A stretch of DNA of 51,437 nucleotides, taken from assembly GCA_001512785.1 (NCBI GenBank), contig LFSQ01000029.1, forward strand, positions 1-51,437, given 5' to 3'. Each line of letters starts with the position of its first letter. Within the stretch, counting starts at the first letter, position 1. A program made the translations under genes and the position numbers. Of the stretch, positions 1 to 51,437 are shown piece by piece. The stretch is from Syntrophomonas sp. DTU019. GTDB lineage: Bacteria; Bacillota; Syntrophomonadia; Syntrophomonadales; Syntrophomonadaceae. The notes beneath the pieces were generated by a model. That model ran no database searches, had not been told where the DNA came from, and was given only the letters and a program-made list of their open reading frames with translations.

Positions 1-211
1 AGAAGGGATTCTCTTTTTTGTTTTCCTTATTCATTCTCCCAGGGTAATTTTACGCTAACTAAAAATATTGTGTCGATTTTCCGATAAATCATTTTAAGGG
101 TGCATTATCTGCCAGGGTATACAGTATTTCTCCATCTACAGCAAATCTTTTCCTGAACTATTTATTTCTGCAGTGCATACTATTAATTTAGACATCTGGA
201 GGTGATTCTAT

Positions 212-439
212 TTGTTCTCAATGCCCAACTTCAGCCCTGAAGAAATCTCTGTTGCCAGAAGGCTGGAGCAATACTTCTCCCATGCGGACATGGATTTTCG
301 CGAAAAGGTTTTCCAGGCCCAGCTCATTGCGCGTTACGAGCTGGAATGCGGCCAACCGGCAACAGAATCCGAGCGCATGCGCATTATGACCTTTATGGAC
401 ACTCTCGACACCATTTGGCACAAGCTGACCCAGCCTTAA
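212..439 (+). CDS. small hypothetical protein (75 aa)
   Basis: I do not recognise the family. It is a soluble, acidic, helical protein with no membrane segment or cysteine pair beyond a single Cys. The TTG start at 212 is supported by GGAGGTGAT at 198-206, 5-9 nt upstream; the internal ATG at 221 lies too far from that site. It converges with the phosphatase-like gene on the other strand, with only about 20 nt between the stops and no obvious terminator. The 200 bp upstream are AT-rich and show nothing I can name. Small proteins of this kind are common in Clostridia, and the clear ribosome site is the main reason to believe it. Confidence 0.6.
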   Translation: MFSMPNFSPEEISVARRLEQYFSHADMDFREKVFQAQLIARYELECGQPATESERMRIMTFMDTLDTIWHKLTQP

Positions 440-460
440 ATGCTGCGGTCGGCTTATTAT

Positions 461-1603
461 TCACCTGAACAACAGGAACTTCTTCTTCAATATATGGTAT
501 TCTACCACGTATCCCGCCAGCATGATCAGCAGGATGGCAAGAAAAGCAAACCGCTCTATGGTCATACGCTTGGTTATATCCGCAATCACACCTTCTTTTT
601 GCCCGGCATAGTCAAATATGCTCTTCCTCTCTTCTTTCATTGAGGCTATCTGATGATAATTGCGATATATTTCGTCCTGCATTACATAGTACTGCTGCCA
701 GTTAGCGCTTCGGTCCTCCTGCAGGGCTTTTACCCATTGGTTGAGCTGTCCCAATCTCTCATTGCTGTTATAGAGCAAGGCATCGTAGAGTGGAATGCCC
801 CGGCAGCCCTGCGGCGGCTTAAGCCCTGAGAGCATGCACAGGGTGGGGGTGACATCGATCACCAGGGTATTGTTGATACGAGTTCCTACCTGAAAACCGG
901 GGCCGTGAACAATCAAGGGAACCCGATCGCTGGACGAAGCACTGCGCGGTGAGGTTACTACTATGATCGAATCATAATAAAGCCTTTCATTGCGGAGAAA
1001 AGCCAGGAAATCGCCAATAGCCTGGTCGGTCTGGGCTACGGTGCGATAATAGTAATTATCGTCCAGGGTCAGCAAGGCCTCCCGGCAATCGTCCAGGACT
1101 ATGTAATTGTAATAAGGCCGGTGCTGTTTAAAGATTTCAGTTACTTTAGCCAACAATTCCTGGTCGCTCAATGAGGCCTCGAAGCTGGCGTAGTGGGCTT
1201 CGCCATAGTTGAAGGAGCGAAGTTTCCCCCCGCTGCCATCGTAGATCATGAAAGAGCGATTACCCTGCTTGAGCACATCCACTATGGAAGCCATTTGAAT
1301 TCGGTCTTCGGCGCTGTAGAACTTATGCTGTTCGGGAATAGTCCCGGTCAGCATGGAGGCCTGAGCCGCTTCCGGGGTTTCTGCTCTCACCGCCAGGCAC
1401 TTCTCATCCATCACCCCTTCGCCGGCCAGATGCTTTATATTGGGAACCGAACTGCTGGTGAATCCTTCATAACTCAGCCCGTCTACTGAAATCACAAAAA
1501 TATGCCGCAAAGTGGCGGCTTCAGCCCTTCCGGGCTGAAACACAGCGGTTGTAGTGACAAATATAAAAACGGTTATAAAAAGAGTTAGCAAGGTTTTTCG
1601 CAC
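461..1603 (-). CDS. membrane-anchored alkaline-phosphatase/phosphodiesterase-superfamily protein with degenerate active site
   Basis: The 380-aa protein has an N-terminal signal or anchor (hydrophobic run about residues 7-25), an exported domain of the alkaline phosphatase / type I phosphodiesterase fold, and a C-terminal membrane helix (about 355-372). Superfamily marks are ISVDGL near the start, ASMLTGTIPEQH, and RVPLIVHGPGF. The usual ligand motif xSDHG just before RVPLI is replaced by VVTSPRSASSS, so at least one metal ligand set appears lost and hydrolase activity is doubtful. A longer frame reaches 1669 and would overlap the upstream UbiB stop, but GGAGGGGG sits about 8 nt before GTG 1603, which I take as the start. 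It lies directly downstream of the UbiB gene on the same strand, so co-transcription is likely. Confidence 0.7.
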   Translation of the reverse strand: MRKTLLTLFITVFIFVTTTAVFQPGRAEAATLRHIFVISVDGLSYEGFTSSSVPNIKHLAGEGVMDEKCLAVRAETPEAAQASMLTGTIPEQHKFYSAEDRIQMASIVDVLKQGNRSFMIYDGSGGKLRSFNYGEAHYASFEASLSDQELLAKVTEIFKQHRPYYNYIVLDDCREALLTLDDNYYYRTVAQTDQAIGDFLAFLRNERLYYDSIIVVTSPRSASSSDRVPLIVHGPGFQVGTRINNTLVIDVTPTLCMLSGLKPPQGCRGIPLYDALLYNSNERLGQLNQWVKALQEDRSANWQQYYVMQDEIYRNYHQIASMKEERKSIFDYAGQKEGVIADITKRMTIERFAFLAILLIMLAGYVVEYHILKKKFLLFR

Positions 1604-1665
1604 CGGTATTCCCCCTCCATGGTTCTGCTTCATATATATTGGAGAGGATGAGCTAATATGCTGCT

Positions 1666-3330
1666 TCAATAGCGACCGCTGCGAATAATGGAATAGGCCA
1701 GGTATAGCCCTATCAAGACCGCCAGCACAAAACCGACTTCCACCAGGGGAAAATGGCTTAAAAAATAGGTTTCAGACTGATTGACCAGCAAAGAGCAGCC
1801 GATAAGTATGCTTGACATGACAATGGCCAGGCAAATGCGGTTGGATATTACATCGATGCGCGCCAGCATGTTATTCAGATTGCTGTATTCCATCTTTAAT
1901 TTGAGTTCTCCCTCTTCGAGGCGCTGGGCCAGATTATTGACATTGCGCGGCAGCTCGCGGGCGATGTCAACATACTCCAGCAATGCGGTCCGCACCTCCA
2001 GCCCCAAGCGTTTAAACGCATAACGCTCCCTTAAAGCCCTTTTTCCATAGGGTTGAGCTATATCCACCAGGCTTATATCCGGATCCAGCATCATGAGCAG
2101 GCTTTCCATGGTAAGCAGCATTTTTACCATCAGGGTTAGTTCCGGGGGCATGCGCAACTTATGTTTATAAGCAAGATCCACAATTTCGCGGAAAGCTTCA
2201 CCCAGATTTATGCTGGAAAACGGCACCCCGTAATACTTCTGTGCCAGGCGGGCCACATCACGACGCAGATCGTTCAGGCATACCGGGTGATCATCAATGG
2301 CAATATTCAGCAGGGCCCGGGTAACCCCGGCGGTATCATACCGCATCATGCCGATTACCAGGTCTATATATTTGTCCCGGGTCTGCTGGTCGACAAAACC
2401 CACCTGGCCGAAATCATAAAGTATGATGGCTTCGTCTTCAGCAATGGCAATATTGCCGGGGTGCGGGTCGGCATGAAACAGCCCGTCCAGGTAAATCTGC
2501 TGGAACAGGCAATCCGCCAGGTGATTCACGATTCTGCCCACATCATAGTTGCCGGCCTGAATGGCAGTGATATCAGAGATTTTTATCCCGGGTACATACT
2601 CCATCACCAGAACGTTTTCGGTGCTGTACTGCCAGAATACCCCGGGGATGATAACGTGGGGATTGGAGGCGAAATTCTGTTTAAACCGCTGCACGTTCTG
2701 AGCCTCTTTGCGGAAATCCAGCTCATTGCAGAGCGCGGTGGCCAATTCCTCAATCAGTTCACTGATGCGGTAGTGTTTGGCCCAACGATGATGCTTTTCC
2801 GCATAGCTGGCCAGATCCATTATAATAGCCAGATCGATGGCTACCTGCCGGTCAATGCCCGGGCGCTTTACCTTGACAATCACCTGTGTTCCATCGATAA
2901 GAGCGGCCTTATGTACCTGTCCGATAGAACCGGCTGCTATGGGCAGGGGTTCAAAAGCAGAGAATACCGCCCGGCAATCCAGGCCATCCCGGGCCAAAAC
3001 CGCTGTTACGGTTTCAATGGGGATAGGAGGCACATTATCCTGCAGTTTTTCCAGTTCATCTATGTATTCCCGGCTTAACAGATCAGCCCGGGTGCTCAAC
3101 AACTGCCCCAGTTTTACAAAAGTGGGCCCCAGCTCTTCACAGCACTGGCGCAGCCGTTTGGGCAGCGAATCCGTCAGATTAAGCCCCTGGCGATGCCTGT
3201 ACAGCAACAGCCAGGGGTGTCGGCTGCCGACGCTGCTAAGCACAAAGCCGAACCCGTTTTTGACCAAAACATTGGCCACCTCGCGATACCGGGGCAGCCG
3301 TTTCAGATATGACAAAGGAATAGTCTTCAA
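1666..3330 (-). CDS. ubiB: ABC1/UbiB-family atypical kinase-like ATPase (copy 1)
   Basis: The 554-aa protein has the full UbiB signature. The KxGQ element appears as FVKLGQLLSTR, the Ala-rich loop as AAGSIGQVHKA, the phosphate-binding lysine as VIVKVKRPG, the catalytic region as LFHADPHPGN, and the metal site as DFGQVG. Two C-terminal membrane helices (about 500-545) anchor it. UbiB/COQ8 proteins are ATPases that support isoprenoid-quinone synthesis or lipid handling; in a Firmicute the link to menaquinone is an inference. The start is TTG 3330 with GGAGG about 10 nt upstream. A second, divergent copy of near-identical length lies at 26298-27959. A phasin-like gene lies just upstream on the same strand. 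Confidence 0.9.
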   Translation of the reverse strand: MKTIPLSYLKRLPRYREVANVLVKNGFGFVLSSVGSRHPWLLLYRHRQGLNLTDSLPKRLRQCCEELGPTFVKLGQLLSTRADLLSREYIDELEKLQDNVPPIPIETVTAVLARDGLDCRAVFSAFEPLPIAAGSIGQVHKAALIDGTQVIVKVKRPGIDRQVAIDLAIIMDLASYAEKHHRWAKHYRISELIEELATALCNELDFRKEAQNVQRFKQNFASNPHVIIPGVFWQYSTENVLVMEYVPGIKISDITAIQAGNYDVGRIVNHLADCLFQQIYLDGLFHADPHPGNIAIAEDEAIILYDFGQVGFVDQQTRDKYIDLVIGMMRYDTAGVTRALLNIAIDDHPVCLNDLRRDVARLAQKYYGVPFSSINLGEAFREIVDLAYKHKLRMPPELTLMVKMLLTMESLLMMLDPDISLVDIAQPYGKRALRERYAFKRLGLEVRTALLEYVDIARELPRNVNNLAQRLEEGELKLKMEYSNLNNMLARIDVISNRICLAIVMSSILIGCSLLVNQSETYFLSHFPLVEVGFVLAVLIGLYLAYSIIRSGRY

Positions 3331-3386
3331 CCGCTTTAAACCTCCATAAATACGAATGCCGGGCTATGCCCGGCAGATACTGATAT

Positions 3387-3683
3387 CTAGGGATTAGGGG
3401 TTTGCAGCTTGTCTTCCAGGGCTTTGATCCTGGCTTCCAGGGCTTCGAGGTCCTTTTTGGTCACAAAGCTGAGCTGGTTTTTTAGCTCCTCATACTCCTG
3501 CCGTATCATTTTACGCAGTTCTTCCTTCTCCTCGGCTCCCTTTTTGATGGCATCGTCAATAAATTGCTTGGCTTCCTCTTTATTGATTTCGCCCTTTTCT
3601 ATCATTTCATTCATTATTTTTTCGGCTTTTTCCCTGGTCAGGCTCAAGGCTCCCAGGCCGAAATAAACCAGTTTTCTCATCAT
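3387..3683 (-). CDS. phasin-like / PHA granule-associated coiled-coil protein (98 aa)
   Basis: The protein starts with a short apolar stretch (KLVYFGLGALSLTREK) and continues as a highly charged helical coiled coil with KKDLEALEARIKALEDKL near the C-terminus. This is the pattern of the small phasin / poly(hydroxyalkanoate) granule-associated family that often sits beside UbiB in Syntrophomonas-like genomes. In that family it coats storage granules or pairs with PHA synthase; no PHA synthase is visible here. The start at 3683 has GGAGG at 3694-3698 on this strand. A TATAAT at 3709-3714 could be its -10 box, but I see no good -35. It precedes ubiB by 56 bp and may share its transcript. Confidence 0.65.
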   Translation of the reverse strand: MMRKLVYFGLGALSLTREKAEKIMNEMIEKGEINKEEAKQFIDDAIKKGAEEKEELRKMIRQEYEELKNQLSFVTKKDLEALEARIKALEDKLQTPNP

Positions 3684-4029
3684 AACATCCAGCCCTCCTC
3701 GCTGTGTTATTATATACAGAATATCATACCTGCCGTATGATTACTATTTTGCCCCAGTGAAACCACAATCATGCAGGGAACATGCGACATTACGCTATTT
3801 AAACTTGAGCACTAATTAATCCATATCTTCCCTTATCACGGTTTCACACCTGGCCGTTAGGACGCAGCAAAACGCATAATGAGGCGGTTCTTTAAATACC
3901 TGTGCTGTCTGGTACCGAAGTTGTTGCGGGAATGTGGCCGGGCTGTAAGGCAGTGGAAAGCAATTTCCGCTTAAATCATTACAATTGTGGTAAAATTGCG
4001 GTCAAACCCTAAACAGCGGCAATAAAACA
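3684..4029. other. intergenic stretch without recognised gene
   Basis: This stretch lies between the phasin-like gene and the tRNA-Lys terminator. Apart from the putative TATAAT at 3709-3714 on the minus strand I find no coding pattern, repeat or RNA structure that I can support. Confidence 0.5.
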
Positions 4030-4061
4030 GAAAAATCAAAACCGCGCAAACCCGCGCGGTT
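4030..4061 (-). terminator. intrinsic terminator of tRNA-Lys
   Basis: On the minus strand the 8-bp stem AACCGCGC/GCGCGGTT (arms at 4054-4061 and 4040-4047) is followed by a T-rich tail. It sits just past the tRNA 3' end. Confidence 0.8.
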
Positions 4062-4074
4062 ACTTGCTTTTCTA

Positions 4075-4151
4075 TGGTGGGCCATGAAGGAATCGAACCT
4101 TCAACCTTCTGATTAAGAGTCAGCTGCTCTGCCTAGTTGAGCTAATGGCCC
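4075..4151 (-). tRNA. tRNA-Lys (CTT)
   Basis: A complete cloverleaf is readable on the minus strand. The acceptor arms GGGCCAT and ATGGCCC pair over 7 bp, the D arm is GCTC...GAGC, the anticodon loop is CTCTTAA with anticodon CTT, and the T arm contains GGTTCGATTCC. The CCA end is encoded (TGG at 4075-4077 on the plus strand). One G-A mismatch closes the anticodon stem. Its own terminator follows. The gene borders the mobile-DNA debris at 4.3-6.1 kb, but I do not see a duplicated tRNA end that would mark an att site. Confidence 0.95.
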
Positions 4152-4338
4152 ATTCGTGCCGCAATTGATATTATACCGTCCGCAGTCATAGAAATCAATA
4201 TAGTAATTAAGGGTTTGTATTGAAAATTGCTGAAGCCAGGAGTGTAAGGCTTATAAGTAAAAGCATGGCTTTGAGCAATTAAAGACGATATTAGGCCATA
4301 TTCAAGGTCCAGGCTTTAAGAGCGATGGCTACCAAAAC

Positions 4339-5238
4339 CTATCCTGCCAGAAGTTTAACCGCCCGATCCAATTCTGCGGTTCCACCCGTTACCCTGGCAA
4401 ACCTGTTTTCTCTGAAGGAGGACGTTTCCCGTTTTGGTTTGCTGTGTCCTATCAGATCGCTGACCGCGCTTACAAATCCCCAGCCGGTTCCCCGGAATCT
4501 CTCCAAATCGGGAGCATAATGATAACGAGTGAGCAATTCCTGCCTCAGCTCATATATCCTGTTGTGACGGCGCTGGTCATTGGGCAGCGGCAATACCATT
4601 TCGATCAACTCCTGAACTCGCTTATCATTTACTTTGATCCCAGCCAGGGTCTTAGCTGTCTGACTGAGTTCAGACATATACCGCCCCGTCAGCCGCAGAG
4701 TGATAGCCGCTTCCTTCAGCTTGTCTTCCAGCCGCCCGATATGAATAGTAGCCCAGGAGCGTTGGGCTTTGCGCAGAGCAAGATTGAGGGTATTCTGGCA
4801 CACTACCCTTACCGGGGTAACCGCCGCCCTGACCGCGTGGCGGCCATCATGGCCGTTGGTAAAGAGCAGGTAGGGAACGACCTCATCGCCCAGAATCTCA
4901 CAGCTATTCATGCGGGCCAGCATCCAGACCCTTTTCCCGCCCTGCAAGCTCCCCGCTGATTCATACCGGATACCCTGCTGACCCAGCAGCATATCAGTAA
5001 AAGCGAAAGCTTCCCGGTTCTGCACTATCTGGTAGTCTTTGCCCACAATGCCCAGAACCTTACCGTCACAATTGCGGACATTGGCGAAGTAACCTTCTAT
5101 GTCTTTACCATTGACTTGCACCGGCCTCCGCAGCACTGTCCAATCCAATTCCGCGTGTTTCAACGCAGCAGCACTATCCGGGGCTTCCTCAACCTTAACC
5201 CCTAAACCGTGCCAGGGGACCTCCCTTACATAGAACAT
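4339..5238 (-). pseudogene. DUF932 phage/plasmid-like protein, probable 5' frameshift
   Basis: The 299-aa frame matches the DUF932 family carried by phages, plasmids and integrative elements. Marks are FYVREVPWHGLG at the N-terminus, VRVVCQNTLNLAL in the middle and FRENRFARVTGG near the C-terminus. The family normally begins MAHE(I/V)E... before that motif. Here ATG GCT CAT GAA GTT GAA TC lies immediately upstream (about 5239-5258) but one base out of frame with the ATG at 5238. An AGGGG ribosome site fits that upstream ATG and not the in-frame one. I read this as a one-base deletion that disabled a recently acquired gene, or a sequencing error. The rest is full length. The function of DUF932 is unknown; the family marks mobile DNA. 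Confidence 0.75.
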
Positions 5239-5587
5239 GATTCAACTTCATGAGCCATTTCCTGACGCCCCTTACCGTATATTTACCTCCAGTATTACCT
5301 TAAGCAATGACAGTTTGTTGTCACCTCAATCAATTATCATCTGTATGAAGTTATCGATAGTCATTACTGGGCAGGATTTCCAACTGCCCATGGCAAAATA
5401 AAAAGACAAGTTGAGGCGTCGAATAAGTTATTTGCCACTATTAGTGTCATTGGACTTAAATGACTTTGATAACGGTGGAGCCGACGGTCAGGGAGTAGAT
5501 TACTCAAACGTAAATCTAACTTGGAACTAATCGACATGGTCTTAGTATTCTGTATATAGAAGCAATAAGAATCAGGAGCGTAATTAA
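5239..5587. other. intergenic stretch without recognised gene
   Basis: The 5' scrap of the DUF932 gene occupies the first 20 bases. The rest is AT-rich, lies inside the presumed mobile remnant, and shows no coding pattern or repeat that I can support. Confidence 0.4.
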
Positions 5588-5920
5588 TTGCGAATAATAA
5601 TGGCTATTCTATTCACAATAGGCATTGTTTATTTATGTTTCACTTTAGGCGGTCCTCGCGGATTAAAGGGATTATTTATAATGTTAATTCCTGTATGTTA
5701 TTCAGTTAATAATGTGATACAGCAAAAGCGGTTAGTTGGCAGTTGGACAATTAAATGGGAAAAATTTTGGACGGCTTTTGCATTGCAATTATTAATTATT
5801 GGATTTCCCGCTTATATTGCCTTTAGTGGAGAAACTTATCCTTACAATTTAGCTGTTCCAGGATTTGTGGCTTTTTATTTTAACTTCAGTTGCTTATGGT
5901 GTAGCCAAATACCAACCTAA
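5588..5920 (+). CDS. small hypothetical membrane protein (110 aa)
   Basis: I do not recognise the family. The protein has three or four hydrophobic segments (about residues 3-20, 28-42, 63-82, 86-104). The TTG start at 5588 has AGGAG at 5574-5578. Base composition is clearly more AT-rich than the housekeeping genes around it, with many TTA and ATT codons, which fits recent transfer. It stands alone between a damaged DUF932 gene and a transposase fragment, so it is probably cargo of a decayed element and may itself be truncated at its C-terminus. Confidence 0.5.
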   Translation: MRIIMAILFTIGIVYLCFTLGGPRGLKGLFIMLIPVCYSVNNVIQQKRLVGSWTIKWEKFWTAFALQLLIIGFPAYIAFSGETYPYNLAVPGFVAFYFNFSCLWCSQIPT

Positions 5921-5965
5921 ATAGCGGATTAATAGCAGCACAATAAACGATCCTCAGTTACATAG

Positions 5966-6058
5966 AAGACCGCTTACGCTGATATTTACGGCATAGACGC
6001 ATCCGCTAGCCTCGTTGGCCAGATAACAGAAATGATTGTGCCGGAAGTGGCTGAATGA
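5966..6058 (+). pseudogene. fragment of IS256/Mutator-family transposase
   Basis: A 30-codon open stretch reads DIYGIDASASLVGQITEMI followed by VPEVAE and a stop. This matches the conserved block of IS256-type transposases (xxIYGVEVSPSLIS.ITDkVLPEVEEW). In-frame stops lie on both sides and no terminal repeats are visible, so this is a relic. It supports a history of transposition between the tRNA and fixX. Confidence 0.55.
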
Positions 6059-6083
6059 TAGTCTCGACTCCTATTATTACAGC

Positions 6084-6109
6084 AAAATAGGGCTAAATAG
6101 CCCTATTTT
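6084..6109. terminator. bidirectional intrinsic terminator
   Basis: A perfect 11-bp stem AAAATAGGGCT/AGCCCTATTTT with a 4-nt loop has A and T runs on its two sides. It can end the fixABCX transcript on the minus strand and anything arriving on the plus strand. Confidence 0.8.
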
Positions 6110-6176
6110 TATGGTCTTAAACCCTGGGTGATGAATAGTCTTCCCTGTATCTACTGGCCTGTACTTACAGGCAGGG

Positions 6177-6470
6177 TTAGCCCTGCCGGTAAATAACCCC
6201 GAAAGTTCCCCGGGGATAGACCCATTTGACAATCCCTTTGTTCTTGCACATCACCCTGCAGGTACCGCACTCCAGACAGCCTGCATAATCAAAGCTCATC
6301 TCCCCGTTCTTGTCCAGCTTGTAGAGGACCGCCGGGCATACATAAAGGCAGGGTTTTTCCACGCACCTGGCACAGATGGCTTTGTCGATTATGATATGAG
6401 GCTCTTCTTCGTCCACGTTGAATTTGTTTTTGCTCAAGAGTTCCGGTGGTGTAAGGCGCTCTATGCTCAT
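6177..6470 (-). CDS. fixX: ferredoxin-like protein FixX
   Basis: This 97-aa protein is the iron-sulfur partner of FixC. Cysteines lie in CARCVEKPC, YVCPA and CLECGTCRVMC, giving one [4Fe-4S] cluster of FixX type plus extra cysteines in the first half. Its start overlaps the fixC stop by 4 nt, so translation is coupled. In the EtfAB-FixCX complex it passes electrons between FixC and the quinone site or ferredoxin. It is the last gene of the operon, and a terminator follows at 6084-6109. Confidence 0.93.
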   Translation of the reverse strand: MSIERLTPPELLSKNKFNVDEEEPHIIIDKAICARCVEKPCLYVCPAVLYKLDKNGEMSFDYAGCLECGTCRVMCKNKGIVKWVYPRGTFGVIYRQG

Positions 6471-7762
6471 AGTGATTTAACCCCCTTTATGCCCAATTTA
6501 AGCAATTGCCACAGCGACAGGCCATTGGCTTTGATAGCCCCCATCACTGTATCCTTCATCCTTTGCGGTACCTCTCCGTTGACCGTAAACAGGTTATTAA
6601 ACACATCATTGGCCAGGTTGGGCAGTTTGTCGTATATCCACGGGGTCTCCAGGATGTCGAAATACCCATCCGCCGCTTTCATGGTCGGTATGAGCTTTAA
6701 ATGAATCAGTTCCTGCATATAATTTGGCCCGACTGCAGCTAAATTATCACCATGAGCTATAACCGCACGGGCTGCGGCAATTCCGCTCACTATAGCCAGA
6801 TCGATTCCCCTGATGGAATACCCGGTGTTGATTACAAAACCGGCAGCATCCCCTATCATCAAGAAACCTTCCCGGTACAGCCTGGGGTGAATACCTCTAT
6901 ATCCGGCTTCACTCACCAGATGGGCTGAATACTCTACAGTCTCCCCTCCGTCGATCAATGGTAATATAGCGGGATGCAGCTTTAGATCCTGGAATATTTC
7001 GTGTACTGATTTCTTGTGCTGCGCTGCTTCCCCGGGCATGAAGACACAGCCCAGCGATATGCTGTCCTTATTGGTATACAGAAAGCCGCCACCGTGTATG
7101 CCTTCCGTGCAGCCCAGTATCATCCGGGCGGCTCCTTCGCCTGCTTTAAGGTTGAAGCGCTCTTCAATGGTTTTGGCCGGCAGTTCGATTACCTCTTTGA
7201 CCCCTACTCCCACGGTTTTAGCTACTATATCCTGTATCAGGCCGGCCTGCTGCGCCATAAAGGAATTAACCCCATCCGCTGCAATGACTATGTCGGCATA
7301 CATTTCATCTTCCCCGGCTATAACCCCGACGATTTTTCCATTCTGTTCGATGAGCTGGTCGACTTTGATCCCACAGGCCACTATAGCCCCCATCTCTTCC
7401 GCTTTGGCCGCCAGCCACTCATCAAAAACCGCCCTTAGCACGGTAAAGGACATGGGTGCGCCGCTATCTGGATTAAAACCAGGTTGGTTAAAGTCGATGG
7501 TAACCGCCCTATCCCCGCTGATGATCATGATCTCCTCATGGGTTACCCGTCTTTCCAGGGCTGCTTCTTCAAATAGTCCTTGCTCCAACATCTCCAGGGC
7601 ATAGGTGTACAGGCGCCCTCCGGTCACATTTTTACACCCCGGGGTATCTCCTCTTTCAATGACCAGAACATTCTTGCCTGCTTTGGCCAGGGTATAGGCA
7701 CAGGCGCTACCGGCCGGTCCAGCCCCGACTATTATCACATCAAATTTATCTTCATTGCTCAA
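6467..7762 (-). CDS. fixC: electron-transfer-flavoprotein:quinone oxidoreductase-like flavoprotein FixC
   Basis: This 431-aa FAD protein carries the N-terminal dinucleotide fold GAGPAGSACAYTLAKAG with ERGDTPG at the ribose-binding end. The second FAD motif is FLMIGDAAGFV. It belongs to the FixC/ETF-QO geranylgeranyl-reductase-like superfamily at its usual length. It receives electrons from EtfAB (FixBA, encoded just upstream) and works with FixX, probably at the membrane on menaquinone. In syntrophic or nitrogen-fixing bacteria this set can couple acyl-CoA or NADH oxidation to quinone and, by bifurcation, ferredoxin reduction. Which direction applies here cannot be read from sequence. Confidence 0.93.
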   Translation of the reverse strand: MSNEDKFDVIIVGAGPAGSACAYTLAKAGKNVLVIERGDTPGCKNVTGGRLYTYALEMLEQGLFEEAALERRVTHEEIMIISGDRAVTIDFNQPGFNPDSGAPMSFTVLRAVFDEWLAAKAEEMGAIVACGIKVDQLIEQNGKIVGVIAGEDEMYADIVIAADGVNSFMAQQAGLIQDIVAKTVGVGVKEVIELPAKTIEERFNLKAGEGAARMILGCTEGIHGGGFLYTNKDSISLGCVFMPGEAAQHKKSVHEIFQDLKLHPAILPLIDGGETVEYSAHLVSEAGYRGIHPRLYREGFLMIGDAAGFVINTGYSIRGIDLAIVSGIAAARAVIAHGDNLAAVGPNYMQELIHLKLIPTMKAADGYFDILETPWIYDKLPNLANDVFNNLFTVNGEVPQRMKDTVMGAIKANGLSLWQLLKLGIKGVKSL

Positions 7763-7843
7763 GAACTAACCCCTCCCTTATACCACCATTAAGCTGCCTT
7801 TGGCTCATATCATTACAGACCGGCAGTGAGGCCCAAAAAACCG

Positions 7844-8749
7844 TTATTTCTTCAATGCTTCGGTCAGGAGCGGAACCACTTCGTAAAGGTCTCCTACGAT
7901 TCCGTAATCGGCAGCCTTGAATATCGGAGCCTTCTCATTGATATCGATAGCCACAATCAGGTTAGCGTCGCGAATGCCGTAAACATGCTGAATCTGGCCG
8001 GATACCCCCATGGAAATATACAGCCTGGGCTTTATAACCGCTCCTGATATTCCGATGTAGCTCTCCACTGGCAGCCAGTGCCTTTCCTCGGCTATGCTCC
8101 TGGTGCAGCCCAGCTCCGCTCCCAAAACTGCAGCCAGGTCCCGGGCAATCTGAAGATCTTCCTCTTTGTCCAGGGCCATACCCACACATACTACTTTTTC
8201 GGCCTTGCTGAGATCCACCCCTTCTTTAACGATAGGAGCTGTTTCCACTATACTCACCCGGGTATCGGCTTTCAGTTTCAAGGCCTCTATGGTGGACTCG
8301 CCCTGAGCCGGCTCGAATTTCCCGGCTGGAATGGTGACAACACTGAGGCCGGATAAAACCTGTTTTTCCTGCACGGCCCCCCCGTACAGCATCCTCACAC
8401 AGGTCAATTGGTTGTCATGATATTCTACGGAAACCACATCGCTTGCCATGGCGCAATCAAGGTATCCCGCTACCCGGGCGGCTAGATCCCGGCCTCTGGG
8501 GGTAGCCCCTACCGCAAACAGTTCCGCCCCGGCTTTAATCAAAAACTCGGCTATGTCTTTGGCATAGCTTTCGATCAGCTCGCTATCGCCATCGATGGCA
8601 TAAATCTTATCCGCTCCAGCGTTTGTAAGCGCTTGAGCCGCTTCTTCACCCAGAGCCATTACAAAGGCCTCTTTACCCGCCGCTCTGGCAAACCCCACTA
8701 TTTCCGCAGCAATGTCGGCTCTATCACTGAATATGTAAATACCCGCCAT
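7844..8749 (-). CDS. fixB: electron transfer flavoprotein alpha subunit (FixB/EtfA)
   Basis: The 301-aa protein has the EtfA layout: an N-terminal alpha/beta domain and a C-terminal FAD domain. The latter carries the signature SGQIQHVYGIRDANLIVAI and ends with FKAADYGIVGDLYEVVP. It is a little shorter than mitochondrial-type EtfA, as usual for FixB. Its ATG shares one base with the fixA stop, so expression is coupled. It forms the heterodimer with FixA that delivers electrons to FixC. Confidence 0.95.
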   Translation of the reverse strand: MAGIYIFSDRADIAAEIVGFARAAGKEAFVMALGEEAAQALTNAGADKIYAIDGDSELIESYAKDIAEFLIKAGAELFAVGATPRGRDLAARVAGYLDCAMASDVVSVEYHDNQLTCVRMLYGGAVQEKQVLSGLSVVTIPAGKFEPAQGESTIEALKLKADTRVSIVETAPIVKEGVDLSKAEKVVCVGMALDKEEDLQIARDLAAVLGAELGCTRSIAEERHWLPVESYIGISGAVIKPRLYISMGVSGQIQHVYGIRDANLIVAIDINEKAPIFKAADYGIVGDLYEVVPLLTEALKK

Positions 8750-9516
8750 TAGACCACACCTTCCTTCCTCAGCGCAGCTACCAGATTATTGACTCTCTCG
8801 GCAGTCTCGCCCTCGTTGAAGATGATGTTTTTGCGGTCCATCATATACCCTTTGATTTCGGTCACCCGGGATTTAGGCGTCAAATCAACCCCCAGGTCCT
8901 GAGCCTTCAACTCGGTAACCGGTTTTTTGCCTGCGGCCAAAACCGCCTTAAGACCGGGTATGGGTGCGGAGGTGATTTCCGGCAGGACCGCTACCACTGC
9001 GGGCAGTTCCACCTTTACCTTTTGCAGGCAGTCATCTAGCACGCGTGTGGCGATCAAGGTGTTTCCGCTGATCTCCAATTTGCCCACCGAGGTCACCACC
9101 GGCAGGTCCAACAAAGCACCGATGCGAGGCCCGGTCTGCCTGGCATAGGTGTCGCTGGCACCCTCCGCACAGATGATCAGGCTTACATCAGCCATCTTTT
9201 TTATGGCAGCCGCCAGAACCCGGGCTGTACCGGCCCCATCTGCCTGGCTGGCTTGTGGTTCATTGATATACCAGGCCTCATCCATTCCCCTGGACAATGC
9301 GTCTTTGAGCGATGGTTTGGCATCTGCAGTGCCGAAGGTAAGGCCTGCAACCTTGCCATTTAGAGCAGCTGCTGCTTGAACTGCTGCTTCGATGGCATTC
9401 TTGTCATAGTCGCTGATTTTCCCCTTGGCTTTACTCAGGTCAATGGACAAGTCCGCATTGATACGGATGTCCGCTTCATCGAGCACCCATTTGTAACAGA
9501 CCACAACTAGGGGCAT
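8749..9516 (-). CDS. fixA: electron transfer flavoprotein beta subunit (FixA/EtfB)
   Basis: The 255-aa protein begins MPLVVVCYKWVLDEADIRI and contains AAVQAAAAL and the EtfB nucleotide loop GADGAGTARVL-like segment around residue 90-105 (QADGAGTARV). It is the first gene of fixABCX. GAGGAGGTG stands 6-7 nt before the ATG. In bifurcating members the beta subunit holds the extra FAD that accepts NADH electrons; membership of that class is inferred from the FixCX partners. The 128 bp upstream contain TATAAT-like boxes but no convincing -35. Confidence 0.95.
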   Translation of the reverse strand: MPLVVVCYKWVLDEADIRINADLSIDLSKAKGKISDYDKNAIEAAVQAAAALNGKVAGLTFGTADAKPSLKDALSRGMDEAWYINEPQASQADGAGTARVLAAAIKKMADVSLIICAEGASDTYARQTGPRIGALLDLPVVTSVGKLEISGNTLIATRVLDDCLQKVKVELPAVVAVLPEITSAPIPGLKAVLAAGKKPVTELKAQDLGVDLTPKSRVTEIKGYMMDRKNIIFNEGETAERVNNLVAALRKEGVV

Positions 9517-9644
9517 AACAACACCTCCTCTTGATTGTCAATCACCATTTACCAAAATACTTTTTTAGGGAAAATGGCTGATTATATTAATTGTTGCTGT
9601 CACTATACCATATTTCCAGCAAGTATCGGAAGAACAGTAAGAAT

Positions 9645-11210
9645 TTACGTTTCTCTGGGTGTTGTCAGTGGTGCAGTTTTGCCATCTTTCCCCTTGTGAA
9701 TATTATAATAAACCGACCCGGGGCAGCGGCAGAAATCCAGGCTGCAGCTTAACAGCCAGCAGCATAAAACCACAACCATCAAATCATAGGTGAAACTGAA
9801 CAGGAATAACTGCTTGGCAGTATCGGCCTGACCGTTCCCCATGAGAGGCATGGGAAACTGCAAAAGGCCTATGATAATCACTGCCCAAAACAGCTTTAAA
9901 AGTGACACGATTTCTTTAGACTGCCGCCACTTTTTATAAGCCAGCAGGGATAGCCCCAGTACTGCAGAATAAGCCAGGACCAAAAACTCCAGGTTTCGCG
10001 GCATATACTGTTCCCTTAAAGAAGACCAATAGGTGAAGCGCTCAAACTCGCTCACCGGCTGCTCTAAGTCCTTCTTTTGGTATTTGCCCAGAGTGGTTGA
10101 GGTGGTAAAGGCATGACGGGCCGTGTATTCCATGCCGCTAATAAACCTCTGCGGATGGGTAATATAAAACCAAACCAGATCAAAATTGCTGATTTTGCTG
10201 TAGAATTCCTTTCGGGTGGTCTCGCTGAGGGGCACATATTTGGCATACTCTTCTTCAGGCAAAAAAGCGTGTTTCCCGGCGTCGACCGCCAGGTCGGGGT
10301 TCAAGCCCAGGTCAAGCAGGTCCTGAGCAGGGTTGGGGGAATCCTTCAATATCCCGTAAAACAGCGCATTGTAACGGGTATACTCACTGATTGATTTGTT
10401 GGCATAGGCGTAACTGAGCGGATAAATTATTATGATAAAGCTCAAAACCCCCATTATCCACATCTGATGGGGTTTGAGCAGCCCCCGGTTTTCCCGCCAG
10501 AGATGGATTATCATGACAAGAATCACGGGCAGGGCGGATATAACCTGCAGCTTGGATCCCAGAAACAGAAATGCCGCCGCGAAAATGAGCACAATGGATG
10601 AGAATACCTTATGCCGGGACTTTGTCACCTGGCGATGATAGAGGTACTTTACCCAGGCGGCGCTATACAAGGCCAGGGCGGTTATCATCATGGGTTCGCC
10701 GTACAAGCTGTTGAACCATACCAGATAATTGCCATCCAAAAAAACAAAACAGCTAATGAGGATAAACATACCCAGTTTTAAACGGTCTCTTAGGTTAAGA
10801 GAGGCGAATATCAGCCAGAAGGCATATATGTACAGCACCGCGTAAACAGTGGCCAGGTATAGGGTTTTGAAAGTATCCTGTCCCAGCAGCCGGCAGACAG
10901 TGTTTATCAAGGTGATTACATAAGCGATGCTGGTGGCACTCAAGCGCCTGAAAAGGCTTAATCTGCTGCTGTCGGAAATCTGGTATTCGAACACCGGGTA
11001 ATGCATGAACCGTTCAAATCCGGGGTCATCGATTTGCTCCGCTTTGAGTTCCAGGCCTGAAACATTCATGACGCGATCAAAATCGCCCTGATCAGCCACT
11101 CCGGGTTGAGGAGGCTGATAGAGCACCAGGGCGATGATGAGCACGGCAAGGACTCCCGCTATGACCGGCAGGTAATGTGACAAACGATGTTTTCTCATCT
11201 CATACCACAT
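9645..11210 (-). CDS. polytopic membrane protein, GT-C-like glycan hexosyltransferase (WsfD-like)
   Basis: The 521-aa protein has about 11-12 membrane helices. The large first extracytoplasmic loop begins with the acidic motif ADQGDFDRVM, placed like the catalytic acidic loop of GT-C polyprenyl-phosphate-dependent transferases. I recall the same motif in WsfD-type glycan biosynthesis proteins, so a role in decorating a surface polymer is likely, with the sugar donor and acceptor unknown. It is divergent from gtrA/gtrB, whose products make and flip polyprenyl-phosphate sugars and would supply its donor. The start could be either ATG 11210 or ATG 11198; no ribosome site decides. Confidence 0.6.
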   Translation of the reverse strand: MWYEMRKHRLSHYLPVIAGVLAVLIIALVLYQPPQPGVADQGDFDRVMNVSGLELKAEQIDDPGFERFMHYPVFEYQISDSSRLSLFRRLSATSIAYVITLINTVCRLLGQDTFKTLYLATVYAVLYIYAFWLIFASLNLRDRLKLGMFILISCFVFLDGNYLVWFNSLYGEPMMITALALYSAAWVKYLYHRQVTKSRHKVFSSIVLIFAAAFLFLGSKLQVISALPVILVMIIHLWRENRGLLKPHQMWIMGVLSFIIIIYPLSYAYANKSISEYTRYNALFYGILKDSPNPAQDLLDLGLNPDLAVDAGKHAFLPEEEYAKYVPLSETTRKEFYSKISNFDLVWFYITHPQRFISGMEYTARHAFTTSTTLGKYQKKDLEQPVSEFERFTYWSSLREQYMPRNLEFLVLAYSAVLGLSLLAYKKWRQSKEIVSLLKLFWAVIIIGLLQFPMPLMGNGQADTAKQLFLFSFTYDLMVVVLCCWLLSCSLDFCRCPGSVYYNIHKGKDGKTAPLTTPRET

Positions 11211-11351
11211 CCACTTTCATCAGCCGTTAAATCGGAAAAGGGTTCAAACCGCTGCGCAGGCCTCAAACGCTGCGCAGTTGTGCATAGTTTATCCATTTTT
11301 GGCAATAATAAACTCGGGGTTGAGAATCAGGCAGAATGGGATTGATCATAA

Positions 11352-11813
11352 TTGGGTTTTGACCGGCAAGGTATATGGATATACGACGGTTGGGCCAGGC
11401 ACAGCAGATATCAGAGCCTGGTTTTATACCTGGGGTTTGGTGCACTCACTACACTGACCAATATAGGGGCTTATTATGGCCTTACCCAATTGGCGGGCTT
11501 ACCTTATCTGGCGGCTAACCTTTTAGCCTGGATTATTTCGGTGTCATTTGCCTATGCAACCAATCATTGCTTTGTGTTCAGATGCAAAACCCGCGGATGG
11601 CTGCCTGTTTTTGAGCAATGCCTGGCTTTTTTTGGCGGCCGCTTGTTGTCGGGTGGGCTGGATATGGCAATAATGTTTGTTTTTATCGATGTGTTTGCTT
11701 GCAATGATGTCTTCACCAAGATAGCTGCCAATATAGCGGTCATAATATTTAATTACCTTTTTGCCAGGTACGTCGTGTTTCACAACAAAAGGCAGGGAGA
11801 AGTGCTGCAGTGA
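11352..11813 (+). CDS. GtrA-family membrane protein (polyprenyl-phosphate sugar flippase)
   Basis: This 153-aa protein has four membrane helices in the GtrA pattern. Typical elements are FGALTTLTNIGAYYGL in helix 1, FAYATNHCFVF after helix 2, and NYLFARYVVF at the end. GtrA proteins are thought to flip undecaprenyl-phosphate glucose or similar. The downstream glycosyltransferase starts within its stop codon (GTGA overlap), which ties the two functionally. The TTG start at 11352 is the longest frame and has only a weak ribosome site; a start some codons downstream is possible. Confidence 0.85.
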   Translation: MGFDRQGIWIYDGWARHSRYQSLVLYLGFGALTTLTNIGAYYGLTQLAGLPYLAANLLAWIISVSFAYATNHCFVFRCKTRGWLPVFEQCLAFFGGRLLSGGLDMAIMFVFIDVFACNDVFTKIAANIAVIIFNYLFARYVVFHNKRQGEVLQ

Positions 11814-12748
11814 AGAAAATATCGATTGTAATACCCTGTTATAATGAACAGGAGGTATTGCCCTACTTCTATGCTGAGCTGGCCAAACTGGCCCTGGATA
11901 TGCCCTTCGCAGCCTTTGAGTTCGTTTTTATCGATGACGGGTCAGAGGATGGCACCCTCGCTGTGATAAAAGACCTGCAGGGCCGGGACGGACGGGTAAA
12001 ATACATTTCTTTTTCCCGCAATTTTGGTAAAGAATCGGCTATTTATGCGGGTTTGAAAAATGCCAAAGGCGATTATGTGGCCATAATCGATGCTGACCTG
12101 CAGGACCCACCCATGCTGATCAAGGATATGTACCGCATCCTGACAAATGAAGGCTGCGACTGTGTTGCTGCCAGAAGGACCAACCGCAAGGGTGAGCCCC
12201 TGCTCAGGTCGTTTTTGGCCCGGCAGTATTATCGCCTCATCAATGCCCTGGCAAATATAGAATTGGTAGATGGGGCCCGCGATTTCAGGCTGATGAACCG
12301 GCAGATGGTTGATTCAATTCTCCAGATCTGCGAGTACAATCGTTTTTCCAAAGGGATTTTCGCCTGGGTAGGATTTAAAACCAAATGGATAGAATACGAC
12401 AACCGGCAAAGAGCCGCCGGCAAGACCAAATGGTCTTTTTGGAAGCTCTATGTTTATTCGCTGGACGGAATTATGGCCTTCTCCACCACCCCCCTGGCCT
12501 TGTCCTCTATTATCGGTTTGGTGTTCTTCCTGTGCTCGTTGCTTATCATTCTGGCCATGGCTGCCAAATACTTGATCTGGGGTGGTTCGCTTTACGGCTG
12601 GCCTTTTCTGGTCTGCATACTGTTGTTTATTACCGGGATTCAGCTCTTTTGCACCGGCATTGTAGGGCAATATGTGTCCAGGACCTATATGGAAGCTAAA
12701 CGAAGGCCGATATACATTGTCAAAGAATATAGTGACGAATGCTGCTAA
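11810..12748 (+). CDS. GtrB-like glycosyltransferase family 2, polyprenyl-phosphate hexose synthase
   Basis: The 312-aa protein has a GT2 domain with IVIPCYNEQEVLP, FIDDGSEDGT and the DXD region IDADLQDPP. SFSRNFGKESAIYAGL is the acceptor-side motif seen in dolichol-phosphate-mannose-synthase-like enzymes. Two C-terminal helices (about 230-255 and 262-290) are the GtrB type. It should transfer a sugar from a nucleotide donor to undecaprenyl phosphate on the inner face. GTG 11810 overlaps the gtrA stop by 4 nt. A bidirectional terminator follows at 12781-12804. Confidence 0.9.
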   Translation: MKKISIVIPCYNEQEVLPYFYAELAKLALDMPFAAFEFVFIDDGSEDGTLAVIKDLQGRDGRVKYISFSRNFGKESAIYAGLKNAKGDYVAIIDADLQDPPMLIKDMYRILTNEGCDCVAARRTNRKGEPLLRSFLARQYYRLINALANIELVDGARDFRLMNRQMVDSILQICEYNRFSKGIFAWVGFKTKWIEYDNRQRAAGKTKWSFWKLYVYSLDGIMAFSTTPLALSSIIGLVFFLCSLLIILAMAAKYLIWGGSLYGWPFLVCILLFITGIQLFCTGIVGQYVSRTYMEAKRRPIYIVKEYSDECC

Positions 12749-12780
12749 AGCCATAAACCTGCAGCATCTATAGAAATGGA

Positions 12781-12804
12781 AAACCCGCCGAAGAGGCGGG
12801 CTTT
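12781..12804. terminator. bidirectional terminator between gtrB and the WWD-repeat gene
   Basis: A CCCGCC/GGCGGG stem with a 5-nt loop is flanked by AAAA on one side and CTTT on the other. It lies between two convergent genes. The T run is better for the minus strand. Confidence 0.7.
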
Positions 12805-12815
12805 GATGCTATAGA

Positions 12816-13478
12816 TCAGCAGTCACACAATGCCAGAACCGCCAGCCAGAACTTGGCATGACCATATTCGTCTCCAGCAATGTTAAGAATCAGGGCTCTT
12901 AAGACCGGATCATCCACCATGTCGGCCATGGCCGCATACATGGAAACTGCCCCGATTTCATCGGCAATAGCTCCCTCCACCAAATCACAGAAGTCTTTTT
13001 TATCATCATCCCGGCAAAAATCATCGTCAAACCTATGGTGCTTTTTGGGCATCATGTCGTCAAAATCGTCAAAATGCCTTTTTGGCATCATATCGTCCTT
13101 TTTGTCGCGGTCTCTTTTACGATCCCGGTCTTTTTTGTCATCATCCCACCATGTGGGCTTTTTATCCTCATCAGATTCATCCCACCACTGGTGCTTCTTA
13201 TCGTCCTCGCATTCATCCCACCATGTGGGCTTTTTGTCATCTTTGCATTCATCCCACCATTTGGGCTTTTTGTCATCTTTGCACTCATCCCACCATTTAT
13301 GCTTTCTGTCTTCCCTGCAATCATCCCACCAATCGTGGTTTCTGTCATCCTCATGGTCAACAAAACACCACCTGTGTTGCTTATCCTCAGGTTCGAAGTA
13401 CCATTTGGACTTTTTGTGCTCCGGGCGTCTATGGCTTTTTTTGGCCATCCTTGCGCGGCGATGGTTCTTTTTCGGCAT
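12816..13478 (-). CDS. WWD-repeat protein with C-terminal two-helix ferritin-like domain (220 aa)
   Basis: I know no described family with this architecture. Residues 1-47 are basic, rich in Lys, Arg and His. Residues 48-119 hold six tandem 12-residue repeats, consensus (H/P)xWWDECxDDKK, four of which carry the Cys (the first reads WWDDC). Residues 120-155 are Asp/Lys/His rich with a duplicated DDMMPK(R/K)H. Residues 158-220 form two helices with DEIGAVSMY and GDEYGH; the E and the ExxH fit the metal-binding pattern of rubrerythrin-like ferritin folds, but only half of a four-helix bundle is present, so it would need to dimerise. Start: GGAGG lies 8 nt before ATG 13478, better than ATG 13511. 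It is divergent from a second protein with the same kind of half module. Metal binding or oxidative-stress function is inference. Confidence 0.75.
   Translation of the reverse strand: MPKKNHRRARMAKKSHRRPEHKKSKWYFEPEDKQHRWCFVDHEDDRNHDWWDDCREDRKHKWWDECKDDKKPKWWDECKDDKKPTWWDECEDDKKHQWWDESDEDKKPTWWDDDKKDRDRKRDRDKKDDMMPKRHFDDFDDMMPKKHHRFDDDFCRDDDKKDFCDLVEGAIADEIGAVSMYAAMADMVDDPVLRALILNIAGDEYGHAKFWLAVLALCDC
13122..13337 (-). repeat. six tandem 36-bp coding repeats (WWD repeats)
   Basis: Six in-frame 36-bp units encode (H/P)xWWDxCxDDKK variants. The third and fourth units are the most alike at DNA level, which suggests growth by slippage or unequal crossing-over, while the outer units have drifted. 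Confidence 0.85.
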
Positions 13479-13634
13479 CCATCCGACCTCCTCTGGTGTA
13501 TTTAGCCACATCGGCTATACCATATTATGGAACGGCCTTTAAGGTAGTGCCTGTACCTGTCAAACTTTCCCGGCAGGTAACATATCGGGTATTCAATCCG
13601 TATACTGGTAAAAAAACATGAGGAGTGAATATAC

Positions 13635-14402
13635 TTGAACTCGGACAGATTCAAAACCCTGATTAAGGTGGCTAAAAAACACAAAATAAAAAGCCTGGAA
13701 TTATATAAAGATCTGGTTGACAAAATCCCTAACCAGGACCTTAAGGAATTGCTTAAAGAGAATATCCTGGCCGGTGAAAGAAAGCATCGCCGTTTCTTCG
13801 CTGACGCAGATGAAGAGGTGGATAAGGGATATGATAAAAGGGAATATAAGCCCGGCTGTGATGACGAGGAGGGTTTCAAGCATCTCACCATACCCCTTAA
13901 ACAGGGAGCATTTATAAGCAAGTATTACCCGGACCGCAATTTCAATGATTATGATGCCTTATATCTGGGGCGTTATGGCCTGCCCGAAAATATCTTTCGC
14001 ACCCTGATGGAGTTCAAACTCCATAAAATCCCGGACAATTGCACTATCACTAAAGCCGAATTGGTTATTACCCTGTGCACCAATGAGCTGCCCGATAAAG
14101 GGGCTCCAATCACCATGCACCCGATTTTGACTGACTGGTCGGAGAAGACCGTAACCTGGAATGACGGCCCCAAAATGGCCAGGGAACACTGGAAAATCAT
14201 GGTTCCGGGAGGGGTATTGGGTGCTCTGTGCATAGATGTGAAGGATTATGTTCAGGATTATTGGGAATGCCCCAATCACGGCTTTATGCTCATCGGACCC
14301 GAATTCCTGAACGGCGTTATCGGAATTGAAGCCGAAGACTACGGCCCTCACCGCAAAGCCCCTTACCTGAAAATAGAAATGGAGTGCGGCCATGATGAAT
14401 AA
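13635..14402 (+). CDS. half-ferritin-like module fused to DNRLRE domain (255 aa)
   Basis: Residues 1-60 form two charged helices with KSLELYKDLVDKI and AGERKHRRFF; the E in the first and ExxH (ERKH) in the second repeat the layout of the divergent neighbour's ferritin-like module. Residues about 80-250 match the DNRLRE beta-sandwich domain: ITKAELVITLCTN, PITMHPILTDWSEKTVTWN, a DVKDYVQDYW strand and HGFMLIGPE. DNRLRE domains are usually found on exported surface or matrix proteins, yet there is no signal peptide here. TTG 13635 is chosen because AGGAGTG lies at 13621-13627. The next gene starts inside its stop region (ATGATGAATAA). The function is unknown. Confidence 0.75.
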   Translation: MNSDRFKTLIKVAKKHKIKSLELYKDLVDKIPNQDLKELLKENILAGERKHRRFFADADEEVDKGYDKREYKPGCDDEEGFKHLTIPLKQGAFISKYYPDRNFNDYDALYLGRYGLPENIFRTLMEFKLHKIPDNCTITKAELVITLCTNELPDKGAPITMHPILTDWSEKTVTWNDGPKMAREHWKIMVPGGVLGALCIDVKDYVQDYWECPNHGFMLIGPEFLNGVIGIEAEDYGPHRKAPYLKIEMECGHDE

Positions 14403-14646
14403 TAAATCCACTCGCTATGATGCTTTAACCCGACTGTTCAATGAAAGGTATAAATCCCGGCTGGAAATCTGCCAGCAGCTCGCCAGTCAGGTGAGAAAAA
14501 CCCATAAATTGCAAACCTCTCATCAAGCCAACCGGGCGGGCTTTAAAAAGGGCATAAATCATGCTTCAATTGCTGAAATAGAAAGCCTTGCCGGCTTAAC
14601 CCCCCAGCAGATACGACAGCACCTTGTCAACCACATGAAATCATAG
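14392..14646 (+). CDS. small basic helical protein (84 aa), unknown
   Basis: I do not recognise it. It is a basic, Gln- and Asn-rich helical protein ending in IESLAGLTPQQIRQHLVNH, which could be a short helix-turn-helix-like or protein-binding tail. Its ATG overlaps the end of the DNRLRE gene by 11 nt, so the two are very probably translated together, and it may serve the half-ferritin/DNRLRE protein. Confidence 0.55.
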   Translation: MMNNKSTRYDALTRLFNERYKSRLEICQQLASQVRKTHKLQTSHQANRAGFKKGINHASIAEIESLAGLTPQQIRQHLVNHMKS

Positions 14647-14829
14647 TACCCCGGGCATACACCGCATCGACTCCAGGAAAGCAGGGAACCGTTTGGTTAC
14701 CTGCTTCTTTATGGCAATCTTTAATATTTCGGCAAGTCCTGGGGAAGCCTAAGTAAAACCTTGTAATCCCGGTATCGATTGGTTAAAAGGCCAGGTCTGA
14801 CCTCAAACACTATAAGGGGGTTTTGAAAA

Positions 14830-15207
14830 GTGCGTATGGTGCAATGCCCAGAAATCTGCTTCTGGTGCGGTGAATTCACCGGAAGAACCTCAGTATTTGA
14901 AGCTACCTCTGCCGATGACTATGATATCCAAGGAGTACTGGGCAGTTATGAGCCCTGCCCCACCTGCCAGCGAACCTGGAGTTTGGGGGTGGTGCTGTTT
15001 GAAGTAGTCGATGAGCAAAGCAGCCCCCGGCCACCCATAACACCGGGCTATGCCCCGACCGGTCGCTGGTTTATCGTGCCCCCGGAAACCATCCGCGAGT
15101 ATTTCGATTATCCCGAACAGGTGATAGCCACCGGTAAGGGCATTATCGACCCCGTTCTGGCCGATTATCTGATGGAGTGTTTCATGCAGGGACAGGTGAT
15201 TCATTGA
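14830..15207 (+). CDS. small zinc-ribbon-like protein (125 aa), unknown
   Basis: Two cysteine pairs, CFWCG near residue 10 and CPTC near residue 43, suggest a zinc knuckle, followed by a beta-rich half with PTGRWFIVPPE and a helical end. I recall similar CPWCG...EPCxxC proteins as uncharacterised genes in phages and Firmicutes, but no function. GTG 14830 has AAGGGGG at about 14814-14820; ATG 14836 is an alternative start. It follows the DNRLRE pair after a 183-bp gap and is probably a separate unit. Confidence 0.6.
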   Translation: MRMVQCPEICFWCGEFTGRTSVFEATSADDYDIQGVLGSYEPCPTCQRTWSLGVVLFEVVDEQSSPRPPITPGYAPTGRWFIVPPETIREYFDYPEQVIATGKGIIDPVLADYLMECFMQGQVIH

Positions 15208-15350
15208 TTCGTAAAGAAGGATTCCGCTTACCTGCTGCAAAGCCCCGATAGTCAGGCATTGTGCCCGGGGTATGATGGTTACAGCACTTGAGCCGGAAGG
15301 TATTGAATACTATATCAGCGGGTTAAACCTCATTATCAGAAAATGTTGAA

Positions 15351-15371
15351 AGCCCTCACTCGCTGAGGGCT
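15351..15371 (-). terminator. terminator-like hairpin closing the structured RNA
   Basis: An 8-bp stem AGCCCTCA/TGAGGGCT has a 5-nt loop. On the minus strand it is followed by TTTCAACATTTTC, a modest T-rich tail. On the plus strand it could also end the zinc-ribbon gene. Confidence 0.6.
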
Positions 15372-15600
15372 TATAATAATCATCTTAGCGCTATGGCGGA
15401 GAAGTTTCGAAACACTGGGCCAAACGTTTAAACCAACAAGTCTTTCCGAAACCAAAAAACAAGGGTTAATGAATTTCTCTCCAAACCTAAGCGAGTTATT
15501 AGTTTTATCCGACTCTACACAACGATAAGCGACGGGATCAACAACTGAGGTACTAAACCAATGACTTTAAGATAGTATGCTTCTACTTCTCCGCCATTGC
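15372..15600 (-). ncRNA. candidate structured non-coding RNA, 6S-like layout
   Basis: The region has no credible ORF but has a perfect 13-bp inverted repeat, ATGGCGGAGAAGT at 15585-15597 and its complement at 15393-15405 (read on the minus strand), enclosing about 180 nt. Inside, ACCT-C-AGTTGTT can pair with AATAACT...AGGT. A strong promoter lies just upstream (TTGCGT, 17 bp, TATAAT) and a hairpin with a T-rich tail lies downstream. A closing stem, large bubble and inner stem of about 200 nt recall 6S RNA, but I cannot match its sequence, so the class is open. It lies downstream of metY on the same strand. It lacks the landmarks of tmRNA, RNase P RNA and SRP RNA. Confidence 0.55.
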
Positions 15601-15606
15601 AATTTT

Positions 15607-15635
15607 ATTATAACCCAGAACAGCCGACAACGCAA
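15607..15635 (-). promoter_or_regulatory. sigma-A promoter of the structured RNA
   Basis: On the minus strand TTGCGT (15630-15635) and TATAAT (15607-15612) are separated by 17 bp, with GGT just before the -10 box. The predicted start is a G near 15600, directly before the closing stem. Confidence 0.7.
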
Positions 15636-15719
15636 GACTTAGGCATTTTGCTTAATTTACCAGTGCAGTGCAAAACTTTATCCAATGACAGATCTTGCCA
15701 CCTTTGCTTCAAGTTTGGA

Positions 15720-17036
<1,317 letters not shown>

Positions 17037-17058
17037 TCAGCCCTGCTACGGTTCGGTT

Positions 17059-17433
17059 TTAAGGCCGGTGCTTTTTAATGTAATCCTTAATGGCCTCATG
17101 CAGGGCATCTGCGGCCAGATTGGAACAATGCATTTTGATCGGGGGCAGGCCATCCAGGGCTTCAGCAACAGTGCGGTTAGTAATCTGCTGGGCTTCGGCC
17201 AGGGTTTTACCCTTGACCAGTTCGGTGACCATGCTGCTGGTGGCAATAGCCGCTGCGCAGCCGAAGGTTTTGAACTTGATATCCTGAATAATATCATCTT
17301 CCACCTTGATCTCGATGCGCATAATATCCCCGCAAACCGGGTTGCCTACCTCACCACAGCCATTGGCATCGGGTAATTCGCCTATATTGCGGGGGTTCAT
17401 AAAATGATCCATCACCTTTTTGGAATACATCAC
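17059..17433 (-). CDS. iscU: Fe-S cluster scaffold protein IscU/NifU N-domain
   Basis: The 124-aa scaffold has the three cluster cysteines in GNPVCGD, FGCAAAIATSS and MHCSNLA, and the Asp after the first. It accepts sulfur from IscS and assembles [2Fe-2S] or [4Fe-4S] clusters. Its start overlaps the iscS stop by 4 nt. The length is normal for the clostridial form. Confidence 0.95.
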   Translation of the reverse strand: MMYSKKVMDHFMNPRNIGELPDANGCGEVGNPVCGDIMRIEIKVEDDIIQDIKFKTFGCAAAIATSSMVTELVKGKTLAEAQQITNRTVAEALDGLPPIKMHCSNLAADALHEAIKDYIKKHRP

Positions 17434-18602
17434 TGGCTGCCTCCTCTGCCGGCCAACGGCGACATATGGCGCAAATTGGCGATGATACGGGGCAAAACCT
17501 CCAGTACATAATCTACATCTTCCTGGGTATTATCCTTGCCCAGGGTCAAGCGCAATGAACCGTGAGCAATCTCATGGGGCAGTCCGATGGCCAGCAATAC
17601 ATGGGATGGCTCCAATGCACCGGAGGTGCAGGCCGAACCGCTGGAAGCCATTATTCCATAGCTGTCCAGCATTAACAAAATCGACTCACCCTCAACGAAC
17701 TCGAAACAAACGCTTACACTGCCCGGAACCCGCATCTCCGGATGCCCGGTAACGATGGTGTTAGGGATGGAATTGACAATGCCTTCACGCAGGCGTTGGC
17801 CCAGCCGGTTAAGATGCTCGGCGCGTTTGTGCATCTCCTGGCCGGCAATTTCAGCGGCTTTGCCGAAACCGACAATCCCCGGGACGTTTTCGGTACCGGC
17901 CCTGAGTCTTGATTCTTGTCCCCCGCCGTGGAACAGGTTCTTGATGCGAACCCCTTTTTTCACATAAAGACAGCCTATCCCTTTGGGCCCATGCAGTTTG
18001 TGGCTGGATGCGGAGAGCATATCGATACCCATTTTCCTGACATCTATGGGTATTTTGCCGATGGTCTGCACTGCATCGGTATGAAAGACCGCGCCTGCTT
18101 CATGGCTGATAGCGGCCAATTCTTCGATAGGTTGAATGGTGCCGATCTCATTGTTGGCATGCATTACCGATACCAGTATGGTGTCGGGGCGGATTGCCTT
18201 GGCCAGAGTCTCGGCTTCCACCATCCCCTGAGCATTCACCGGCAGGAAGGTTACATCAAATCCCAGGCCTTGCAGGTAATGAAAGCTGTCCAGTACAGCA
18301 TGGTGTTCAATGGCCGAGGTGATCAAATGCTTGCCCTTTTGGCTGTTATTCAGGGCATAGGTGATGATGGCCTGATTGTCGGCCTCGGTCCCACCGCTGG
18401 TGAAGATGATCTCTCTCGGGTCGGCGTTTATCAAGGCGGCTATCTGTTCTCGCCCGGTTTCCACAGCTTGGCGCGCCTTTTGCCCTTTACTGTGGATGCT
18501 GGAAGGATTGCCAAATTCGCTGGTAAGATAAGGTATCATGGCCTCGAATACCCTGGCATCAACCGGGGTGGTGGCGCTGTGGTCCATATATACGGATTTC
18601 AC
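17430..18602 (-). CDS. iscS: cysteine desulfurase IscS/NifS
   Basis: The 390-aa PLP enzyme has DHSATTP at the start, the PLP lysine in SASSHKLHGPKG and the active cysteine loop SGSACTSGALEPSHV. It releases sulfur from cysteine for Fe-S clusters. The frame is open to 18635, but AAAGGAGGT stands 8 nt before GTG 18602 and the family N-terminus (VYMDHSATTP) fits this start. It sits 29 bp downstream of the Rrf2 gene. Confidence 0.95.
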   Translation of the reverse strand: MKSVYMDHSATTPVDARVFEAMIPYLTSEFGNPSSIHSKGQKARQAVETGREQIAALINADPREIIFTSGGTEADNQAIITYALNNSQKGKHLITSAIEHHAVLDSFHYLQGLGFDVTFLPVNAQGMVEAETLAKAIRPDTILVSVMHANNEIGTIQPIEELAAISHEAGAVFHTDAVQTIGKIPIDVRKMGIDMLSASSHKLHGPKGIGCLYVKKGVRIKNLFHGGGQESRLRAGTENVPGIVGFGKAAEIAGQEMHKRAEHLNRLGQRLREGIVNSIPNTIVTGHPEMRVPGSVSVCFEFVEGESILLMLDSYGIMASSGSACTSGALEPSHVLLAIGLPHEIAHGSLRLTLGKDNTQEDVDYVLEVLPRIIANLRHMSPLAGRGGSQ

Positions 18603-18631
18603 CCCTATTACCTCCTTTTTTGAATTGCATA

Positions 18632-19075
18632 TCATTCAGCCTGCATTTTTCCCTGTGCCGCATCTAATGCCTCTTTTTTCAGGTCTTCCAGTGAGTAGGA
18701 ATCCAGCAGCTGGTTCATGCTGTCCCGCAGCATGAACCAAATGCGGCGGGTTACACAGAATTCGGCCCGTTCACATTCATCGGGGTTGAGTTCATTTACA
18801 CAATCGACCGGGGATATAGGGCCTTCCAGGGCTCTGATAATATCCCCCACGGTGATCTTATCAGCTTCACGGCCCAGAACATACCCGCCCTGCGAACCGC
18901 GCACACTCTTTACCAACCCGTTTTGTTTCAAGGGAATGAGCAACTGTTCCAAATAGCGGTTGGATAGATTCTGGTGTTCTGCGATAACATGGATGGGAAC
19001 CGGACCCTTAGCCTGCTGCAGGGCTATTTCCAGCATAGCTCTTAATCCATATCTTCCTTTGGTAGATAGTTTCAT
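18632..19075 (-). CDS. iscR: Rrf2-family regulator, IscR-like with three cysteines
   Basis: The 147-aa protein has the Rrf2 winged helix (MKLSTKGRYGLRAMLEIALQ, YLEQLLIPLKQNGLVKSVRGSQGGY split over the recognition region). Cys92, Cys101 and Cys107 lie in the loop where IscR binds its [2Fe-2S] cluster. It should sense Fe-S or cysteine status and repress the isc/cys genes. The spacing C-X8-C-X5-C differs slightly from the E. coli IscR. A CymR-like role cannot be excluded, since cysK is the next gene upstream and has a matching operator. The promoter and putative operator lie at 19236-19264. Confidence 0.9.
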   Translation of the reverse strand: MKLSTKGRYGLRAMLEIALQQAKGPVPIHVIAEHQNLSNRYLEQLLIPLKQNGLVKSVRGSQGGYVLGREADKITVGDIIRALEGPISPVDCVNELNPDECERAEFCVTRRIWFMLRDSMNQLLDSYSLEDLKKEALDAAQGKMQAE

Positions 19076-19235
19076 GGCCTTCCTCTTTTCCTAACCCCAT
19101 CTCTTTACAGGCACCTCGCCAATCTTTCAGCAATCATATCTTGCCCATCAAGAGGGGTTTATTGCTTAACCGGGTCATTAAAACCCGACCACCAGGGAAA
19201 CAAACTGTATATGTACTGAATTCAAAATATCATTT

Positions 19236-19264
19236 ATCCTATAGTTTTACTAGTGATTTGTCAA
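19236..19264 (-). promoter_or_regulatory. iscR promoter with overlapping putative Rrf2 operator
   Basis: TTGACA (19259-19264) and TAGGAT (19236-19241) are spaced by 17 bp on the minus strand. The spacer and -10 hold CCTATAGTTTTACTAG (plus strand 19238-19253), an imperfect palindrome that agrees at 13 of 16 positions with the site before cysK. Autorepression is inferred. Confidence 0.6.
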
Positions 19265-19414
19265 ATAATAAACCGGGTCAGCATAGTTCGCTTCACAGCC
19301 TATGAACCAGGTTATCAAAGCGGCCCAACGCTTATACCCGGCAGGCGGTCAAACTTCTATTCTGCTTGAAACAACCAAGCCTTCAATGAGGCATTTGATC
19401 AGGCTATGGCGGTC

Positions 19415-20356
19415 TCACTTCCATACTTCTTGAAACAGCTCCGTTGAAAGGTATCTTTCCCCTGTATCGGGGAGCAAGACTACAATGGTTTTTCCAGCGT
19501 TCTTTGGCCTTAAGGCTATTTGTGTGGCGGCAAAAAGAGCTGCACCGGACGATATACCTACCAGGAGGCCTTCGGTTTTGGACAAAAGCCGGGCAGTTTC
19601 GAAGGCTTCTTCATTTTTGACTTTAAACACCTCGTCTACAACCGCCAGGTTCAAAACCTCGGGCACAAATCCGGCTCCAATCCCCTGTATTTTATGCGCT
19701 CCAGGGGCCCCGCCCGACAACACTGGAGAGTCATGCGGCTCAACCGCGATGATCTTCACCGATTCCTTTTTGGCTTTTAAGGCCTCTCCCACGCCGGTAA
19801 TGGTCCCGCCGGTGCCAACCCCGGCTACGAAGATATCCACTGAGCCATCAGTGTCGTTCCAGATCTCCACCGCCGTAGTCTGGCGGTGCACGGCCGGGTT
19901 GGCCGGGTTGTTGAACTGCTGGGGTATAAACGCATGGGGAATTTCTCGAGCGAGCTCTTCAGCCTTCCTGATGGCCCCTGACATGCCTTCAAGGCCCGGG
20001 GTTAGCACTACCTCTGCCCCCAGGGCTTTGAGCAGATTTCTGCGCTCCAGGCTCATGGTGTCGGGCATGGTCAGGATCAAGCGATAGCCCCTGGCAGCAG
20101 CTACGAAAGCCAGAGCTATGCCGGTATTGCCGCTGGTCGGTTCGATGATGGTGGTGCCCGGGCGAATCAATCCCTTTTCTTCAGCGTCTTTGATCATGGC
20201 GAAACCGGTGCGGTCCTTAACGCTGCCGGCCGGGTTAAAATACTCCAATTTGGCGATCAACCTGGCCTGCAGCTGGTGGTGGCGGTTGTAATTGCTCAAT
20301 TCCAACAAAGGGGTATTCCCAATCAAATCAGTGAGACTCTGAGCTATTTTACTCAT
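19415..20356 (-). CDS. cysK: cysteine synthase (O-acetylserine sulfhydrylase)
   Basis: The 313-aa PLP enzyme has the lysine in [10 protein letters not shown], the substrate loop [11 protein letters not shown] and the cofactor glycine loop [12 protein letters not shown]. It makes cysteine from O-acetylserine and sulfide. Length and motifs are canonical. It lies upstream of iscR on the same strand, with its own promoter and a putative shared operator. A degenerate copy of its last 33 bp follows the stop (19343-19376). Confidence 0.96.
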
Positions 20357-20379
20357 AATAAACCTCCAGTGTTATATTG

Positions 20380-20437
20380 CCTACTAAACTTATAGGTTTA
20401 ATGGATTTATTTAATCACAGGCAGTAATGTATGTCAA
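20380..20437 (-). promoter_or_regulatory. cysK promoter and putative Rrf2 operator
   Basis: TTGACA (20432-20437) and TTAAAT (20409-20414) are spaced by 17 bp on the minus strand. Immediately downstream of the -10, CCTATAAGTTTAGTAGG (20380-20396 reversed) is a palindrome with CCTA/TAGG ends. It is placed to block transcription start and resembles the site in the iscR promoter. Confidence 0.6.
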
Positions 20438-20652
20438 CGGCTAAGAAACCCAAGGCCAATTTAATCCGCCCCGACTTAAATGCTCATTAACAAAACAGCG
20501 CTGTGCTCCCGGGCTGTACTTGCCTGCACTTCGTCTCTTTCCCATGGTTGGTCCGGGTTCTGATCAGGCCTTCAGTCCAATTTGGGGGCACAGCAGCTAA
20601 AGCCCCTGGCCTGTGCCTCCCGGGGAATTCACAATCAATGCCTGTTGCGGTT

Positions 20653-23091
20653 TCAATTCTGCACTGCTGCGGTCCGGTCCCTGCGGCTGGGATCATAGCG
20701 CTTCAAGCTAAGGGAATTAGTCACCACAGAAACCGAACTGAATGCCATGGCAGCCCCGGCTATGATTGGATTCAACATCCCCAGGGCAGCGATCGGTATG
20801 CCGATAATATTATAAATAAAGGCCCAGAAGAGGTTTTGCTTGATTTTGCGCATGGTCTGCCGGGAAAGCCGGATTGAGGCCGGAATGGTGCGCAAATCCC
20901 CTCTCATCAGGGTGATGTCGGCAGCTTCCATGGCCACATCTGTGCCGGTGCCCATAGCCATGCCGATATGGGCTGTAGCCAGGGCCGGGGCGTCATTTAT
21001 GCCGTCTCCTACCATGGCGACGGTTTTTCCTGCGGCTTTGAGCTTCTGTACCTCTTCGGCTTTGTTCTCCGGAAGCACCTCGGCCAGAACATTGTTGATT
21101 CCTACCTGTCTGGCAATGGCCTCAGCGGTGCGGCGATTGTCGCCGGTTATCATGTAAACCTCAATGCCCATATCCTGCAGGTCCTGTATGGCCTCACGCG
21201 AGCTCTCCTTAACCGTGTCAGCTACTGCGAGGATGGCCTGCAAACTGCCGTTAATGGCCATTAACATGGCGGTTTTGCCCATATCCTCCAGGCTGCTTAT
21301 GGATGCCTCGATGGGTTTTACATCAATGCTGTTATCGGCCATGAGCCTGCGGGTTCCCAGCAAGACTTCCTGCCCGTCCACAACCGCTTTCACCCCCTTG
21401 CCGGGTACAGCCTCAAAGCTGTCTGCATCCGGCACATGTTCATATTCAGCCCGGCCTTTTTCATAAATGGTCACCCCCAGAGGGTGTTCCGAGCCTTTTT
21501 CCGCCCTGGCCGCCAGCAGCAGCAAGCGATCCGGAGGCTCTTCACCCAGAGATATGATATCGGTTACTTCGGGTTTGCCTTTGGTTATAGTGCCGGTTTT
21601 ATCCAAAACCACCGCATTGAGCTTGTAGGCCATTTCCAGGTGTTCCCCGCCTTTTATGAGGATGCCGTTTTCCGCCCCTTTGCCTGTACCGACCATAATC
21701 GCGGTAGGGGTAGCCAGCCCCAAGGCGCAGGGACAGGCTATAACCAGTACCGCCACGGCGCTCAGCAGTGATTTATTAATACCCGCACCGGACAAATACC
21801 AGGCCGTAAAAGTGATCAAGGCTATGGTCAGCACTGCCGGAACGAACACCCCCGCAACCCGATCAGCGATCTGCTGTATAGGGGCTTTGGAACCCTGAGC
21901 ATCTTCCACCATTTTAATGATCCTGGCCAGAGCGGTGTCCCGGCCTACACGGGTGGCTTGAAATTTAAAGGTCCCGAATTTGTTAAGGGTCGCACCGAAT
22001 ACCATTTCGCCGGCCTGTTTATCCACCGGGAGGCTTTCGCCGGTAAGCATGGACTCGTCCAGCGCGGAAGTCCCTTCGATTATTATTCCATCCACCGGCA
22101 CTTTTTCTCCCGGCCGGACAACTATGATTTCACCCAGCTCCACTTCTTCCACCGGAATATCGATTTCCTGGCCAGCTCTGATTACCCGGGCGGTTTTGGC
22201 CTGCAGCTGGGCCAGTTTTTTTATGGCCTCAGAAGTCCTGCCTTTAGCGACCGCCTCCAGGTACTTGCCCAGGAGGACCAGGGTGATGATTATAGCCGAG
22301 GCCTCGAAGTACAGGCTTTTCATCATGCCTTCAGGAACCGCCTCAAAGAACACATTGTACAGGCTGAAAAAATAGGCTGCCGAGGTTCCCATGGCAACCA
22401 ATACGTCCATATTGGCACTGCCGGCCCTTAAGGCCAAATAGGATTGTTTATAGAAGCGGGCCCCGATAACGAACTGCACCGGGGTGGCGATCAGCAATTG
22501 AAAATAGGGATGGTGCAAAAACGCTGCCAGGGGGCTGTGGATTTTAATCAGGCTCAAAACCATGGCCATAAGCAGAGGCAGGCTCAAAACCGCCGAGGTT
22601 ATGAACAACCAGCGCAGCGATCTGATTTCCCTGTCTTTGGCTTCCTCCTGGTAGTCAATGTCTTCCACCCGCTCCGCGTTATACCCCAGATTCTGAATGT
22701 TCTGGATGATTTCACTGATTCTGACCTGTCCGGGCTGGTAAAGCACCCGGGCCTGTTCGGTTGCCAGATTAACATTGGCCAGCTTTACCCCTTGAAGGCT
22801 GTTCAGCTTTTTCTCGATGCGAGCTGCACAGGCGGCACAGGTCATACCGGATATTTTTAGATCGACCTGTTCATCGGACTTTTCCGGGATCACCTCATAT
22901 CCCAGCTTCTGCACCACCCGGTCGATCTGCTCCCTCGCCACCAGCTTTTCATCATATTCAACCGTGGCTCTTTCCAGGGCCAAATTGACATTTACCGATT
23001 CTACGCCAGCAATCTGCTTTAGCCCTTTCTCTATCCTGGCTGCACAGGCCGCACAGCTCATGCCTGATATCTGAATGGATTCTTTATGCAT
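20653..23091 (-). CDS. copA: copper-translocating P1B-type ATPase
   Basis: The 812-aa pump has two N-terminal heavy-metal domains ([12 protein letters not shown] and [12 protein letters not shown]), eight predicted membrane helices and the transmembrane CPC motif in [13 protein letters not shown]. The phosphorylation site is [10 protein letters not shown], the hinge [10 protein letters not shown] and the actuator loop TGES. MxCxxC domains with CPC and the late YN...MxxSS pattern ([17 protein letters not shown]) mark the Cu+-exporting CopA group. It lies alone between nadA and cysK; no copper chaperone or CsoR gene is seen nearby. Confidence 0.95.
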
Positions 23092-23278
23092 ACAACTGCA
23101 GCTCCTTAAACTTTTGCTTATATGAATAAGCTGTCATTTTACCGGATATTCTGTTACATTATGTTCTTTTCATAAACATTGCTAAAGGTGCAAATTGGAG
23201 GTCGTCGCTGAAGCACAACCTCCCTTGACTGGCTGTTACTCCTCGTTATCCAGCAAAAACACGCTTACAAAAACCATC

Positions 23279-24205
23279 TTACGATGCCAGTTCAATCATT
23301 TTTTCCAGGGCTACCACCGCCTGGCAGGCTATGTCTTGCGGAACAGTTATGACCGTCTCCATATTATCGATAGAATACAATATTTTGTGAAGGGTGATGC
23401 TTTTCATATTGGGGCAGAGCAGTGCCTCAGAAGCGAGTATGAGCTGCTTATCCGGGCACTGTTGGCGGATGGCGTGAAAGATGCCGGATTCTGTGCCGAT
23501 AATAAACGCTTTGGCATCGGTTTCCACCACTTTTTTCAGTATGCCTGCGGTACTGCCCGCATAATCAGCCAGATGTACCACTTCCGGGTCGCACTCCGGG
23601 TGCACCAATACCAGGGCTTCGGGGTGAAGGGCTTTGAGCTTTATGATTTCATCTCTGCTTACCACCGCATGGATGGGGCAGGATGAATCAAAAGCTTCGA
23701 TTTCTCGATCCAGCCCCCGGGCAATATTCCTGGCCAGGTTCTGATCGGGCACGAAATAGATGTTTTTGTCACTAGGCAGAGCCCGGATGATTTTTTCCGC
23801 GTTGGATGAGGTTACACACACATCGCTGACCGCTTTAACCTCCGCCGGTGTATTGACATAGGTTACCACCAGGGTATCGGGATGCAGTTCCCGATACTGG
23901 CGAATATGCTCGGCGGTTATACTGTTGGCCATCGGACAGGTAGCTGCCGGCTCAGGGGACAAAATGGTCTTATCCGGGCAGAGAATTGCAGCTGTTTCAG
24001 CCATGAAGTCCACCCCTGCCACCAGTATGTTTTTGCTCTGAGAATCGCGGGCGGCCAGGGCCATTGCATATGAATCCCCGACAAAATCGGCAACATCCTG
24101 TATTTCTCCGCGTTGGTAATAATGCGCGATGATAAATATATCCTTTTCCTGCTTTTTCTTGATGATCTCCTCTTTCATCTGTTGATCCTTTTGACTATTA
24201 TTCAT
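23279..24205 (-). CDS. nadA: quinolinate synthase A
   Basis: The 308-aa enzyme condenses iminoaspartate with dihydroxyacetone phosphate to quinolinate in NAD synthesis. The [4Fe-4S] ligands lie in DVCVTSSNA, VHPECDPEV and LLCPNMKSIT, and IIAHYYQRGEIQDVADFVGDS is the N-terminal signature. nadB and nadC are not in this window. It begins one base before the fdhD stop region, giving the operon metA-fdhD-nadA on the minus strand. Confidence 0.95.
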   Translation of the reverse strand: MNNSQKDQQMKEEIIKKKQEKDIFIIAHYYQRGEIQDVADFVGDSYAMALAARDSQSKNILVAGVDFMAETAAILCPDKTILSPEPAATCPMANSITAEHIRQYRELHPDTLVVTYVNTPAEVKAVSDVCVTSSNAEKIIRALPSDKNIYFVPDQNLARNIARGLDREIEAFDSSCPIHAVVSRDEIIKLKALHPEALVLVHPECDPEVVHLADYAGSTAGILKKVVETDAKAFIIGTESGIFHAIRQQCPDKQLILASEALLCPNMKSITLHKILYSIDNMETVITVPQDIACQAVVALEKMIELAS

Positions 24206-24206
24206 A

Positions 24207-25010
24207 TTATTCCCGCCTTTCTAATAACACCCGTTCTGGGTGGGTGTAAATGGTCAGATTCTGCCCGCGGGCAAATCCTATAATGCAAATGTTCAATTCT
24301 TCAGCCAATTCCAGGGTCAGTTCGGTAGGGGCTGACCGGGACACAATAATGGGTACATTGCCTCGAGCCGCTTTGATTAGGATTTCCGAGGCTATACGAC
24401 CGCTTAGCAGCAGACATTTGTCAGCAGTATCGATTCGGTTTAGTATAGCATAGCCCAAAACCTTATCAACTGCATTGTGGCGCCCGATATCTTCAAAACG
24501 AGCAACCAGGCCATTGTCTCCTGCCAGCGCGACGCTGTGTACTCCCCCGGTAAGTCGGAACAATTCAGCTTGTTCTTCAAATTGGCTCATTAATTCCAGT
24601 ATTCTTGCCATCTCCAGTCGTAAATCGCTGTTTACCGCCTCCAACTGGCGGGCATCATTGATGAAATACAACCCGGCCCTCCCTTTCCCGCAACAACTGG
24701 CCATATGCCGGCGCAGAAAGTTGTCGCTGATGGTTACCGGGTGCTTGGTTTCAATCCATAACAACCCTTGCTCCTGGCGACAGCGGATGTCTTCGATATC
24801 ATCAAGGCTGTGCAATATACCCTCACTGAGCAAAAAACCGACCGCCAACTCTTCATAGGCCCCAGGCGAGCAAACCATAGTGGAAAACTCGTTATGGTTC
24901 AAAAATACCGTTAGCGGTTTTTCCCTAACCACCCAGGCGGTTCCGCTTTCATTAACCCCTTCTTTAAACATCATCATAGGCCATTGAGTATATAGTTTTA
25001 TCTCCGCCAT
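24207..25010 (-). CDS. fdhD: formate dehydrogenase accessory sulfurtransferase
   Basis: The 267-aa protein has the FdhD cysteine loop MASCCGKGRAG and the later RFEDIGRHNAVDKVLG and LLSGRIASEIL motifs. FdhD receives sulfur from IscS and sulfurates the Mo/W-bis-PGD cofactor of formate dehydrogenase. Its presence implies a formate dehydrogenase elsewhere in the genome. It sits between metA and nadA, an unusual set with one plausible link: all three draw on Fe-S or sulfur supply. Confidence 0.94.
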   Translation of the reverse strand: MAEIKLYTQWPMMMFKEGVNESGTAWVVREKPLTVFLNHNEFSTMVCSPGAYEELAVGFLLSEGILHSLDDIEDIRCRQEQGLLWIETKHPVTISDNFLRRHMASCCGKGRAGLYFINDARQLEAVNSDLRLEMARILELMSQFEEQAELFRLTGGVHSVALAGDNGLVARFEDIGRHNAVDKVLGYAILNRIDTADKCLLLSGRIASEILIKAARGNVPIIVSRSAPTELTLELAEELNICIIGFARGQNLTIYTHPERVLLERRE

Positions 25011-25024
25011 GCTGGATCCCTCCG

Positions 25025-25972
25025 CTATTCAACGTGCCAGGACCCAGGTGGGCACTTATCAAGCAAGCCCAGGTCGTAGGGGGTTTCCTGATAAACATGA
25101 TAATTCAACCAATTGGAAAAGAGAAGGTGCCCGTGACTGCGCCATCTAACCAGAGGTGCCTGGCCCGGATCATCATCCGGGAAGTAGTTTTGGGGCAATG
25201 CGATATGGAGCCCTTTATTTTTGTCCCGCTCGTATTCCGCCTTTAGTGTAAGCGGATCGTATTCCGCGTGACCGGTGACAAACACCTGCCTGCCATCCCG
25301 GCTGGCCAGGAGGTAAATCCCGGCCTGATCGGACTCGGCCAGGATCTCCAACTCTTCAATCCCTTCCAGGTCTTGCCTGCGTATCTCGGAATGGCGGGAA
25401 TGAGGAGCATAGAACACATCATCAAATCCGCGCAACAACGGCCGGTTTGGTTTTAAGGCCCGGTGTTCAAACACCCCGAACATTTTCTGCGGCAGGGCAT
25501 ACTTGTTAATGCCGTAATGATAATATAAACCGGCCTGAGCCGCCACACAGATGTGGAAGGTTGAATAAACATTGGTTTTAGTCCATTCCATAATCTCCTT
25601 GAGTTCTTCCCAATAAGTCCATTGAGCGAAATCCAGGTGCTCCACCGGGGCCCCGGTTATGATCATGCCGTCGAATCTTTGCTCTTTTACCTCTGCAAAA
25701 GTGGTATAGAAGGTTTGCAGGTGTATCTCCGGGGTATTTTTGGATTCGTGGTTTTCAGGGCGCAGCAGAACAAATTCCACTTGTAAAGGGGTATTGGCCA
25801 GAACCCTTAAGAGCTGGGTCTCGGTAACGATCTTCTGCGGCATCAGGTTTAATATGGCTATTCTTAAAGGCCGGATATCCTGGTGAACAGCCCGTCTTTC
25901 CCTCATAACAAATATGTTTTCGCTCTGCAGCACTTCCACCGCCGGCAAATTATCAGGTATTATAATCGGCAT
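25025..25972 (-). CDS. metA: homoserine O-acetyltransferase (MetA family)
   Basis: The 315-aa enzyme has the catalytic Cys142 in [16 protein letters not shown] and the later [13 protein letters not shown] region. Residue 111 is Glu (GAPVE), which in the MetA family marks acetyl-CoA use; Gly at this place gives succinyl-CoA use. So despite the historic name it should make O-acetylhomoserine, the substrate of the MetY encoded at 15.7 kb. It is the first gene of metA-fdhD-nadA and has a leader of about 225 nt. Confidence 0.92.
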
Positions 25973-26234
25973 TCATTTATCCTCCATTTCAGCTGAACTA
26001 TCCATGCTCCCGACGAATATCCGCCCTGCAAACAGCCTGCCACCCGCCCGGTATCAAAGCCTTAATTGCAAAACTGTGGCCATAAGGCTTATGCATCTGC
26101 ATTCCCAATAGCTTTTCTCCCCGGGAAAAACTCAAAGCGGGAGCACCTTCAGTAATAACCCTGTTAAACACATATAGAAAAATTATCTCTATAATTCCTA
26201 TAAAGATAATAGTATATAAATGGCGCTGAATCAA
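25973..26234 (-). promoter_or_regulatory. metA promoter and long untranslated leader
   Basis: TTGATT (26229-26234) and TATTAT (26206-26211) are spaced by 17 bp on the minus strand, which puts the transcript start near 26199 and gives a leader of about 225 nt. The leader contains several hairpins, including AAGCCTTA/TAAGGCTT and CTCCC/GGGGAG. I see no intrinsic terminator before the ATG and no S-box core, so the control mechanism is open. A 78-codon frame across it has no support. Confidence 0.45.
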
Positions 26235-26297
26235 GCTATCGATGGAGATATGGATAAATCATATTTCATCTACATTAAGCCAAACTGTGGTTGTTTT

Positions 26298-27959
26298 TCA
26301 GTATCGCCGGCCGGAGATAAGGAAGGCGTATAATCCCATCAGTATGGCAAAGCCGCTGGTAGCCAACAGAACCGTATTTAAATGGGCTACGGAATAATCT
26401 CCTGCTGCGAGCAGCAGAGAGGTGCTGACCAGGCCGCCTGCAATGATCAAGCTGGCGCTGATGCGATTGGAGAGCTGGGTGAGTTTGGACTCAAGGTTCT
26501 TCTTCAGCTCGTGCTTGTGAGATACTTCCAGTTCTCCCTCGCCGGCCACCTTTATCAAATGGTTTAAATTGCGCGGGAAAGACAGCAAAGGCTTGATTTC
26601 CCGGTAATAATTGCTGCGCAGGCTGCGGTAAATCCCTTCCGGCTTTATCCTTTCCAGGTACATATCCCTGATGATGGGACCGGCCACCTCGGAAAAGTTG
26701 AAATTGGGATCGAGTTTTTTGCCCACGCCATCCACGGTGATCAAAGCCCTCATGAGAGCGGTGAGATAATTGGGCAGGCGCAGTTGATAACGGTAGGCAA
26801 TCTCCATCATCTCCCGGCGCAAGCGGTCAGTATCGATATCTCCCATGCTGGATAAATACACTCTTTCTACCAGGTCCGAAAAGTCGGCCTCGAAACTGTC
26901 CAGATCAACCTGGTCGTTTAGTATCCCCATATCATATAAAGCGCTCATGGCCTTGTCCAGGTCTTTCTTTTCAATACCCATGAGCAGCTTCCCCAGGCTG
27001 GTCAGCCTTCGTTCGGTCAACAGCCCGATGGCGCCGAAATCGATGAAGGCGATTTTGTCTTCACTCAGGACCATGATATTCCCGGGGTGCGGGTCGGCCT
27101 GGAAAAAGCCGTGCATCATGACCTGGGTCAAAAAAGCCCGGGTTCCCAAACGGGAAATCTTACGGCGGTTCCACCCCCGAGCTTCTATGGTTTCAAAATC
27201 ATCCAGTTTTACCCCATCGATGAATTCCTCGGTCAGAACCCTTCTGGTGCTGTATTCCTCGTAAACACGCGGAATAACCACTGAATCGTCAGCAGCAAAA
27301 TTCAGGCGCATTCTTTCAGTGTTCTTGGCCTCCCGGTCATAATCCAATTCGAGCCGCAATACCTTGGCATAATCCTCAACCAGTGCCACCAGGCCGATCT
27401 GCCTGGCATCCGGGGAATGCTTTTCCGCCAGGTTGGCCAATTCTTTTAGGATCTGCAGATCGTCTTCCACCAGTTTTTCGATGCCCGGGCGCTGCACTTT
27501 GACAATGACCTCTTCGCCGCTTTTTAAACGCGCCCGGTGCACCTGCCCAATGGAAGCGGCTGCCAGCGGAACGGGATCGAAGTCGGCAAAAACCTCCTCC
27601 ACCGGACCAATCTCGGCAGATATCTGCGCTTTGACTTGATCGATGGGAAAAGGCATTACCTTATCTTGCAGCTTCTCCAGTTCTTCAATAAATGCCGGTG
27701 AAAGCAGGTCTGATCTGGTGCTGAGCAATTGGCCGAACTTGATAAAGGTAGGTCCCAATTCCATTATGGCACTGGTCAGGTTTTCTGCCATGCAGGCGTC
27801 CGATTCCAGGTCACATTTGTGCAGGAGATAAAATACAGGTACAGGCACTGCGCCTTCCAAGCCCCAGCGGTGGATTAAATAGCCCAGGCCATGTTTTATC
27901 AAAGTCTTGATGATTTGCCGGTAACGGCCTCCCAGCCTTATGCGTTGGTTAATATTCAA
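26298..27959 (-). CDS. ubiB: ABC1/UbiB-family atypical kinase-like ATPase (copy 2)
   Basis: The 553-aa protein has the same elements as the copy at 1.7-3.3 kb: TFIKFGQLLSTRSDLL, AAASIGQVHRA, VIVKVQRPG, FFQADPHPGN and DFGAIG, with two C-terminal membrane helices. The two copies differ across most positions outside the motifs, so they are old paralogues. The TTG start at 27959 has GGGGG about 7 nt upstream. It appears to be monocistronic. Its substrate is unknown; quinone or lipid metabolism is inferred from the family. Confidence 0.9.
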   Translation of the reverse strand: MNINQRIRLGGRYRQIIKTLIKHGLGYLIHRWGLEGAVPVPVFYLLHKCDLESDACMAENLTSAIMELGPTFIKFGQLLSTRSDLLSPAFIEELEKLQDKVMPFPIDQVKAQISAEIGPVEEVFADFDPVPLAAASIGQVHRARLKSGEEVIVKVQRPGIEKLVEDDLQILKELANLAEKHSPDARQIGLVALVEDYAKVLRLELDYDREAKNTERMRLNFAADDSVVIPRVYEEYSTRRVLTEEFIDGVKLDDFETIEARGWNRRKISRLGTRAFLTQVMMHGFFQADPHPGNIMVLSEDKIAFIDFGAIGLLTERRLTSLGKLLMGIEKKDLDKAMSALYDMGILNDQVDLDSFEADFSDLVERVYLSSMGDIDTDRLRREMMEIAYRYQLRLPNYLTALMRALITVDGVGKKLDPNFNFSEVAGPIIRDMYLERIKPEGIYRSLRSNYYREIKPLLSFPRNLNHLIKVAGEGELEVSHKHELKKNLESKLTQLSNRISASLIIAGGLVSTSLLLAAGDYSVAHLNTVLLATSGFAILMGLYAFLISGRRY

Positions 27960-28258
27960 ACTGCTGCCCCCTTGAGATTGGATTCAACCGGTGTCGAATG
28001 TGCTATAGGTCGGCTATCTGTAAGCGGTGCTAAAATAAACAGCAATATGTCTAATTCCTAAATAAAGGGCATATCGAGCAAGAAAGCACCTGGCAAAGCT
28101 CTTTCGCTTATTCCTTCAAAATAGTGTAACATTTTAACGTCAACTGGAATAACCCCTATTGTCTATTTTCCGTCATTATAGCCTTATTTTTTAACTGCGA
28201 GCACGGTGCCGCGGCTTTGTCGCCCGGAACATCGCCTGCCCATTGACTGAAATGATTA
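27960..28258. other. divergent intergenic region
   Basis: This stretch separates ubiB (minus) from the CadC-type regulator (plus). Apart from the regulator's promoter, which begins at 28259, I find no gene, repeat or RNA structure that I can support. Confidence 0.5.
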
Positions 28259-28319
28259 TTTACAATCTATAAAGTCAATAATATAATTTTACATATGATC
28301 AGTTGTTCATATGTAAAAT
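28259..28319 (+). promoter_or_regulatory. cadC promoter and ArsR/SmtB-type operator
   Basis: TTTACA (28259-28264) and TATAAT (28282-28287) are spaced by 17 bp. From 28286 to 28319 there is a perfect inverted repeat, ATTTTACATATGA and its complement, around 8 nt. Its core ACATATGATCA-GT-TGTTCATATGT is a near 12-2-12 palindrome of the SmtB/CadC type. It covers the -10 and the transcript start, so a metal-free repressor would block both genes. Confidence 0.85.
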
Positions 28320-28332
28320 TGGAGGGATGATT

Positions 28333-28734
28333 ATGGCGAATGAGGATAGATTTGACCGCTGTGAAATCAGTTGCATCCACGAAGAAGCGGTCGCCGCAGT
28401 GAAGCAGACCATGATAAGCGATGATGAAGCGCAGTCCCTGGCAGATATATTTAAAACCCTGGCTGATCGTACCCGGGTCAAGATGCTGTTTGCCCTGATG
28501 CAAAAAGAACTGTGTGTCTGTGATCTGGCAGCTGTGATCGGGGCCTCCGAATCCTCTGTATCCCACCAATTGAGGATATTGCGCACTAACAAACTGGTGC
28601 GCTTTCGCCGCGACGGGAAAATCCTGTACTATTCCCTGGCTGATGACCACGTCATAACCCTGTTCAGACAGGCTTTGGAGCACGCCAGCCACGATGAAGC
28701 CTGGGCTGCCCAGTTTCTGGATTTAATCAAATGA
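28333..28734 (+). CDS. cadC: CadC-like ArsR/SmtB metal-responsive repressor
   Basis: The 133-aa winged-helix protein has the alpha-3 metal site ELCVCDLAAV and N-terminal cysteines RCEISCIHEEAV, the pair that joins it in CadC to bind Cd, Pb or Zn. The recognition helix is SESSVSHQLRILR. An alpha-5 site with Asp and His (DDHVITLFRQALEH) is also present. GGAGGG at 28321-28326 decides for ATG 28333 over the longer TTG frame. It precedes the cation ATPase by 42 bp and should repress both until metal binds. Confidence 0.93.
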   Translation: MANEDRFDRCEISCIHEEAVAAVKQTMISDDEAQSLADIFKTLADRTRVKMLFALMQKELCVCDLAAVIGASESSVSHQLRILRTNKLVRFRRDGKILYYSLADDHVITLFRQALEHASHDEAWAAQFLDLIK

Positions 28735-28776
28735 TACAATCATGTAACGCTTTCATATCAAGGGGGCTTTAAACGC

Positions 28777-31140
28777 ATGGCAAAAGCAGTGGAAATAAAC
28801 AATCTCAATTCCCGCAGCTTGTATCTCAAAGGCCTGGATTGCCCGGATTGTGCGGCCAAAATCGAGAAAGCGGTCAGCATGATCCCGGGCGTGGCTAACG
28901 CTACCGTTGTCTTCCCCCTGGGAAAACTGAATATCGCTTACGATGAGGCGCAAACCGGGGTAAAAGAGGTTATAGAAAGAGTCCAGGCCCTGGGCTATGA
29001 CGCGCAATTGGATGGCGAAGCGGATGAGCAGTACCGTTCCACCACTCTTCGCATCGAGGGTATGGATTGCGCCGACTGTGCGGCCAAATTGGAGAAGCAC
29101 ATCGCTCACTTACCCGGGGTAAAAGAGGTAACGGTCAATTTCGGGGCCGCCAAACTTACAGTTACTCATCAGGGGCCGGTCACTGCGATAGTGGACGCCA
29201 TTCAGATGATGGGCTACAAGGGCGCAGTTGACCATACATCCCTGACCTTGCCTGGCCCTTACTGGAAGCGCAACCAGTATGTAGTGCCAACGGCCATTTC
29301 CCTGCTGATGCTGGCCCTGGGCCTGCTGGCAGTAGCCACAGGTTTGGCTGACCCCATATCAAAAGCGTTTTTTATAGCCGGAATCGTTTTGGGCGGCTTC
29401 CTGCCGGCTAAGAATGGCCTGGCGGTTCTGATCAATGCCCGTCAGCTGGATATGAACATTCTCATGTCGATTGCAGTGGTTGGCGCCGCGGCTATTGGAG
29501 AATTCGTAGAGGCTGCAGCAGTGGTGTTTCTGTTCTCCCTGGGCAATGCCCTGCAGGGCTACACCCTGGATAGTACCCGCAATTCTATTCGGGCTTTGAT
29601 GGATCTGGCCCCTCAGCAAGCCCTGGTGGTGCGCGATGGGGCTGAGCTCACCCTGCCTTTGGAGGATATTGTCATCGGCGATGTCATCATAGTCAGGCCG
29701 GGAGAGAAAATCGCCATGGATGGCAGAGTCATTGCAGGTTCCTCCACAGTAAATCAGGCTTCAATAACCGGAGAGTCGGTGCCGGTGGAAAAAACCGCGG
29801 GCGATGAGGTCTATGCCGGCACCATCAATGAGCGCGGTTCTCTGCAGATTGAGGTTACCCGCCTGGCCAAAGACAACACCATATCCAGGATAATTGCCAT
29901 GGTTGAAGAAGCCCAGGGACAGAGAGCCCCTTCGCAGCAGTTTGTCGACCGCTTCGCCAAATACTATACCCCTCTGGTCATAAGCGGAGCCGCCCTGGTG
30001 GTGGCTGTACCCACCCTGCTGATGGGGCAGCCGTTTCATAAATGGTTTTATCAGGCCATGGCCATGCTGCTGGTGGCCTGCCCCTGCGCCCTGGTGATTT
30101 CCACCCCGGTCTCGATAGTAGCGGCTATCGGCAGCGCAGCCCGCAATGGGGTGCTGGTAAAAGGCGGCCTTTACCTGGAAGAAGCCGGAGCCCTGTCGGT
30201 AATTGCTTTTGACAAGACCGGAACCCTTACGGCGGGAAAGCCGCAGGTGACCGATGTAATACCTGTTAATGGCTATTCTGAGGACCAAGTCCTGTCCATC
30301 TCAGCAGCCATCGAATCCAGGTCCGAGCACCCCCTGGGTGAGGCCATTCTAAGCTATGCCCGGCAAAAAGGGCTGGATATCCCTGCAGTGAGCGGCTTCG
30401 AAGCGGTTTGGGGCATGGGGGCCGTAGGCCGTGTTGATGGCGTATCCTATCAAATCGGCAATGTGAGATTCTTCAGGGACCATAACATTGACATCGGATT
30501 GGTGGAAGACAGGATAAGAGCACTGCAAAATCAGGGCAAAACCGTCATGATTCTGGGGAAAGAAGGCCTGATCCTGGGGCTTATCGCTGTTGCTGACGTT
30601 CTCCGGGACAACAGCTCTCAGGCCATACAGAAGTTGAGAAAACTGGGCATAAAGAAAATCGTTATGCTCACCGGTGACAATGAGACAACCGCCCGGGCTA
30701 TAGCAGCTCAGGTGGGAGTTGATGAGTACCGGGCCGATCTGCTGCCCGGGGACAAAGTGGACGCCGTAAAAGAGCTTTTGAGCCGGTGCGGCAAAGCAGC
30801 CATGGTGGGAGACGGGGTGAATGACGCCCCGGCCCTGGCTATTTCGACCGTAGGTATTGCCATGGGGGTGGCGGGAAGCGATACCGCTCTGGAAACCGCG
30901 GATATAGCCCTGATGGCAGATGATTTGACCAAATTGCCTTACAGCATAAGGCTCAGCCGCCAGACCCTGAAGATCATAAAGCAAAACATCGCTTTCGCGC
31001 TTGTAATCAAAGGCCTGATCCTCCTGCTGGTCTTTCCCGGCTGGCTTACCTTATGGCTGGCGGTAGCTGCTGACATGGGCAGCTCGCTTTTGGTCACCCT
31101 GAATGGGATGCGGCTGCTCAGGGTCAGACATGCCGATTAG
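28777..31140 (+). CDS. zntA: Zn/Cd/Pb-translocating P1B-type ATPase
   Basis: The 787-aa pump has two heavy-metal domains with Asp before the pair (GLDCPDCAAKIE and GMDCADCAAKLE), the mark of divalent Zn/Cd/Pb pumps. The channel motif is LLVACPCALVIST, the phosphorylation site DKTGTLTAGK and the hinge GDGVNDAPAL. The late AVAADMGSSLLVTLN carries the Asp typical of the group. It is controlled from the upstream CadC operator. It exports toxic divalent metals and would also affect Zn available in the cell. It differs from the copper pump at 20.7 kb throughout. Confidence 0.95.
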   Translation: MAKAVEINNLNSRSLYLKGLDCPDCAAKIEKAVSMIPGVANATVVFPLGKLNIAYDEAQTGVKEVIERVQALGYDAQLDGEADEQYRSTTLRIEGMDCADCAAKLEKHIAHLPGVKEVTVNFGAAKLTVTHQGPVTAIVDAIQMMGYKGAVDHTSLTLPGPYWKRNQYVVPTAISLLMLALGLLAVATGLADPISKAFFIAGIVLGGFLPAKNGLAVLINARQLDMNILMSIAVVGAAAIGEFVEAAAVVFLFSLGNALQGYTLDSTRNSIRALMDLAPQQALVVRDGAELTLPLEDIVIGDVIIVRPGEKIAMDGRVIAGSSTVNQASITGESVPVEKTAGDEVYAGTINERGSLQIEVTRLAKDNTISRIIAMVEEAQGQRAPSQQFVDRFAKYYTPLVISGAALVVAVPTLLMGQPFHKWFYQAMAMLLVACPCALVISTPVSIVAAIGSAARNGVLVKGGLYLEEAGALSVIAFDKTGTLTAGKPQVTDVIPVNGYSEDQVLSISAAIESRSEHPLGEAILSYARQKGLDIPAVSGFEAVWGMGAVGRVDGVSYQIGNVRFFRDHNIDIGLVEDRIRALQNQGKTVMILGKEGLILGLIAVADVLRDNSSQAIQKLRKLGIKKIVMLTGDNETTARAIAAQVGVDEYRADLLPGDKVDAVKELLSRCGKAAMVGDGVNDAPALAISTVGIAMGVAGSDTALETADIALMADDLTKLPYSIRLSRQTLKIIKQNIAFALVIKGLILLLVFPGWLTLWLAVAADMGSSLLVTLNGMRLLRVRHAD

Positions 31141-31238
31141 GCTGTTAATGGTATTCGCTGCTGGTCGTGTGGAGAAGTGCATTCTCAGCCGGGGCACTAT
31201 GTGCTCCGGCTGTATAGGCCGAGGTTCATTCTGGCATT

Positions 31239-32000
31239 TTACTTGAGATGCAGGGTGATGGGGCAATGGTCTGAACCGGTTACCTCATCGAGAATAGTAC
31301 AATCAATGATTTGAGGCAGCAGGGGACGGCTGACATAGAAATAGTCAATCCGCCAACCGGCATTGCGCTCACGCGCGCGGGTGCGGTAATCCCACCACGA
31401 ATACTGGACCTTGTCCGGGTACAGGTAGCGAAAAACATCCACATAGCCCAGATCCAGAAATTGATCCAGGAGTTCCCTTTCCACCGGTAAAAACCCGGAA
31501 CGTTTTTCATTGCTTTTCGGGTTTTTGAGGTCTATCTCGCGGTGCGCGGTATTGAAATCCCCACAGATGATGAGATTGGCCTGGGTTTTCTTAAGCTCCT
31601 CGCAATAATCCATCAATGCCCGGTAGAACTGCAGTTTGTACTGCAGGCGCTCATCGCTCATCTGGCCGTTGGGAAAATAGATATTCAACAGGATAAACTG
31701 CGGATGATGGGTGATTATGATGCGGCCTTCCGCATCGAGGATTTCCACCCCGGTGCTGAGCCGGCAATCCAGCGGGGCCTGGCGAACATAGGTGGCTACT
31801 CCGCTGTAGCCCTTCTTGGCTCCAATATTCCAGTAGCTCTGATAACCCGGAACCTTAAGCAGCGATTGGGGCAATTGCTCGGGGCCGGCCTTGGTTTCCT
31901 GCAAGCACAATATATCCGGGGCTTCACGCTGCATCCAGTCGATAAAACCCTTGTTGTACACTGAACGGATGCCGTTGACATTCCAGGAATAGATTCTCAT
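31239..32000 (-). CDS. xthA: exodeoxyribonuclease III
   Basis: The 253-aa AP endonuclease/exonuclease has SWNVNGIRS at the start, LQETKA, ICGDFNTAHREIDL, and the C-terminal GWRIDYFYVS and TGSDHCPI motifs. It acts in base-excision repair. GGAGGGA lies 9 nt before the ATG. It stands alone downstream of the crotonase scrap. Confidence 0.97.
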   Translation of the reverse strand: MRIYSWNVNGIRSVYNKGFIDWMQREAPDILCLQETKAGPEQLPQSLLKVPGYQSYWNIGAKKGYSGVATYVRQAPLDCRLSTGVEILDAEGRIIITHHPQFILLNIYFPNGQMSDERLQYKLQFYRALMDYCEELKKTQANLIICGDFNTAHREIDLKNPKSNEKRSGFLPVERELLDQFLDLGYVDVFRYLYPDKVQYSWWDYRTRARERNAGWRIDYFYVSRPLLPQIIDCTILDEVTGSDHCPITLHLK

Positions 32001-32340
32001 GTTTTTTTTCCCTCCACCTTGGATAATTATATTACACCAGCATCAAGGCACTGCGCAAGCGAAAAAAGCCTGGTACAGTCTGTCCCGACTGCCCAAGCTT
32101 ACACTTATAGGTCTTTTACAGCTGGCTTCACCACACAAACACCATGAGGTCATTATAGCAACCGTGGGGCCATTAATATGCCCTGAACATACGGCTTTAC
32201 ACAGGCTGCAGCCCATGCACTTGTTTCGTCCAGTGTTTCAACCAACTCATGACATGCCTTTCAGTATTGAGGTGTGTCTTTAATATTGCCTCCTGGCATT
32301 GCGCTCGCCCTCAACAGCCAATTGCGCTGCCCGTATATCC
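32001..32340. other. intergenic stretch upstream of xthA
   Basis: On the minus strand TTGCGC and TGTAAT/TAATAT boxes near 32020-32050 could form the xthA promoter. No other gene, repeat or RNA is supported here. Confidence 0.35.
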
Positions 32341-32523
32341 TTACCGGCCTGTGAAATGCGGCTTTCGTTTTTCCCGGAAAGCTGCCGCGGCTTCTGCTTT
32401 ATCCTCCGATCCCAGGGAGTATATAGACTGGACTTGTTCAAATAGCATTCCCGCCTGCAGACTGGATTCCATGGCACCCGAGCCAAGCCTCAGGTTAATC
32501 AAACCGTAATAAACCTTAGCAGA
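32341..32523 (-). pseudogene. C-terminal fragment of an enoyl-CoA hydratase (crotonase)
   Basis: About 60 codons read AKVYYGLINLRL, then LQAGMLFEQVQSIY, SLGSEDKAEA and AAFREKRKPHFTGR before a stop. The tail (xxSEDKxExxxAFxEKRKPxFxGR) is the classic crotonase C-terminus. The rest of the gene, about 200 residues, is missing, and the fragment begins exactly at the end of hypE, overlapping its last codons in another frame. This marks a recombination junction. The fragment cannot be active. Confidence 0.75.
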
Positions 32524-33526
32524 TGCGGGGTACATGCTCCCCTTCCAGAGTGCTCAGAATGCGTTTGGCCCCAAGTGCGGTCTTGAGCAATACCATGCCA
32601 GGATGATTCGCAACTACTTCTCCAATTATTGTTGCCCCTTGAGTTAAGGGATTGCTGAGCAACTCCCGCATTAAATCGTCTATACCTTCCCGACTGGCAA
32701 AGATGACCATTTTGCCTTCATTGGCCATATAGAGCGGATCCATGCCCAGCATATCACAGGCCCCTTTGACCACTGCTGAAACCGGGATGCGCTGTTCTTC
32801 TACTACTATCCCTAACCCCGCCTGAGTGGCGATCTCGTTGAGAACAGTGGCCAGCCCTCCCCGGGTTGGATCGCGCATGCACTTTATCTGCGCGGGATAC
32901 TTGCTGACCAAAGCACTCAAATGATGCAGAGCCGCGCAGTCGCTCTCTGCCGGGGTAGAAAAAGCCAGGCCTTCGCGTTGGGCCAATATGGCCAGGCCAT
33001 GGTCGCCCACCTGTCCGGTAACGATAACCTGATCCCCCGGTTTGATGCAGCGAGGGTGCAGCGATACTTCCGAATCGATTACACCAATTCCCGTAGTATT
33101 GATGAAAACCTGATCGGCGCTGCCCTTTTCCACCACTTTGGTATCTCCGGTGACCAACTTCACACCGGCTGCTGCAGCGGTTTGAGCCATAGACTTTACG
33201 ATCTGCTCCAGATCCCGGATACTCAGACCTTCTTCAATGATGAAAGCAGCACTGAGATACAAGGGGCGGGCTCCACAGGCCACCAAATCATTCACCGTGC
33301 CGCATACTGCCAGTTTGCCGATATCCCCGCCGGGGAAAAACAATGGGGTGATGACGAAAGAATCGGTGGAGACAGCAATCCGGTTTACCGGCAATTGCAA
33401 CACAGCTCCATCCAGCATGTCATCAAGGTGTGGATTGCTCCAATATTGCTTAAAAATCCTCTCTATCAGGCCTTGGCTCATCAGGCCGCCGCTGCCGTGA
33501 GCGAGAAGAACCCTTTCCTGGTTCAC
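32516..33526 (-). CDS. hypE: hydrogenase maturation carbamoyl dehydratase HypE
   Basis: The 336-aa protein begins VLLAHGSGGLMSQGLI, has the AIR-synthase-like ATP domain (DGAVLQL, STDSFVITPLFFPGG) and ends PRIC, whose terminal Cys takes the carbamoyl group from HypF and turns it into cyanide for the active-site iron. The frame is open further upstream, but GTG 33526 overlaps the hypD stop (GTGA) and gives the family N-terminus. It is the last gene of the hydrogenase operon. Confidence 0.96.
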   Translation of the reverse strand: MNQERVLLAHGSGGLMSQGLIERIFKQYWSNPHLDDMLDGAVLQLPVNRIAVSTDSFVITPLFFPGGDIGKLAVCGTVNDLVACGARPLYLSAAFIIEEGLSIRDLEQIVKSMAQTAAAAGVKLVTGDTKVVEKGSADQVFINTTGIGVIDSEVSLHPRCIKPGDQVIVTGQVGDHGLAILAQREGLAFSTPAESDCAALHHLSALVSKYPAQIKCMRDPTRGGLATVLNEIATQAGLGIVVEEQRIPVSAVVKGACDMLGMDPLYMANEGKMVIFASREGIDDLMRELLSNPLTQGATIIGEVVANHPGMVLLKTALGAKRILSTLEGEHVPRIC

Positions 33527-34611
33527 TTTGATTCTCTTCCTTTCACCGGTATGGTATAGCGATAATGCGCGGCACAGGCCCCTTCCTGCGAGACCATACA
33601 GGGGCCCACCGGGTTCATCGGGCTGCAAACGGTACCGAATAAGGCGCATTGCGCGGGCGATATTTTACCGGTTAAAATAGCCCCGCAGGCACAGCCTTTG
33701 ATGGGTTTCTCTTCAATATCCGGAACGGCAAACCTCCGGCTTGCATCGTAATCGGCATAGCTTTCACGTATAGCCAGGCCGCTCTCAGGAACGGTTCCCA
33801 GGCCGCGCCAATTTACTGCGACAGGCTCGAATACCCGGGCTATTAGGCCTTGTGCGATCGGATTGCCCTCAGGCTTGACCAGGCGCTTGTATTGGATCTC
33901 AGCCCGGGCCTGACCGCTGGCGATCTGCCGCATCAACATGCAGATGCCTTCCAAAATATCCCGCTCATCAAACCCGGTCACCACGCAGGGTTTGTGGTGC
34001 TTGCTGATCAAATCTTCATATGGGGCGCAACCTATGACCAGCGATACATGACCCGGACAGATGAGCCCGTCCACCTCTATTTCCGGGTCGGAGAATATTG
34101 CTTGCAGGGCCGGGGGCACAGTTTTGTGCAGCGACCATACCGAGAAATTGCTCACTCCCAGCCGTTGGGCTTCAATTATAGTATGAGCAATGGTCGGGGC
34201 GGTAGTTTCAAATCCGATGCCCAAGAATACCATTTCCCGGTGCGGATTTTGGCAGGCCAACTGCAGAGCGTCCAGCGGGGAATACACCACCCGTATATCC
34301 GCACCCTGACTGCGGCATTGCTGAAGGGACGACTCGCTTCCCGGAACCCTCATCATATCCCCAAAGGTCAGCAAAGTAATGTCATGATTGCGGGCCAGGT
34401 GAATAACCCTGTCGATATCGCCCTGCGAAGTAACGCAAACCGGGCATCCCGGCCCGGATATCAGCCTTATACCAGGGGGCAGCAGTTCGCGTATGCCGCT
34501 GCGGGCAATAGCCATAGTATGGGTTCCGCAAACCTCCATAAGGGTGGCCGGTTTATCAATACTACTTATCGCCTGCAATAAGCGTTGGTTATATTCCTGG
34601 TCAGTTTTCAT
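33523..34611 (-). CDS. hypD: hydrogenase maturation protein HypD
   Basis: The 362-aa Fe-S protein has MEVCGTHTMAIARSG, GPGCPVCVT, GFETTAPT and the cluster region GCACGAILTGKISPAQC. With HypC it carries the Fe(CN)2CO unit that is inserted into the [NiFe] large subunit. A frame is open to 34674, but GGAGA before ATG 34611 and the family length favour the shorter start, which overlaps hypC by 11 nt. Confidence 0.96.
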   Translation of the reverse strand: MKTDQEYNQRLLQAISSIDKPATLMEVCGTHTMAIARSGIRELLPPGIRLISGPGCPVCVTSQGDIDRVIHLARNHDITLLTFGDMMRVPGSESSLQQCRSQGADIRVVYSPLDALQLACQNPHREMVFLGIGFETTAPTIAHTIIEAQRLGVSNFSVWSLHKTVPPALQAIFSDPEIEVDGLICPGHVSLVIGCAPYEDLISKHHKPCVVTGFDERDILEGICMLMRQIASGQARAEIQYKRLVKPEGNPIAQGLIARVFEPVAVNWRGLGTVPESGLAIRESYADYDASRRFAVPDIEEKPIKGCACGAILTGKISPAQCALFGTVCSPMNPVGPCMVSQEGACAAHYRYTIPVKGRESK

Positions 34612-34834
34612 AAGCTTCTCCAATTTTCTGCAAGGCCAAAAGCCAATCCATTGTCTCCCTGGCTTCACTTTCATCTATGATTTGCATGGCGAAGCCAGCG
34701 TGTATCAAAACATACTGCCCCGGAACAACCTCCGGTGTCATAATTATGCTCACCTCAACCTGATTGCCGTTGATATCAGCGGTTGCCCGATTGGCCTCTA
34801 TGGATACGATCCTGCCCGGTACTCCCAAGCACAT
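34601..34834 (-). CDS. hypC: hydrogenase assembly chaperone HypC
   Basis: The 77-aa protein begins MCLGVPGRIV, with the essential Cys2 after Met removal, and continues with the OB-like DINGNQVEV and YVLIHAGFAM. It binds HypD and the large-subunit precursor. Its ATG shares a base with the hypF stop (TGATG). Confidence 0.97.
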   Translation of the reverse strand: MCLGVPGRIVSIEANRATADINGNQVEVSIIMTPEVVPGQYVLIHAGFAMQIIDESEARETMDWLLALQKIGEAYEN

Positions 34835-37104
34835 CAGTCTGTCACCTCACTCGCAATAGCCGCCTGTCCCAGGGCGATGCCCCCATCTCCGGCAGGAACC
34901 TGACGGTGTACATATACTTTCATATCATTTCGGGTCAATGATTCCACCAAGAGCTTTAATAGTATTTGATTATTGAAAACCCCCCCGCTGAGCACGACTT
35001 GATCTATGCCGCTCTGTTCGGCTACCAGGCGGACAGTCTCGGTAAACAGGGCCGCCAGGCTGTTATGAAAACGGGCTGCAATAGTCGTGGGAGCAACGCC
35101 CGCCTCAAGCTCATGGACAATGCTCTGCCATATAGAATTGACCTCCATTATGAGCCCATCAGGCTGCTGTTTGACCTGAAACGGGTAAACCCCGCACTCA
35201 TCCGGGTTAGCTATGGCTTCCAGTTCCATGGCGGCCTGCCCTTCGTAGCGGTTGATCGGACAGACCCCGAGTATGGCACTGACCGCATCAAAAAGCCTGC
35301 CGCAGGAGGAGGTCATAAGCTGTTCGCCGCGGCAGAGGCGGTTGATGATTATATCAGCTTCCGGCTGGCTCAGATCCGGCAGCCATTTCCGGGCATATTC
35401 CCAAGCCCTTTCCCCCAGGATTTGGTAGAGATAAATAAATGCCATACGATAGGGCTTCTTAGCAGTCAAGTCCCCACCGGGAAAAGGCATATAGGCCAGG
35501 TGAGCCATCCTCTTGAATTCCCGGTAATCACCGATCAATACCTCTGCACCCCATACCGCCCCGTCGGTTCCCCATCCGGTGCCGTCACATATCAGCCCGA
35601 TGGTCTTGCCTGAAAGACCGTTATCAGCCATGGCTGATGCCAAATGGGCATGATGATGCTGCACCGCCAGGCGCGGCAAATGATTATGCTGCATGGCCCA
35701 TCGGGTAGATTGATAGTCGGGATGCATATCGTGTGCTATAACCGCTGGGGTCACCTTGAGCATGTTTTTGAAGCGCTCGATACCTACAGTGAAATTGAGG
35801 TAATTGTTGTAATTGCCCAAATCGCCCCAGTGCTGGCTCAAAAAGGCTTCATTTCCTTTGGTGAGGCAAAAGGTGTTCTTTAAGTCGCCCCCTACGGCCA
35901 ATACCGATTCTTGCCGGCAGTTTCCGGGGAGCCTGATGCCCTGCGGCACGAACCCCCGGGCTCGCCGGATTATATTGGTGCTTATGTCGGTACAGCTCAG
36001 AACCGAATCATCGCAGGGATTAAATATATCCCGGTTGTGCAGCAGAAAATAATCGGCTATGTCGGCCAGCGAATCTAAGGCTTCATGATTATCCGTTATT
36101 ATAGGCTCATCACTGACATTGGCACTGGTCATCACCAGCAGGTCCAAATCATCGTCAAAAAGAAGGTAATGCAGCGGGCTGTAAGGCAGCATCACGCCCA
36201 GGGTATTAAGCCCGGGGTGCAGCAGATCACCCGGGATGTCAGGATGATTCAGGCTTTTCATCACTACAATGGGAGCCTGCCTGGAAAGCAGCCACTGCTC
36301 TTCCGATTTGGAAATCCGGCAGTATTGCCTGGCTGCCTCAAGGTCTCTGGCCATGACGGCAAAGGGCTTGGCGTCACGGCGTTTGCGTTTGCGCAGTAAA
36401 CGGACTGCTTCACGGTTTGAGGCATCGGCTGCCTGGTGAAAAGCCCCCAGGCCCTTTACCGCCACAATGGCCCCCGATTTCAAAACATCGATAACCTGGC
36501 TGTGAACTGGCCTGCCGTGCTTATCTGTCAGCCAGACCCTGGGACCGCAGACCGGACAGGCGTTGGGCTGGGCATGAAAACGCCGGTCGAGCGGATTACC
36601 GTATTCAGCCGCACACTCAGGACACATCGGAAAACCGGCCATGGTCGTTTTGGCCCGGTCATAGGGCACATCCTTTATTATAGTGAAACGCGGTCCGCAA
36701 TTGGTGCAGTTTATGAAAGGATAGCGGTAGCGCCGGTCACTAGGATCAAGGACCTCCCGCCGGCAGTTGTCACATATAGCGATATCCGGGGATATCATTA
36801 CCTCATGGCCTTCCTGCTCGACACTGTCCAAAATCTCGAAATCCGCATAATTCCGTACAGGAAGCTCCTCTACCTGGCAGCTCTTGATTAGGGCCAGGGG
36901 AGGCGGTTGTTCCAGGAGGGTATGAATAAACTCATCCACCTTTGGGGTTAAGCCCTCAACCTCTATGAACACCCCGCTGGAGGAATTCAAGACCCAGCCT
37001 TTAAGTCCCAACTCAACCGCCAGACGGTACACATGCGGCCTGAACCCTACTCCCTGTACAATTCCTTTAATGGTGAAACGTTTACTGCTAATAGTTTGAC
37101 TCAT
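34834..37104 (-). CDS. hypF: carbamoyltransferase HypF
   Basis: The 756-aa protein has all four domains at normal length: acylphosphatase (GVGFRPHVYRLA), two zinc fingers (CDNCRREV...CTNCGPR and CPECAAEY...CPVCGP), the YrdC-like domain, and the Kae1-like carbamoyltransferase domain with HHHAHLASAM and LSGGVFNNQ. It turns carbamoyl phosphate into the thiocarbamate on HypE. It follows the protease gene by 115 bp and is coupled to hypC. Confidence 0.97.
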   Translation of the reverse strand: MSQTISSKRFTIKGIVQGVGFRPHVYRLAVELGLKGWVLNSSSGVFIEVEGLTPKVDEFIHTLLEQPPPLALIKSCQVEELPVRNYADFEILDSVEQEGHEVMISPDIAICDNCRREVLDPSDRRYRYPFINCTNCGPRFTIIKDVPYDRAKTTMAGFPMCPECAAEYGNPLDRRFHAQPNACPVCGPRVWLTDKHGRPVHSQVIDVLKSGAIVAVKGLGAFHQAADASNREAVRLLRKRKRRDAKPFAVMARDLEAARQYCRISKSEEQWLLSRQAPIVVMKSLNHPDIPGDLLHPGLNTLGVMLPYSPLHYLLFDDDLDLLVMTSANVSDEPIITDNHEALDSLADIADYFLLHNRDIFNPCDDSVLSCTDISTNIIRRARGFVPQGIRLPGNCRQESVLAVGGDLKNTFCLTKGNEAFLSQHWGDLGNYNNYLNFTVGIERFKNMLKVTPAVIAHDMHPDYQSTRWAMQHNHLPRLAVQHHHAHLASAMADNGLSGKTIGLICDGTGWGTDGAVWGAEVLIGDYREFKRMAHLAYMPFPGGDLTAKKPYRMAFIYLYQILGERAWEYARKWLPDLSQPEADIIINRLCRGEQLMTSSCGRLFDAVSAILGVCPINRYEGQAAMELEAIANPDECGVYPFQVKQQPDGLIMEVNSIWQSIVHELEAGVAPTTIAARFHNSLAALFTETVRLVAEQSGIDQVVLSGGVFNNQILLKLLVESLTRNDMKVYVHRQVPAGDGGIALGQAAIASEVTD

Positions 37105-37219
37105 GTACTACCCTCACCTGGTTGGCGCATTTGGGGCCAATATCCAAGAGCAGATGTTAAGGCTCTGTAAACAGCGGAAAGCCAGAGTATTCCTGCCCGG
37201 AACCTTAGCCGGCAGCTGT

Positions 37220-37687
37220 CTACTCACTGGCTGATAAAATATGACGAATCTCCGCTTCAACCAATTTTAACAAGCGGGGCATTTTTTCGGTTATCACCGG
37301 AGTCAATCCCAGGCCCAGTTCAACCTGGCAGGGTTCAACCCCGAAAACGGTCACCTGCGGGTGATATCCCATCAGGTTCACCACTTTAATGGCCTCGGTA
37401 AAATGCAATTCATGCAATGAGGTAACCGCAGGGCTGTCTTTCAGACCCAATTCCTCCAGAGGGGCCCGGTATATGGTCCCGGGCTCACCTCCGGCATTCA
37501 TTGAGTCTATAACTATGATGTGATCAGCCCTGCAGAATACATCCAGGATTTCGAAACTGGCGACACCGGCGTCCACCAGTTCGACTGCATCGGGCCAGGG
37601 GCGTTGGGCCAACTCCTTGATGGCATAAACGCCCAGGCCGTCATCCTTCATCAATACATTGCCAATTCCTGCAACAATAAGCTTCAA
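37220..37687 (-). CDS. hupD: [NiFe]-hydrogenase maturation endopeptidase (HyaD/HupD family)
   Basis: The 155-aa protease has GIGNVLMKDDGLG at the start, VELVDAGVASFEILD with the Ni-sensing Asp and later TSLHELHF with the conserved His region. It cleaves the large-subunit tail after nickel is inserted. It lies just downstream of the cytochrome b gene (11 bp), as expected for a dedicated protease. Confidence 0.94.
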   Translation of the reverse strand: MKLIVAGIGNVLMKDDGLGVYAIKELAQRPWPDAVELVDAGVASFEILDVFCRADHIIVIDSMNAGGEPGTIYRAPLEELGLKDSPAVTSLHELHFTEAIKVVNLMGYHPQVTVFGVEPCQVELGLGLTPVITEKMPRLLKLVEAEIRHILSASE

Positions 37688-37698
37688 GATAAATCCCC

Positions 37699-38349
37699 TC
37701 AGGCACCCAGACTACGGCTTTTATCACCTGCCATATCGGCATCACTATGGGCTCCATGGGCTCCTGCCGGGAACTTTCCGGTAAACATGGACAGAAGCAC
37801 CGGTATGCCCTCCGATACATCCAGGTAAACATGCACAACCACTGATAATACGAACAACCAGTTGACCACATAGTGAATGATGCGGACAGCCAATAACCCT
37901 CCCATCCATCCGGCCAAAGCCGGGAAGGTATTGGGAGCGTAGAGTACAAAACCGGTAATGATCTGTATCACAGCCATGATGAGCCAGCCGGTATACATCA
38001 TCTTCTGCCCGGGGTTGTACTTGCCGTAATAGGGATGGCTGTCAGCCATGAACAGATAATACTTTATCATGCTGGGGAAATTCTTGGTGTCTTGAATAGG
38101 CCGAAAAACGATGTTATGGGCATCTTTGGCCACTATGGCATAATATACCCTCCCTATCACCCCGAACAATAAGACATAGGCCATGGCAAAATGAAGCATA
38201 CGCGGAGTATCCATGTTCGAGAACAACCACCTGAAGCTGTTGGGTGCATGAATATAGAACCCGGTAATAATCAGCAGGGTAATACTGATCATATTGCTCC
38301 AGTGAAACAGCCGAATAGGAAGGGAGTGGCGTTCTACCATCTTTTTCAT
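37699..38349 (-). CDS. hupC: cytochrome b subunit of membrane-bound [NiFe]-hydrogenase
   Basis: The 216-aa protein has four or five membrane helices with histidines at heme-ligating places (RLFHWSNM in helix 1, RMLHFAMAYVLL in helix 2, RIIHYVVNWLF and VVVHVYLD late). It passes electrons from the small subunit to menaquinone. GGGGGTG stands 5 nt before the ATG. The position after the large-subunit gene is the HyaC/HupC order. Confidence 0.93.
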   Translation of the reverse strand: MKKMVERHSLPIRLFHWSNMISITLLIITGFYIHAPNSFRWLFSNMDTPRMLHFAMAYVLLFGVIGRVYYAIVAKDAHNIVFRPIQDTKNFPSMIKYYLFMADSHPYYGKYNPGQKMMYTGWLIMAVIQIITGFVLYAPNTFPALAGWMGGLLAVRIIHYVVNWLFVLSVVVHVYLDVSEGIPVLLSMFTGKFPAGAHGAHSDADMAGDKSRSLGA

Positions 38350-38360
38350 GACTACACCCC

Positions 38361-39809
38361 CTAATTTACTATAAACTGGCTGATCGTTTTCTTATTGGGA
38401 GTCATAACATGAATGGCACACCCGAAACAGGGGTCCATTGATCTGATTATGCGCACCACTTCGATGGGATTGGCCGGGTCTGCCAGCGGAGCCCCAATGA
38501 TAGCCTGTTCCATCGGTCCGGGTACATTATTGACATCTCTGGGTCCGGCGTTCCAGGTGGTAGGAACAACCGCGTTCAACACCTTGGTGCGGCCATGTTC
38601 GATTTTATGCCAGTGCCCCAGGGCTCCGCGGGAAGCTTCGCACAGGCCCATACCCAAGGCCTCATCAGGCACCTTGTGCGGAGTAGCTACGGGTTCGCCC
38701 GGCTTCAACTGCAAGACCCACTCTTTCATGGCGGCTGCAATGGCTGCGGTCTCCACCGCCCGGGCATAATGGCGCCCCATTACCGAAAAGGCCTTATTGG
38801 CACCCATGGCCACCAGGTCCGGTTGCTTGGCCACCCACTGGCGAGCCAGAGGCCCTACTTCCATGGGTTCTCCGTTGTAGCGCGGGGCTTTCAGCCAGGA
38901 ATAAGCATCCTTCTTATCGGCATCGGGTTCGACTACCGCCACGTCCGGGCTGTTGCCGCCGGTGTCATCCTTGTACCAGGAGTACTTTACTTCTTCAGTT
39001 ATCAAGGCCGGATCCAACTCTTTGAACTGGCCGCGCACATATACCCCGCTGGGGAAGAATTTCTGCTTACTTACATGGTCCCTGCCTTCTTCCAGCGGGA
39101 ACCCACCGTAAGCCAGCATATTCATACAGCCGCGTCCGATATCAAACCAATCCGGGTATGCTTCTGCCACCGCTTTTACGGTAGGAACATACACATTGTT
39201 TATAAAATCAGTCAGTTCTTCCAGTCGCACCAGGAATTCATAAATCTTCTGAGTGTCAGGCAATTCTGTTACCCCACCCGGAACAATGGCCTGCACATGC
39301 GGCATCTTGCCTCCCCAGATAGCCAGCATCTCCTGGGCTTTGCGGCGCATTTCCAGGGCCTTCAGGTAATTGTTTACCGCCTGAGCGTTGATGTCCGCAG
39401 GCAATCTGTAATCCCCGGCATATTGAGGATTTAACGGCATAACCCCTTCCGGGGCCTTCACATAGTCCAGTGCAGCCAAATGGAAGAAATGCAGAATATG
39501 GGATTGGATGTAATTGGAGCCGAAGATCAGATTACGAATGATCCTGCCATTTGGAGGTGGCTCAATACCAAAAGCGTCATCCAGGGCCAGGGCACCGGAG
39601 GTGGCATGAGAAGTGGGACAAACCCCGCAGATGCGCTGCATGATCTGCTGAGCATCCCGCGGATCGCGACCCTGCATTATCAGTTCAAACCCTCTAAAAA
39701 GGGTGCCGCTGGTATGAGCATCGACCACTATGCCGTTCTCCACCTCTACTTCTACTTTGAGATGTCCTTCAATACGAGTTACTGGATCTATTACTATCTT
39801 CTGCGCCAT
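38361..39809 (-). CDS. hupL: [NiFe]-hydrogenase large subunit (uptake type, group 1)
   Basis: The 482-aa subunit has the L1 motif RICGVCPTSHA and the C-terminal nickel motif DPCFGCAIH, followed by a 15-residue tail (VMTPNKKTISQFIVN) that HupD removes. These four cysteines hold the NiFe(CN)2CO centre. At 482 residues it is shorter than proteobacterial HupL, as seen in Firmicute group 1 enzymes. Its ATG overlaps the small-subunit stop (TGATG). Confidence 0.97.
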   Translation of the reverse strand: MAQKIVIDPVTRIEGHLKVEVEVENGIVVDAHTSGTLFRGFELIMQGRDPRDAQQIMQRICGVCPTSHATSGALALDDAFGIEPPPNGRIIRNLIFGSNYIQSHILHFFHLAALDYVKAPEGVMPLNPQYAGDYRLPADINAQAVNNYLKALEMRRKAQEMLAIWGGKMPHVQAIVPGGVTELPDTQKIYEFLVRLEELTDFINNVYVPTVKAVAEAYPDWFDIGRGCMNMLAYGGFPLEEGRDHVSKQKFFPSGVYVRGQFKELDPALITEEVKYSWYKDDTGGNSPDVAVVEPDADKKDAYSWLKAPRYNGEPMEVGPLARQWVAKQPDLVAMGANKAFSVMGRHYARAVETAAIAAAMKEWVLQLKPGEPVATPHKVPDEALGMGLCEASRGALGHWHKIEHGRTKVLNAVVPTTWNAGPRDVNNVPGPMEQAIIGAPLADPANPIEVVRIIRSMDPCFGCAIHVMTPNKKTISQFIVN

Positions 39810-40873
39810 CAGTTGTCACCCTCTTTCTCATCACTGTGCTTTTTGGGACCAATACGGCCAGTGGCGATATTGCCGGCCAAATGCCCGGCAATGCCGACCG
39901 CGGTAGCAGCCCCCAGAACAACACCGATCTGATCAACAGTAGCGGTGATACCTGGCGCTATGGGCATTTCAGGCAAGCGCGTATACATGGGCCAACCAGG
40001 GAATTGCGGCTCGGTGCAGGCCAGGCAGGGTGCGCCTGATTTGATACACCAATTGGTGCCACCGTTCCATAAGCGGGTAGTGGAGTCACAATGGGCGATG
40101 GGGCCTTTGCAGCCTACTTCCAGCAGGCAGCCAGGTTCGCTGAGGTTTTTGGCAAATATGGCATTGTCGAAATACTGCCTTCTGGGGCAATTGTCATGAA
40201 TGATATCCTTAAAGAACATTTTCGGCCTGCCAAAACGGTCCAGTTCAGGTATCTCATTATACAACAGCACGTGTGCAATCGTACCCACCATCCAATCGGG
40301 ATGCGGCGGGCAACCGGGCACATTTATGTGGGGCACATTTTTCACTACCTCGGAAACTGATTTACACTTGGTAGGATTGGGTGGGGTAGCCGGAATTCCG
40401 CCATAGGCCGAACAGGTTCCGAAGTTCAAAATGGCTGCAGCTTTGCCACCTACTTCTTGTACCAGGTCCAAGAAAGTGATATGATGTCCATCTCTTTCCC
40501 CGACCATGCAGAATTTCCCATCTGCACCGGTAGGAACTGCCCCTTCAACTACCAAATAGAATTTACCCTTGTACTCCTCGGCGACCTTAAATATCCCTTC
40601 TTCCATGGCCAAATCCCCTGCAGCCCCGGAAATATTGGGATGATAACGCAGACTGATAACATCCAACAGAATCTTCTTAATATCAGGATGCACGCTGTTC
40701 AGCAAAGACACTGAGCAGCCCGTACAACTGGCCCCTTGCAGCCAGATTACAGGTGGTGCCCCGGCTTCTACTGCCTGGGTGAGCACCGGTGCCAGAAGTG
40801 AGGTCATGGATACAGCCGCAGCACCTCCGGCACAAAGACGTATGAAATCACGTCTGGTCAGCTTGGTAGGCAT
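39809..40873 (-). CDS. hupS: [NiFe]-hydrogenase small subunit with Tat signal
   Basis: The 354-aa precursor has a Tat signal (RRDFIRLCAGG, cleavage near residue 38). Cluster motifs are GASCTGCSVSLL, GTCSAYGGIPAT, VPGCPPHPDW, DNCPRRQYF, EVGCKGPIAHCDS and CIKSGAPCLACTEPQFP, and a C-terminal helix (about 305-325) anchors it outside the membrane. CTGC without extra cysteines points to a standard oxygen-sensitive proximal cluster. With HupL and HupC it should oxidise H2 at the outer face and feed menaquinone, or run backwards during syntrophic growth. Confidence 0.97.
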   Translation of the reverse strand: MPTKLTRRDFIRLCAGGAAAVSMTSLLAPVLTQAVEAGAPPVIWLQGASCTGCSVSLLNSVHPDIKKILLDVISLRYHPNISGAAGDLAMEEGIFKVAEEYKGKFYLVVEGAVPTGADGKFCMVGERDGHHITFLDLVQEVGGKAAAILNFGTCSAYGGIPATPPNPTKCKSVSEVVKNVPHINVPGCPPHPDWMVGTIAHVLLYNEIPELDRFGRPKMFFKDIIHDNCPRRQYFDNAIFAKNLSEPGCLLEVGCKGPIAHCDSTTRLWNGGTNWCIKSGAPCLACTEPQFPGWPMYTRLPEMPIAPGITATVDQIGVVLGAATAVGIAGHLAGNIATGRIGPKKHSDEKEGDN

Positions 40874-40958
40874 TCACTAATTCCCCCCAAAACATTTTTA
40901 GTGAATTAGCCATACAATCCCATTCACAGATTATCTCTCTCTATAATAATATTGGTCG

Positions 40959-41618
40959 CTAAATAACTCGCTTTCCCACCTCCTCTACCAACCACTCAGT
41001 CCATTGGGCTAAACCTTCACCAGTACGACCTGACAGCTGAAAAACCCTGATTTGAGGATTTACCAGCTGCAGGTCCCTGTTAAAAGCGTTTAAATCGAAA
41101 TCTGTATATGGCAACAGGTCTATTTTATTGAGCACTACCACCTGGGCCTGTTGAAATACCAGGGGGTATTTTAAAACCTTGTCGTGGCCTTCGGTGGTAC
41201 TCAAAACCACCACTCTGATATCTTCGCCCAGATCAAATTCGGCCGGGCAGACCAGGTTGCCGACATTTTCAATAAACAGCAGTTGAATGGGAAGATGCTC
41301 CAGGCGTGACCAGGCCTTTTCTATCATGCCGGCATCCAAATGGCAGGTGCCTTCGGTATTTATCTGCACCACTTCGACTCCCTTGTTCTCAATGCGCATG
41401 GCATCCTGGTCAGTATACAGATCCCCTTCAATTACCCCTAATTCTATGCGTCCCCGCAAAGCTTCGATGGTTTTTTCCAGAAGGGTGGTCTTGCCTGAAC
41501 CAGGCGAGCTCATCAAATTTATCACCAACAACCCTCTGGCTTTAAAGATGCGGCGGTTTTTGGCGGCCAGCATATCATTGGCCCCTAATAGGTTAGTTTC
41601 CATGCGTATTTGCGCCAT
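40959..41618 (-). CDS. hypB: nickel-inserting GTPase HypB, without His-rich tail
   Basis: The 219-aa GTPase has the P-loop SSPGSGKTT, GDLYTDQDA, the metal-site region TEGTCHLDA and VCPAEFDLGED, and NKID. The N-terminus (MAQIRMETNLLG) has neither the CxxCGC high-affinity nickel site nor a histidine stretch, so Ni storage must come from elsewhere; the neighbouring CooT-His6 fusion is a candidate. GGGGAAGAGA precedes ATG 41618, which overlaps the end of hypA by 26 nt. Confidence 0.95.
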   Translation of the reverse strand: MAQIRMETNLLGANDMLAAKNRRIFKARGLLVINLMSSPGSGKTTLLEKTIEALRGRIELGVIEGDLYTDQDAMRIENKGVEVVQINTEGTCHLDAGMIEKAWSRLEHLPIQLLFIENVGNLVCPAEFDLGEDIRVVVLSTTEGHDKVLKYPLVFQQAQVVVLNKIDLLPYTDFDLNAFNRDLQLVNPQIRVFQLSGRTGEGLAQWTEWLVEEVGKRVI

Positions 41619-41979
41619 TCTCTTCCCCTTTTCCGGAATCCCCTTCGTAATACTCAACGAATAATTCTCGCCCGCTCAGCAAGTGGCTGGCTTTGCTGCC
41701 GCAATTAGGGCAGAGTTGGCCATAGGGCATGTCGGGCAGGTACTTTTCCCCGCATTGACAGCATTGATAAGCAACCTCCCTCTCTTCAATAAGCAGTTCG
41801 GTTCCCTGAAACAGGCCATCCCTGGCCATAGTGTGAAAAGCAAATCTGAGGCTGTGCGGCATGGCCATAGTCAACTTGCCAACAACCAGCTTGATGCGGC
41901 TTATACGGGTGATGTTGTTGTGGGCTGCGCTTTCGCGAACCATATTCATCATTTCTGCTATTAACGACATTTCGTGCAA
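41593..41979 (-). CDS. hypA: hydrogenase nickel incorporation protein HypA
   Basis: The 128-aa protein begins HEMSLIAEMM and has the zinc site CCQCGEKY...CPNCGSKAS. HypA needs Met1-His2 as its nickel site, and only the TTG at 41979 places His second, with AAAAGGGG 9 nt upstream; the ATG at 42003 would add eight residues and ruin the site. It is the first gene of the hydrogenase operon and lies 28 bp behind a leader terminator. Confidence 0.93.
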   Translation of the reverse strand: MHEMSLIAEMMNMVRESAAHNNITRISRIKLVVGKLTMAMPHSLRFAFHTMARDGLFQGTELLIEEREVAYQCCQCGEKYLPDMPYGQLCPNCGSKASHLLSGRELFVEYYEGDSGKGEENGANTHGN

Positions 41980-42294
41980 AATACAGGCCCCTTTTGGTAT
42001 CAATAATTAAAAAATCCGGCTGCGAAGAGAAGCCGGGCATTTGCGCACACAAGCATTAGCAGACATTATAAATCGTATCGCCAACGTCTGCCATACCAGA
42101 ACATCTCCTACTCACAATACGGGAAGGCACAACCGTTTCCAGTTGTACCCCGGCCAGAAAACCATAGCTTGGCGAAGGCCTTAGGTCTACTGGCTTGGAG
42201 GTTATGCAATTATAAATTACAAGGATTTTTAAGTCCTTTTTCTACAATTATCGCTATTGACATATATTCTACCTGCTAAATGATTTTCCTGCAA
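41980..42294 (-). promoter_or_regulatory. hydrogenase operon promoter and riboswitch-like leader (Moco-riboswitch-like)
   Basis: On the minus strand TTGCAG (42289-42294), 17 bp, TAGAAT (42266-42271) starts a leader of about 280 nt. CTCC (42197-42200) can pair with GGAG (42105-42108). Inside are GCCAG/CTGGC closing CCTAAG (42180-42185) and TATGG (42162-42166), the two halves of the 11-nt GAAA receptor, and then a hairpin ACAACTG-GAAA-CGGTTGT (42129-42146). A 9-bp hairpin (42059-42091) and an intrinsic terminator follow. Parts resemble the Moco riboswitch consensus as I remember it (CCTCCxAGCC, CTGG, GCCTYCC). The class call is inference; the tetraloop, receptor and terminator are seen. Confidence 0.65.
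42007..42037 (-). terminator. leader terminator before hypA
   Basis: The stem CCGGCT/AGCCGG is followed on the minus strand by ATTTTTTAATT. It ends 28 bp before the hypA start, where an expression platform would lie. Confidence 0.8.
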
Positions 42295-42410
42295 ATTAGC
42301 AATCTATTTTTGTGAAAAGGATAACAATATCCGCTATAGGGAACCTTTTTCCCGATATAAGGAAATTCGCATATTTAAGTTTAAGTTTCTCGCAACCATC
42401 CAGTCAAAAT

Positions 42411-42456
42411 AGAAAAACCATGAAGCGCCTGGCTTTATACCGCTTGCGCTCCATGG
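42411..42456 (-). terminator. terminator of the DUF3842-FmdE-CooT operon
   Basis: An 11-bp stem (CCATGGAGCGC with GCGCTTCATGG, one wobble) is followed by TTTTTC on the minus strand. It separates the metal-handling operon from the hydrogenase promoter. A smaller GCGGGA/TCCCGC hairpin lies just before it, near 42488-42504. Confidence 0.8.
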
Positions 42457-42514
42457 CCTGTTCAGGTGGCTTTATTTGATAATCAGGCGGGAATTTATCC
42501 CGCGATGAATAAAC

Positions 42515-43312
42515 CTATACGCCCTTGACCAGGGTAAAGGTCGTTATTATACCGTCATAAGTGGAGGAAAAAAGGTAATGCCCGCGCGCGGAGAGAAAGA
42601 ATTTCGCCCGACCCCAATCATCGCTTTTCTGCCGGCGTGGATACTCCTGACCGCCGGCGCTGGCATAAGTAGCCTTTATTTCCACACCCGCCAGGGGCTG
42701 CCCGTTTCTCAATAATTGAACCTCATAGTATTCACCGATGCGGGCATGGCTGTATCCACTGGGCACGATTTCCAAAGGCAGGCCGATAGGGTCGATATGA
42801 TGGTGATGGTGATGACCGATTTCGACAAGAATTTTAGCATACAGTTCCGGATCTCCGGGTTGATGGACAATCACTTGTATTAATCCGTCAACTTCCTGTC
42901 CGGGATACAGCCAGTACTGGCCTTTATCGAGAAGCACCTGCAGTTCGCGCCTGCCCGCGCTGTTTATCAAAAAAGCCTGCACATCTTCCAATGAGGCATC
43001 TTGAGGCTGCATGTTATATCCCTTAAACAGCTTGAGTCTTACTTCTTCACCTTCATGAAAATGACCGTGGTCAGTATCCGGTTCCAGCCACAATTCACCC
43101 GGTCTAACCGAGGCTGGTTGAGGAATCTCTTCCACTATGATGCGATGGCGTACCAGTTCCAGCTCACGAAAACGAGCCTTGATGACCTTGCGTTCACCAA
43201 AGATGTTTTCCATGAAAAGGGTGTTATCCTCACCGGGGATAATCCTGTCCACTCTTTCCATCAGCAGTTGCTCCTGTCCATCGCGTAACAGGTAGACATT
43301 GGCTTCACACAT
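42515..43312 (-). CDS. CooT nickel-binding domain fused to DUF4198-like domain with His6 tract
   Basis: Residues 1-62 match CooT (MCEANVYLLRDGQEQLLMERVD, shortened here, then ENIFGERKVIKAR), including the Ni-binding Cys2. Residues about 65-265 form beta-rich domains; the last part (LPLEIVPSGYSHARIGE, VQLLRNGQPLAGVEIKATY) is DUF4198/NikK-like, a fold linked to nickel uptake. Residues 167-172 are six histidines, and HGHFH stands at 82-86. There is no signal peptide, so the protein is cytosolic. GGGGGG 8 nt before ATG 43312 and the need for Cys2 fix the start. It overlaps fmdE by 8 nt. A role as a nickel store or carrier for the hydrogenase is inference. Confidence 0.75.
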   Translation of the reverse strand: MCEANVYLLRDGQEQLLMERVDRIIPGEDNTLFMENIFGERKVIKARFRELELVRHRIIVEEIPQPASVRPGELWLEPDTDHGHFHEGEEVRLKLFKGYNMQPQDASLEDVQAFLINSAGRRELQVLLDKGQYWLYPGQEVDGLIQVIVHQPGDPELYAKILVEIGHHHHHHIDPIGLPLEIVPSGYSHARIGEYYEVQLLRNGQPLAGVEIKATYASAGGQEYPRRQKSDDWGRAKFFLSARGHYLFSSTYDGIITTFTLVKGV

Positions 43313-43919
43313 CGGTATTTCCCCCCTTTTGCACCTCAAAACAGGGCTGGCATAGAACCCTGTCCCCGCTCTTAATGGCCCGCGGTTCCATGACCCCTTC
43401 CCCGCAGCCGGCGCAGGTCAAGGTGTTGTATATATGGGCTCGCGGAGGAAGATCGACCCTTACTTCCTTCCAGTTAAACAGTTCTTCATAGGGGCAGGTC
43501 ATGATCTCTTCAAACAGGTCCTGCAGGGCTTGTTCCAGCTCTTCCTGTTCGGCTTGATTAAGGTCAGTCCGCCCTTTGAGTTCACGATAACGCTGTCCAG
43601 CTGTACCGCCGGATGCGCGTCTTAACTGCGCGATGCGCAGGGCTCGCCCGCTGCTGCGATCAATGACGGTATAAACGGCTTTACCATAGTCTTTGAAAAT
43701 CAGATTGCCTTTGCCGAAAGTACAGCCTAATATGGCCTGCAGGGCATCCACACCGCAGGAATCGGTTTCTACAATTGCTACCAGATCCTCATCCCGATCC
43801 CTTTCCAGGCTGAGCTGATCCATGGCTAACTGCGCTGCTCTTACCCCCATCAGCAAGCCCGGACAAATATGGCCATGAAACTGTATGGCTAACTCCAGCG
43901 GGGACATGTCTTTACACAT
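43305..43919 (-). CDS. fmdE: FmdE-family protein with C-terminal zinc ribbon
   Basis: The 204-aa protein has the FmdE core (FHGHICPGLLMGVRAAQLAM, VETDSCGVDALQAILGCTFGKGNL) and a C-terminal ribbon CAGCGEGVMEPR...CQPC. FmdE was named from formylmethanofuran dehydrogenase operons; its exact role is unknown, though the conserved His and Cys suggest metal or cofactor binding linked to Mo/W enzymes. ATG 43919 overlaps the DUF3842 stop (TAATG) and has AAGGTGG upstream; the longer ATG 43940 is less likely. Confidence 0.9.
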   Translation of the reverse strand: MCKDMSPLELAIQFHGHICPGLLMGVRAAQLAMDQLSLERDRDEDLVAIVETDSCGVDALQAILGCTFGKGNLIFKDYGKAVYTVIDRSSGRALRIAQLRRASGGTAGQRYRELKGRTDLNQAEQEELEQALQDLFEEIMTCPYEELFNWKEVRVDLPPRAHIYNTLTCAGCGEGVMEPRAIKSGDRVLCQPCFEVQKGGNTDV

Positions 43920-44371
43920 TAAGGTAAACCACCTTTCCATTCCTGCTTTATATTCTGACTGTTAAGGCAATGGTTTTTTACTCTGGCCACCAGTTGATCG
44001 ACCTGAATAGGCAGAGGCTCATCCTGGCTGCAGCTGAGTTCAATACCACAGCGGTTCATGGGTATCAGGATCTTGGTAGCTGGAGAAGAGGTTATGGCTT
44101 CGGCCATTCTTGTGGTCAACTCCCCACAATAGCTGTTGGCAGCAATTATGGCCACTGAACCGGCGATCAGGTCCACCCGTGCAGCTGACCAGATTACTGC
44201 ATTTTCCCCACTGGCCCCGTCATTGGCACCAGCCTTTAACATGACCGAAGTAGCCACCGCATTGGTTCCCAACCCGATAATGTATATTTCCTGGCCCAAT
44301 TCCTTGCGCAGTTTTTCGATTATCAGGCGACCGATCCCGCCACCTTGGCCGTCAATTACAGCAATTTTCAA
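43919..44371 (-). CDS. DUF3842 family protein
   Basis: The 150-aa protein begins KIAVIDGQGGGIGRLIIEKL, a nucleotide-binding-like glycine loop, and continues with GLGTNAVATSVMLKAGA, GSVAIIAANSYCGELT and ILIPMNRCGIEL. This is the DUF3842 pattern found in anaerobes, function unknown. GGAGGGGGG before TTG 44371 decides the start; the longer ATG frame has no site. It is the first gene of a tight three-gene operon with fmdE and the CooT fusion, so a role in metal or cofactor supply is likely. Confidence 0.85.
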   Translation of the reverse strand: MKIAVIDGQGGGIGRLIIEKLRKELGQEIYIIGLGTNAVATSVMLKAGANDGASGENAVIWSAARVDLIAGSVAIIAANSYCGELTTRMAEAITSSPATKILIPMNRCGIELSCSQDEPLPIQVDQLVARVKNHCLNSQNIKQEWKGGLP

Positions 44372-44454
44372 GTCGTCCCCCCTCCCCGCCTGGTCTATAT
44401 AATTATATAATTCTACCGATTTCATGTTTTATTATAATAACACATTTGCCGGGG

Positions 44455-44515
44455 AAAAACAGAAACCACAAAAACCGACCTGTTCATCAGGGGTCGACCT
44501 TCGTGGTTCGTGTTA
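44455..44515 (-). terminator. terminator-like hairpin after the 48-aa gene
   Basis: On the minus strand AACCAC...GTGGTT encloses an inner GGTCGACC/GGTCGGTT-type stem and is followed by TCTGTTTTT. It separates the mrp unit from the DUF3842 operon. Confidence 0.55.
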
Positions 44516-44565
44516 ATCTTTAGCAAATTATATAGACAATTATCACACGGTCTATTTGACCGCTG

Positions 44566-44712
44566 CTATTTCACCAGTTCTTCTGCCAGGGCCTTGCTCT
44601 TTTCCGATAGTTTCATGGCCAGGCAAGCCGCGTCTTTGTTCTTGCCCAGGATCAGCGTAGAGGCCAGGTCAGCCAGCAGGTTCTTCAGTTCCAACAGTAG
44701 TTTGGTTGCCAT
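44566..44712 (-). CDS. small helical protein (48 aa), unknown
   Basis: A strong AGGAGGG stands 5 nt before ATG 44712, so the short frame is real although a longer frame runs upstream. The product is one amphipathic helical unit rich in Leu, Lys and Ala (LLLELKNLLADLASTLI, then KLSEKSKALAEELVK). I do not recognise it. It follows mrp on the same strand after 164 bp and precedes a terminator. Confidence 0.6.
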   Translation of the reverse strand: MATKLLLELKNLLADLASTLILGKNKDAACLAMKLSEKSKALAEELVK

Positions 44713-44876
44713 TATTACCCTCCTATTAGTTCTCGCAACCTCCGTATTATAATTCCAAATTATGGATGGCACCCGTAATATGTCAAGATATATATCTAAT
44801 ATAATTATATACATCTGCAGCAGGAATTCGTACCCCTTTTTCCTGGGATTAATCCCCTGCCCCGGCTGATCAACCA

Positions 44877-45716
44877 TCAGGGCAACTGTTCAATAATGCG
44901 GGCAGCGATCTTATCCATTTCCTGTGAGTGGTACTGTTCTATTTTCCCTTCATCCACCAGAGCATTGAAATGCCCATCCCAGGACAGCCCGCCCAGAAAC
45001 TCTATGCCGGTCTCCTGGGCTACTTTAGCTCCCTGGCTTTTGCCAAAAATCTCTATTCTCTCATTGCAATGCGGACACACCGCATGGCTCATGTTCTCTA
45101 TTAGTCCAATAATCGGCAACTGCAGCTTCTGGGCCATTTTAATAGCCTTCTTGACCACCATAAATACCAGATCCTGAGGGGAGGAAACGATGATAATGCC
45201 GTTGACCGGCAGGGACTGCATTACCGTTAAGGGTATATCTCCGGTGCCGGGGGGAAGATCCACGATCAAATAATCCAAATCACGCCAGTCCACTTCTGAC
45301 CAGAACTGTTTAACCGCTCCAGCCAGCATCGGGCCTCTCCATATAACCGGGTCGTCTTCGTTGGGGAGGAAAAAATTGATGGACATCAACTTTATCCCGC
45401 TTTTACTCAGGGGAGGAATAATACCAAAATCCCCTGCTTTTACATTCCCCGTTATGCCGAAGGCCTTGGGTTGGCTGGGTCCGGTGATATCTGCATCCAA
45501 AATCCCCACTTTTTTGCCCTGACGTGCCAGGCTTAAGGCTAAAAGACCGGTCACCGATGATTTTCCCACTCCGCCTTTGCCGCTCATCACAGTGATGACG
45601 TTGCGTATGTTGTTAAGAGACCCTATCAGTGTAGCGGGTTGGCTTTCCACTCCACAGGAAGTAGCTTCCAGATTGCAGCCAGCCGCAGATGGGCAGGTAT
45701 TGCACTTGTCTGACAT
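44877..45716 (-). CDS. mrp: Mrp/ApbC-family Fe-S carrier ATPase
   Basis: The 279-aa P-loop protein has the deviant Walker A SGKGGVGKSSV, DADITGPSQP, the CxxC of the C-terminal half in CPHCNERIE, and an N-terminal Cys-rich lead (CNTCPSAAGC). Such proteins carry [4Fe-4S] clusters to target enzymes. GGAGAATAATC precedes the ATG. Its place next to hydrogenase and FmdE genes fits a supply role for their clusters. Confidence 0.94.
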   Translation of the reverse strand: MSDKCNTCPSAAGCNLEATSCGVESQPATLIGSLNNIRNVITVMSGKGGVGKSSVTGLLALSLARQGKKVGILDADITGPSQPKAFGITGNVKAGDFGIIPPLSKSGIKLMSINFFLPNEDDPVIWRGPMLAGAVKQFWSEVDWRDLDYLIVDLPPGTGDIPLTVMQSLPVNGIIIVSSPQDLVFMVVKKAIKMAQKLQLPIIGLIENMSHAVCPHCNERIEIFGKSQGAKVAQETGIEFLGGLSWDGHFNALVDEGKIEQYHSQEMDKIAARIIEQLP

Positions 45717-45924
45717 GATTATTCTCCTTTCATCTCGCTGGTACTTGGCAGCAGTTTATCAAATTCCGGGCAAAACGCTGAACCCAGGCTGCACTCCGTT
45801 TAACTGAACCGGAGATGCGCACCGCTCTTTATGCCCGGCTGTCTTATCAAACAACCATAAAATAGTTTAACACAAATTGCACCTGCTTATGGACAGAATT
45901 TATCCCACATCCTCCCCCAATTGG

Positions 45925-45950
45925 TGTAAGCTGAAAATATTAGCGACGTA
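45925..45950 (+). promoter_or_regulatory. ECF-type promoter of the sigma-factor operon
   Basis: TGTAAG (45925-45930), 16 bp, CGTA (45947-45950) resembles the ECF pattern TGAAAC-N16-CGTA. Its place directly before the ECF sigma gene suggests autoregulation. The predicted transcript start, near 45957, favours the TTG 45984 start over ATG 45957. Confidence 0.5.
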
Positions 45951-45983
45951 TAGTTTATGAACGGGATTGGGGAGCTGATTGTA

Positions 45984-46580
45984 TTGATTAGCGACGAGAT
46001 GCTGGCGTGGCAGACTCTGAGCGGGGATATAAAAGCTTTTGAGGAACTGGTCAATCGCTATAAAAATCAGGTTTACGCCATCGTCTATCGTATTATCGGT
46101 CATGCTCAAGAAGCCGAGGATTTGTGTCAGGAGGTATTTCTGACTGTTTACGAGAAGATGTACCAGTTTGATACCAACAAAAAGTTTGCTCCCTGGATTT
46201 ATCGCATAGCGACCAACACCAGCATAAGCGCCCTGCGCAAGCGAAAAAAGGTAGTAATGGTGAATTTTGACGAGGCATACAGCGTCCCCTTGAATAGCTA
46301 TGCCCCCGCTCAAATAGGCGATCCCCATTCCATGTTCGAACAGCGCGAACTGCATCGTCAGATTGATGAGGCCATAATGTCTTTGCCGGAAAATTACCGG
46401 GTGGTGCTTACCCTGAGGTATCAGATGGATCTTGATAATCAGGAAATAGCAGATGCCCTGGGGATCAGCAAAGAGAATGTGGAGGTTAAGGTACACCGTG
46501 CCCGTAAGGCTTTGCAGAAGATTTTACTGAACCGTCAAGCAGAAAGGGGGATAAAAAATGAACTGTCAGCAAATCGATAA
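45984..46580 (+). CDS. ECF RNA polymerase sigma factor
   Basis: The 198-aa protein has region 2 (FEELVNRYKNQVYAIVYRII, AEDLCQEVFLTVYEKM) and region 4 (LPENYRVVLTLRYQMDLDNQEIADALGISKENVEVKVHRARKAL split here by function). It is SigW-like in length. TTG 45984 has GGGGAG nine bases before it; ATG 45957 has none. The anti-sigma gene overlaps its end by 23 nt. It should respond to a cell-envelope signal. Confidence 0.92.
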   Translation: MISDEMLAWQTLSGDIKAFEELVNRYKNQVYAIVYRIIGHAQEAEDLCQEVFLTVYEKMYQFDTNKKFAPWIYRIATNTSISALRKRKKVVMVNFDEAYSVPLNSYAPAQIGDPHSMFEQRELHRQIDEAIMSLPENYRVVLTLRYQMDLDNQEIADALGISKENVEVKVHRARKALQKILLNRQAERGIKNELSANR

Positions 46581-47712
46581 GTATATCTACGAGTTCTGTG
46601 ACAATCGATTAGCTCCCCAAATGCAGGACGGCATTAAAGCCCATCTGGATCATTGTGAAAGCTGCCGTGACAAGGTTGCAGCAGCCAGGCATGAGGGCCA
46701 TTTGCTGCGCAGCATGGAAACCATTCCACCGCTGCAGCCTGATTTTACTGCGCGAGTTATAGCCCTCATCCAGGGTAACTCAGGTAGAAGACGAGCAGGT
46801 TTATTTGCCCGGGGTGCTTTTGGCCGTTCACGCCCACTGCGCTGGTGGTGGGGAGCAGCCGGTGCAGCAGTTTTGCTTTTGGTATTATATTCGTTACCGC
46901 TATTGCAGCAACCGGTTGGTATTAGATTGGCCGAACAAAACGACCCGGGCAGCCTGCAAACTGAGACCTTGCCGGCCGCAATGAACAGTATCCCGGAAAT
47001 AAGCCCAAAACCTGAGGGAACGCAGGTAGCAGAATCTGTTATAGAAACTGAAATAGAAGCAATTAAAGAGACTGTTAAAGAACCTGTTGCAGAATCCGCT
47101 CCAGAGCCTCGGGCCCGCTACGATCAGGTAGCCATGCAGGATTCCCCGACCTCTGCTTCCCCGAACCATACGGCATTGCGGCAAGCATCACCCCCTGTCC
47201 CGGAAACTCGCTCTGCCAGCATCGCAGCAGCCCCGGTTGATCAGGCCATAAAATCGCCCTATCCGACCAATCCCAATCGCGGTGTGGGACTGCTGACCTT
47301 GCACCCCACCAATCTGCCGTCTGAGTACTCACTTCAGACTGTAATCAGCAACTCGGAGCAGGATATCACTTTTATATATAAAAATCAGGTGACCCAGCAG
47401 GAGTTAAGCCTCCGGCTAACCGCAGTTACAAATCAAAGCGACCAGGTTGAGATGGAGAATTTAGCTAACGATACCCAGTTGAAGTCCGTTTCGCTTGACG
47501 AGGACGAAGGCTCGGAGGGATCTTTACCGGCGGGAGGGTCTTTACCGGCGGAAAAACTGCTGATTAACTCTTATCAGTCGAGCATGAATCATAATCAACA
47601 CCTTTACCAGTTAGTGGTGACCGGCAACTTGAGTACGGAAGAATTGGCTGCAATAGCCAAATCAATCAAACTTGAGGAGGGAATACCAGATGAAGAACAG
47701 GATAACCCGTAG
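46558..47712 (+). CDS. zinc-finger anti-sigma factor, membrane-spanning
   Basis: The 384-aa protein has an N-terminal anti-sigma zinc domain (CQQIDKYIYEFCDNRL, then HLDHCESC as HxxxCxxC), a membrane helix (about 99-117) and a long exported region. The latter begins with a low-complexity Glu/Ala/Pro linker and ends in a domain with PSEYSLQTVISNSEQD, like DUF4367-type sensors. The 18-bp unit encoding GSLPAG is duplicated near 47520-47555. It holds the ECF sigma until regulated proteolysis. Confidence 0.88.
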   Translation: MNCQQIDKYIYEFCDNRLAPQMQDGIKAHLDHCESCRDKVAAARHEGHLLRSMETIPPLQPDFTARVIALIQGNSGRRRAGLFARGAFGRSRPLRWWWGAAGAAVLLLVLYSLPLLQQPVGIRLAEQNDPGSLQTETLPAAMNSIPEISPKPEGTQVAESVIETEIEAIKETVKEPVAESAPEPRARYDQVAMQDSPTSASPNHTALRQASPPVPETRSASIAAAPVDQAIKSPYPTNPNRGVGLLTLHPTNLPSEYSLQTVISNSEQDITFIYKNQVTQQELSLRLTAVTNQSDQVEMENLANDTQLKSVSLDEDEGSEGSLPAGGSLPAEKLLINSYQSSMNHNQHLYQLVVTGNLSTEELAAIAKSIKLEEGIPDEEQDNP

Positions 47713-48427
47713 ATTGCTTGTATTGAGTTTAGCCATAGTTTGCCTTTTGGCCCTGTCAGGCTCAGCCGTGGCGGCAGAGCTTCCCGTAAAATATGAAGCC
47801 CCTGTGGTGGTGGTTGCTGCCAGCGGTACAAGCACCGTAGCGCCCGATCAGGCCAGGGTATCACTGGGTGTGGTTACCACCCACAAGGATTTGGCCCGGG
47901 CGCAGAGTGAAAACAATCAGAATACCCAAAAGGTTATCGATGCCATTATTTCGATGGGTATTGACAAAAACCTCATTCAGACCAGCAATTACAGCATCTA
48001 CCCGCAATACGATTACTCTACCAGATCAACCGGCATTTTAGTCGGTTATCAGGTTCGCAACGAGATTACCATCATAATCAAAGATATTGACAGGGTTGGT
48101 ACAATACTGGACGGTGCTGTTCAGGCAGGAGCCAACACTGTAAATTATGTCTCTTTCGAAAAGTCTAATCTGGGGGCCGCTGAAAATGAAGCCCTGTTAA
48201 AAGCCATCGCGCGCGGGCATGAAAAAGCGCAGGTCATCGCCGGTGCAGCCCGGATGAGCCTGGGTAAACTGTTGAGCATCAGCGAGGGCTATGATACCTC
48301 GATTTACCGGAACTTAGCCAATATCTCCCTGGATTCCCCCAAGGGCATGGGCGAAAGCCTTGTACCCATCAGCCCGGGAGAAATCAAGGTAACTGCTACT
48401 GTGACCATGGTCTATCAGCTGCAGTAA
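47690..48427 (+). CDS. exported SIMPL-domain (DUF541) protein
   Basis: The 245-aa protein has a signal peptide (about 1-29, ending SGSAVAA) and the SIMPL domain: VVAASGTSTVAPDQARVSLGV, NLIQTSNYSIYPQYDY, GYQVRNEITI and EIKVTATVTMVYQL. SIMPL proteins are periplasmic or surface proteins of unclear function, often under stress control. GAGGAGG before ATG 47690 fixes the start, which overlaps the anti-sigma gene by 23 nt. It is probably part of the ECF regulon. A strong terminator follows. Confidence 0.9.
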   Translation: MKNRITRRLLVLSLAIVCLLALSGSAVAAELPVKYEAPVVVVAASGTSTVAPDQARVSLGVVTTHKDLARAQSENNQNTQKVIDAIISMGIDKNLIQTSNYSIYPQYDYSTRSTGILVGYQVRNEITIIIKDIDRVGTILDGAVQAGANTVNYVSFEKSNLGAAENEALLKAIARGHEKAQVIAGAARMSLGKLLSISEGYDTSIYRNLANISLDSPKGMGESLVPISPGEIKVTATVTMVYQLQ

Positions 48428-48480
48428 GCTACAGAATGATCTAGTCACTGGTCACTGGGTCTTAATACTCCAATACAGGT

Positions 48481-48517
48481 CGGGCTGCTGGAAGACATCC
48501 AGCAGCCCGGCTTTTTT
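48481..48517 (+). terminator. intrinsic terminator of the sigma/SIMPL operon
   Basis: A 12-bp stem CGGGCTGCTGGA/TCCAGCAGCCCG with a 5-nt loop is followed by GCTTTTTTATC. Confidence 0.93.
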
Positions 48518-48672
48518 ATCAAAAATGTTTTCTATTGTTGGCGGTCTGGTCTCACAGCTTACGGGCTGTAATATCCCGGTGAATATAGTCAGGAATTATT
48601 TTGCAGATAACCACCGAATACACCGCAAAAGCTCTTTGATATACTGATTAGCCCAACCTTATATGTAGTTGC

Positions 48673-49230
48673 CTATTTGAGCAGCGGTGACAAGGCTTTG
48701 AATTCCGGAGTGCCAGCGATCTTGAGGATGTCAAAGAATATGCTCTCGGTATTGGTGATCACCGCTCCCATTTGCTTCATCAATTCCAGGCCGCTGCGGT
48801 AGTTTTGTTTGAATCGTGAACATACCGCATCCTCAACTAAATGTACGGTGTATCCGTCCTCAAGCAAATCCCTTACAGTTTGGTAAACACAGACGTGAGT
48901 CTCACAGCCGGTTACTATTATCTTTGGTCTGTCAAATTCGAACAGCGCTTTTCTGGTATCCGGGGTACAGGCGGTAAAAGACATCTTGTCGATTACCCGG
49001 GTACCTTCGGGGAAATTCTCCATTATTTCGGGAACAGTAGGCCCCAGACCCGGCGGGTTTTGCTCGGTCACTAAGACCGGCAGGCTGGTTGCTGCGGCAA
49101 GCTTGAGCAAGAGGTTGGTGTTTTTCACTACCGCATCCCTGTATTTCATGGCTTTCAACAGCTTGTCCTGCAAGTCGATGATCAATAACAGCGAATCCAG
49201 CCGATCCAATCTGAATTTGCCCATTTCCAT
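48673..49230 (-). CDS. isochorismatase-like cysteine hydrolase
   Basis: The 185-aa protein has the catalytic triad of the family: Asp in LLIIDLQDKLL, Lys in VIDKMSFTAC and Cys in VTGCETHVCVYQT. Such enzymes hydrolyse amides or related bonds; the YcaC-like group has unknown substrates. AGGAGG stands 7 nt before ATG 49230. It stands alone. Confidence 0.9.
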   Translation of the reverse strand: MEMGKFRLDRLDSLLLIIDLQDKLLKAMKYRDAVVKNTNLLLKLAAATSLPVLVTEQNPPGLGPTVPEIMENFPEGTRVIDKMSFTACTPDTRKALFEFDRPKIIVTGCETHVCVYQTVRDLLEDGYTVHLVEDAVCSRFKQNYRSGLELMKQMGAVITNTESIFFDILKIAGTPEFKALSPLLK

Positions 49231-49431
49231 CGCCAATCCTCCTTAAATGAATATTGAGCTATGCAGATATTCTATCATGGATGAACTGCGCCTTAAAGCT
49301 TTGAGATGGGAGGATTACCTTATTCATAAGCAGGAAGCGCTGCCAGCCGAATACGAATGCTGCCGGGAAAGGCTGCAGCGCTGCAAACCATTCAGCAGAT
49401 CAGTTGAGGCAGGAGGTGAGCGGCGGGTCTT

Positions 49432-49650
49432 TCAACGGGCGGTATTCTTTTCGCTGTTCGAGTCACCATATTTAATCATGATCAACTGAATATAATATGC
49501 CCTTAATATCCCCAGGCTTCTCAATCTGTCTTTAAGTGCGGCTTTCTCTTCCTCATTGTCTGATTTGTGTAACTGTTCCTGTAATTGATCTATCTGATCA
49601 AGAACCCTGAGCAACGACTTTTCCAGGCGAGTCTGGCTGCTGGTGTGCAT
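49432..49650 (-). CDS. small coiled-coil protein (72 aa), unknown
   Basis: A charged helix (LEKSLLRVLDQIDQLQEQLH, EEEKAALKDRLRSLGIL) shows heptad spacing. AAGGGTGAT lies just before ATG 49650. I do not recognise a family. It is monocistronic and converges with nothing certain. Confidence 0.5.
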   Translation of the reverse strand: MHTSSQTRLEKSLLRVLDQIDQLQEQLHKSDNEEEKAALKDRLRSLGILRAYYIQLIMIKYGDSNSEKNTAR

Positions 49651-50000
49651 AGATCACCCTTCTTTGTAGTTTACTGTTATATGCAATATATACCTTGCGG
49701 ACATTATTCTGTGCTAGTCTCAGCAATGCCAAAATTTACAGTATTACCGGAGATATGGCGGATTATTCATTTACAGAAAAGGTTTTACATTCCCGGAAAA
49801 AGCAAAGACTGAATGGGATATCTTTGTAATGCTGGTGACATGATCGAGATAGCGGGGGCCAGGGCCTAGTTGCTTTGGTCATTTTTTCAGCCAGCAGTTT
49901 TATAAATAATCAATGGTGGTTGTTCCATGAAAGAAGGCTGTCCCTTAAACCGTTTCCGGTCTTGGGACAGCCTCTTAAGCAGTTTTGAGGTTATTGAGCT
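49651..50000. other. intergenic stretch upstream of the coiled-coil gene and downstream of the SLH gene
   Basis: Besides the SLH terminator (49935-49973) there is no supported gene. A 30-codon plus-strand stretch ending near 49811 (MPKFTVLPEIWRI) looks protein-like but has no ribosome site or homology I know. Confidence 0.4.
49935..49973 (-). terminator. terminator of the SLH surface-protein gene
   Basis: A 10-bp stem AGGCTGTCCC/GGGACAGCCT with a 19-nt loop is followed on the minus strand by TCTTTC. Confidence 0.7.
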
Positions 50001-51437
50001 TTACAGATCGATATGGGTTTCATAAAGCTCTGTCCAAACCTCATAGTCATCCGGGTTTTCTCTCTCATAGTAATGTCCGTTGATAGCTTCCATCATTGCT
50101 TCATAATACCAGGCATTCGGGCTGAGATCCGGGAATGTTTTAGCATCCGGCAGGATGTTCTCTTTCAGCACCTTTCTGCCCAATACATTGTTGACCAGGG
50201 TCACGAACTCGGCTCTGGTGATCGGTTGTTCCGGTCTGAAAGTGCCGTCCTCGTATCCTTTAACCCAGCCCTTCTGAGCAGCTGAATTAATGTACTGGTT
50301 GGCCCAGTGACCGGTGATATCCGAGAAATTATCGGCTACAAACGGACTGAGTTTATCAAACTTGGAAGCGATGGTTGCCAGCTCTGCTCTGGTGATGCTA
50401 TTACTCGGGCGGAAAGTACCATCCGGGTAACCGGTGATAACACCTATCGCAGCCAGAGTTGAGATCTGGATATTGGACCATCTGTCGGCTTCCACATCCA
50501 GGAAGTTGTTGACATCGGTCTTTACACTGTCCCGGTAGGTTTCATCCAACAGGCGGTAGAATACAGCTGCAACCTCTTCTCTGGTCACATTGCCTTCCGG
50601 TCTGACGGTATTATCCGGATAACCAGCTATATAGGCAAAGTGGTCTTCCTTGTTTAGTGGCACTAAAGGTTCTTCCGGTTCAACGACGATTTCCTCGGTG
50701 GATCCTCCACCGCCGCCGCCACCGCCACCGCCGGTAACGGTGATTGTGACCTTGGCAATTAACGGATCATCGGGATCATCAGGATTTTCTACTGTGTTGT
50801 TGTCACCATTATTACCTTCCAGATTTGATAACATTTCCAGCACAGGTCCTTCAAAGCCGATTGCATAGAAGAAACTGTCTGTCCCTACAAAACCGCTATC
50901 TGGTTCATAGGTGAAGGAACCATCATCATTGAAAGTCAATTTCCCATGCTGCGGATCAGTGTTCCATGAGAGGAAACACACTGAAGGTACAAAGGTGTCG
51001 TTGTTGAGAACACCAGGAGCCGCTACTGCCAGTCGAGTGTTTCTTTTTGTACTGTAATTGTCATTGACAGCCTGTGCCCACTGTGCATACAGGTTTACAT
51101 CTTCTGCAGGCATTTCGAATTCTTGACCTGGCATGTAATGGATTCCGCTTCCGTCCGCTTCGGTGTTCCAACTGACAAAAGCGAAACCTTCCCGGTTGAT
51201 TTCACCAGCAACTACAACCCAGTCTCCTTCAAGATAGGTGTTGGGGTCTGAAGGAGCGCTGCCTCCTTCATAGTTGGCATGATAGTAGACGTTGAAGTGC
51301 GGTTCGCTGTCTTTGACATAGTAGAAGTTGATTACATTTCCACTTACAGCCAGGGTGATGGTTACAGTGGTCGGGTCGACTTTGTTGTAACCTTCGATAT
51401 CAATGGCTTCTTCCGTTACCTGGCTGCCGAAGGTCTG
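50001..51437 (-). CDS. S-layer-homology surface protein, 5' end beyond window
   Basis: The frame is open to the window edge, so only the last 478 residues are seen. In order they hold a MucBP-like unit (GYNKVDPTTVTITLAVSG, VINFYYVKD), an InlB-type B-repeat (VYYHANYEGG, FVSWNTEADGSG, VNLYAQW), a cadherin-like tandem domain (LNNDTF, GKLTFNDDGSFTYEPDSGFVG), a run of ten glycines, and three SLH domains (YIAGYPDNTVRPEGNVTREE, VITGYPDGTFRPSNSITRAE, WVKGYEDGTFRPEQPITRAE). It should be anchored non-covalently to cell-wall polymer and extend outward, in adhesion or matrix binding. A terminator follows. Confidence 0.92.
   Translation of the reverse strand, partial: QTFGSQVTEEAIDIEGYNKVDPTTVTITLAVSGNVINFYYVKDSEPHFNVYYHANYEGGSAPSDPNTYLEGDWVVVAGEINREGFAFVSWNTEADGSGIHYMPGQEFEMPAEDVNLYAQWAQAVNDNYSTKRNTRLAVAAPGVLNNDTFVPSVCFLSWNTDPQHGKLTFNDDGSFTYEPDSGFVGTDSFFYAIGFEGPVLEMLSNLEGNNGDNNTVENPDDPDDPLIAKVTITVTGGGGGGGGGGSTEEIVVEPEEPLVPLNKEDHFAYIAGYPDNTVRPEGNVTREEVAAVFYRLLDETYRDSVKTDVNNFLDVEADRWSNIQISTLAAIGVITGYPDGTFRPSNSITRAELATIASKFDKLSPFVADNFSDITGHWANQYINSAAQKGWVKGYEDGTFRPEQPITRAEFVTLVNNVLGRKVLKENILPDAKTFPDLSPNAWYYEAMMEAINGHYYERENPDDYEVWTELYETHIDL

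Follow-up and report, generated by a model that had tools for sequence, protein, structure and literature searches.

The closest described systems are half-ferritins of the EncFtn type, represented by Rru_A0973 from R. rubrum and PFC_05175 from P. furiosus (PDB entries 5n5e and 2e0z; pfam family PF22277), in which helix 1 carries a glutamate and a tyrosine, and helix 2 carries the motif ExxH. Half-ferritins of this type have so far been described as encapsulin cargo; M. xanthus possesses two paralogous halves, EncB and EncC (7s5c, 7s5k, 7s8t), both of which are cargo of the shell. In ferritins with H and L chains, the catalytic chain co-assembles with a chain that has Lys in place of the ferroxidase Glu. 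Apo-EncFtn is monomeric, and the dimer site, to which each of two chains contributes Glu32, Tyr39, Glu62 and His65, is assembled by Fe(II); the E32A and E62A variants assemble without iron, the charge repulsion being lost (PMC5012862). Members of the ferritin superfamily, namely rubrerythrins and Mn-catalase coat proteins (CotCB, CotD, CotG), are also present on the spores of Clostridia, many of them under the control of sporulation sigma factors (PMC3789822, PMC8745062), and rubrerythrins have been detected in the spores of Moorella (PMC8745062).

The window, that is, the whole stretch of 51,437 nucleotides that was analyzed (contig 111 of a 2.17-Mb genome in 155 contigs), contains two divergent genes, here denoted A and B:

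12816..13478, minus strand: gene A, 220 aa; Trp-rich charged repeats, then a C-terminal EncFtn-type half-ferritin
13635..14402, plus strand: gene B, 255 aa, TTG start; Lys-substituted hairpin, linker, DNRLRE/CBM96 sandwich
13487..13492, minus strand: AGGAGG ribosome-binding site of A, 8 nt 5' of ATG 13478 (from the sequence)

Both open reading frames are found where the first-pass annotation had placed two outward-reading genes. The longest open reading frame of A reaches back to ATG 13511; the start is set at ATG 13478 because of the AGGAGG sequence upstream, the promoter position and the exact 156-bp gap, and the 156-bp shared region that had been described is correct with this start but not with ATG 13511. 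The start codon of B is preceded by GAGGAG. Directly before A, at 11352-12748 on the plus strand, are genes for a small polytopic membrane protein, GtrA-like as judged by eye, and a PgfS-like glycosyltransferase; the same two genes precede A in G002 and are possible surface glycosylation genes. An 84-aa open reading frame (gene C, 14392-14646, plus strand) overlaps the 3' end of B; as a candidate third component it was rejected, having a homolog in G003 but none downstream of B in G002. Neither the DNA of the locus nor the A half has a match in plasmids, and PHROGs families are matched only through the DNRLRE part.

Protein A combines charged repeats with a helical hairpin:

13141..13351, minus strand: 36-bp tandem repeat of A, 5.9 copies, WWDECKDDKKPK-like units
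12819..13004, minus strand: half-ferritin hairpin of A (profile and fold matches, ligand conservation)
12957-12959, 12867-12869 and 12858-12860, minus strand: codons of the ligands E174, E204 and H207, respectively

The repeat units are rich in Trp, Asp, Lys and Cys; Trp-containing charged N-terminal extensions are present in A proteins of the same genus only (G002, G003) and absent from all other A proteins. AlphaFold2 predicts the C-terminal hairpin (helices 157-187 and 191-217) with a block pLDDT of 94-98, and the N-terminal part with low confidence. A search started with a ten-sequence profile identifies P. furiosus EncFtn as the best relative of A in the PDB (5n5e, E=1.5e-5; 2e0z, 1.4e-4). 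A Foldseek search against the PDB also places 5n5e at the top (0.9 A over 60 columns), followed by R. rubrum EncFtn, M. xanthus EncB and EncC, and nearly all top matches are EncFtn, EncB or EncC, with the qualification that the E-values are modest (0.04 and up) and the match is confined to the hairpin, 60 of the 220 residues. The ligand set, including a tyrosine, consists of E174, Y181, E204 and H207, the helix-2 motif being DEYGH; E204 and H207 are conserved in 19/19 A proteins and E174 in 18/19, the exception being an Asp (G073). The matches to curated families stay below the cut-offs: 17.1 vs 27 bits for PF22277 and, with far larger gaps, 31.7 vs 90 for NCBIfam EncB_fam (E=1.2e-7) and 27.1 vs 125 for TIGR04535 (E=3.2e-6). 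Given the profile and fold matches along with the conservation of E174, E204 and H207, A is a half-ferritin distantly related to EncFtn that lies outside the curated EncFtn families. The original description of A, Trp-rich charged repeats followed by a C-terminal two-helix segment with a Glu in helix 1 (E174) and ExxH in helix 2 (E204xxH207), holds throughout.

The EncB_fam and TIGR04535 E-values, though far under the cut-offs, would fit an ordinary encapsulin cargo, with the shell gene located elsewhere in the genome or divergent. A search for the encapsulin shell (Linocin_M18, PF04454) yields matches in 0/63 genomes of the window's class and does detect the positive-control genomes, and the C-terminus of A, examined by eye, has no cargo-loading peptide. 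The cargo interpretation is thus highly improbable, and was dropped because no shell gene is present in the 63 genomes.

Several proteins about 150-180 aa long (L011, L013, L014, L017, L071) contain two A-like halves in one chain, with two DEYGH/DEYAH motifs; these natural four-helix versions in places adjoin a single-half gene. Bacillota bacterium Soudan_17 has, after an A gene, a gene for a small helical protein (L045, 4430-4678) that may resemble DUF1657.

Protein B has the following features:

13635..13829, plus strand: half-ferritin hairpin of B (hhalign to A, PDB profile matches)
13683-13685, 13776-13778 and 13785-13787, plus strand: codons of K17 (helix-1 ligand column), E48 and H51, respectively
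13890..14390, plus strand: DNRLRE/CBM96 beta-sandwich, about residues 86-251

In the AlphaFold2 model, the B hairpin (helices 3-29 and 34-63) has a modest block pLDDT of about 63-77 and is connected to the sandwich by a low-confidence linker, so that helical hairpins are predicted in both A and B, each modeled as a single chain. The two hairpins are homologous according to hhalign (probability 93%, E=2.7e-7), in agreement with the claim that related half-ferritin modules are joined here to unrelated partners. A search of the PDB with the B hairpin profile detects the designed di-iron DF proteins (4e-7) and TM1526 (2e-6). In the alignments, Lys17 of B matches E174 of A, a Glu of TM1526 and the helix-1 Glu of the DF proteins, which is their helix-1 metal ligand. 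Among the residues of B, Lys17 shows the highest conservation (15/17; the other two sequences have Asn and Thr, and Glu occurs in 0/17), and its position in the ligand column, combined with the homology to A, indicates that B is a half-ferritin with a metal ligand swapped for Lys. In helix 2, E48 and H51 are each present in 13/17 B proteins and both together in 12/17, so that ExxH is lost in 5/17; it is present in 4/4 B proteins of a second class (GERKH in the window). The other glutamate of helix 1, E22 (SLELY), lies outside the ligand column and is not conserved. The claim of a helix-1 Glu and ExxH in B stands, accordingly, for E48xxH51 only, the helix-1 ligand position being occupied by Lys17.

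The sandwich scores well above the cut-offs of NF033679 (77.4 vs 34 bits, E=1.3e-21) and PF24517 (45.9 vs 26, 6.9e-12), and Foldseek matches its fold to the carbohydrate-binding modules 8wab and 7vbo; the hairpin of B is indeed N-terminal to a DNRLRE beta-sandwich, as had been proposed. This partner domain is variable: seven B proteins contain DNRLRE, other tails are found elsewhere, and the sole constant part is the A-like hairpin. Five B proteins outside the window's class (L117, L139, L140, L141, L150) share a C-terminal [VI]-W-T-F-G-like motif (VLVWTFGKN, PLVWTFGRS, VLIWTFGKK, ILVWNLGKT and LLVWTFPEP) that is absent from the DNRLRE-fused B proteins and could act as a peptide for docking or targeting. 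Pfam matches of B to BDHCT and DUF3666 are below the cut-off, and neither is accepted as its identity. A rubrerythrin split into an N-terminal half (A) and a C-terminal half (B) is suggested by Pfam coordinates, the C-terminal 60 residues of A aligning only to the first half of the Rubrerythrin family (PF02915, positions 2-52 of 137) and B to positions 86-135. This reading was also rejected: the two halves of rubrerythrin are alike and the match of B is weak (E=0.055), so the coordinates are not evidence of a split, and A and B each cover one half of the family, whereas a rubrerythrin is a single-chain four-helix protein with two ligand sets.

Among the 63 genomes of the window's class, A and B are found in the same 13, which belong to six genera, and the genes are adjacent and divergent in 13/13, although the pairing is not blind for the ten A-neighbors from which the B profile was built. 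The A-type matches have E-values of at most 1.4e-27, the next weaker being near 5e-13 (one fragment aside), and the B-type hairpin matches at most 7e-10, the next being at 1e-6; outside these 13 genomes, the class has nothing comparable to B. A naive Fisher test of this co-occurrence gives about 1e-13, an overstated value because the genomes share ancestry. Out of sample, four A genes are found in 98 genomes of the second class, which was picked through one phylum-wide match, and each of the four is accompanied by a divergent gene whose hairpin has Lys17 and ExxH. In a third lineage (G361), a B-like gene with Gln in the Lys column and an intact ExxH precedes A on the same strand. Three genomes (G140, G099, G204) encode A but have no recognizable adjacent B, so A can do without B. 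The constant core of the locus is hairpin A plus hairpin B, and co-occurrence in other genomes, at 13/13 in one class whichever gene is taken as the starting point and at 4/4 in another, bears out the expectation that the two genes travel together, here among distantly related anaerobic spore formers.

The first-pass annotation had further proposed that the two halves share one four-helix di-metal site. The A and B hairpins would then pair 1:1 into a hybrid bundle, with Glu and ExxH supplied by A and ExxH by B. The homology of the hairpins, the tight co-occurrence with divergent linkage, and the retention of ExxH in 12/17 B proteins, all four from the second class included, are compatible with such a composite site, but the helix-1 column of B is Lys rather than Glu, A occurs without B, the single-chain A-A tandems hold two complete A-type ligand sets, and the genomes in which B lacks ExxH keep the A ligands (with one Glu-to-Asp replacement, in G073). 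The Lys substitution and the loss of ExxH in B, while the A ligands persist, make the composite site quite improbable, and this part of the annotation is not upheld. Because the A ligands persist where B has lost ExxH, A needs no ligands from B and can therefore pair with another A to complete a site of the EncFtn type. Physical contact between A and B in a heteromer is plausible.

Examination of the intergenic region identifies two promoter candidates:

13521..13548, minus strand: sigma-K-like promoter of A, AC-N17-CATAATATG, one mismatch to CATANNNTA
13580..13607, plus strand: tentative, weak promoter of B, AC-N17-CGTATACTG, two mismatches (from the sequence)

The promoter of A ends 42 nt before the start codon. 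When the motif AC-N15..18-CATANNNTA is scored with at most one mismatch, it is found in the A direction in 13/13 loci (shuffle mean 5.85, with 0/500 shuffles reaching 13), usually 28-61 bases before the start codon, and perfect motifs number four vs 0.43 in shuffles; in the B direction, it is found in 10/13 loci, the window itself not among them (shuffle mean 4.63, 2/500). In all these counts, the sequences are related and the shuffles ignore relatedness. Among out-of-sample A genes, the motif is present in 5/7, compared with 24/138 control open reading frames (17%; P about 0.002), and in the B direction it is present in 0/4 loci of the second class. The sigma-K promoters of C. difficile have the -10 element CATATAAT and the -35 element AC, and the -10 element of sigma-E is very similar (PMC3789822). 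Given this similarity, the fair statement, judged by motif, is that the promoter of A appears to be of the mother-cell type known from sporulation, with sigma-K as the more likely factor. The window's genome encodes sigma-K (above the cut-off) and SpoIVA; the latter is found in 54/63 class genomes and is thus so nearly universal that the ability to sporulate does not discriminate the genomes with A and B. In G004 (S. zehnderi OL-4), the sigma-K profile matches two complementary pieces on different contigs (C9:66752-67084 and C26:5428-5778), as if the gene were interrupted by a skin-like element.

In anaerobes, ferritin-like proteins and rubrerythrins commonly serve in oxidative stress, and A and B could serve in vegetative cells under iron or oxygen stress, in which case the CATANNNTA-like motif would be a chance AT-rich sequence, especially with one mismatch allowed and a background of 17%. 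The in-sample and out-of-sample enrichment of the motif upstream of A, as well as the Trp-rich charged repeats, which look coat-like from their sequence, argue against this possibility and leave it unlikely. Another explanation takes A as a complete homomeric EncFtn-like protein and B as a spore protein in its own right, with a carbohydrate-binding or structural role and a hairpin that forms homodimers only. Divergent genes with sigma-K-like motifs, the presence of A alone in some genomes, the degenerate ligands of B and its variable partner domains all agree with two independent proteins; the only constant part of B is, however, the very hairpin that resembles A. Such a division of the pair is somewhat unlikely, and so, to the same degree, is its corollary that A and B are linked by a common regulated intergenic region and not by contact between the products, given that the linkage is kept in the second class despite the 0/4 count of the B motif, and in G361 as a same-strand tandem.

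The interpretation that we favor, tentatively and at a little under even chances, is that A and B are a catalytic-type half and a Lys-bearing partner half of a shell-less EncFtn-type system that is made during sporulation and anchored in the spore coat. A and B would be paralogous two-helix half-ferritins, divergently transcribed and working without an encapsulin shell. Two A hairpins would form a four-helix bundle in which E174, E204 and H207 of each chain make up a symmetric di-metal site that would probably handle Fe(II) or peroxide. B would be the partner half, probably non-catalytic, with the conserved Lys in place of the helix-1 ligand Glu; this Lys could form salt bridges to glutamates of A. 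By analogy with EncFtn, where removal of Glu abolishes the charge repulsion, B is expected to need no metal for pairing, whether with A or with a second B, and would serve as a scaffold or cap rather than as a second ferroxidase: the A dimer is predicted to be metal-gated, and the A:B or B dimer metal-independent. Both proteins would probably be produced late in the sporulating mother cell, the sigma-K-type promoter being firm for A only, and the complex would be held in the spore coat by lineage-specific fusions, the Trp-rich charged repeats of A and the CBM96 sandwich of B. The pair may represent an unrecognized two-part metal-binding module of the spore surface. A more specific version, with an A:B heteromer, iron-independent assembly, and a metal-binding building block of the coat that carries interchangeable surface anchors, is doubtful.

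If the favored interpretation is correct, the half-ferritin is used here as an assembly part and not as a caged enzyme, nature has provided in this locus a test of the model in which metal gates EncFtn assembly (the E32A phenotype), and the pair is a candidate metal- or oxygen-protection component for spore coats that, in syntrophic anaerobes, are poorly known. A literature search, to which subscription papers were largely inaccessible, found no description of a linked pair of ligand-complete and Lys-substituted half-ferritins, and nothing relevant on DNRLRE in spores or on split or heteromeric half-ferritins. Compared with the known systems, A has the same helix-1 Glu and Tyr and helix-2 ExxH as EncFtn but lacks an encapsulin shell, is linked to a Lys-substituted paralog, has a sporulation-type promoter and, in the window's genus, is fused to Trp-rich repeats. 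A matches the fold of EncB and EncC; unlike in that pair, one half here has no helix-1 ligand, and there is no shell. The resemblance to H- and L-chain ferritin is an analogy, not a case of homologous pairs, ferritin consisting of full four-helix subunits in a 24-mer cage. The sandwich of B is the DNRLRE/CBM96 domain (PF24517, NF033679; 7vbo, 8wab), joined to a half-ferritin hairpin and not to a polysaccharide lyase. The rubrerythrins and Mn-catalases of clostridial spores, in turn, are full-length four-helix proteins and include no half-ferritin pair.

Follow-up and report, generated by a model that had tools for sequence, protein, structure and literature searches.

The closest described system is the Moco/Tuco riboswitch family RF01055 of Regulski et al. 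(2008, PMC2408646), with a P1-P2-P4-P5 layout, a GAAA loop and its receptor, a terminator platform and a subclass of RNAs that lack the P3 hairpin. Genes for tungsten-cofactor metabolism were reported in 17 of the 19 organisms carrying P3-less RNAs, an assignment to tungsten that is correlative in the proposing paper, and loss of P3 was judged insufficient by itself to switch the specificity of the E. coli RNA (PMC2408646). The P3-less class later received the name 'Wco', used among other later work in the part of a 2022 survey considered here (PMC9481103). Hydrogenases are not mentioned in the main text of PMC2408646 except in one reference title. In the same part of the 2022 survey, Wco riboswitches in tandem are said to precede a "nickel and zinc binding hydrogenase" (PMC9481103), a wording which suggests HypA, and in 2017 a Moco-RNA motif was placed before the Eubacterium limosum hydrogenase complex ELIM_c3126-3132, for which the authors, in the portion of the paper drawn on here, propose balancing with formate dehydrogenase (PMC5651825). 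A Wco/Moco RNA before a hydrogenase is, on these excerpts, a kind of system that is already known.

The locus described below shares with the E. limosum case a Moco-family RNA before a hydrogenase and differs from it in organism group and gene cluster; the excerpt of that paper gives neither expression platform nor direction (PMC5651825). The survey case very probably represents this association with its RNAs in tandem, and occupies one main-text sentence without mechanism in the part considered (PMC9481103), whereas we describe single and tandem forms, their conservation, the switch anatomy and a rationale. Our literature search found no paper joining the Moco RNA riboswitch, syntrophs and hydrogenase. 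Within the literature searched, supplementary tables (which may list these loci) aside, what is new here is that the association is kept across families and gene orders, how the switch is built and in which direction it is predicted to act, and the tungsten-sparing argument.

The window, i.e. the whole stretch of 51,437 nucleotides analysed from Syntrophomonas sp. DTU019, carries on its minus strand (42294-41980) a leader whose length up to hypA is about 275-280 nt. The original prediction, made from the sequence alone, had described a leader of this length headed by a sigma-A-type promoter, with a GAAA tetraloop, a CCTAAG...TATGG receptor and a terminator ahead of hypA, and had likened the order and flanks of these elements to the Moco riboswitch. 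The covariance search that it called for bears this out: the leader matches RF01055 over the whole model (1-135), scoring 60.9 bits where the gathering threshold is 36 (cmscan, E = 3e-12 over 51 kb), which is far above chance. No other Rfam family was found on the leader above threshold, the sub-threshold matches being rimP, Hrs13 and a snoRNA. According to the model, CUCC/GGAG forms P1 and GCCAG/CUGGC forms P2, and both the tetraloop and the receptor fall on model features; like the helices, they recur in relatives, the AAAC of the P4 loop being invariant across 28 aligned aptamers. The P3 hairpin (model positions 62-76) is deleted. The promoter could be located as well (Table 1), although a promoter scan assigned its score of 9/12 to a neighbouring frame; a TTGCAGGA...TAGAAT element is conserved in several relatives, 50-85 nt upstream of the aptamer. 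The predicted terminator is likewise present, and since its loop is of 9 nt, a generic terminator scan with a loop limit of 8 did not call it. Its U-run and the hypA start codon are 29 nt apart; for the latter TTG 41979 is the best choice, giving a product that begins LHEMSL and matches the usual MHE start. Upstream of the leader (42515-45716) are genes for an NUBPL-type ATPase, a DUF3842 protein, FmdE with a zinc ribbon and a CooT-DUF4198 fusion; in several relatives all but the ATPase are again found ahead of the leader, and they are perhaps related to nickel or metal cofactors.

Table 1. Positions of the leader elements and of the hydrogenase operon in the window.
Feature	Positions	Strand	Evidence
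Sigma-A-type promoter TTGCAG-17-TAGAAT	42266..42294	-	Sequence; same element in several relatives (TTGCAG 42294-42289, 17-nt spacer, TAGAAT 42271-42266)
Moco/Wco riboswitch aptamer (RF01055), P3-less variant	42089..42212	-	cmscan 60.9 bits, full-length 1-135
11-nt tetraloop receptor CCTAAG...TATGG in P2 bulge	42162..42185	-	RF01055 alignment (CCTAAG starting 42185, TATGG 42166-42162, both at model-expected places)
GGAAAC, P4 hairpin with GAAA cap	42135..42140	-	RF01055 alignment
GGAGAUG, P1 3' strand; predicted antiterminator partner for terminator 5' arm and loop	42102..42108	-	Folding
Intrinsic terminator CCGGCU-UCUCUUCGC-AGCCGG-A-U6	42009..42036	-	Sequence, folding
hypA, nickel metallochaperone, TTG start	41593..41979	-	PF01155 2.5e-27; N-terminus LHEMSL
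hypB	40959..41657	-	TIGR00073 278 bits
[NiFe] hydrogenase small subunit, twin-arginine signal TRRDFIRLC	39809..40873	-	TIGR00391 282 bits; sequence
[NiFe] hydrogenase large subunit	38361..39809	-	NF033181 703.9 bits; PDB 5jsu 4e-143
b-type cytochrome subunit	37699..38349	-	TIGR02125 156 bits
Hydrogenase maturation protease	37220..37687	-	TIGR00072 124 bits
hypF	34834..37104	-	TIGR00143 796 bits
hypC, 77 aa, MCLGVPG...	34601..34834	-	Open frame and motif alone
hypD	33523..34674	-	TIGR00075 465 bits
hypE	32516..33649	-	TIGR02124 454 bits

The operon runs hypA, hypB, the small and large subunits of a [NiFe] hydrogenase, a b-type cytochrome, a protease, hypF, hypC, hypD and hypE. With its Tat signal, b-type cytochrome and nickel-binding CxxC motifs, the enzyme is predicted to be a membrane-bound, exported [NiFe] hydrogenase. 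Its best matches are from Syntrophomonas sp. UBA4922 (91%) and UBA4807 (90%); the nearest solved relatives of the large subunit are NiFeSe enzymes, but the window protein has a cysteine (CFGC). In five other genomes (G004, G013, G018, G022 and G032) the large subunit gene contains an in-frame TGA, consistent with selenocysteine. The window enzyme requires nickel and iron and no pterin cofactor. In having a pterin-free [NiFe] hydrogenase operon as its target, the window RNA is unlike those of the 2008 study (PMC2408646).

Association of the RNA with hydrogenases was observed in two sets of relatives. RF01055 was present upstream of the hydrogenase in 14 of 19 related genomes of the first set. 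The second set was a named scan of 79 hydrogenase loci, in which R1, a covariance model made from 28 aptamers, placed the RNA ahead of the hydrogenase at 28; twelve of these coincide with sites that supplied R1 with its sequences and 16 do not (L054, L060, L065, L069, L071, L072, L074, L079, L080, L082, L083, L084, L086, L087, L089 and L114), nine of the 16 being confirmed with Rfam's own RF01055 model and the remaining seven detected by R1 alone. When the loci with a large subunit at least 56% identical and an upstream region present are taken together with the window and with L045, L051 (both with the RNA) and L043 (without), which come only from the first set, the RNA precedes the hydrogenase in 31 of 40 informative loci, the nine without it being L064, L067, L068, L073, L078, L090, L091, L103 and L043. 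Below 56% identity the RNA preceded the genes in none of the scanned loci; at L119, which belongs here, a 43.8-bit match was found, but downstream of the hydrogenase genes. The distance from aptamer to hypA is mostly about 100-200 nt and reaches about 940 nt (L054). Where hypA does not stand in front, as in Pelotomaculum, Syntrophaceticus and relatives (L079, L080, L082, L084, L087 and L089), the RNA lies before the small subunit, which argues that the structural genes and not hypA are its constant partner. The regulated unit would then be the whole hydrogenase operon and not maturation alone, because relatives lacking hypA in this position keep the RNA before the structural genes. Aptamer, terminator, operon and conservation can all be read from the sequences themselves.

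Tandem aptamer copies were observed at L044/L061, L045, L051, L057, L065 and L087, and L056 has further, partly masked copies. Two RF01055 aptamers lie divergently, back to back, at L054 (3421-3538 and 3776-3894), one of them toward the hydrogenase operon, and L058 has a similar pair. In Pelotomaculum propionicicum MGP (L087, 5370-5783) the hydrogenase leader holds a Wco-type aptamer, a c-di-GMP-I aptamer (RF01051, 62.7 bits) and a second Wco-type aptamer in series. Since a stem resembling a terminator shares sequence with the 3' side of the c-di-GMP aptamer, c-di-GMP might be an ON signal in this leader. The pairing of Moco/Wco with c-di-GMP is absent from the logic-gate table of the 2022 survey, as far as the part considered here goes (PMC9481103).

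A terminator was found downstream of the aptamer in every readable hyp leader (L037 is masked with N there). The switching analysis covered leaders of the Syntrophomonadaceae, those beyond the family (L079 to L089) being set aside. The terminator 5' arm and loop (typically CCAGCAUUUC) are complementary to GGAGAUGCUG, i.e. the P1 3' strand and the bases that follow, and their mean pairing energy was -14.7 kcal/mol as compared with -8.9 (sd 0.5) for shuffled arms (n=23, the scripted hairpin rules having left uncalled the window terminator and that of one L051 copy, both visible in the sequence). Swapping arms between leaders changed this little (-14.2 kcal/mol, permutation p = 0.07), so the pairing is read as conserved complementarity and not as covariation. 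When folded as nascent RNA that ends short of the terminator 3' arm, 23 of 24 leaders preferred the antiterminator (mean probability >0.5; exception L062); the leaders are related by descent and do not amount to 23 independent cases; the window, uncalled by the same rules, is left out of this set. By a stricter maximum measure, shuffled arms also score high in several leaders. In the window itself, most bases of the loop and adjoining arm pair with the aptamer 3' side at 0.88-0.98 on folding, and the full-length antiterminator and P1-plus-terminator states are equal in energy (-81.7 vs -81.6 kcal/mol), a balance expected of a switch whose state ligand binding could decide. The P1-arm duplex of the window alone was no better than shuffled arms (48/200), and only the whole-leader fold favours the antiterminator. 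Another candidate antiterminator, GGCCGGG of P2/P4 with CCCGGCU of the terminator arm, is perfect by eye and was rejected since it is 12 kcal/mol worse (-69.3 vs -81.7).

The genome of the window organism (2.2 Mb) contains 11 RF01055 matches. Three of them stand in tandem before tupABC, and others precede an ABC operon that includes FmdE and a ModD-like gene, formate dehydrogenase genes accompanied by moeA, genes for surface proteins in which sulphite-oxidase-like domains are weakly matched, and an operon containing an ABC transporter of the FecCD type. In the tupABC triplet (L012 4427-4931, contig C28) a terminator-like hairpin follows each of the first two aptamers, and the arrangement resembles the tandem triplet of S. 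wolfei described in 2008 (PMC2408646). On contig C128 (L013), Wco-type aptamers at 1413-1532 and 9572-9691 stand ahead of SLH- or Ig-domain surface proteins, with weak Oxidored_molyb matches in the first surface protein and in the gene just before the second aptamer, much like S. wolfei cases noted in the same paper (PMC2408646). An aptamer of 68.5 bits on contig C130 (L016 11022-11140) has no clear same-strand gene downstream. Another formate dehydrogenase operon, on contig C47, also has the RNA; downstream of it lies a hairpin with a 5' arm that might base-pair with GGAG, so this RNA may be OFF as well. The genome also encodes an FDH-N with a Tat signal, an in-frame TGA and its own cytochrome b, on whose contig the RF01055 search gave no match.

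Absence of P3 from the window aptamer, and from the whole alignment of 28, makes the tungsten cofactor the likelier ligand, and the genome has tungstate-specific transport: TupA scores 218 bits (E 1e-64), under a strict curated cut-off of 400, yet it is the sole NCBIfam model matched, and modA gave no match in the genome. We accordingly take the leader to be a probable member of the Wco/Tuco class; the tungstate transporter also suggests that the formate dehydrogenases of this genome use tungsten. That the RNA senses the molybdenum cofactor instead, with the mechanism otherwise unchanged, is in our opinion unlikely: one Rfam family spans both cofactors, and both the correlative assignment and the E. 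coli P3 deletion lend this reading some weight (PMC2408646), but besides the missing P3 and the presence of TupA without a modA match, RNAs of this kind associated with hydrogenases are classed as Wco in the part of the 2022 survey considered (PMC9481103). The original prediction had called Moco control of hydrogenase maturation unexpected, which the short published remarks, seen in excerpt, have partly overtaken (PMC5651825, PMC9481103); a Moco-family RNA it is, with tungsten cofactor as the likelier ligand. Its alternative, a derived aptamer for nickel, Fe-S or another hydrogenase-related signal, is hardly tenable and was dropped: the target genes do concern nickel, but the core is a full-length Moco/Wco match, and the hydrogenase aptamers align, with invariant core positions, with the tupABC and formate dehydrogenase aptamers of the same genome. 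As to direction, the P1 3' strand is the predicted pairing partner of the terminator 5' arm and loop, which points to a ligand-OFF switch; in the predicted folds, terminator and antiterminator exclude each other, the latter occupying a P1 strand. An ON switch, by which ligand would prevent termination and hydrogenase would be made when Wco is plentiful, appears very unlikely. The family does also occur before genes for cofactor-using enzymes (PMC2408646), but an ON switch would need an aptamer sequestering the terminator arm, whereas the terminator lies 45-61 nt past the aptamer match and its arm is a predicted competitor of P1 in all but one of 24 leaders; E. coli moaA, a family member, is repressed by cofactor (PMC2408646).

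We infer ligand, direction and physiological purpose together as follows. With Wco bound, P1 would close, the terminator would form and transcription would end before hypA. When Wco is scarce, the P1 3' strand would pair with the terminator 5' arm and loop, allowing read-through into hypA-hypB-hydrogenase-cytochrome b-protease-hypFCDE. A W-dependent, cytochrome-b-linked formate dehydrogenase could then not be filled, a W-free, Tat-exported, cytochrome-b-linked [NiFe] hydrogenase would be made, and H2 would take the place of formate as the outlet for electrons. For Thermacetogenium phaeum the same exchange as we propose here has been put forward, with electrons leaving menaquinone through either a periplasmic formate dehydrogenase or a [NiFeSe] hydrogenase (PMC6895022). 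Given a ligand-OFF Wco switch and a W-free hydrogenase as alternative exit, low W cofactor would therefore bring in the hydrogenase. We consider it probable that the leader is a Wco-class ligand-OFF attenuator whose likely purpose is tungsten sparing, the W-free hydrogenase replacing the W-dependent formate dehydrogenase. Against a simple swap, the formate dehydrogenase operon on C47 carries the RNA too, possibly as an OFF switch. The lack of an RF01055 match on the FDH-N contig and the nine informative hydrogenase loci without the RNA also weigh against this reading. The switch might instead be part of a general low-tungsten response of transporters, cofactor enzymes and hydrogenase, with no specific exchange of formate for hydrogen. 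The variety of genes behind the 11 aptamers speaks for such a response, which we nevertheless regard as the less probable reading, because inclusion of a pterin-free hydrogenase asks for a logic of substitution and the association of RNA and hydrogenase is kept across families and gene orders.

If the tungsten-sparing reading is true, low Wco would swap a quinol-linked, W-dependent formate dehydrogenase for a quinol-linked, W-free [NiFe] hydrogenase. Through one RNA, the supply of tungsten cofactor would then bear on whether formate or hydrogen is used, the two currencies in which electrons pass between species in methanogenic communities, and this choice would be directly testable by varying tungstate. 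It would also supply a reason for the published, so far unexplained remark on a Wco riboswitch before a hydrogenase. We tentatively suggest, as a conjecture of somewhat less than even weight, that the RNA may be a metal-economy switch of syntrophs, by which tungsten supply would set whether formate or H2 passes to the methanogen, with an additional gate by c-di-GMP, via the interleaved c-di-GMP-I aptamer, in Pelotomaculum propionicicum.

Follow-up and report, generated by a model that had tools for sequence, protein, structure and literature searches.

A CooT-DUF4198 fusion gene, found across one order of Bacillota, in the neighbourhood of nickel transporter and [NiFe] hydrogenase genes

The fusion gene and its neighbourhood

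We analysed a stretch of 51,437 nucleotides from Syntrophomonas sp. DTU019 (contig LFSQ01000029.1; hereafter the window), in which a gene that combines a CooT and a DUF4198 domain lies on the minus strand ahead of the genes for a [NiFe] hydrogenase and its maturation. The features that matter here are, from upstream to downstream:

43919..44425, minus strand: DUF3842 gene (Pfam); precedes the fusion gene in 39 of 40 loci
43305..43940, minus strand: gene for FmdE with a zinc-finger match at its C-terminus; shares 8 bases with the beginning of the fusion gene; found in 36 of 40 loci
42515..43312, minus strand: cooT-DUF4198 fusion gene, 265 aa plus stop (translation, Pfam, homologue alignment)
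43130..43312, minus strand: CooT domain, residues 1-61 (Pfam PF10133; 6FAN match over residues 2-64)
43307..43309, minus strand: codon of Cys2, the position of the CooT nickel ligand (38 of 38 proteins; by analogy with R. rubrum CooT)
42518..43105, minus strand: DUF4198 domain, residues ~70-265 (Pfam PF10670 at 156-252; fold matches at 70-265)
43055..43069, minus strand: HGHFH, residues 82-86 (38 of 38 proteins)
42797..42814, minus strand: histidine tract at residues 167-172, of which five are conserved and the sixth is peculiar to the window
42089..42212, minus strand: Moco/Tuco riboswitch RF01055 at the head of the hypA-hydrogenase operon (60.9 bits against a gathering score of 36)
40959..42003, minus strand: hypA and hypB (hypA with 83.5 bits, slightly below the NCBIfam cut-off of 88.1)
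37220..40873, minus strand: [NiFe] hydrogenase small and large subunit (by family search), and what we take from the sequence, rather than from a family search, to be cytochrome b and a maturation protease
32516..37104, minus strand: presumably hypF, hypC, hypD and hypE (named from sequence rather than by family search)

The fusion gene is a single unbroken frame with the N-terminus MCEANVYL, and both of its domains scored over the Pfam cut-offs: PF10133 (CooT) with 80.9 bits over residues 1-61 (cut-off 27) and PF10670 (DUF4198) with 61.2 bits over residues 156-252 (cut-off 34), while an NCBIfam search of the protein assigned no family. The joining of the two domains in one gene, as proposed in the initial annotation, was thus borne out, as were the HGHFH motif at residues 82-86 and the adjoining hydrogenase operon, which starts ~511 bp downstream on the same strand. 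The protein had also been described as devoid of a signal peptide, which is supported in that no leader is visible, because the CooT fold, as predicted in the structural model, begins already at residue 2. That two separate genes had been merged by the assembly or by a frameshift, the finding that would have undone the annotation, fails as an explanation across an order: the 40 loci that we examined yielded 38 intact fusion proteins, and an artefact is thereby ruled out. Dropped were the locus of G006, where the apparent split of the fusion is a run of N and no real break, and that of G026 (L140), where stops and frame changes disrupt the gene; no [NiFe] hydrogenase was detected in the latter genome.

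The surroundings of the fusion gene were largely conserved on the upstream side, the sole locus that lacks the DUF3842 gene being one at which the contig is cut. The FmdE protein of the window has an HGHICP motif of its own. Downstream, the next of the searched genes was of the CbiM/NikM type in 20 of the 40 loci, usually followed by genes for NikN/PDGLE, CbiQ and an ATPase (Pfam families of the transporter were confirmed at G002 and G024 only), and it was the gene for HypA or for the hydrogenase small subunit in another 11. The transporter genes, together with the nickel-bound DUF4198 protein of known structure (9GCB), support the placing of the DUF4198 half in the world of nickel uptake. Neither a transporter nor a hydrogenase gene came next on the same strand in the remaining 9 loci, among them those of G029 and G030, whose contigs end within 2.4 kb; in G026, matches to CbiM, CbiQ and CbiO lie on the opposite strand. 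In the window, no transporter gene adjoins the fusion, and the one CbiM gene of its genome (G000) is on another contig. These 9 loci and the situation in the window count against the role in nickel transfer that we propose below. The window and G006 have probably lost the transporter genes, because the same-genus genome G007 has NikMNQO genes at the spot that corresponds to positions 42004-42514 of the window, where they are missing in both.

Distribution and partner enzyme

CooT was recovered in 39 of the 63 genomes of the order, 38 of which carry it in a long, fused frame and one as a decayed copy; the long frames number 39 (248-442 aa), as G024 contains two. A search at the level of the class returned the same 63 genomes, and a search at the level of the family found the fusion family in 32 of 54. 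Within the order, DUF4198 matches occurred in exactly those 39 genomes and exceeded the cut-off in 38 of them, always inside the fusion gene; the remaining matches were one in the broken copy of G026 and an extra one in G030 below the cut-off. In a sample of the whole phylum, CooT was present in 119 of 398 genomes, 11 of them genomes of the order, with 12 frames of 266-328 aa. Frames of more than 180 aa were found in none of the 108 CooT-positive genomes outside the order, and no DUF4198 place coincided there with any CooT place, PF10670 matches below the cut-off having been excluded from the DUF4198 counts outside the order. The search for the same domain combination in other genomes, which the initial annotation had put forward as a check, therefore shows that the fusion marks the order within what was searched (38 of 39 carriers inside, 0 of 108 outside). 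The order in question would be Syntrophomonadales. Beyond the phylum the coverage consisted of a scan of named genomes by patterns taken from the window protein, which distant fusions could escape; it gave 22 loci, 3 with CooT alone and 19 spanning the fusion, and the carriers of the latter were Syntrophomonas, Syntrophomonadaceae or metagenome-assembled genomes of unclassified Bacillota/Firmicutes. No paper on a CooT-DUF4198 fusion was present among the literature matches listed; we take the 'Coot' in the only listed match that combines CooT, nickel and DUF4198, PMC12537917, to be the modelling program.

The enzyme with which the fusion is associated is the [NiFe] hydrogenase and not the TIGR01702 type of CO dehydrogenase. 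The hydrogenase large subunit was detected in 36 of the 63 genomes, 33 with and 3 without the fusion, and the complete tally (33 with both, 6 with CooT only, 3 with the hydrogenase only, 21 with neither) corresponds to a Fisher p of 2e-8, uncorrected for shared ancestry. The CO dehydrogenase family TIGR01702 passed its cut-off in only two of the 63 genomes (G048 and G058) and not in G000, so that, as far as TIGR01702 goes, CO dehydrogenase is ruled out as the partner in this order. Weak matches to TIGR01702, all of at most 30.4 bits, were obtained in 39 further genomes; these are presumably hybrid-cluster proteins. The exceptions to the hydrogenase association also count against the proposed role in nickel transfer: the fusion is present in six genomes in which no [NiFe] hydrogenase was detected (G019, G020, G026, G028, G029 and G030), of which G030 is rated 100% complete, and three genomes have a hydrogenase and no fusion (G027, G055 and G060).

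The association departs from what has been described for CooT, which was reported together with CO dehydrogenase in 85 of 111 proteomes (PMC6006190). According to the accessible part of the same review, Cys2 of R. rubrum CooT is a nickel ligand and the protein binds nickel with a Kd of 9 nM, CooT, CooC and CooJ take no part in the maturation of the Coo hydrogenase of R. rubrum, and the function of CooT is termed unclear (PMC6006190). That CooT has no part in maturing the Coo hydrogenase likewise speaks against the role in nickel transfer proposed below. The fusion shows CooT outside CO dehydrogenase biology.

Fold, relatives and candidate metal site

The first half of the protein resembles the CooT proteins of R. 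rubrum and C. hydrogenoformans (6FAN) in its Pfam match over residues 1-61, in Cys2 and in an identity of 52% to 6FAN; it differs from them in that known CooT proteins stand alone and measure 60-70 residues, whereas here the domain is part of a fused protein of 265 aa that is tied to a [NiFe] hydrogenase. An AlphaFold model, built on a 21-sequence alignment (mean pLDDT 85.1, pTM 0.75), places the second domain at residues ~70-265, a wider stretch than the Pfam match covers. When the model was compared with known structures, the best match was Zcp (9MHJ; Z 22.9, rmsd 2.2, 190 residues aligned), followed by the nickel-bound DUF4198 protein 9GCB (Z 16.4, rmsd 3.1, 170 aligned) and, for residues 2-64, by CooT 6FAN (Z 12.8, rmsd 1.3, 62 aligned); all matches after these three had a Z of 6.6 or lower.

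Eleven residues are invariant in the 38 intact proteins: C2, H56, H82, G83, H84, F85, H86, G166, H167, H170 and H189. Within the tract, the other histidines are conserved to varying degrees (H168 in 37, H169 in 36 and H171 in 32 of the 38 proteins), and H172 occurs in one protein only, that of the window itself; the conserved feature is therefore a tract of five histidines, and the sixth is an extension of the window's own. The six-histidine tract that had been noted initially is consequently present in the window at residues 167-172 as HHHHHH, but only five of its residues are conserved. Four or five histidines in succession were found in 35 of the 38 proteins, which contain 12-22 histidines each, and two proteins (G030 and G059) have no run of even three and keep the other conserved residues.

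The fusion shares with Zcp (9MHI-9MHN) the closest fold and the conserved HxH and GH histidines that are replaced in a Zcp mutant, while the identity is ~20% and Zcp lacks a CooT part; no paper on Zcp was among the literature matches listed. The solved triple mutant of Zcp is titled H29A, H31A, H142A, and in a profile alignment the position at which the mutant has Ala in place of the His of Zcp coincides with H167 of the fusion. The other two positions were reached through the leaderless DUF4198 protein of L159: in its alignment with Zcp the His pair missing from the mutant falls on the SHGH motif of L159, and this motif aligns in turn with the HGHFH stretch of the fusion, although it is ambiguous, by two residues, which of the three histidines form the pair. 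By these alignments the counterparts of Zcp H29, H31 and H142 in the fusion are the HxH motif and His167, from which we infer a putative three-histidine site, composed of the HxH pair and the GH histidine, with the tract built round its third ligand.

Secreted DUF4198/NikK proteins (IsDUF4198, 9GCB) have in common with the fusion the Pfam domain and the fold, and ECF nickel/cobalt transporter genes lie beside the fusion in half of the loci (20 of 40), the window not among them. Unlike the secreted proteins, the fusion has no evident leader and has gained the five-histidine tract, and it lacks the histidine three residues before the conserved Trp that other DUF4198 proteins have (AHELW, GHExW): this histidine was present in none of the 38 fusions, 8 of which have a histidine four residues before the Trp. 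IsDUF4198 is nickel-bound and prefers nickel, which it binds through the N-terminal His and His18, as stated in the portion of PMC12537917 at hand; a secreted relative (L160) gave no PDB match, and the His18 ligand of 9GCB could thus not be placed by sequence. For DUF4198 of Caulobacter, the literature as partially available concerns iron acquisition and was of no help as a guide.

Among the 27 DUF4198 proteins used, 12 stand-alone ones of other Bacillota were read as leaderless. Eleven of these (L151-L155, L158, L159, L161-L163 and L168) contain GHExW, [ST]HxH and VGH, and L166 has none of the three. The eleven resemble the fusion in the missing leader and in the [ST]HxH and VGH motifs and differ from it by being unfused, by keeping GHExW and by having no histidine tract. 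In L159, which belongs to another family, the leaderless gene follows an FmdE gene, and in L155 it follows a gene for a family-5 solute-binding protein (SBP_bac_5). A tree was made of 37 domains, 27 from the 30 DUF4198 loci fetched and 10 from the 38 fused rows; L157 and L167 were left out for want of a usable frame and L165 for an uncertain one, and L149, L164 and L166 were flagged for long branches. The fused domains form one group (100/100), and fused and leaderless domains stand together, apart from the secreted ones (83/93), with the leaderless proteins not resolved as one group. CooJ may be added as a further comparison, a histidine-rich nickel protein of CooT operons that is a separate protein, as far as described in PMC6006190.

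A tentative scenario of origin, which we consider possible if less likely than not, is that a NikK/DUF4198 protein became cytosolic in an order of syntrophs and was joined to CooT, and that CooT thereby shifted from CO dehydrogenase to the maturation of [NiFe] hydrogenase. A single polypeptide would then span the step from import to HypA/HypB, and a cysteine module at its N-terminus would take the place of the N-terminal histidine used by secreted DUF4198 proteins.

Proposed function and further features of the hydrogenase operon

To our knowledge, the route by which imported nickel reaches HypA/HypB is an open question. We propose, with a probability of about one half, that the fusion is a cytosolic nickel acceptor or chaperone that acts between import and HypA/HypB. 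Nickel would enter through a NikMNQO-type transporter and be captured by the leaderless DUF4198 domain, in which the HGH motif and His167 would form a discrete site and the other histidines of the tract would serve as extra ligands or as an entry path. Next, the CooT domain, with Cys2 at its N-terminus as the counterpart of the nickel ligand known from CooT, would hold the nickel or take part in passing it on, and HypA/HypB would finally receive it for insertion into the adjoining [NiFe] hydrogenase. The analysis establishes the fusion and its conservation, the residues concerned, the folds at the level of the model, the order of the genes and the co-occurrence; nickel as the metal, its binding, the direction of its transfer, the partners and a dimerisation of the protein are inferred.

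The initial annotation had seen in the protein a cytosolic buffer. In a nickel store of this kind the histidine tract would soak up the metal and give it off again passively, and the transfer would have no direction. The runs of four or five histidines in 35 of the 38 proteins, the totals of 12-22 histidines, the missing leader and the likeness to the equally histidine-rich CooJ, which is found with CooT in R. rubrum (accessible text of PMC6006190), are all in line with a buffer, but the invariant single histidines (82, 84, 86, 167, 170 and 189) exceed what a buffer needs, and G030 and G059 have retained the rest of the protein without a run of three. These histidines match the discrete three-histidine site of Zcp and the neighbourhood points to a hand-over between import and maturation, so that of the cytosolic buffer there remains one possibility among several, and a rather unlikely one. 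We regard as similarly unlikely that DUF3842, FmdE and the fusion form a trio with a wider role, in the handling of metal for another enzyme or in metal sensing, to which the hydrogenase is just a frequent neighbour. Both upstream genes (39 and 36 of 40 loci) are more constant than the hydrogenase link, the fusion persists in the six genomes in which no [NiFe] hydrogenase was detected, including one that is rated complete, and FmdE precedes the leaderless DUF4198 gene of L159 as well; against this stand the strong co-occurrence with the hydrogenase (33 of 39) and the transporter or hyp-hydrogenase genes that follow the fusion in 31 of the 40 loci.

The identity of the metal is the subject of a last alternative, in which the DUF4198 half acts like Zcp on zinc or another metal and its connection with nickel is fortuitous. 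Zcp heads the structural matches (Z 22.9) and its entries name zinc, copper and cobalt in their titles, and nickel is therefore not assured for the fusion. The invariant Cys2 of the CooT half, the nickel/cobalt transporter and hyp genes that adjoin the fusion, and the preference of IsDUF4198 for nickel, as given in the available part of PMC12537917, nevertheless make this alternative very improbable. With the nickel acceptor or chaperone as the preferred reading, two kinds of nickel protein that are fused throughout an order, between the genes of importer and hydrogenase, constitute a testable object for the study of nickel hand-over.

The hydrogenase operon itself is headed by the RF01055 riboswitch, which was found directly before hypA in 17 genomes including that of the window (G000, G006, G007, G013, G014, G015, G016, G035, G039, G042, G045, G048, G049, G054, G056, G057 and G058), with tandem copies in G013 and G042. 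The operons that start with hypA and whose upstream region was scanned numbered 18. The exception was G062, and none of the three operons that start with the small subunit (G002, G003 and G005) had the element; further copies head divergent genes in G024, G025, G042 and G045. The Moco RNA has been tied to genes of the Mo/W cofactor, with at least 15 copies in Syntrophomonas wolfei (Regulski et al. 2008; PMC2408646), and the words 'hydrogenase' and 'nickel' are absent from the portion of that text examined. The arrangement suggests that a nickel enzyme is under the control of the Mo/W cofactor, and the cells might in this way trade nickel hydrogenase against Mo/W formate dehydrogenase.

One in-frame TGA was observed in the N-terminal part of the hydrogenase large subunit in 11 genomes of the order. 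In all five genes read (L111, L116, L122, L125 and L126) it takes the place of the second Cys in the L1 motif (CGVU), a position at which the large subunit of the window has Cys; both Cys of the C-terminal L4 motif are retained in all 21 large subunits compared. Known selenocysteine in such hydrogenases sits in L4, and the L1 position was not named in the literature matches found, as far as their text was available. A hairpin of seven pairs with a six-base loop, which starts 12 bases after the TGA, is common to the five TGA genes and occurs in none of the 16 Cys versions, some of which (L108, L109) have other hairpins there; its likeness among the genes may partly come from the protein, because the region is coding. 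A tRNA-Sec match of at least 68 bits was obtained in 10 of the 11 TGA genomes, the exception being G050, and tRNA-Sec exceeded the cut-off in 56 of the 63 genomes of the order and in 5 of 14 control genomes. Judged from these sequence patterns, the UGA in L1 is a candidate selenocysteine codon and the hairpin a candidate SECIS-like element. A long CRISPR array with Rfam CRISPR-DR2 repeats was also observed near the locus in G035 (L126, 16838-19846, plus strand).
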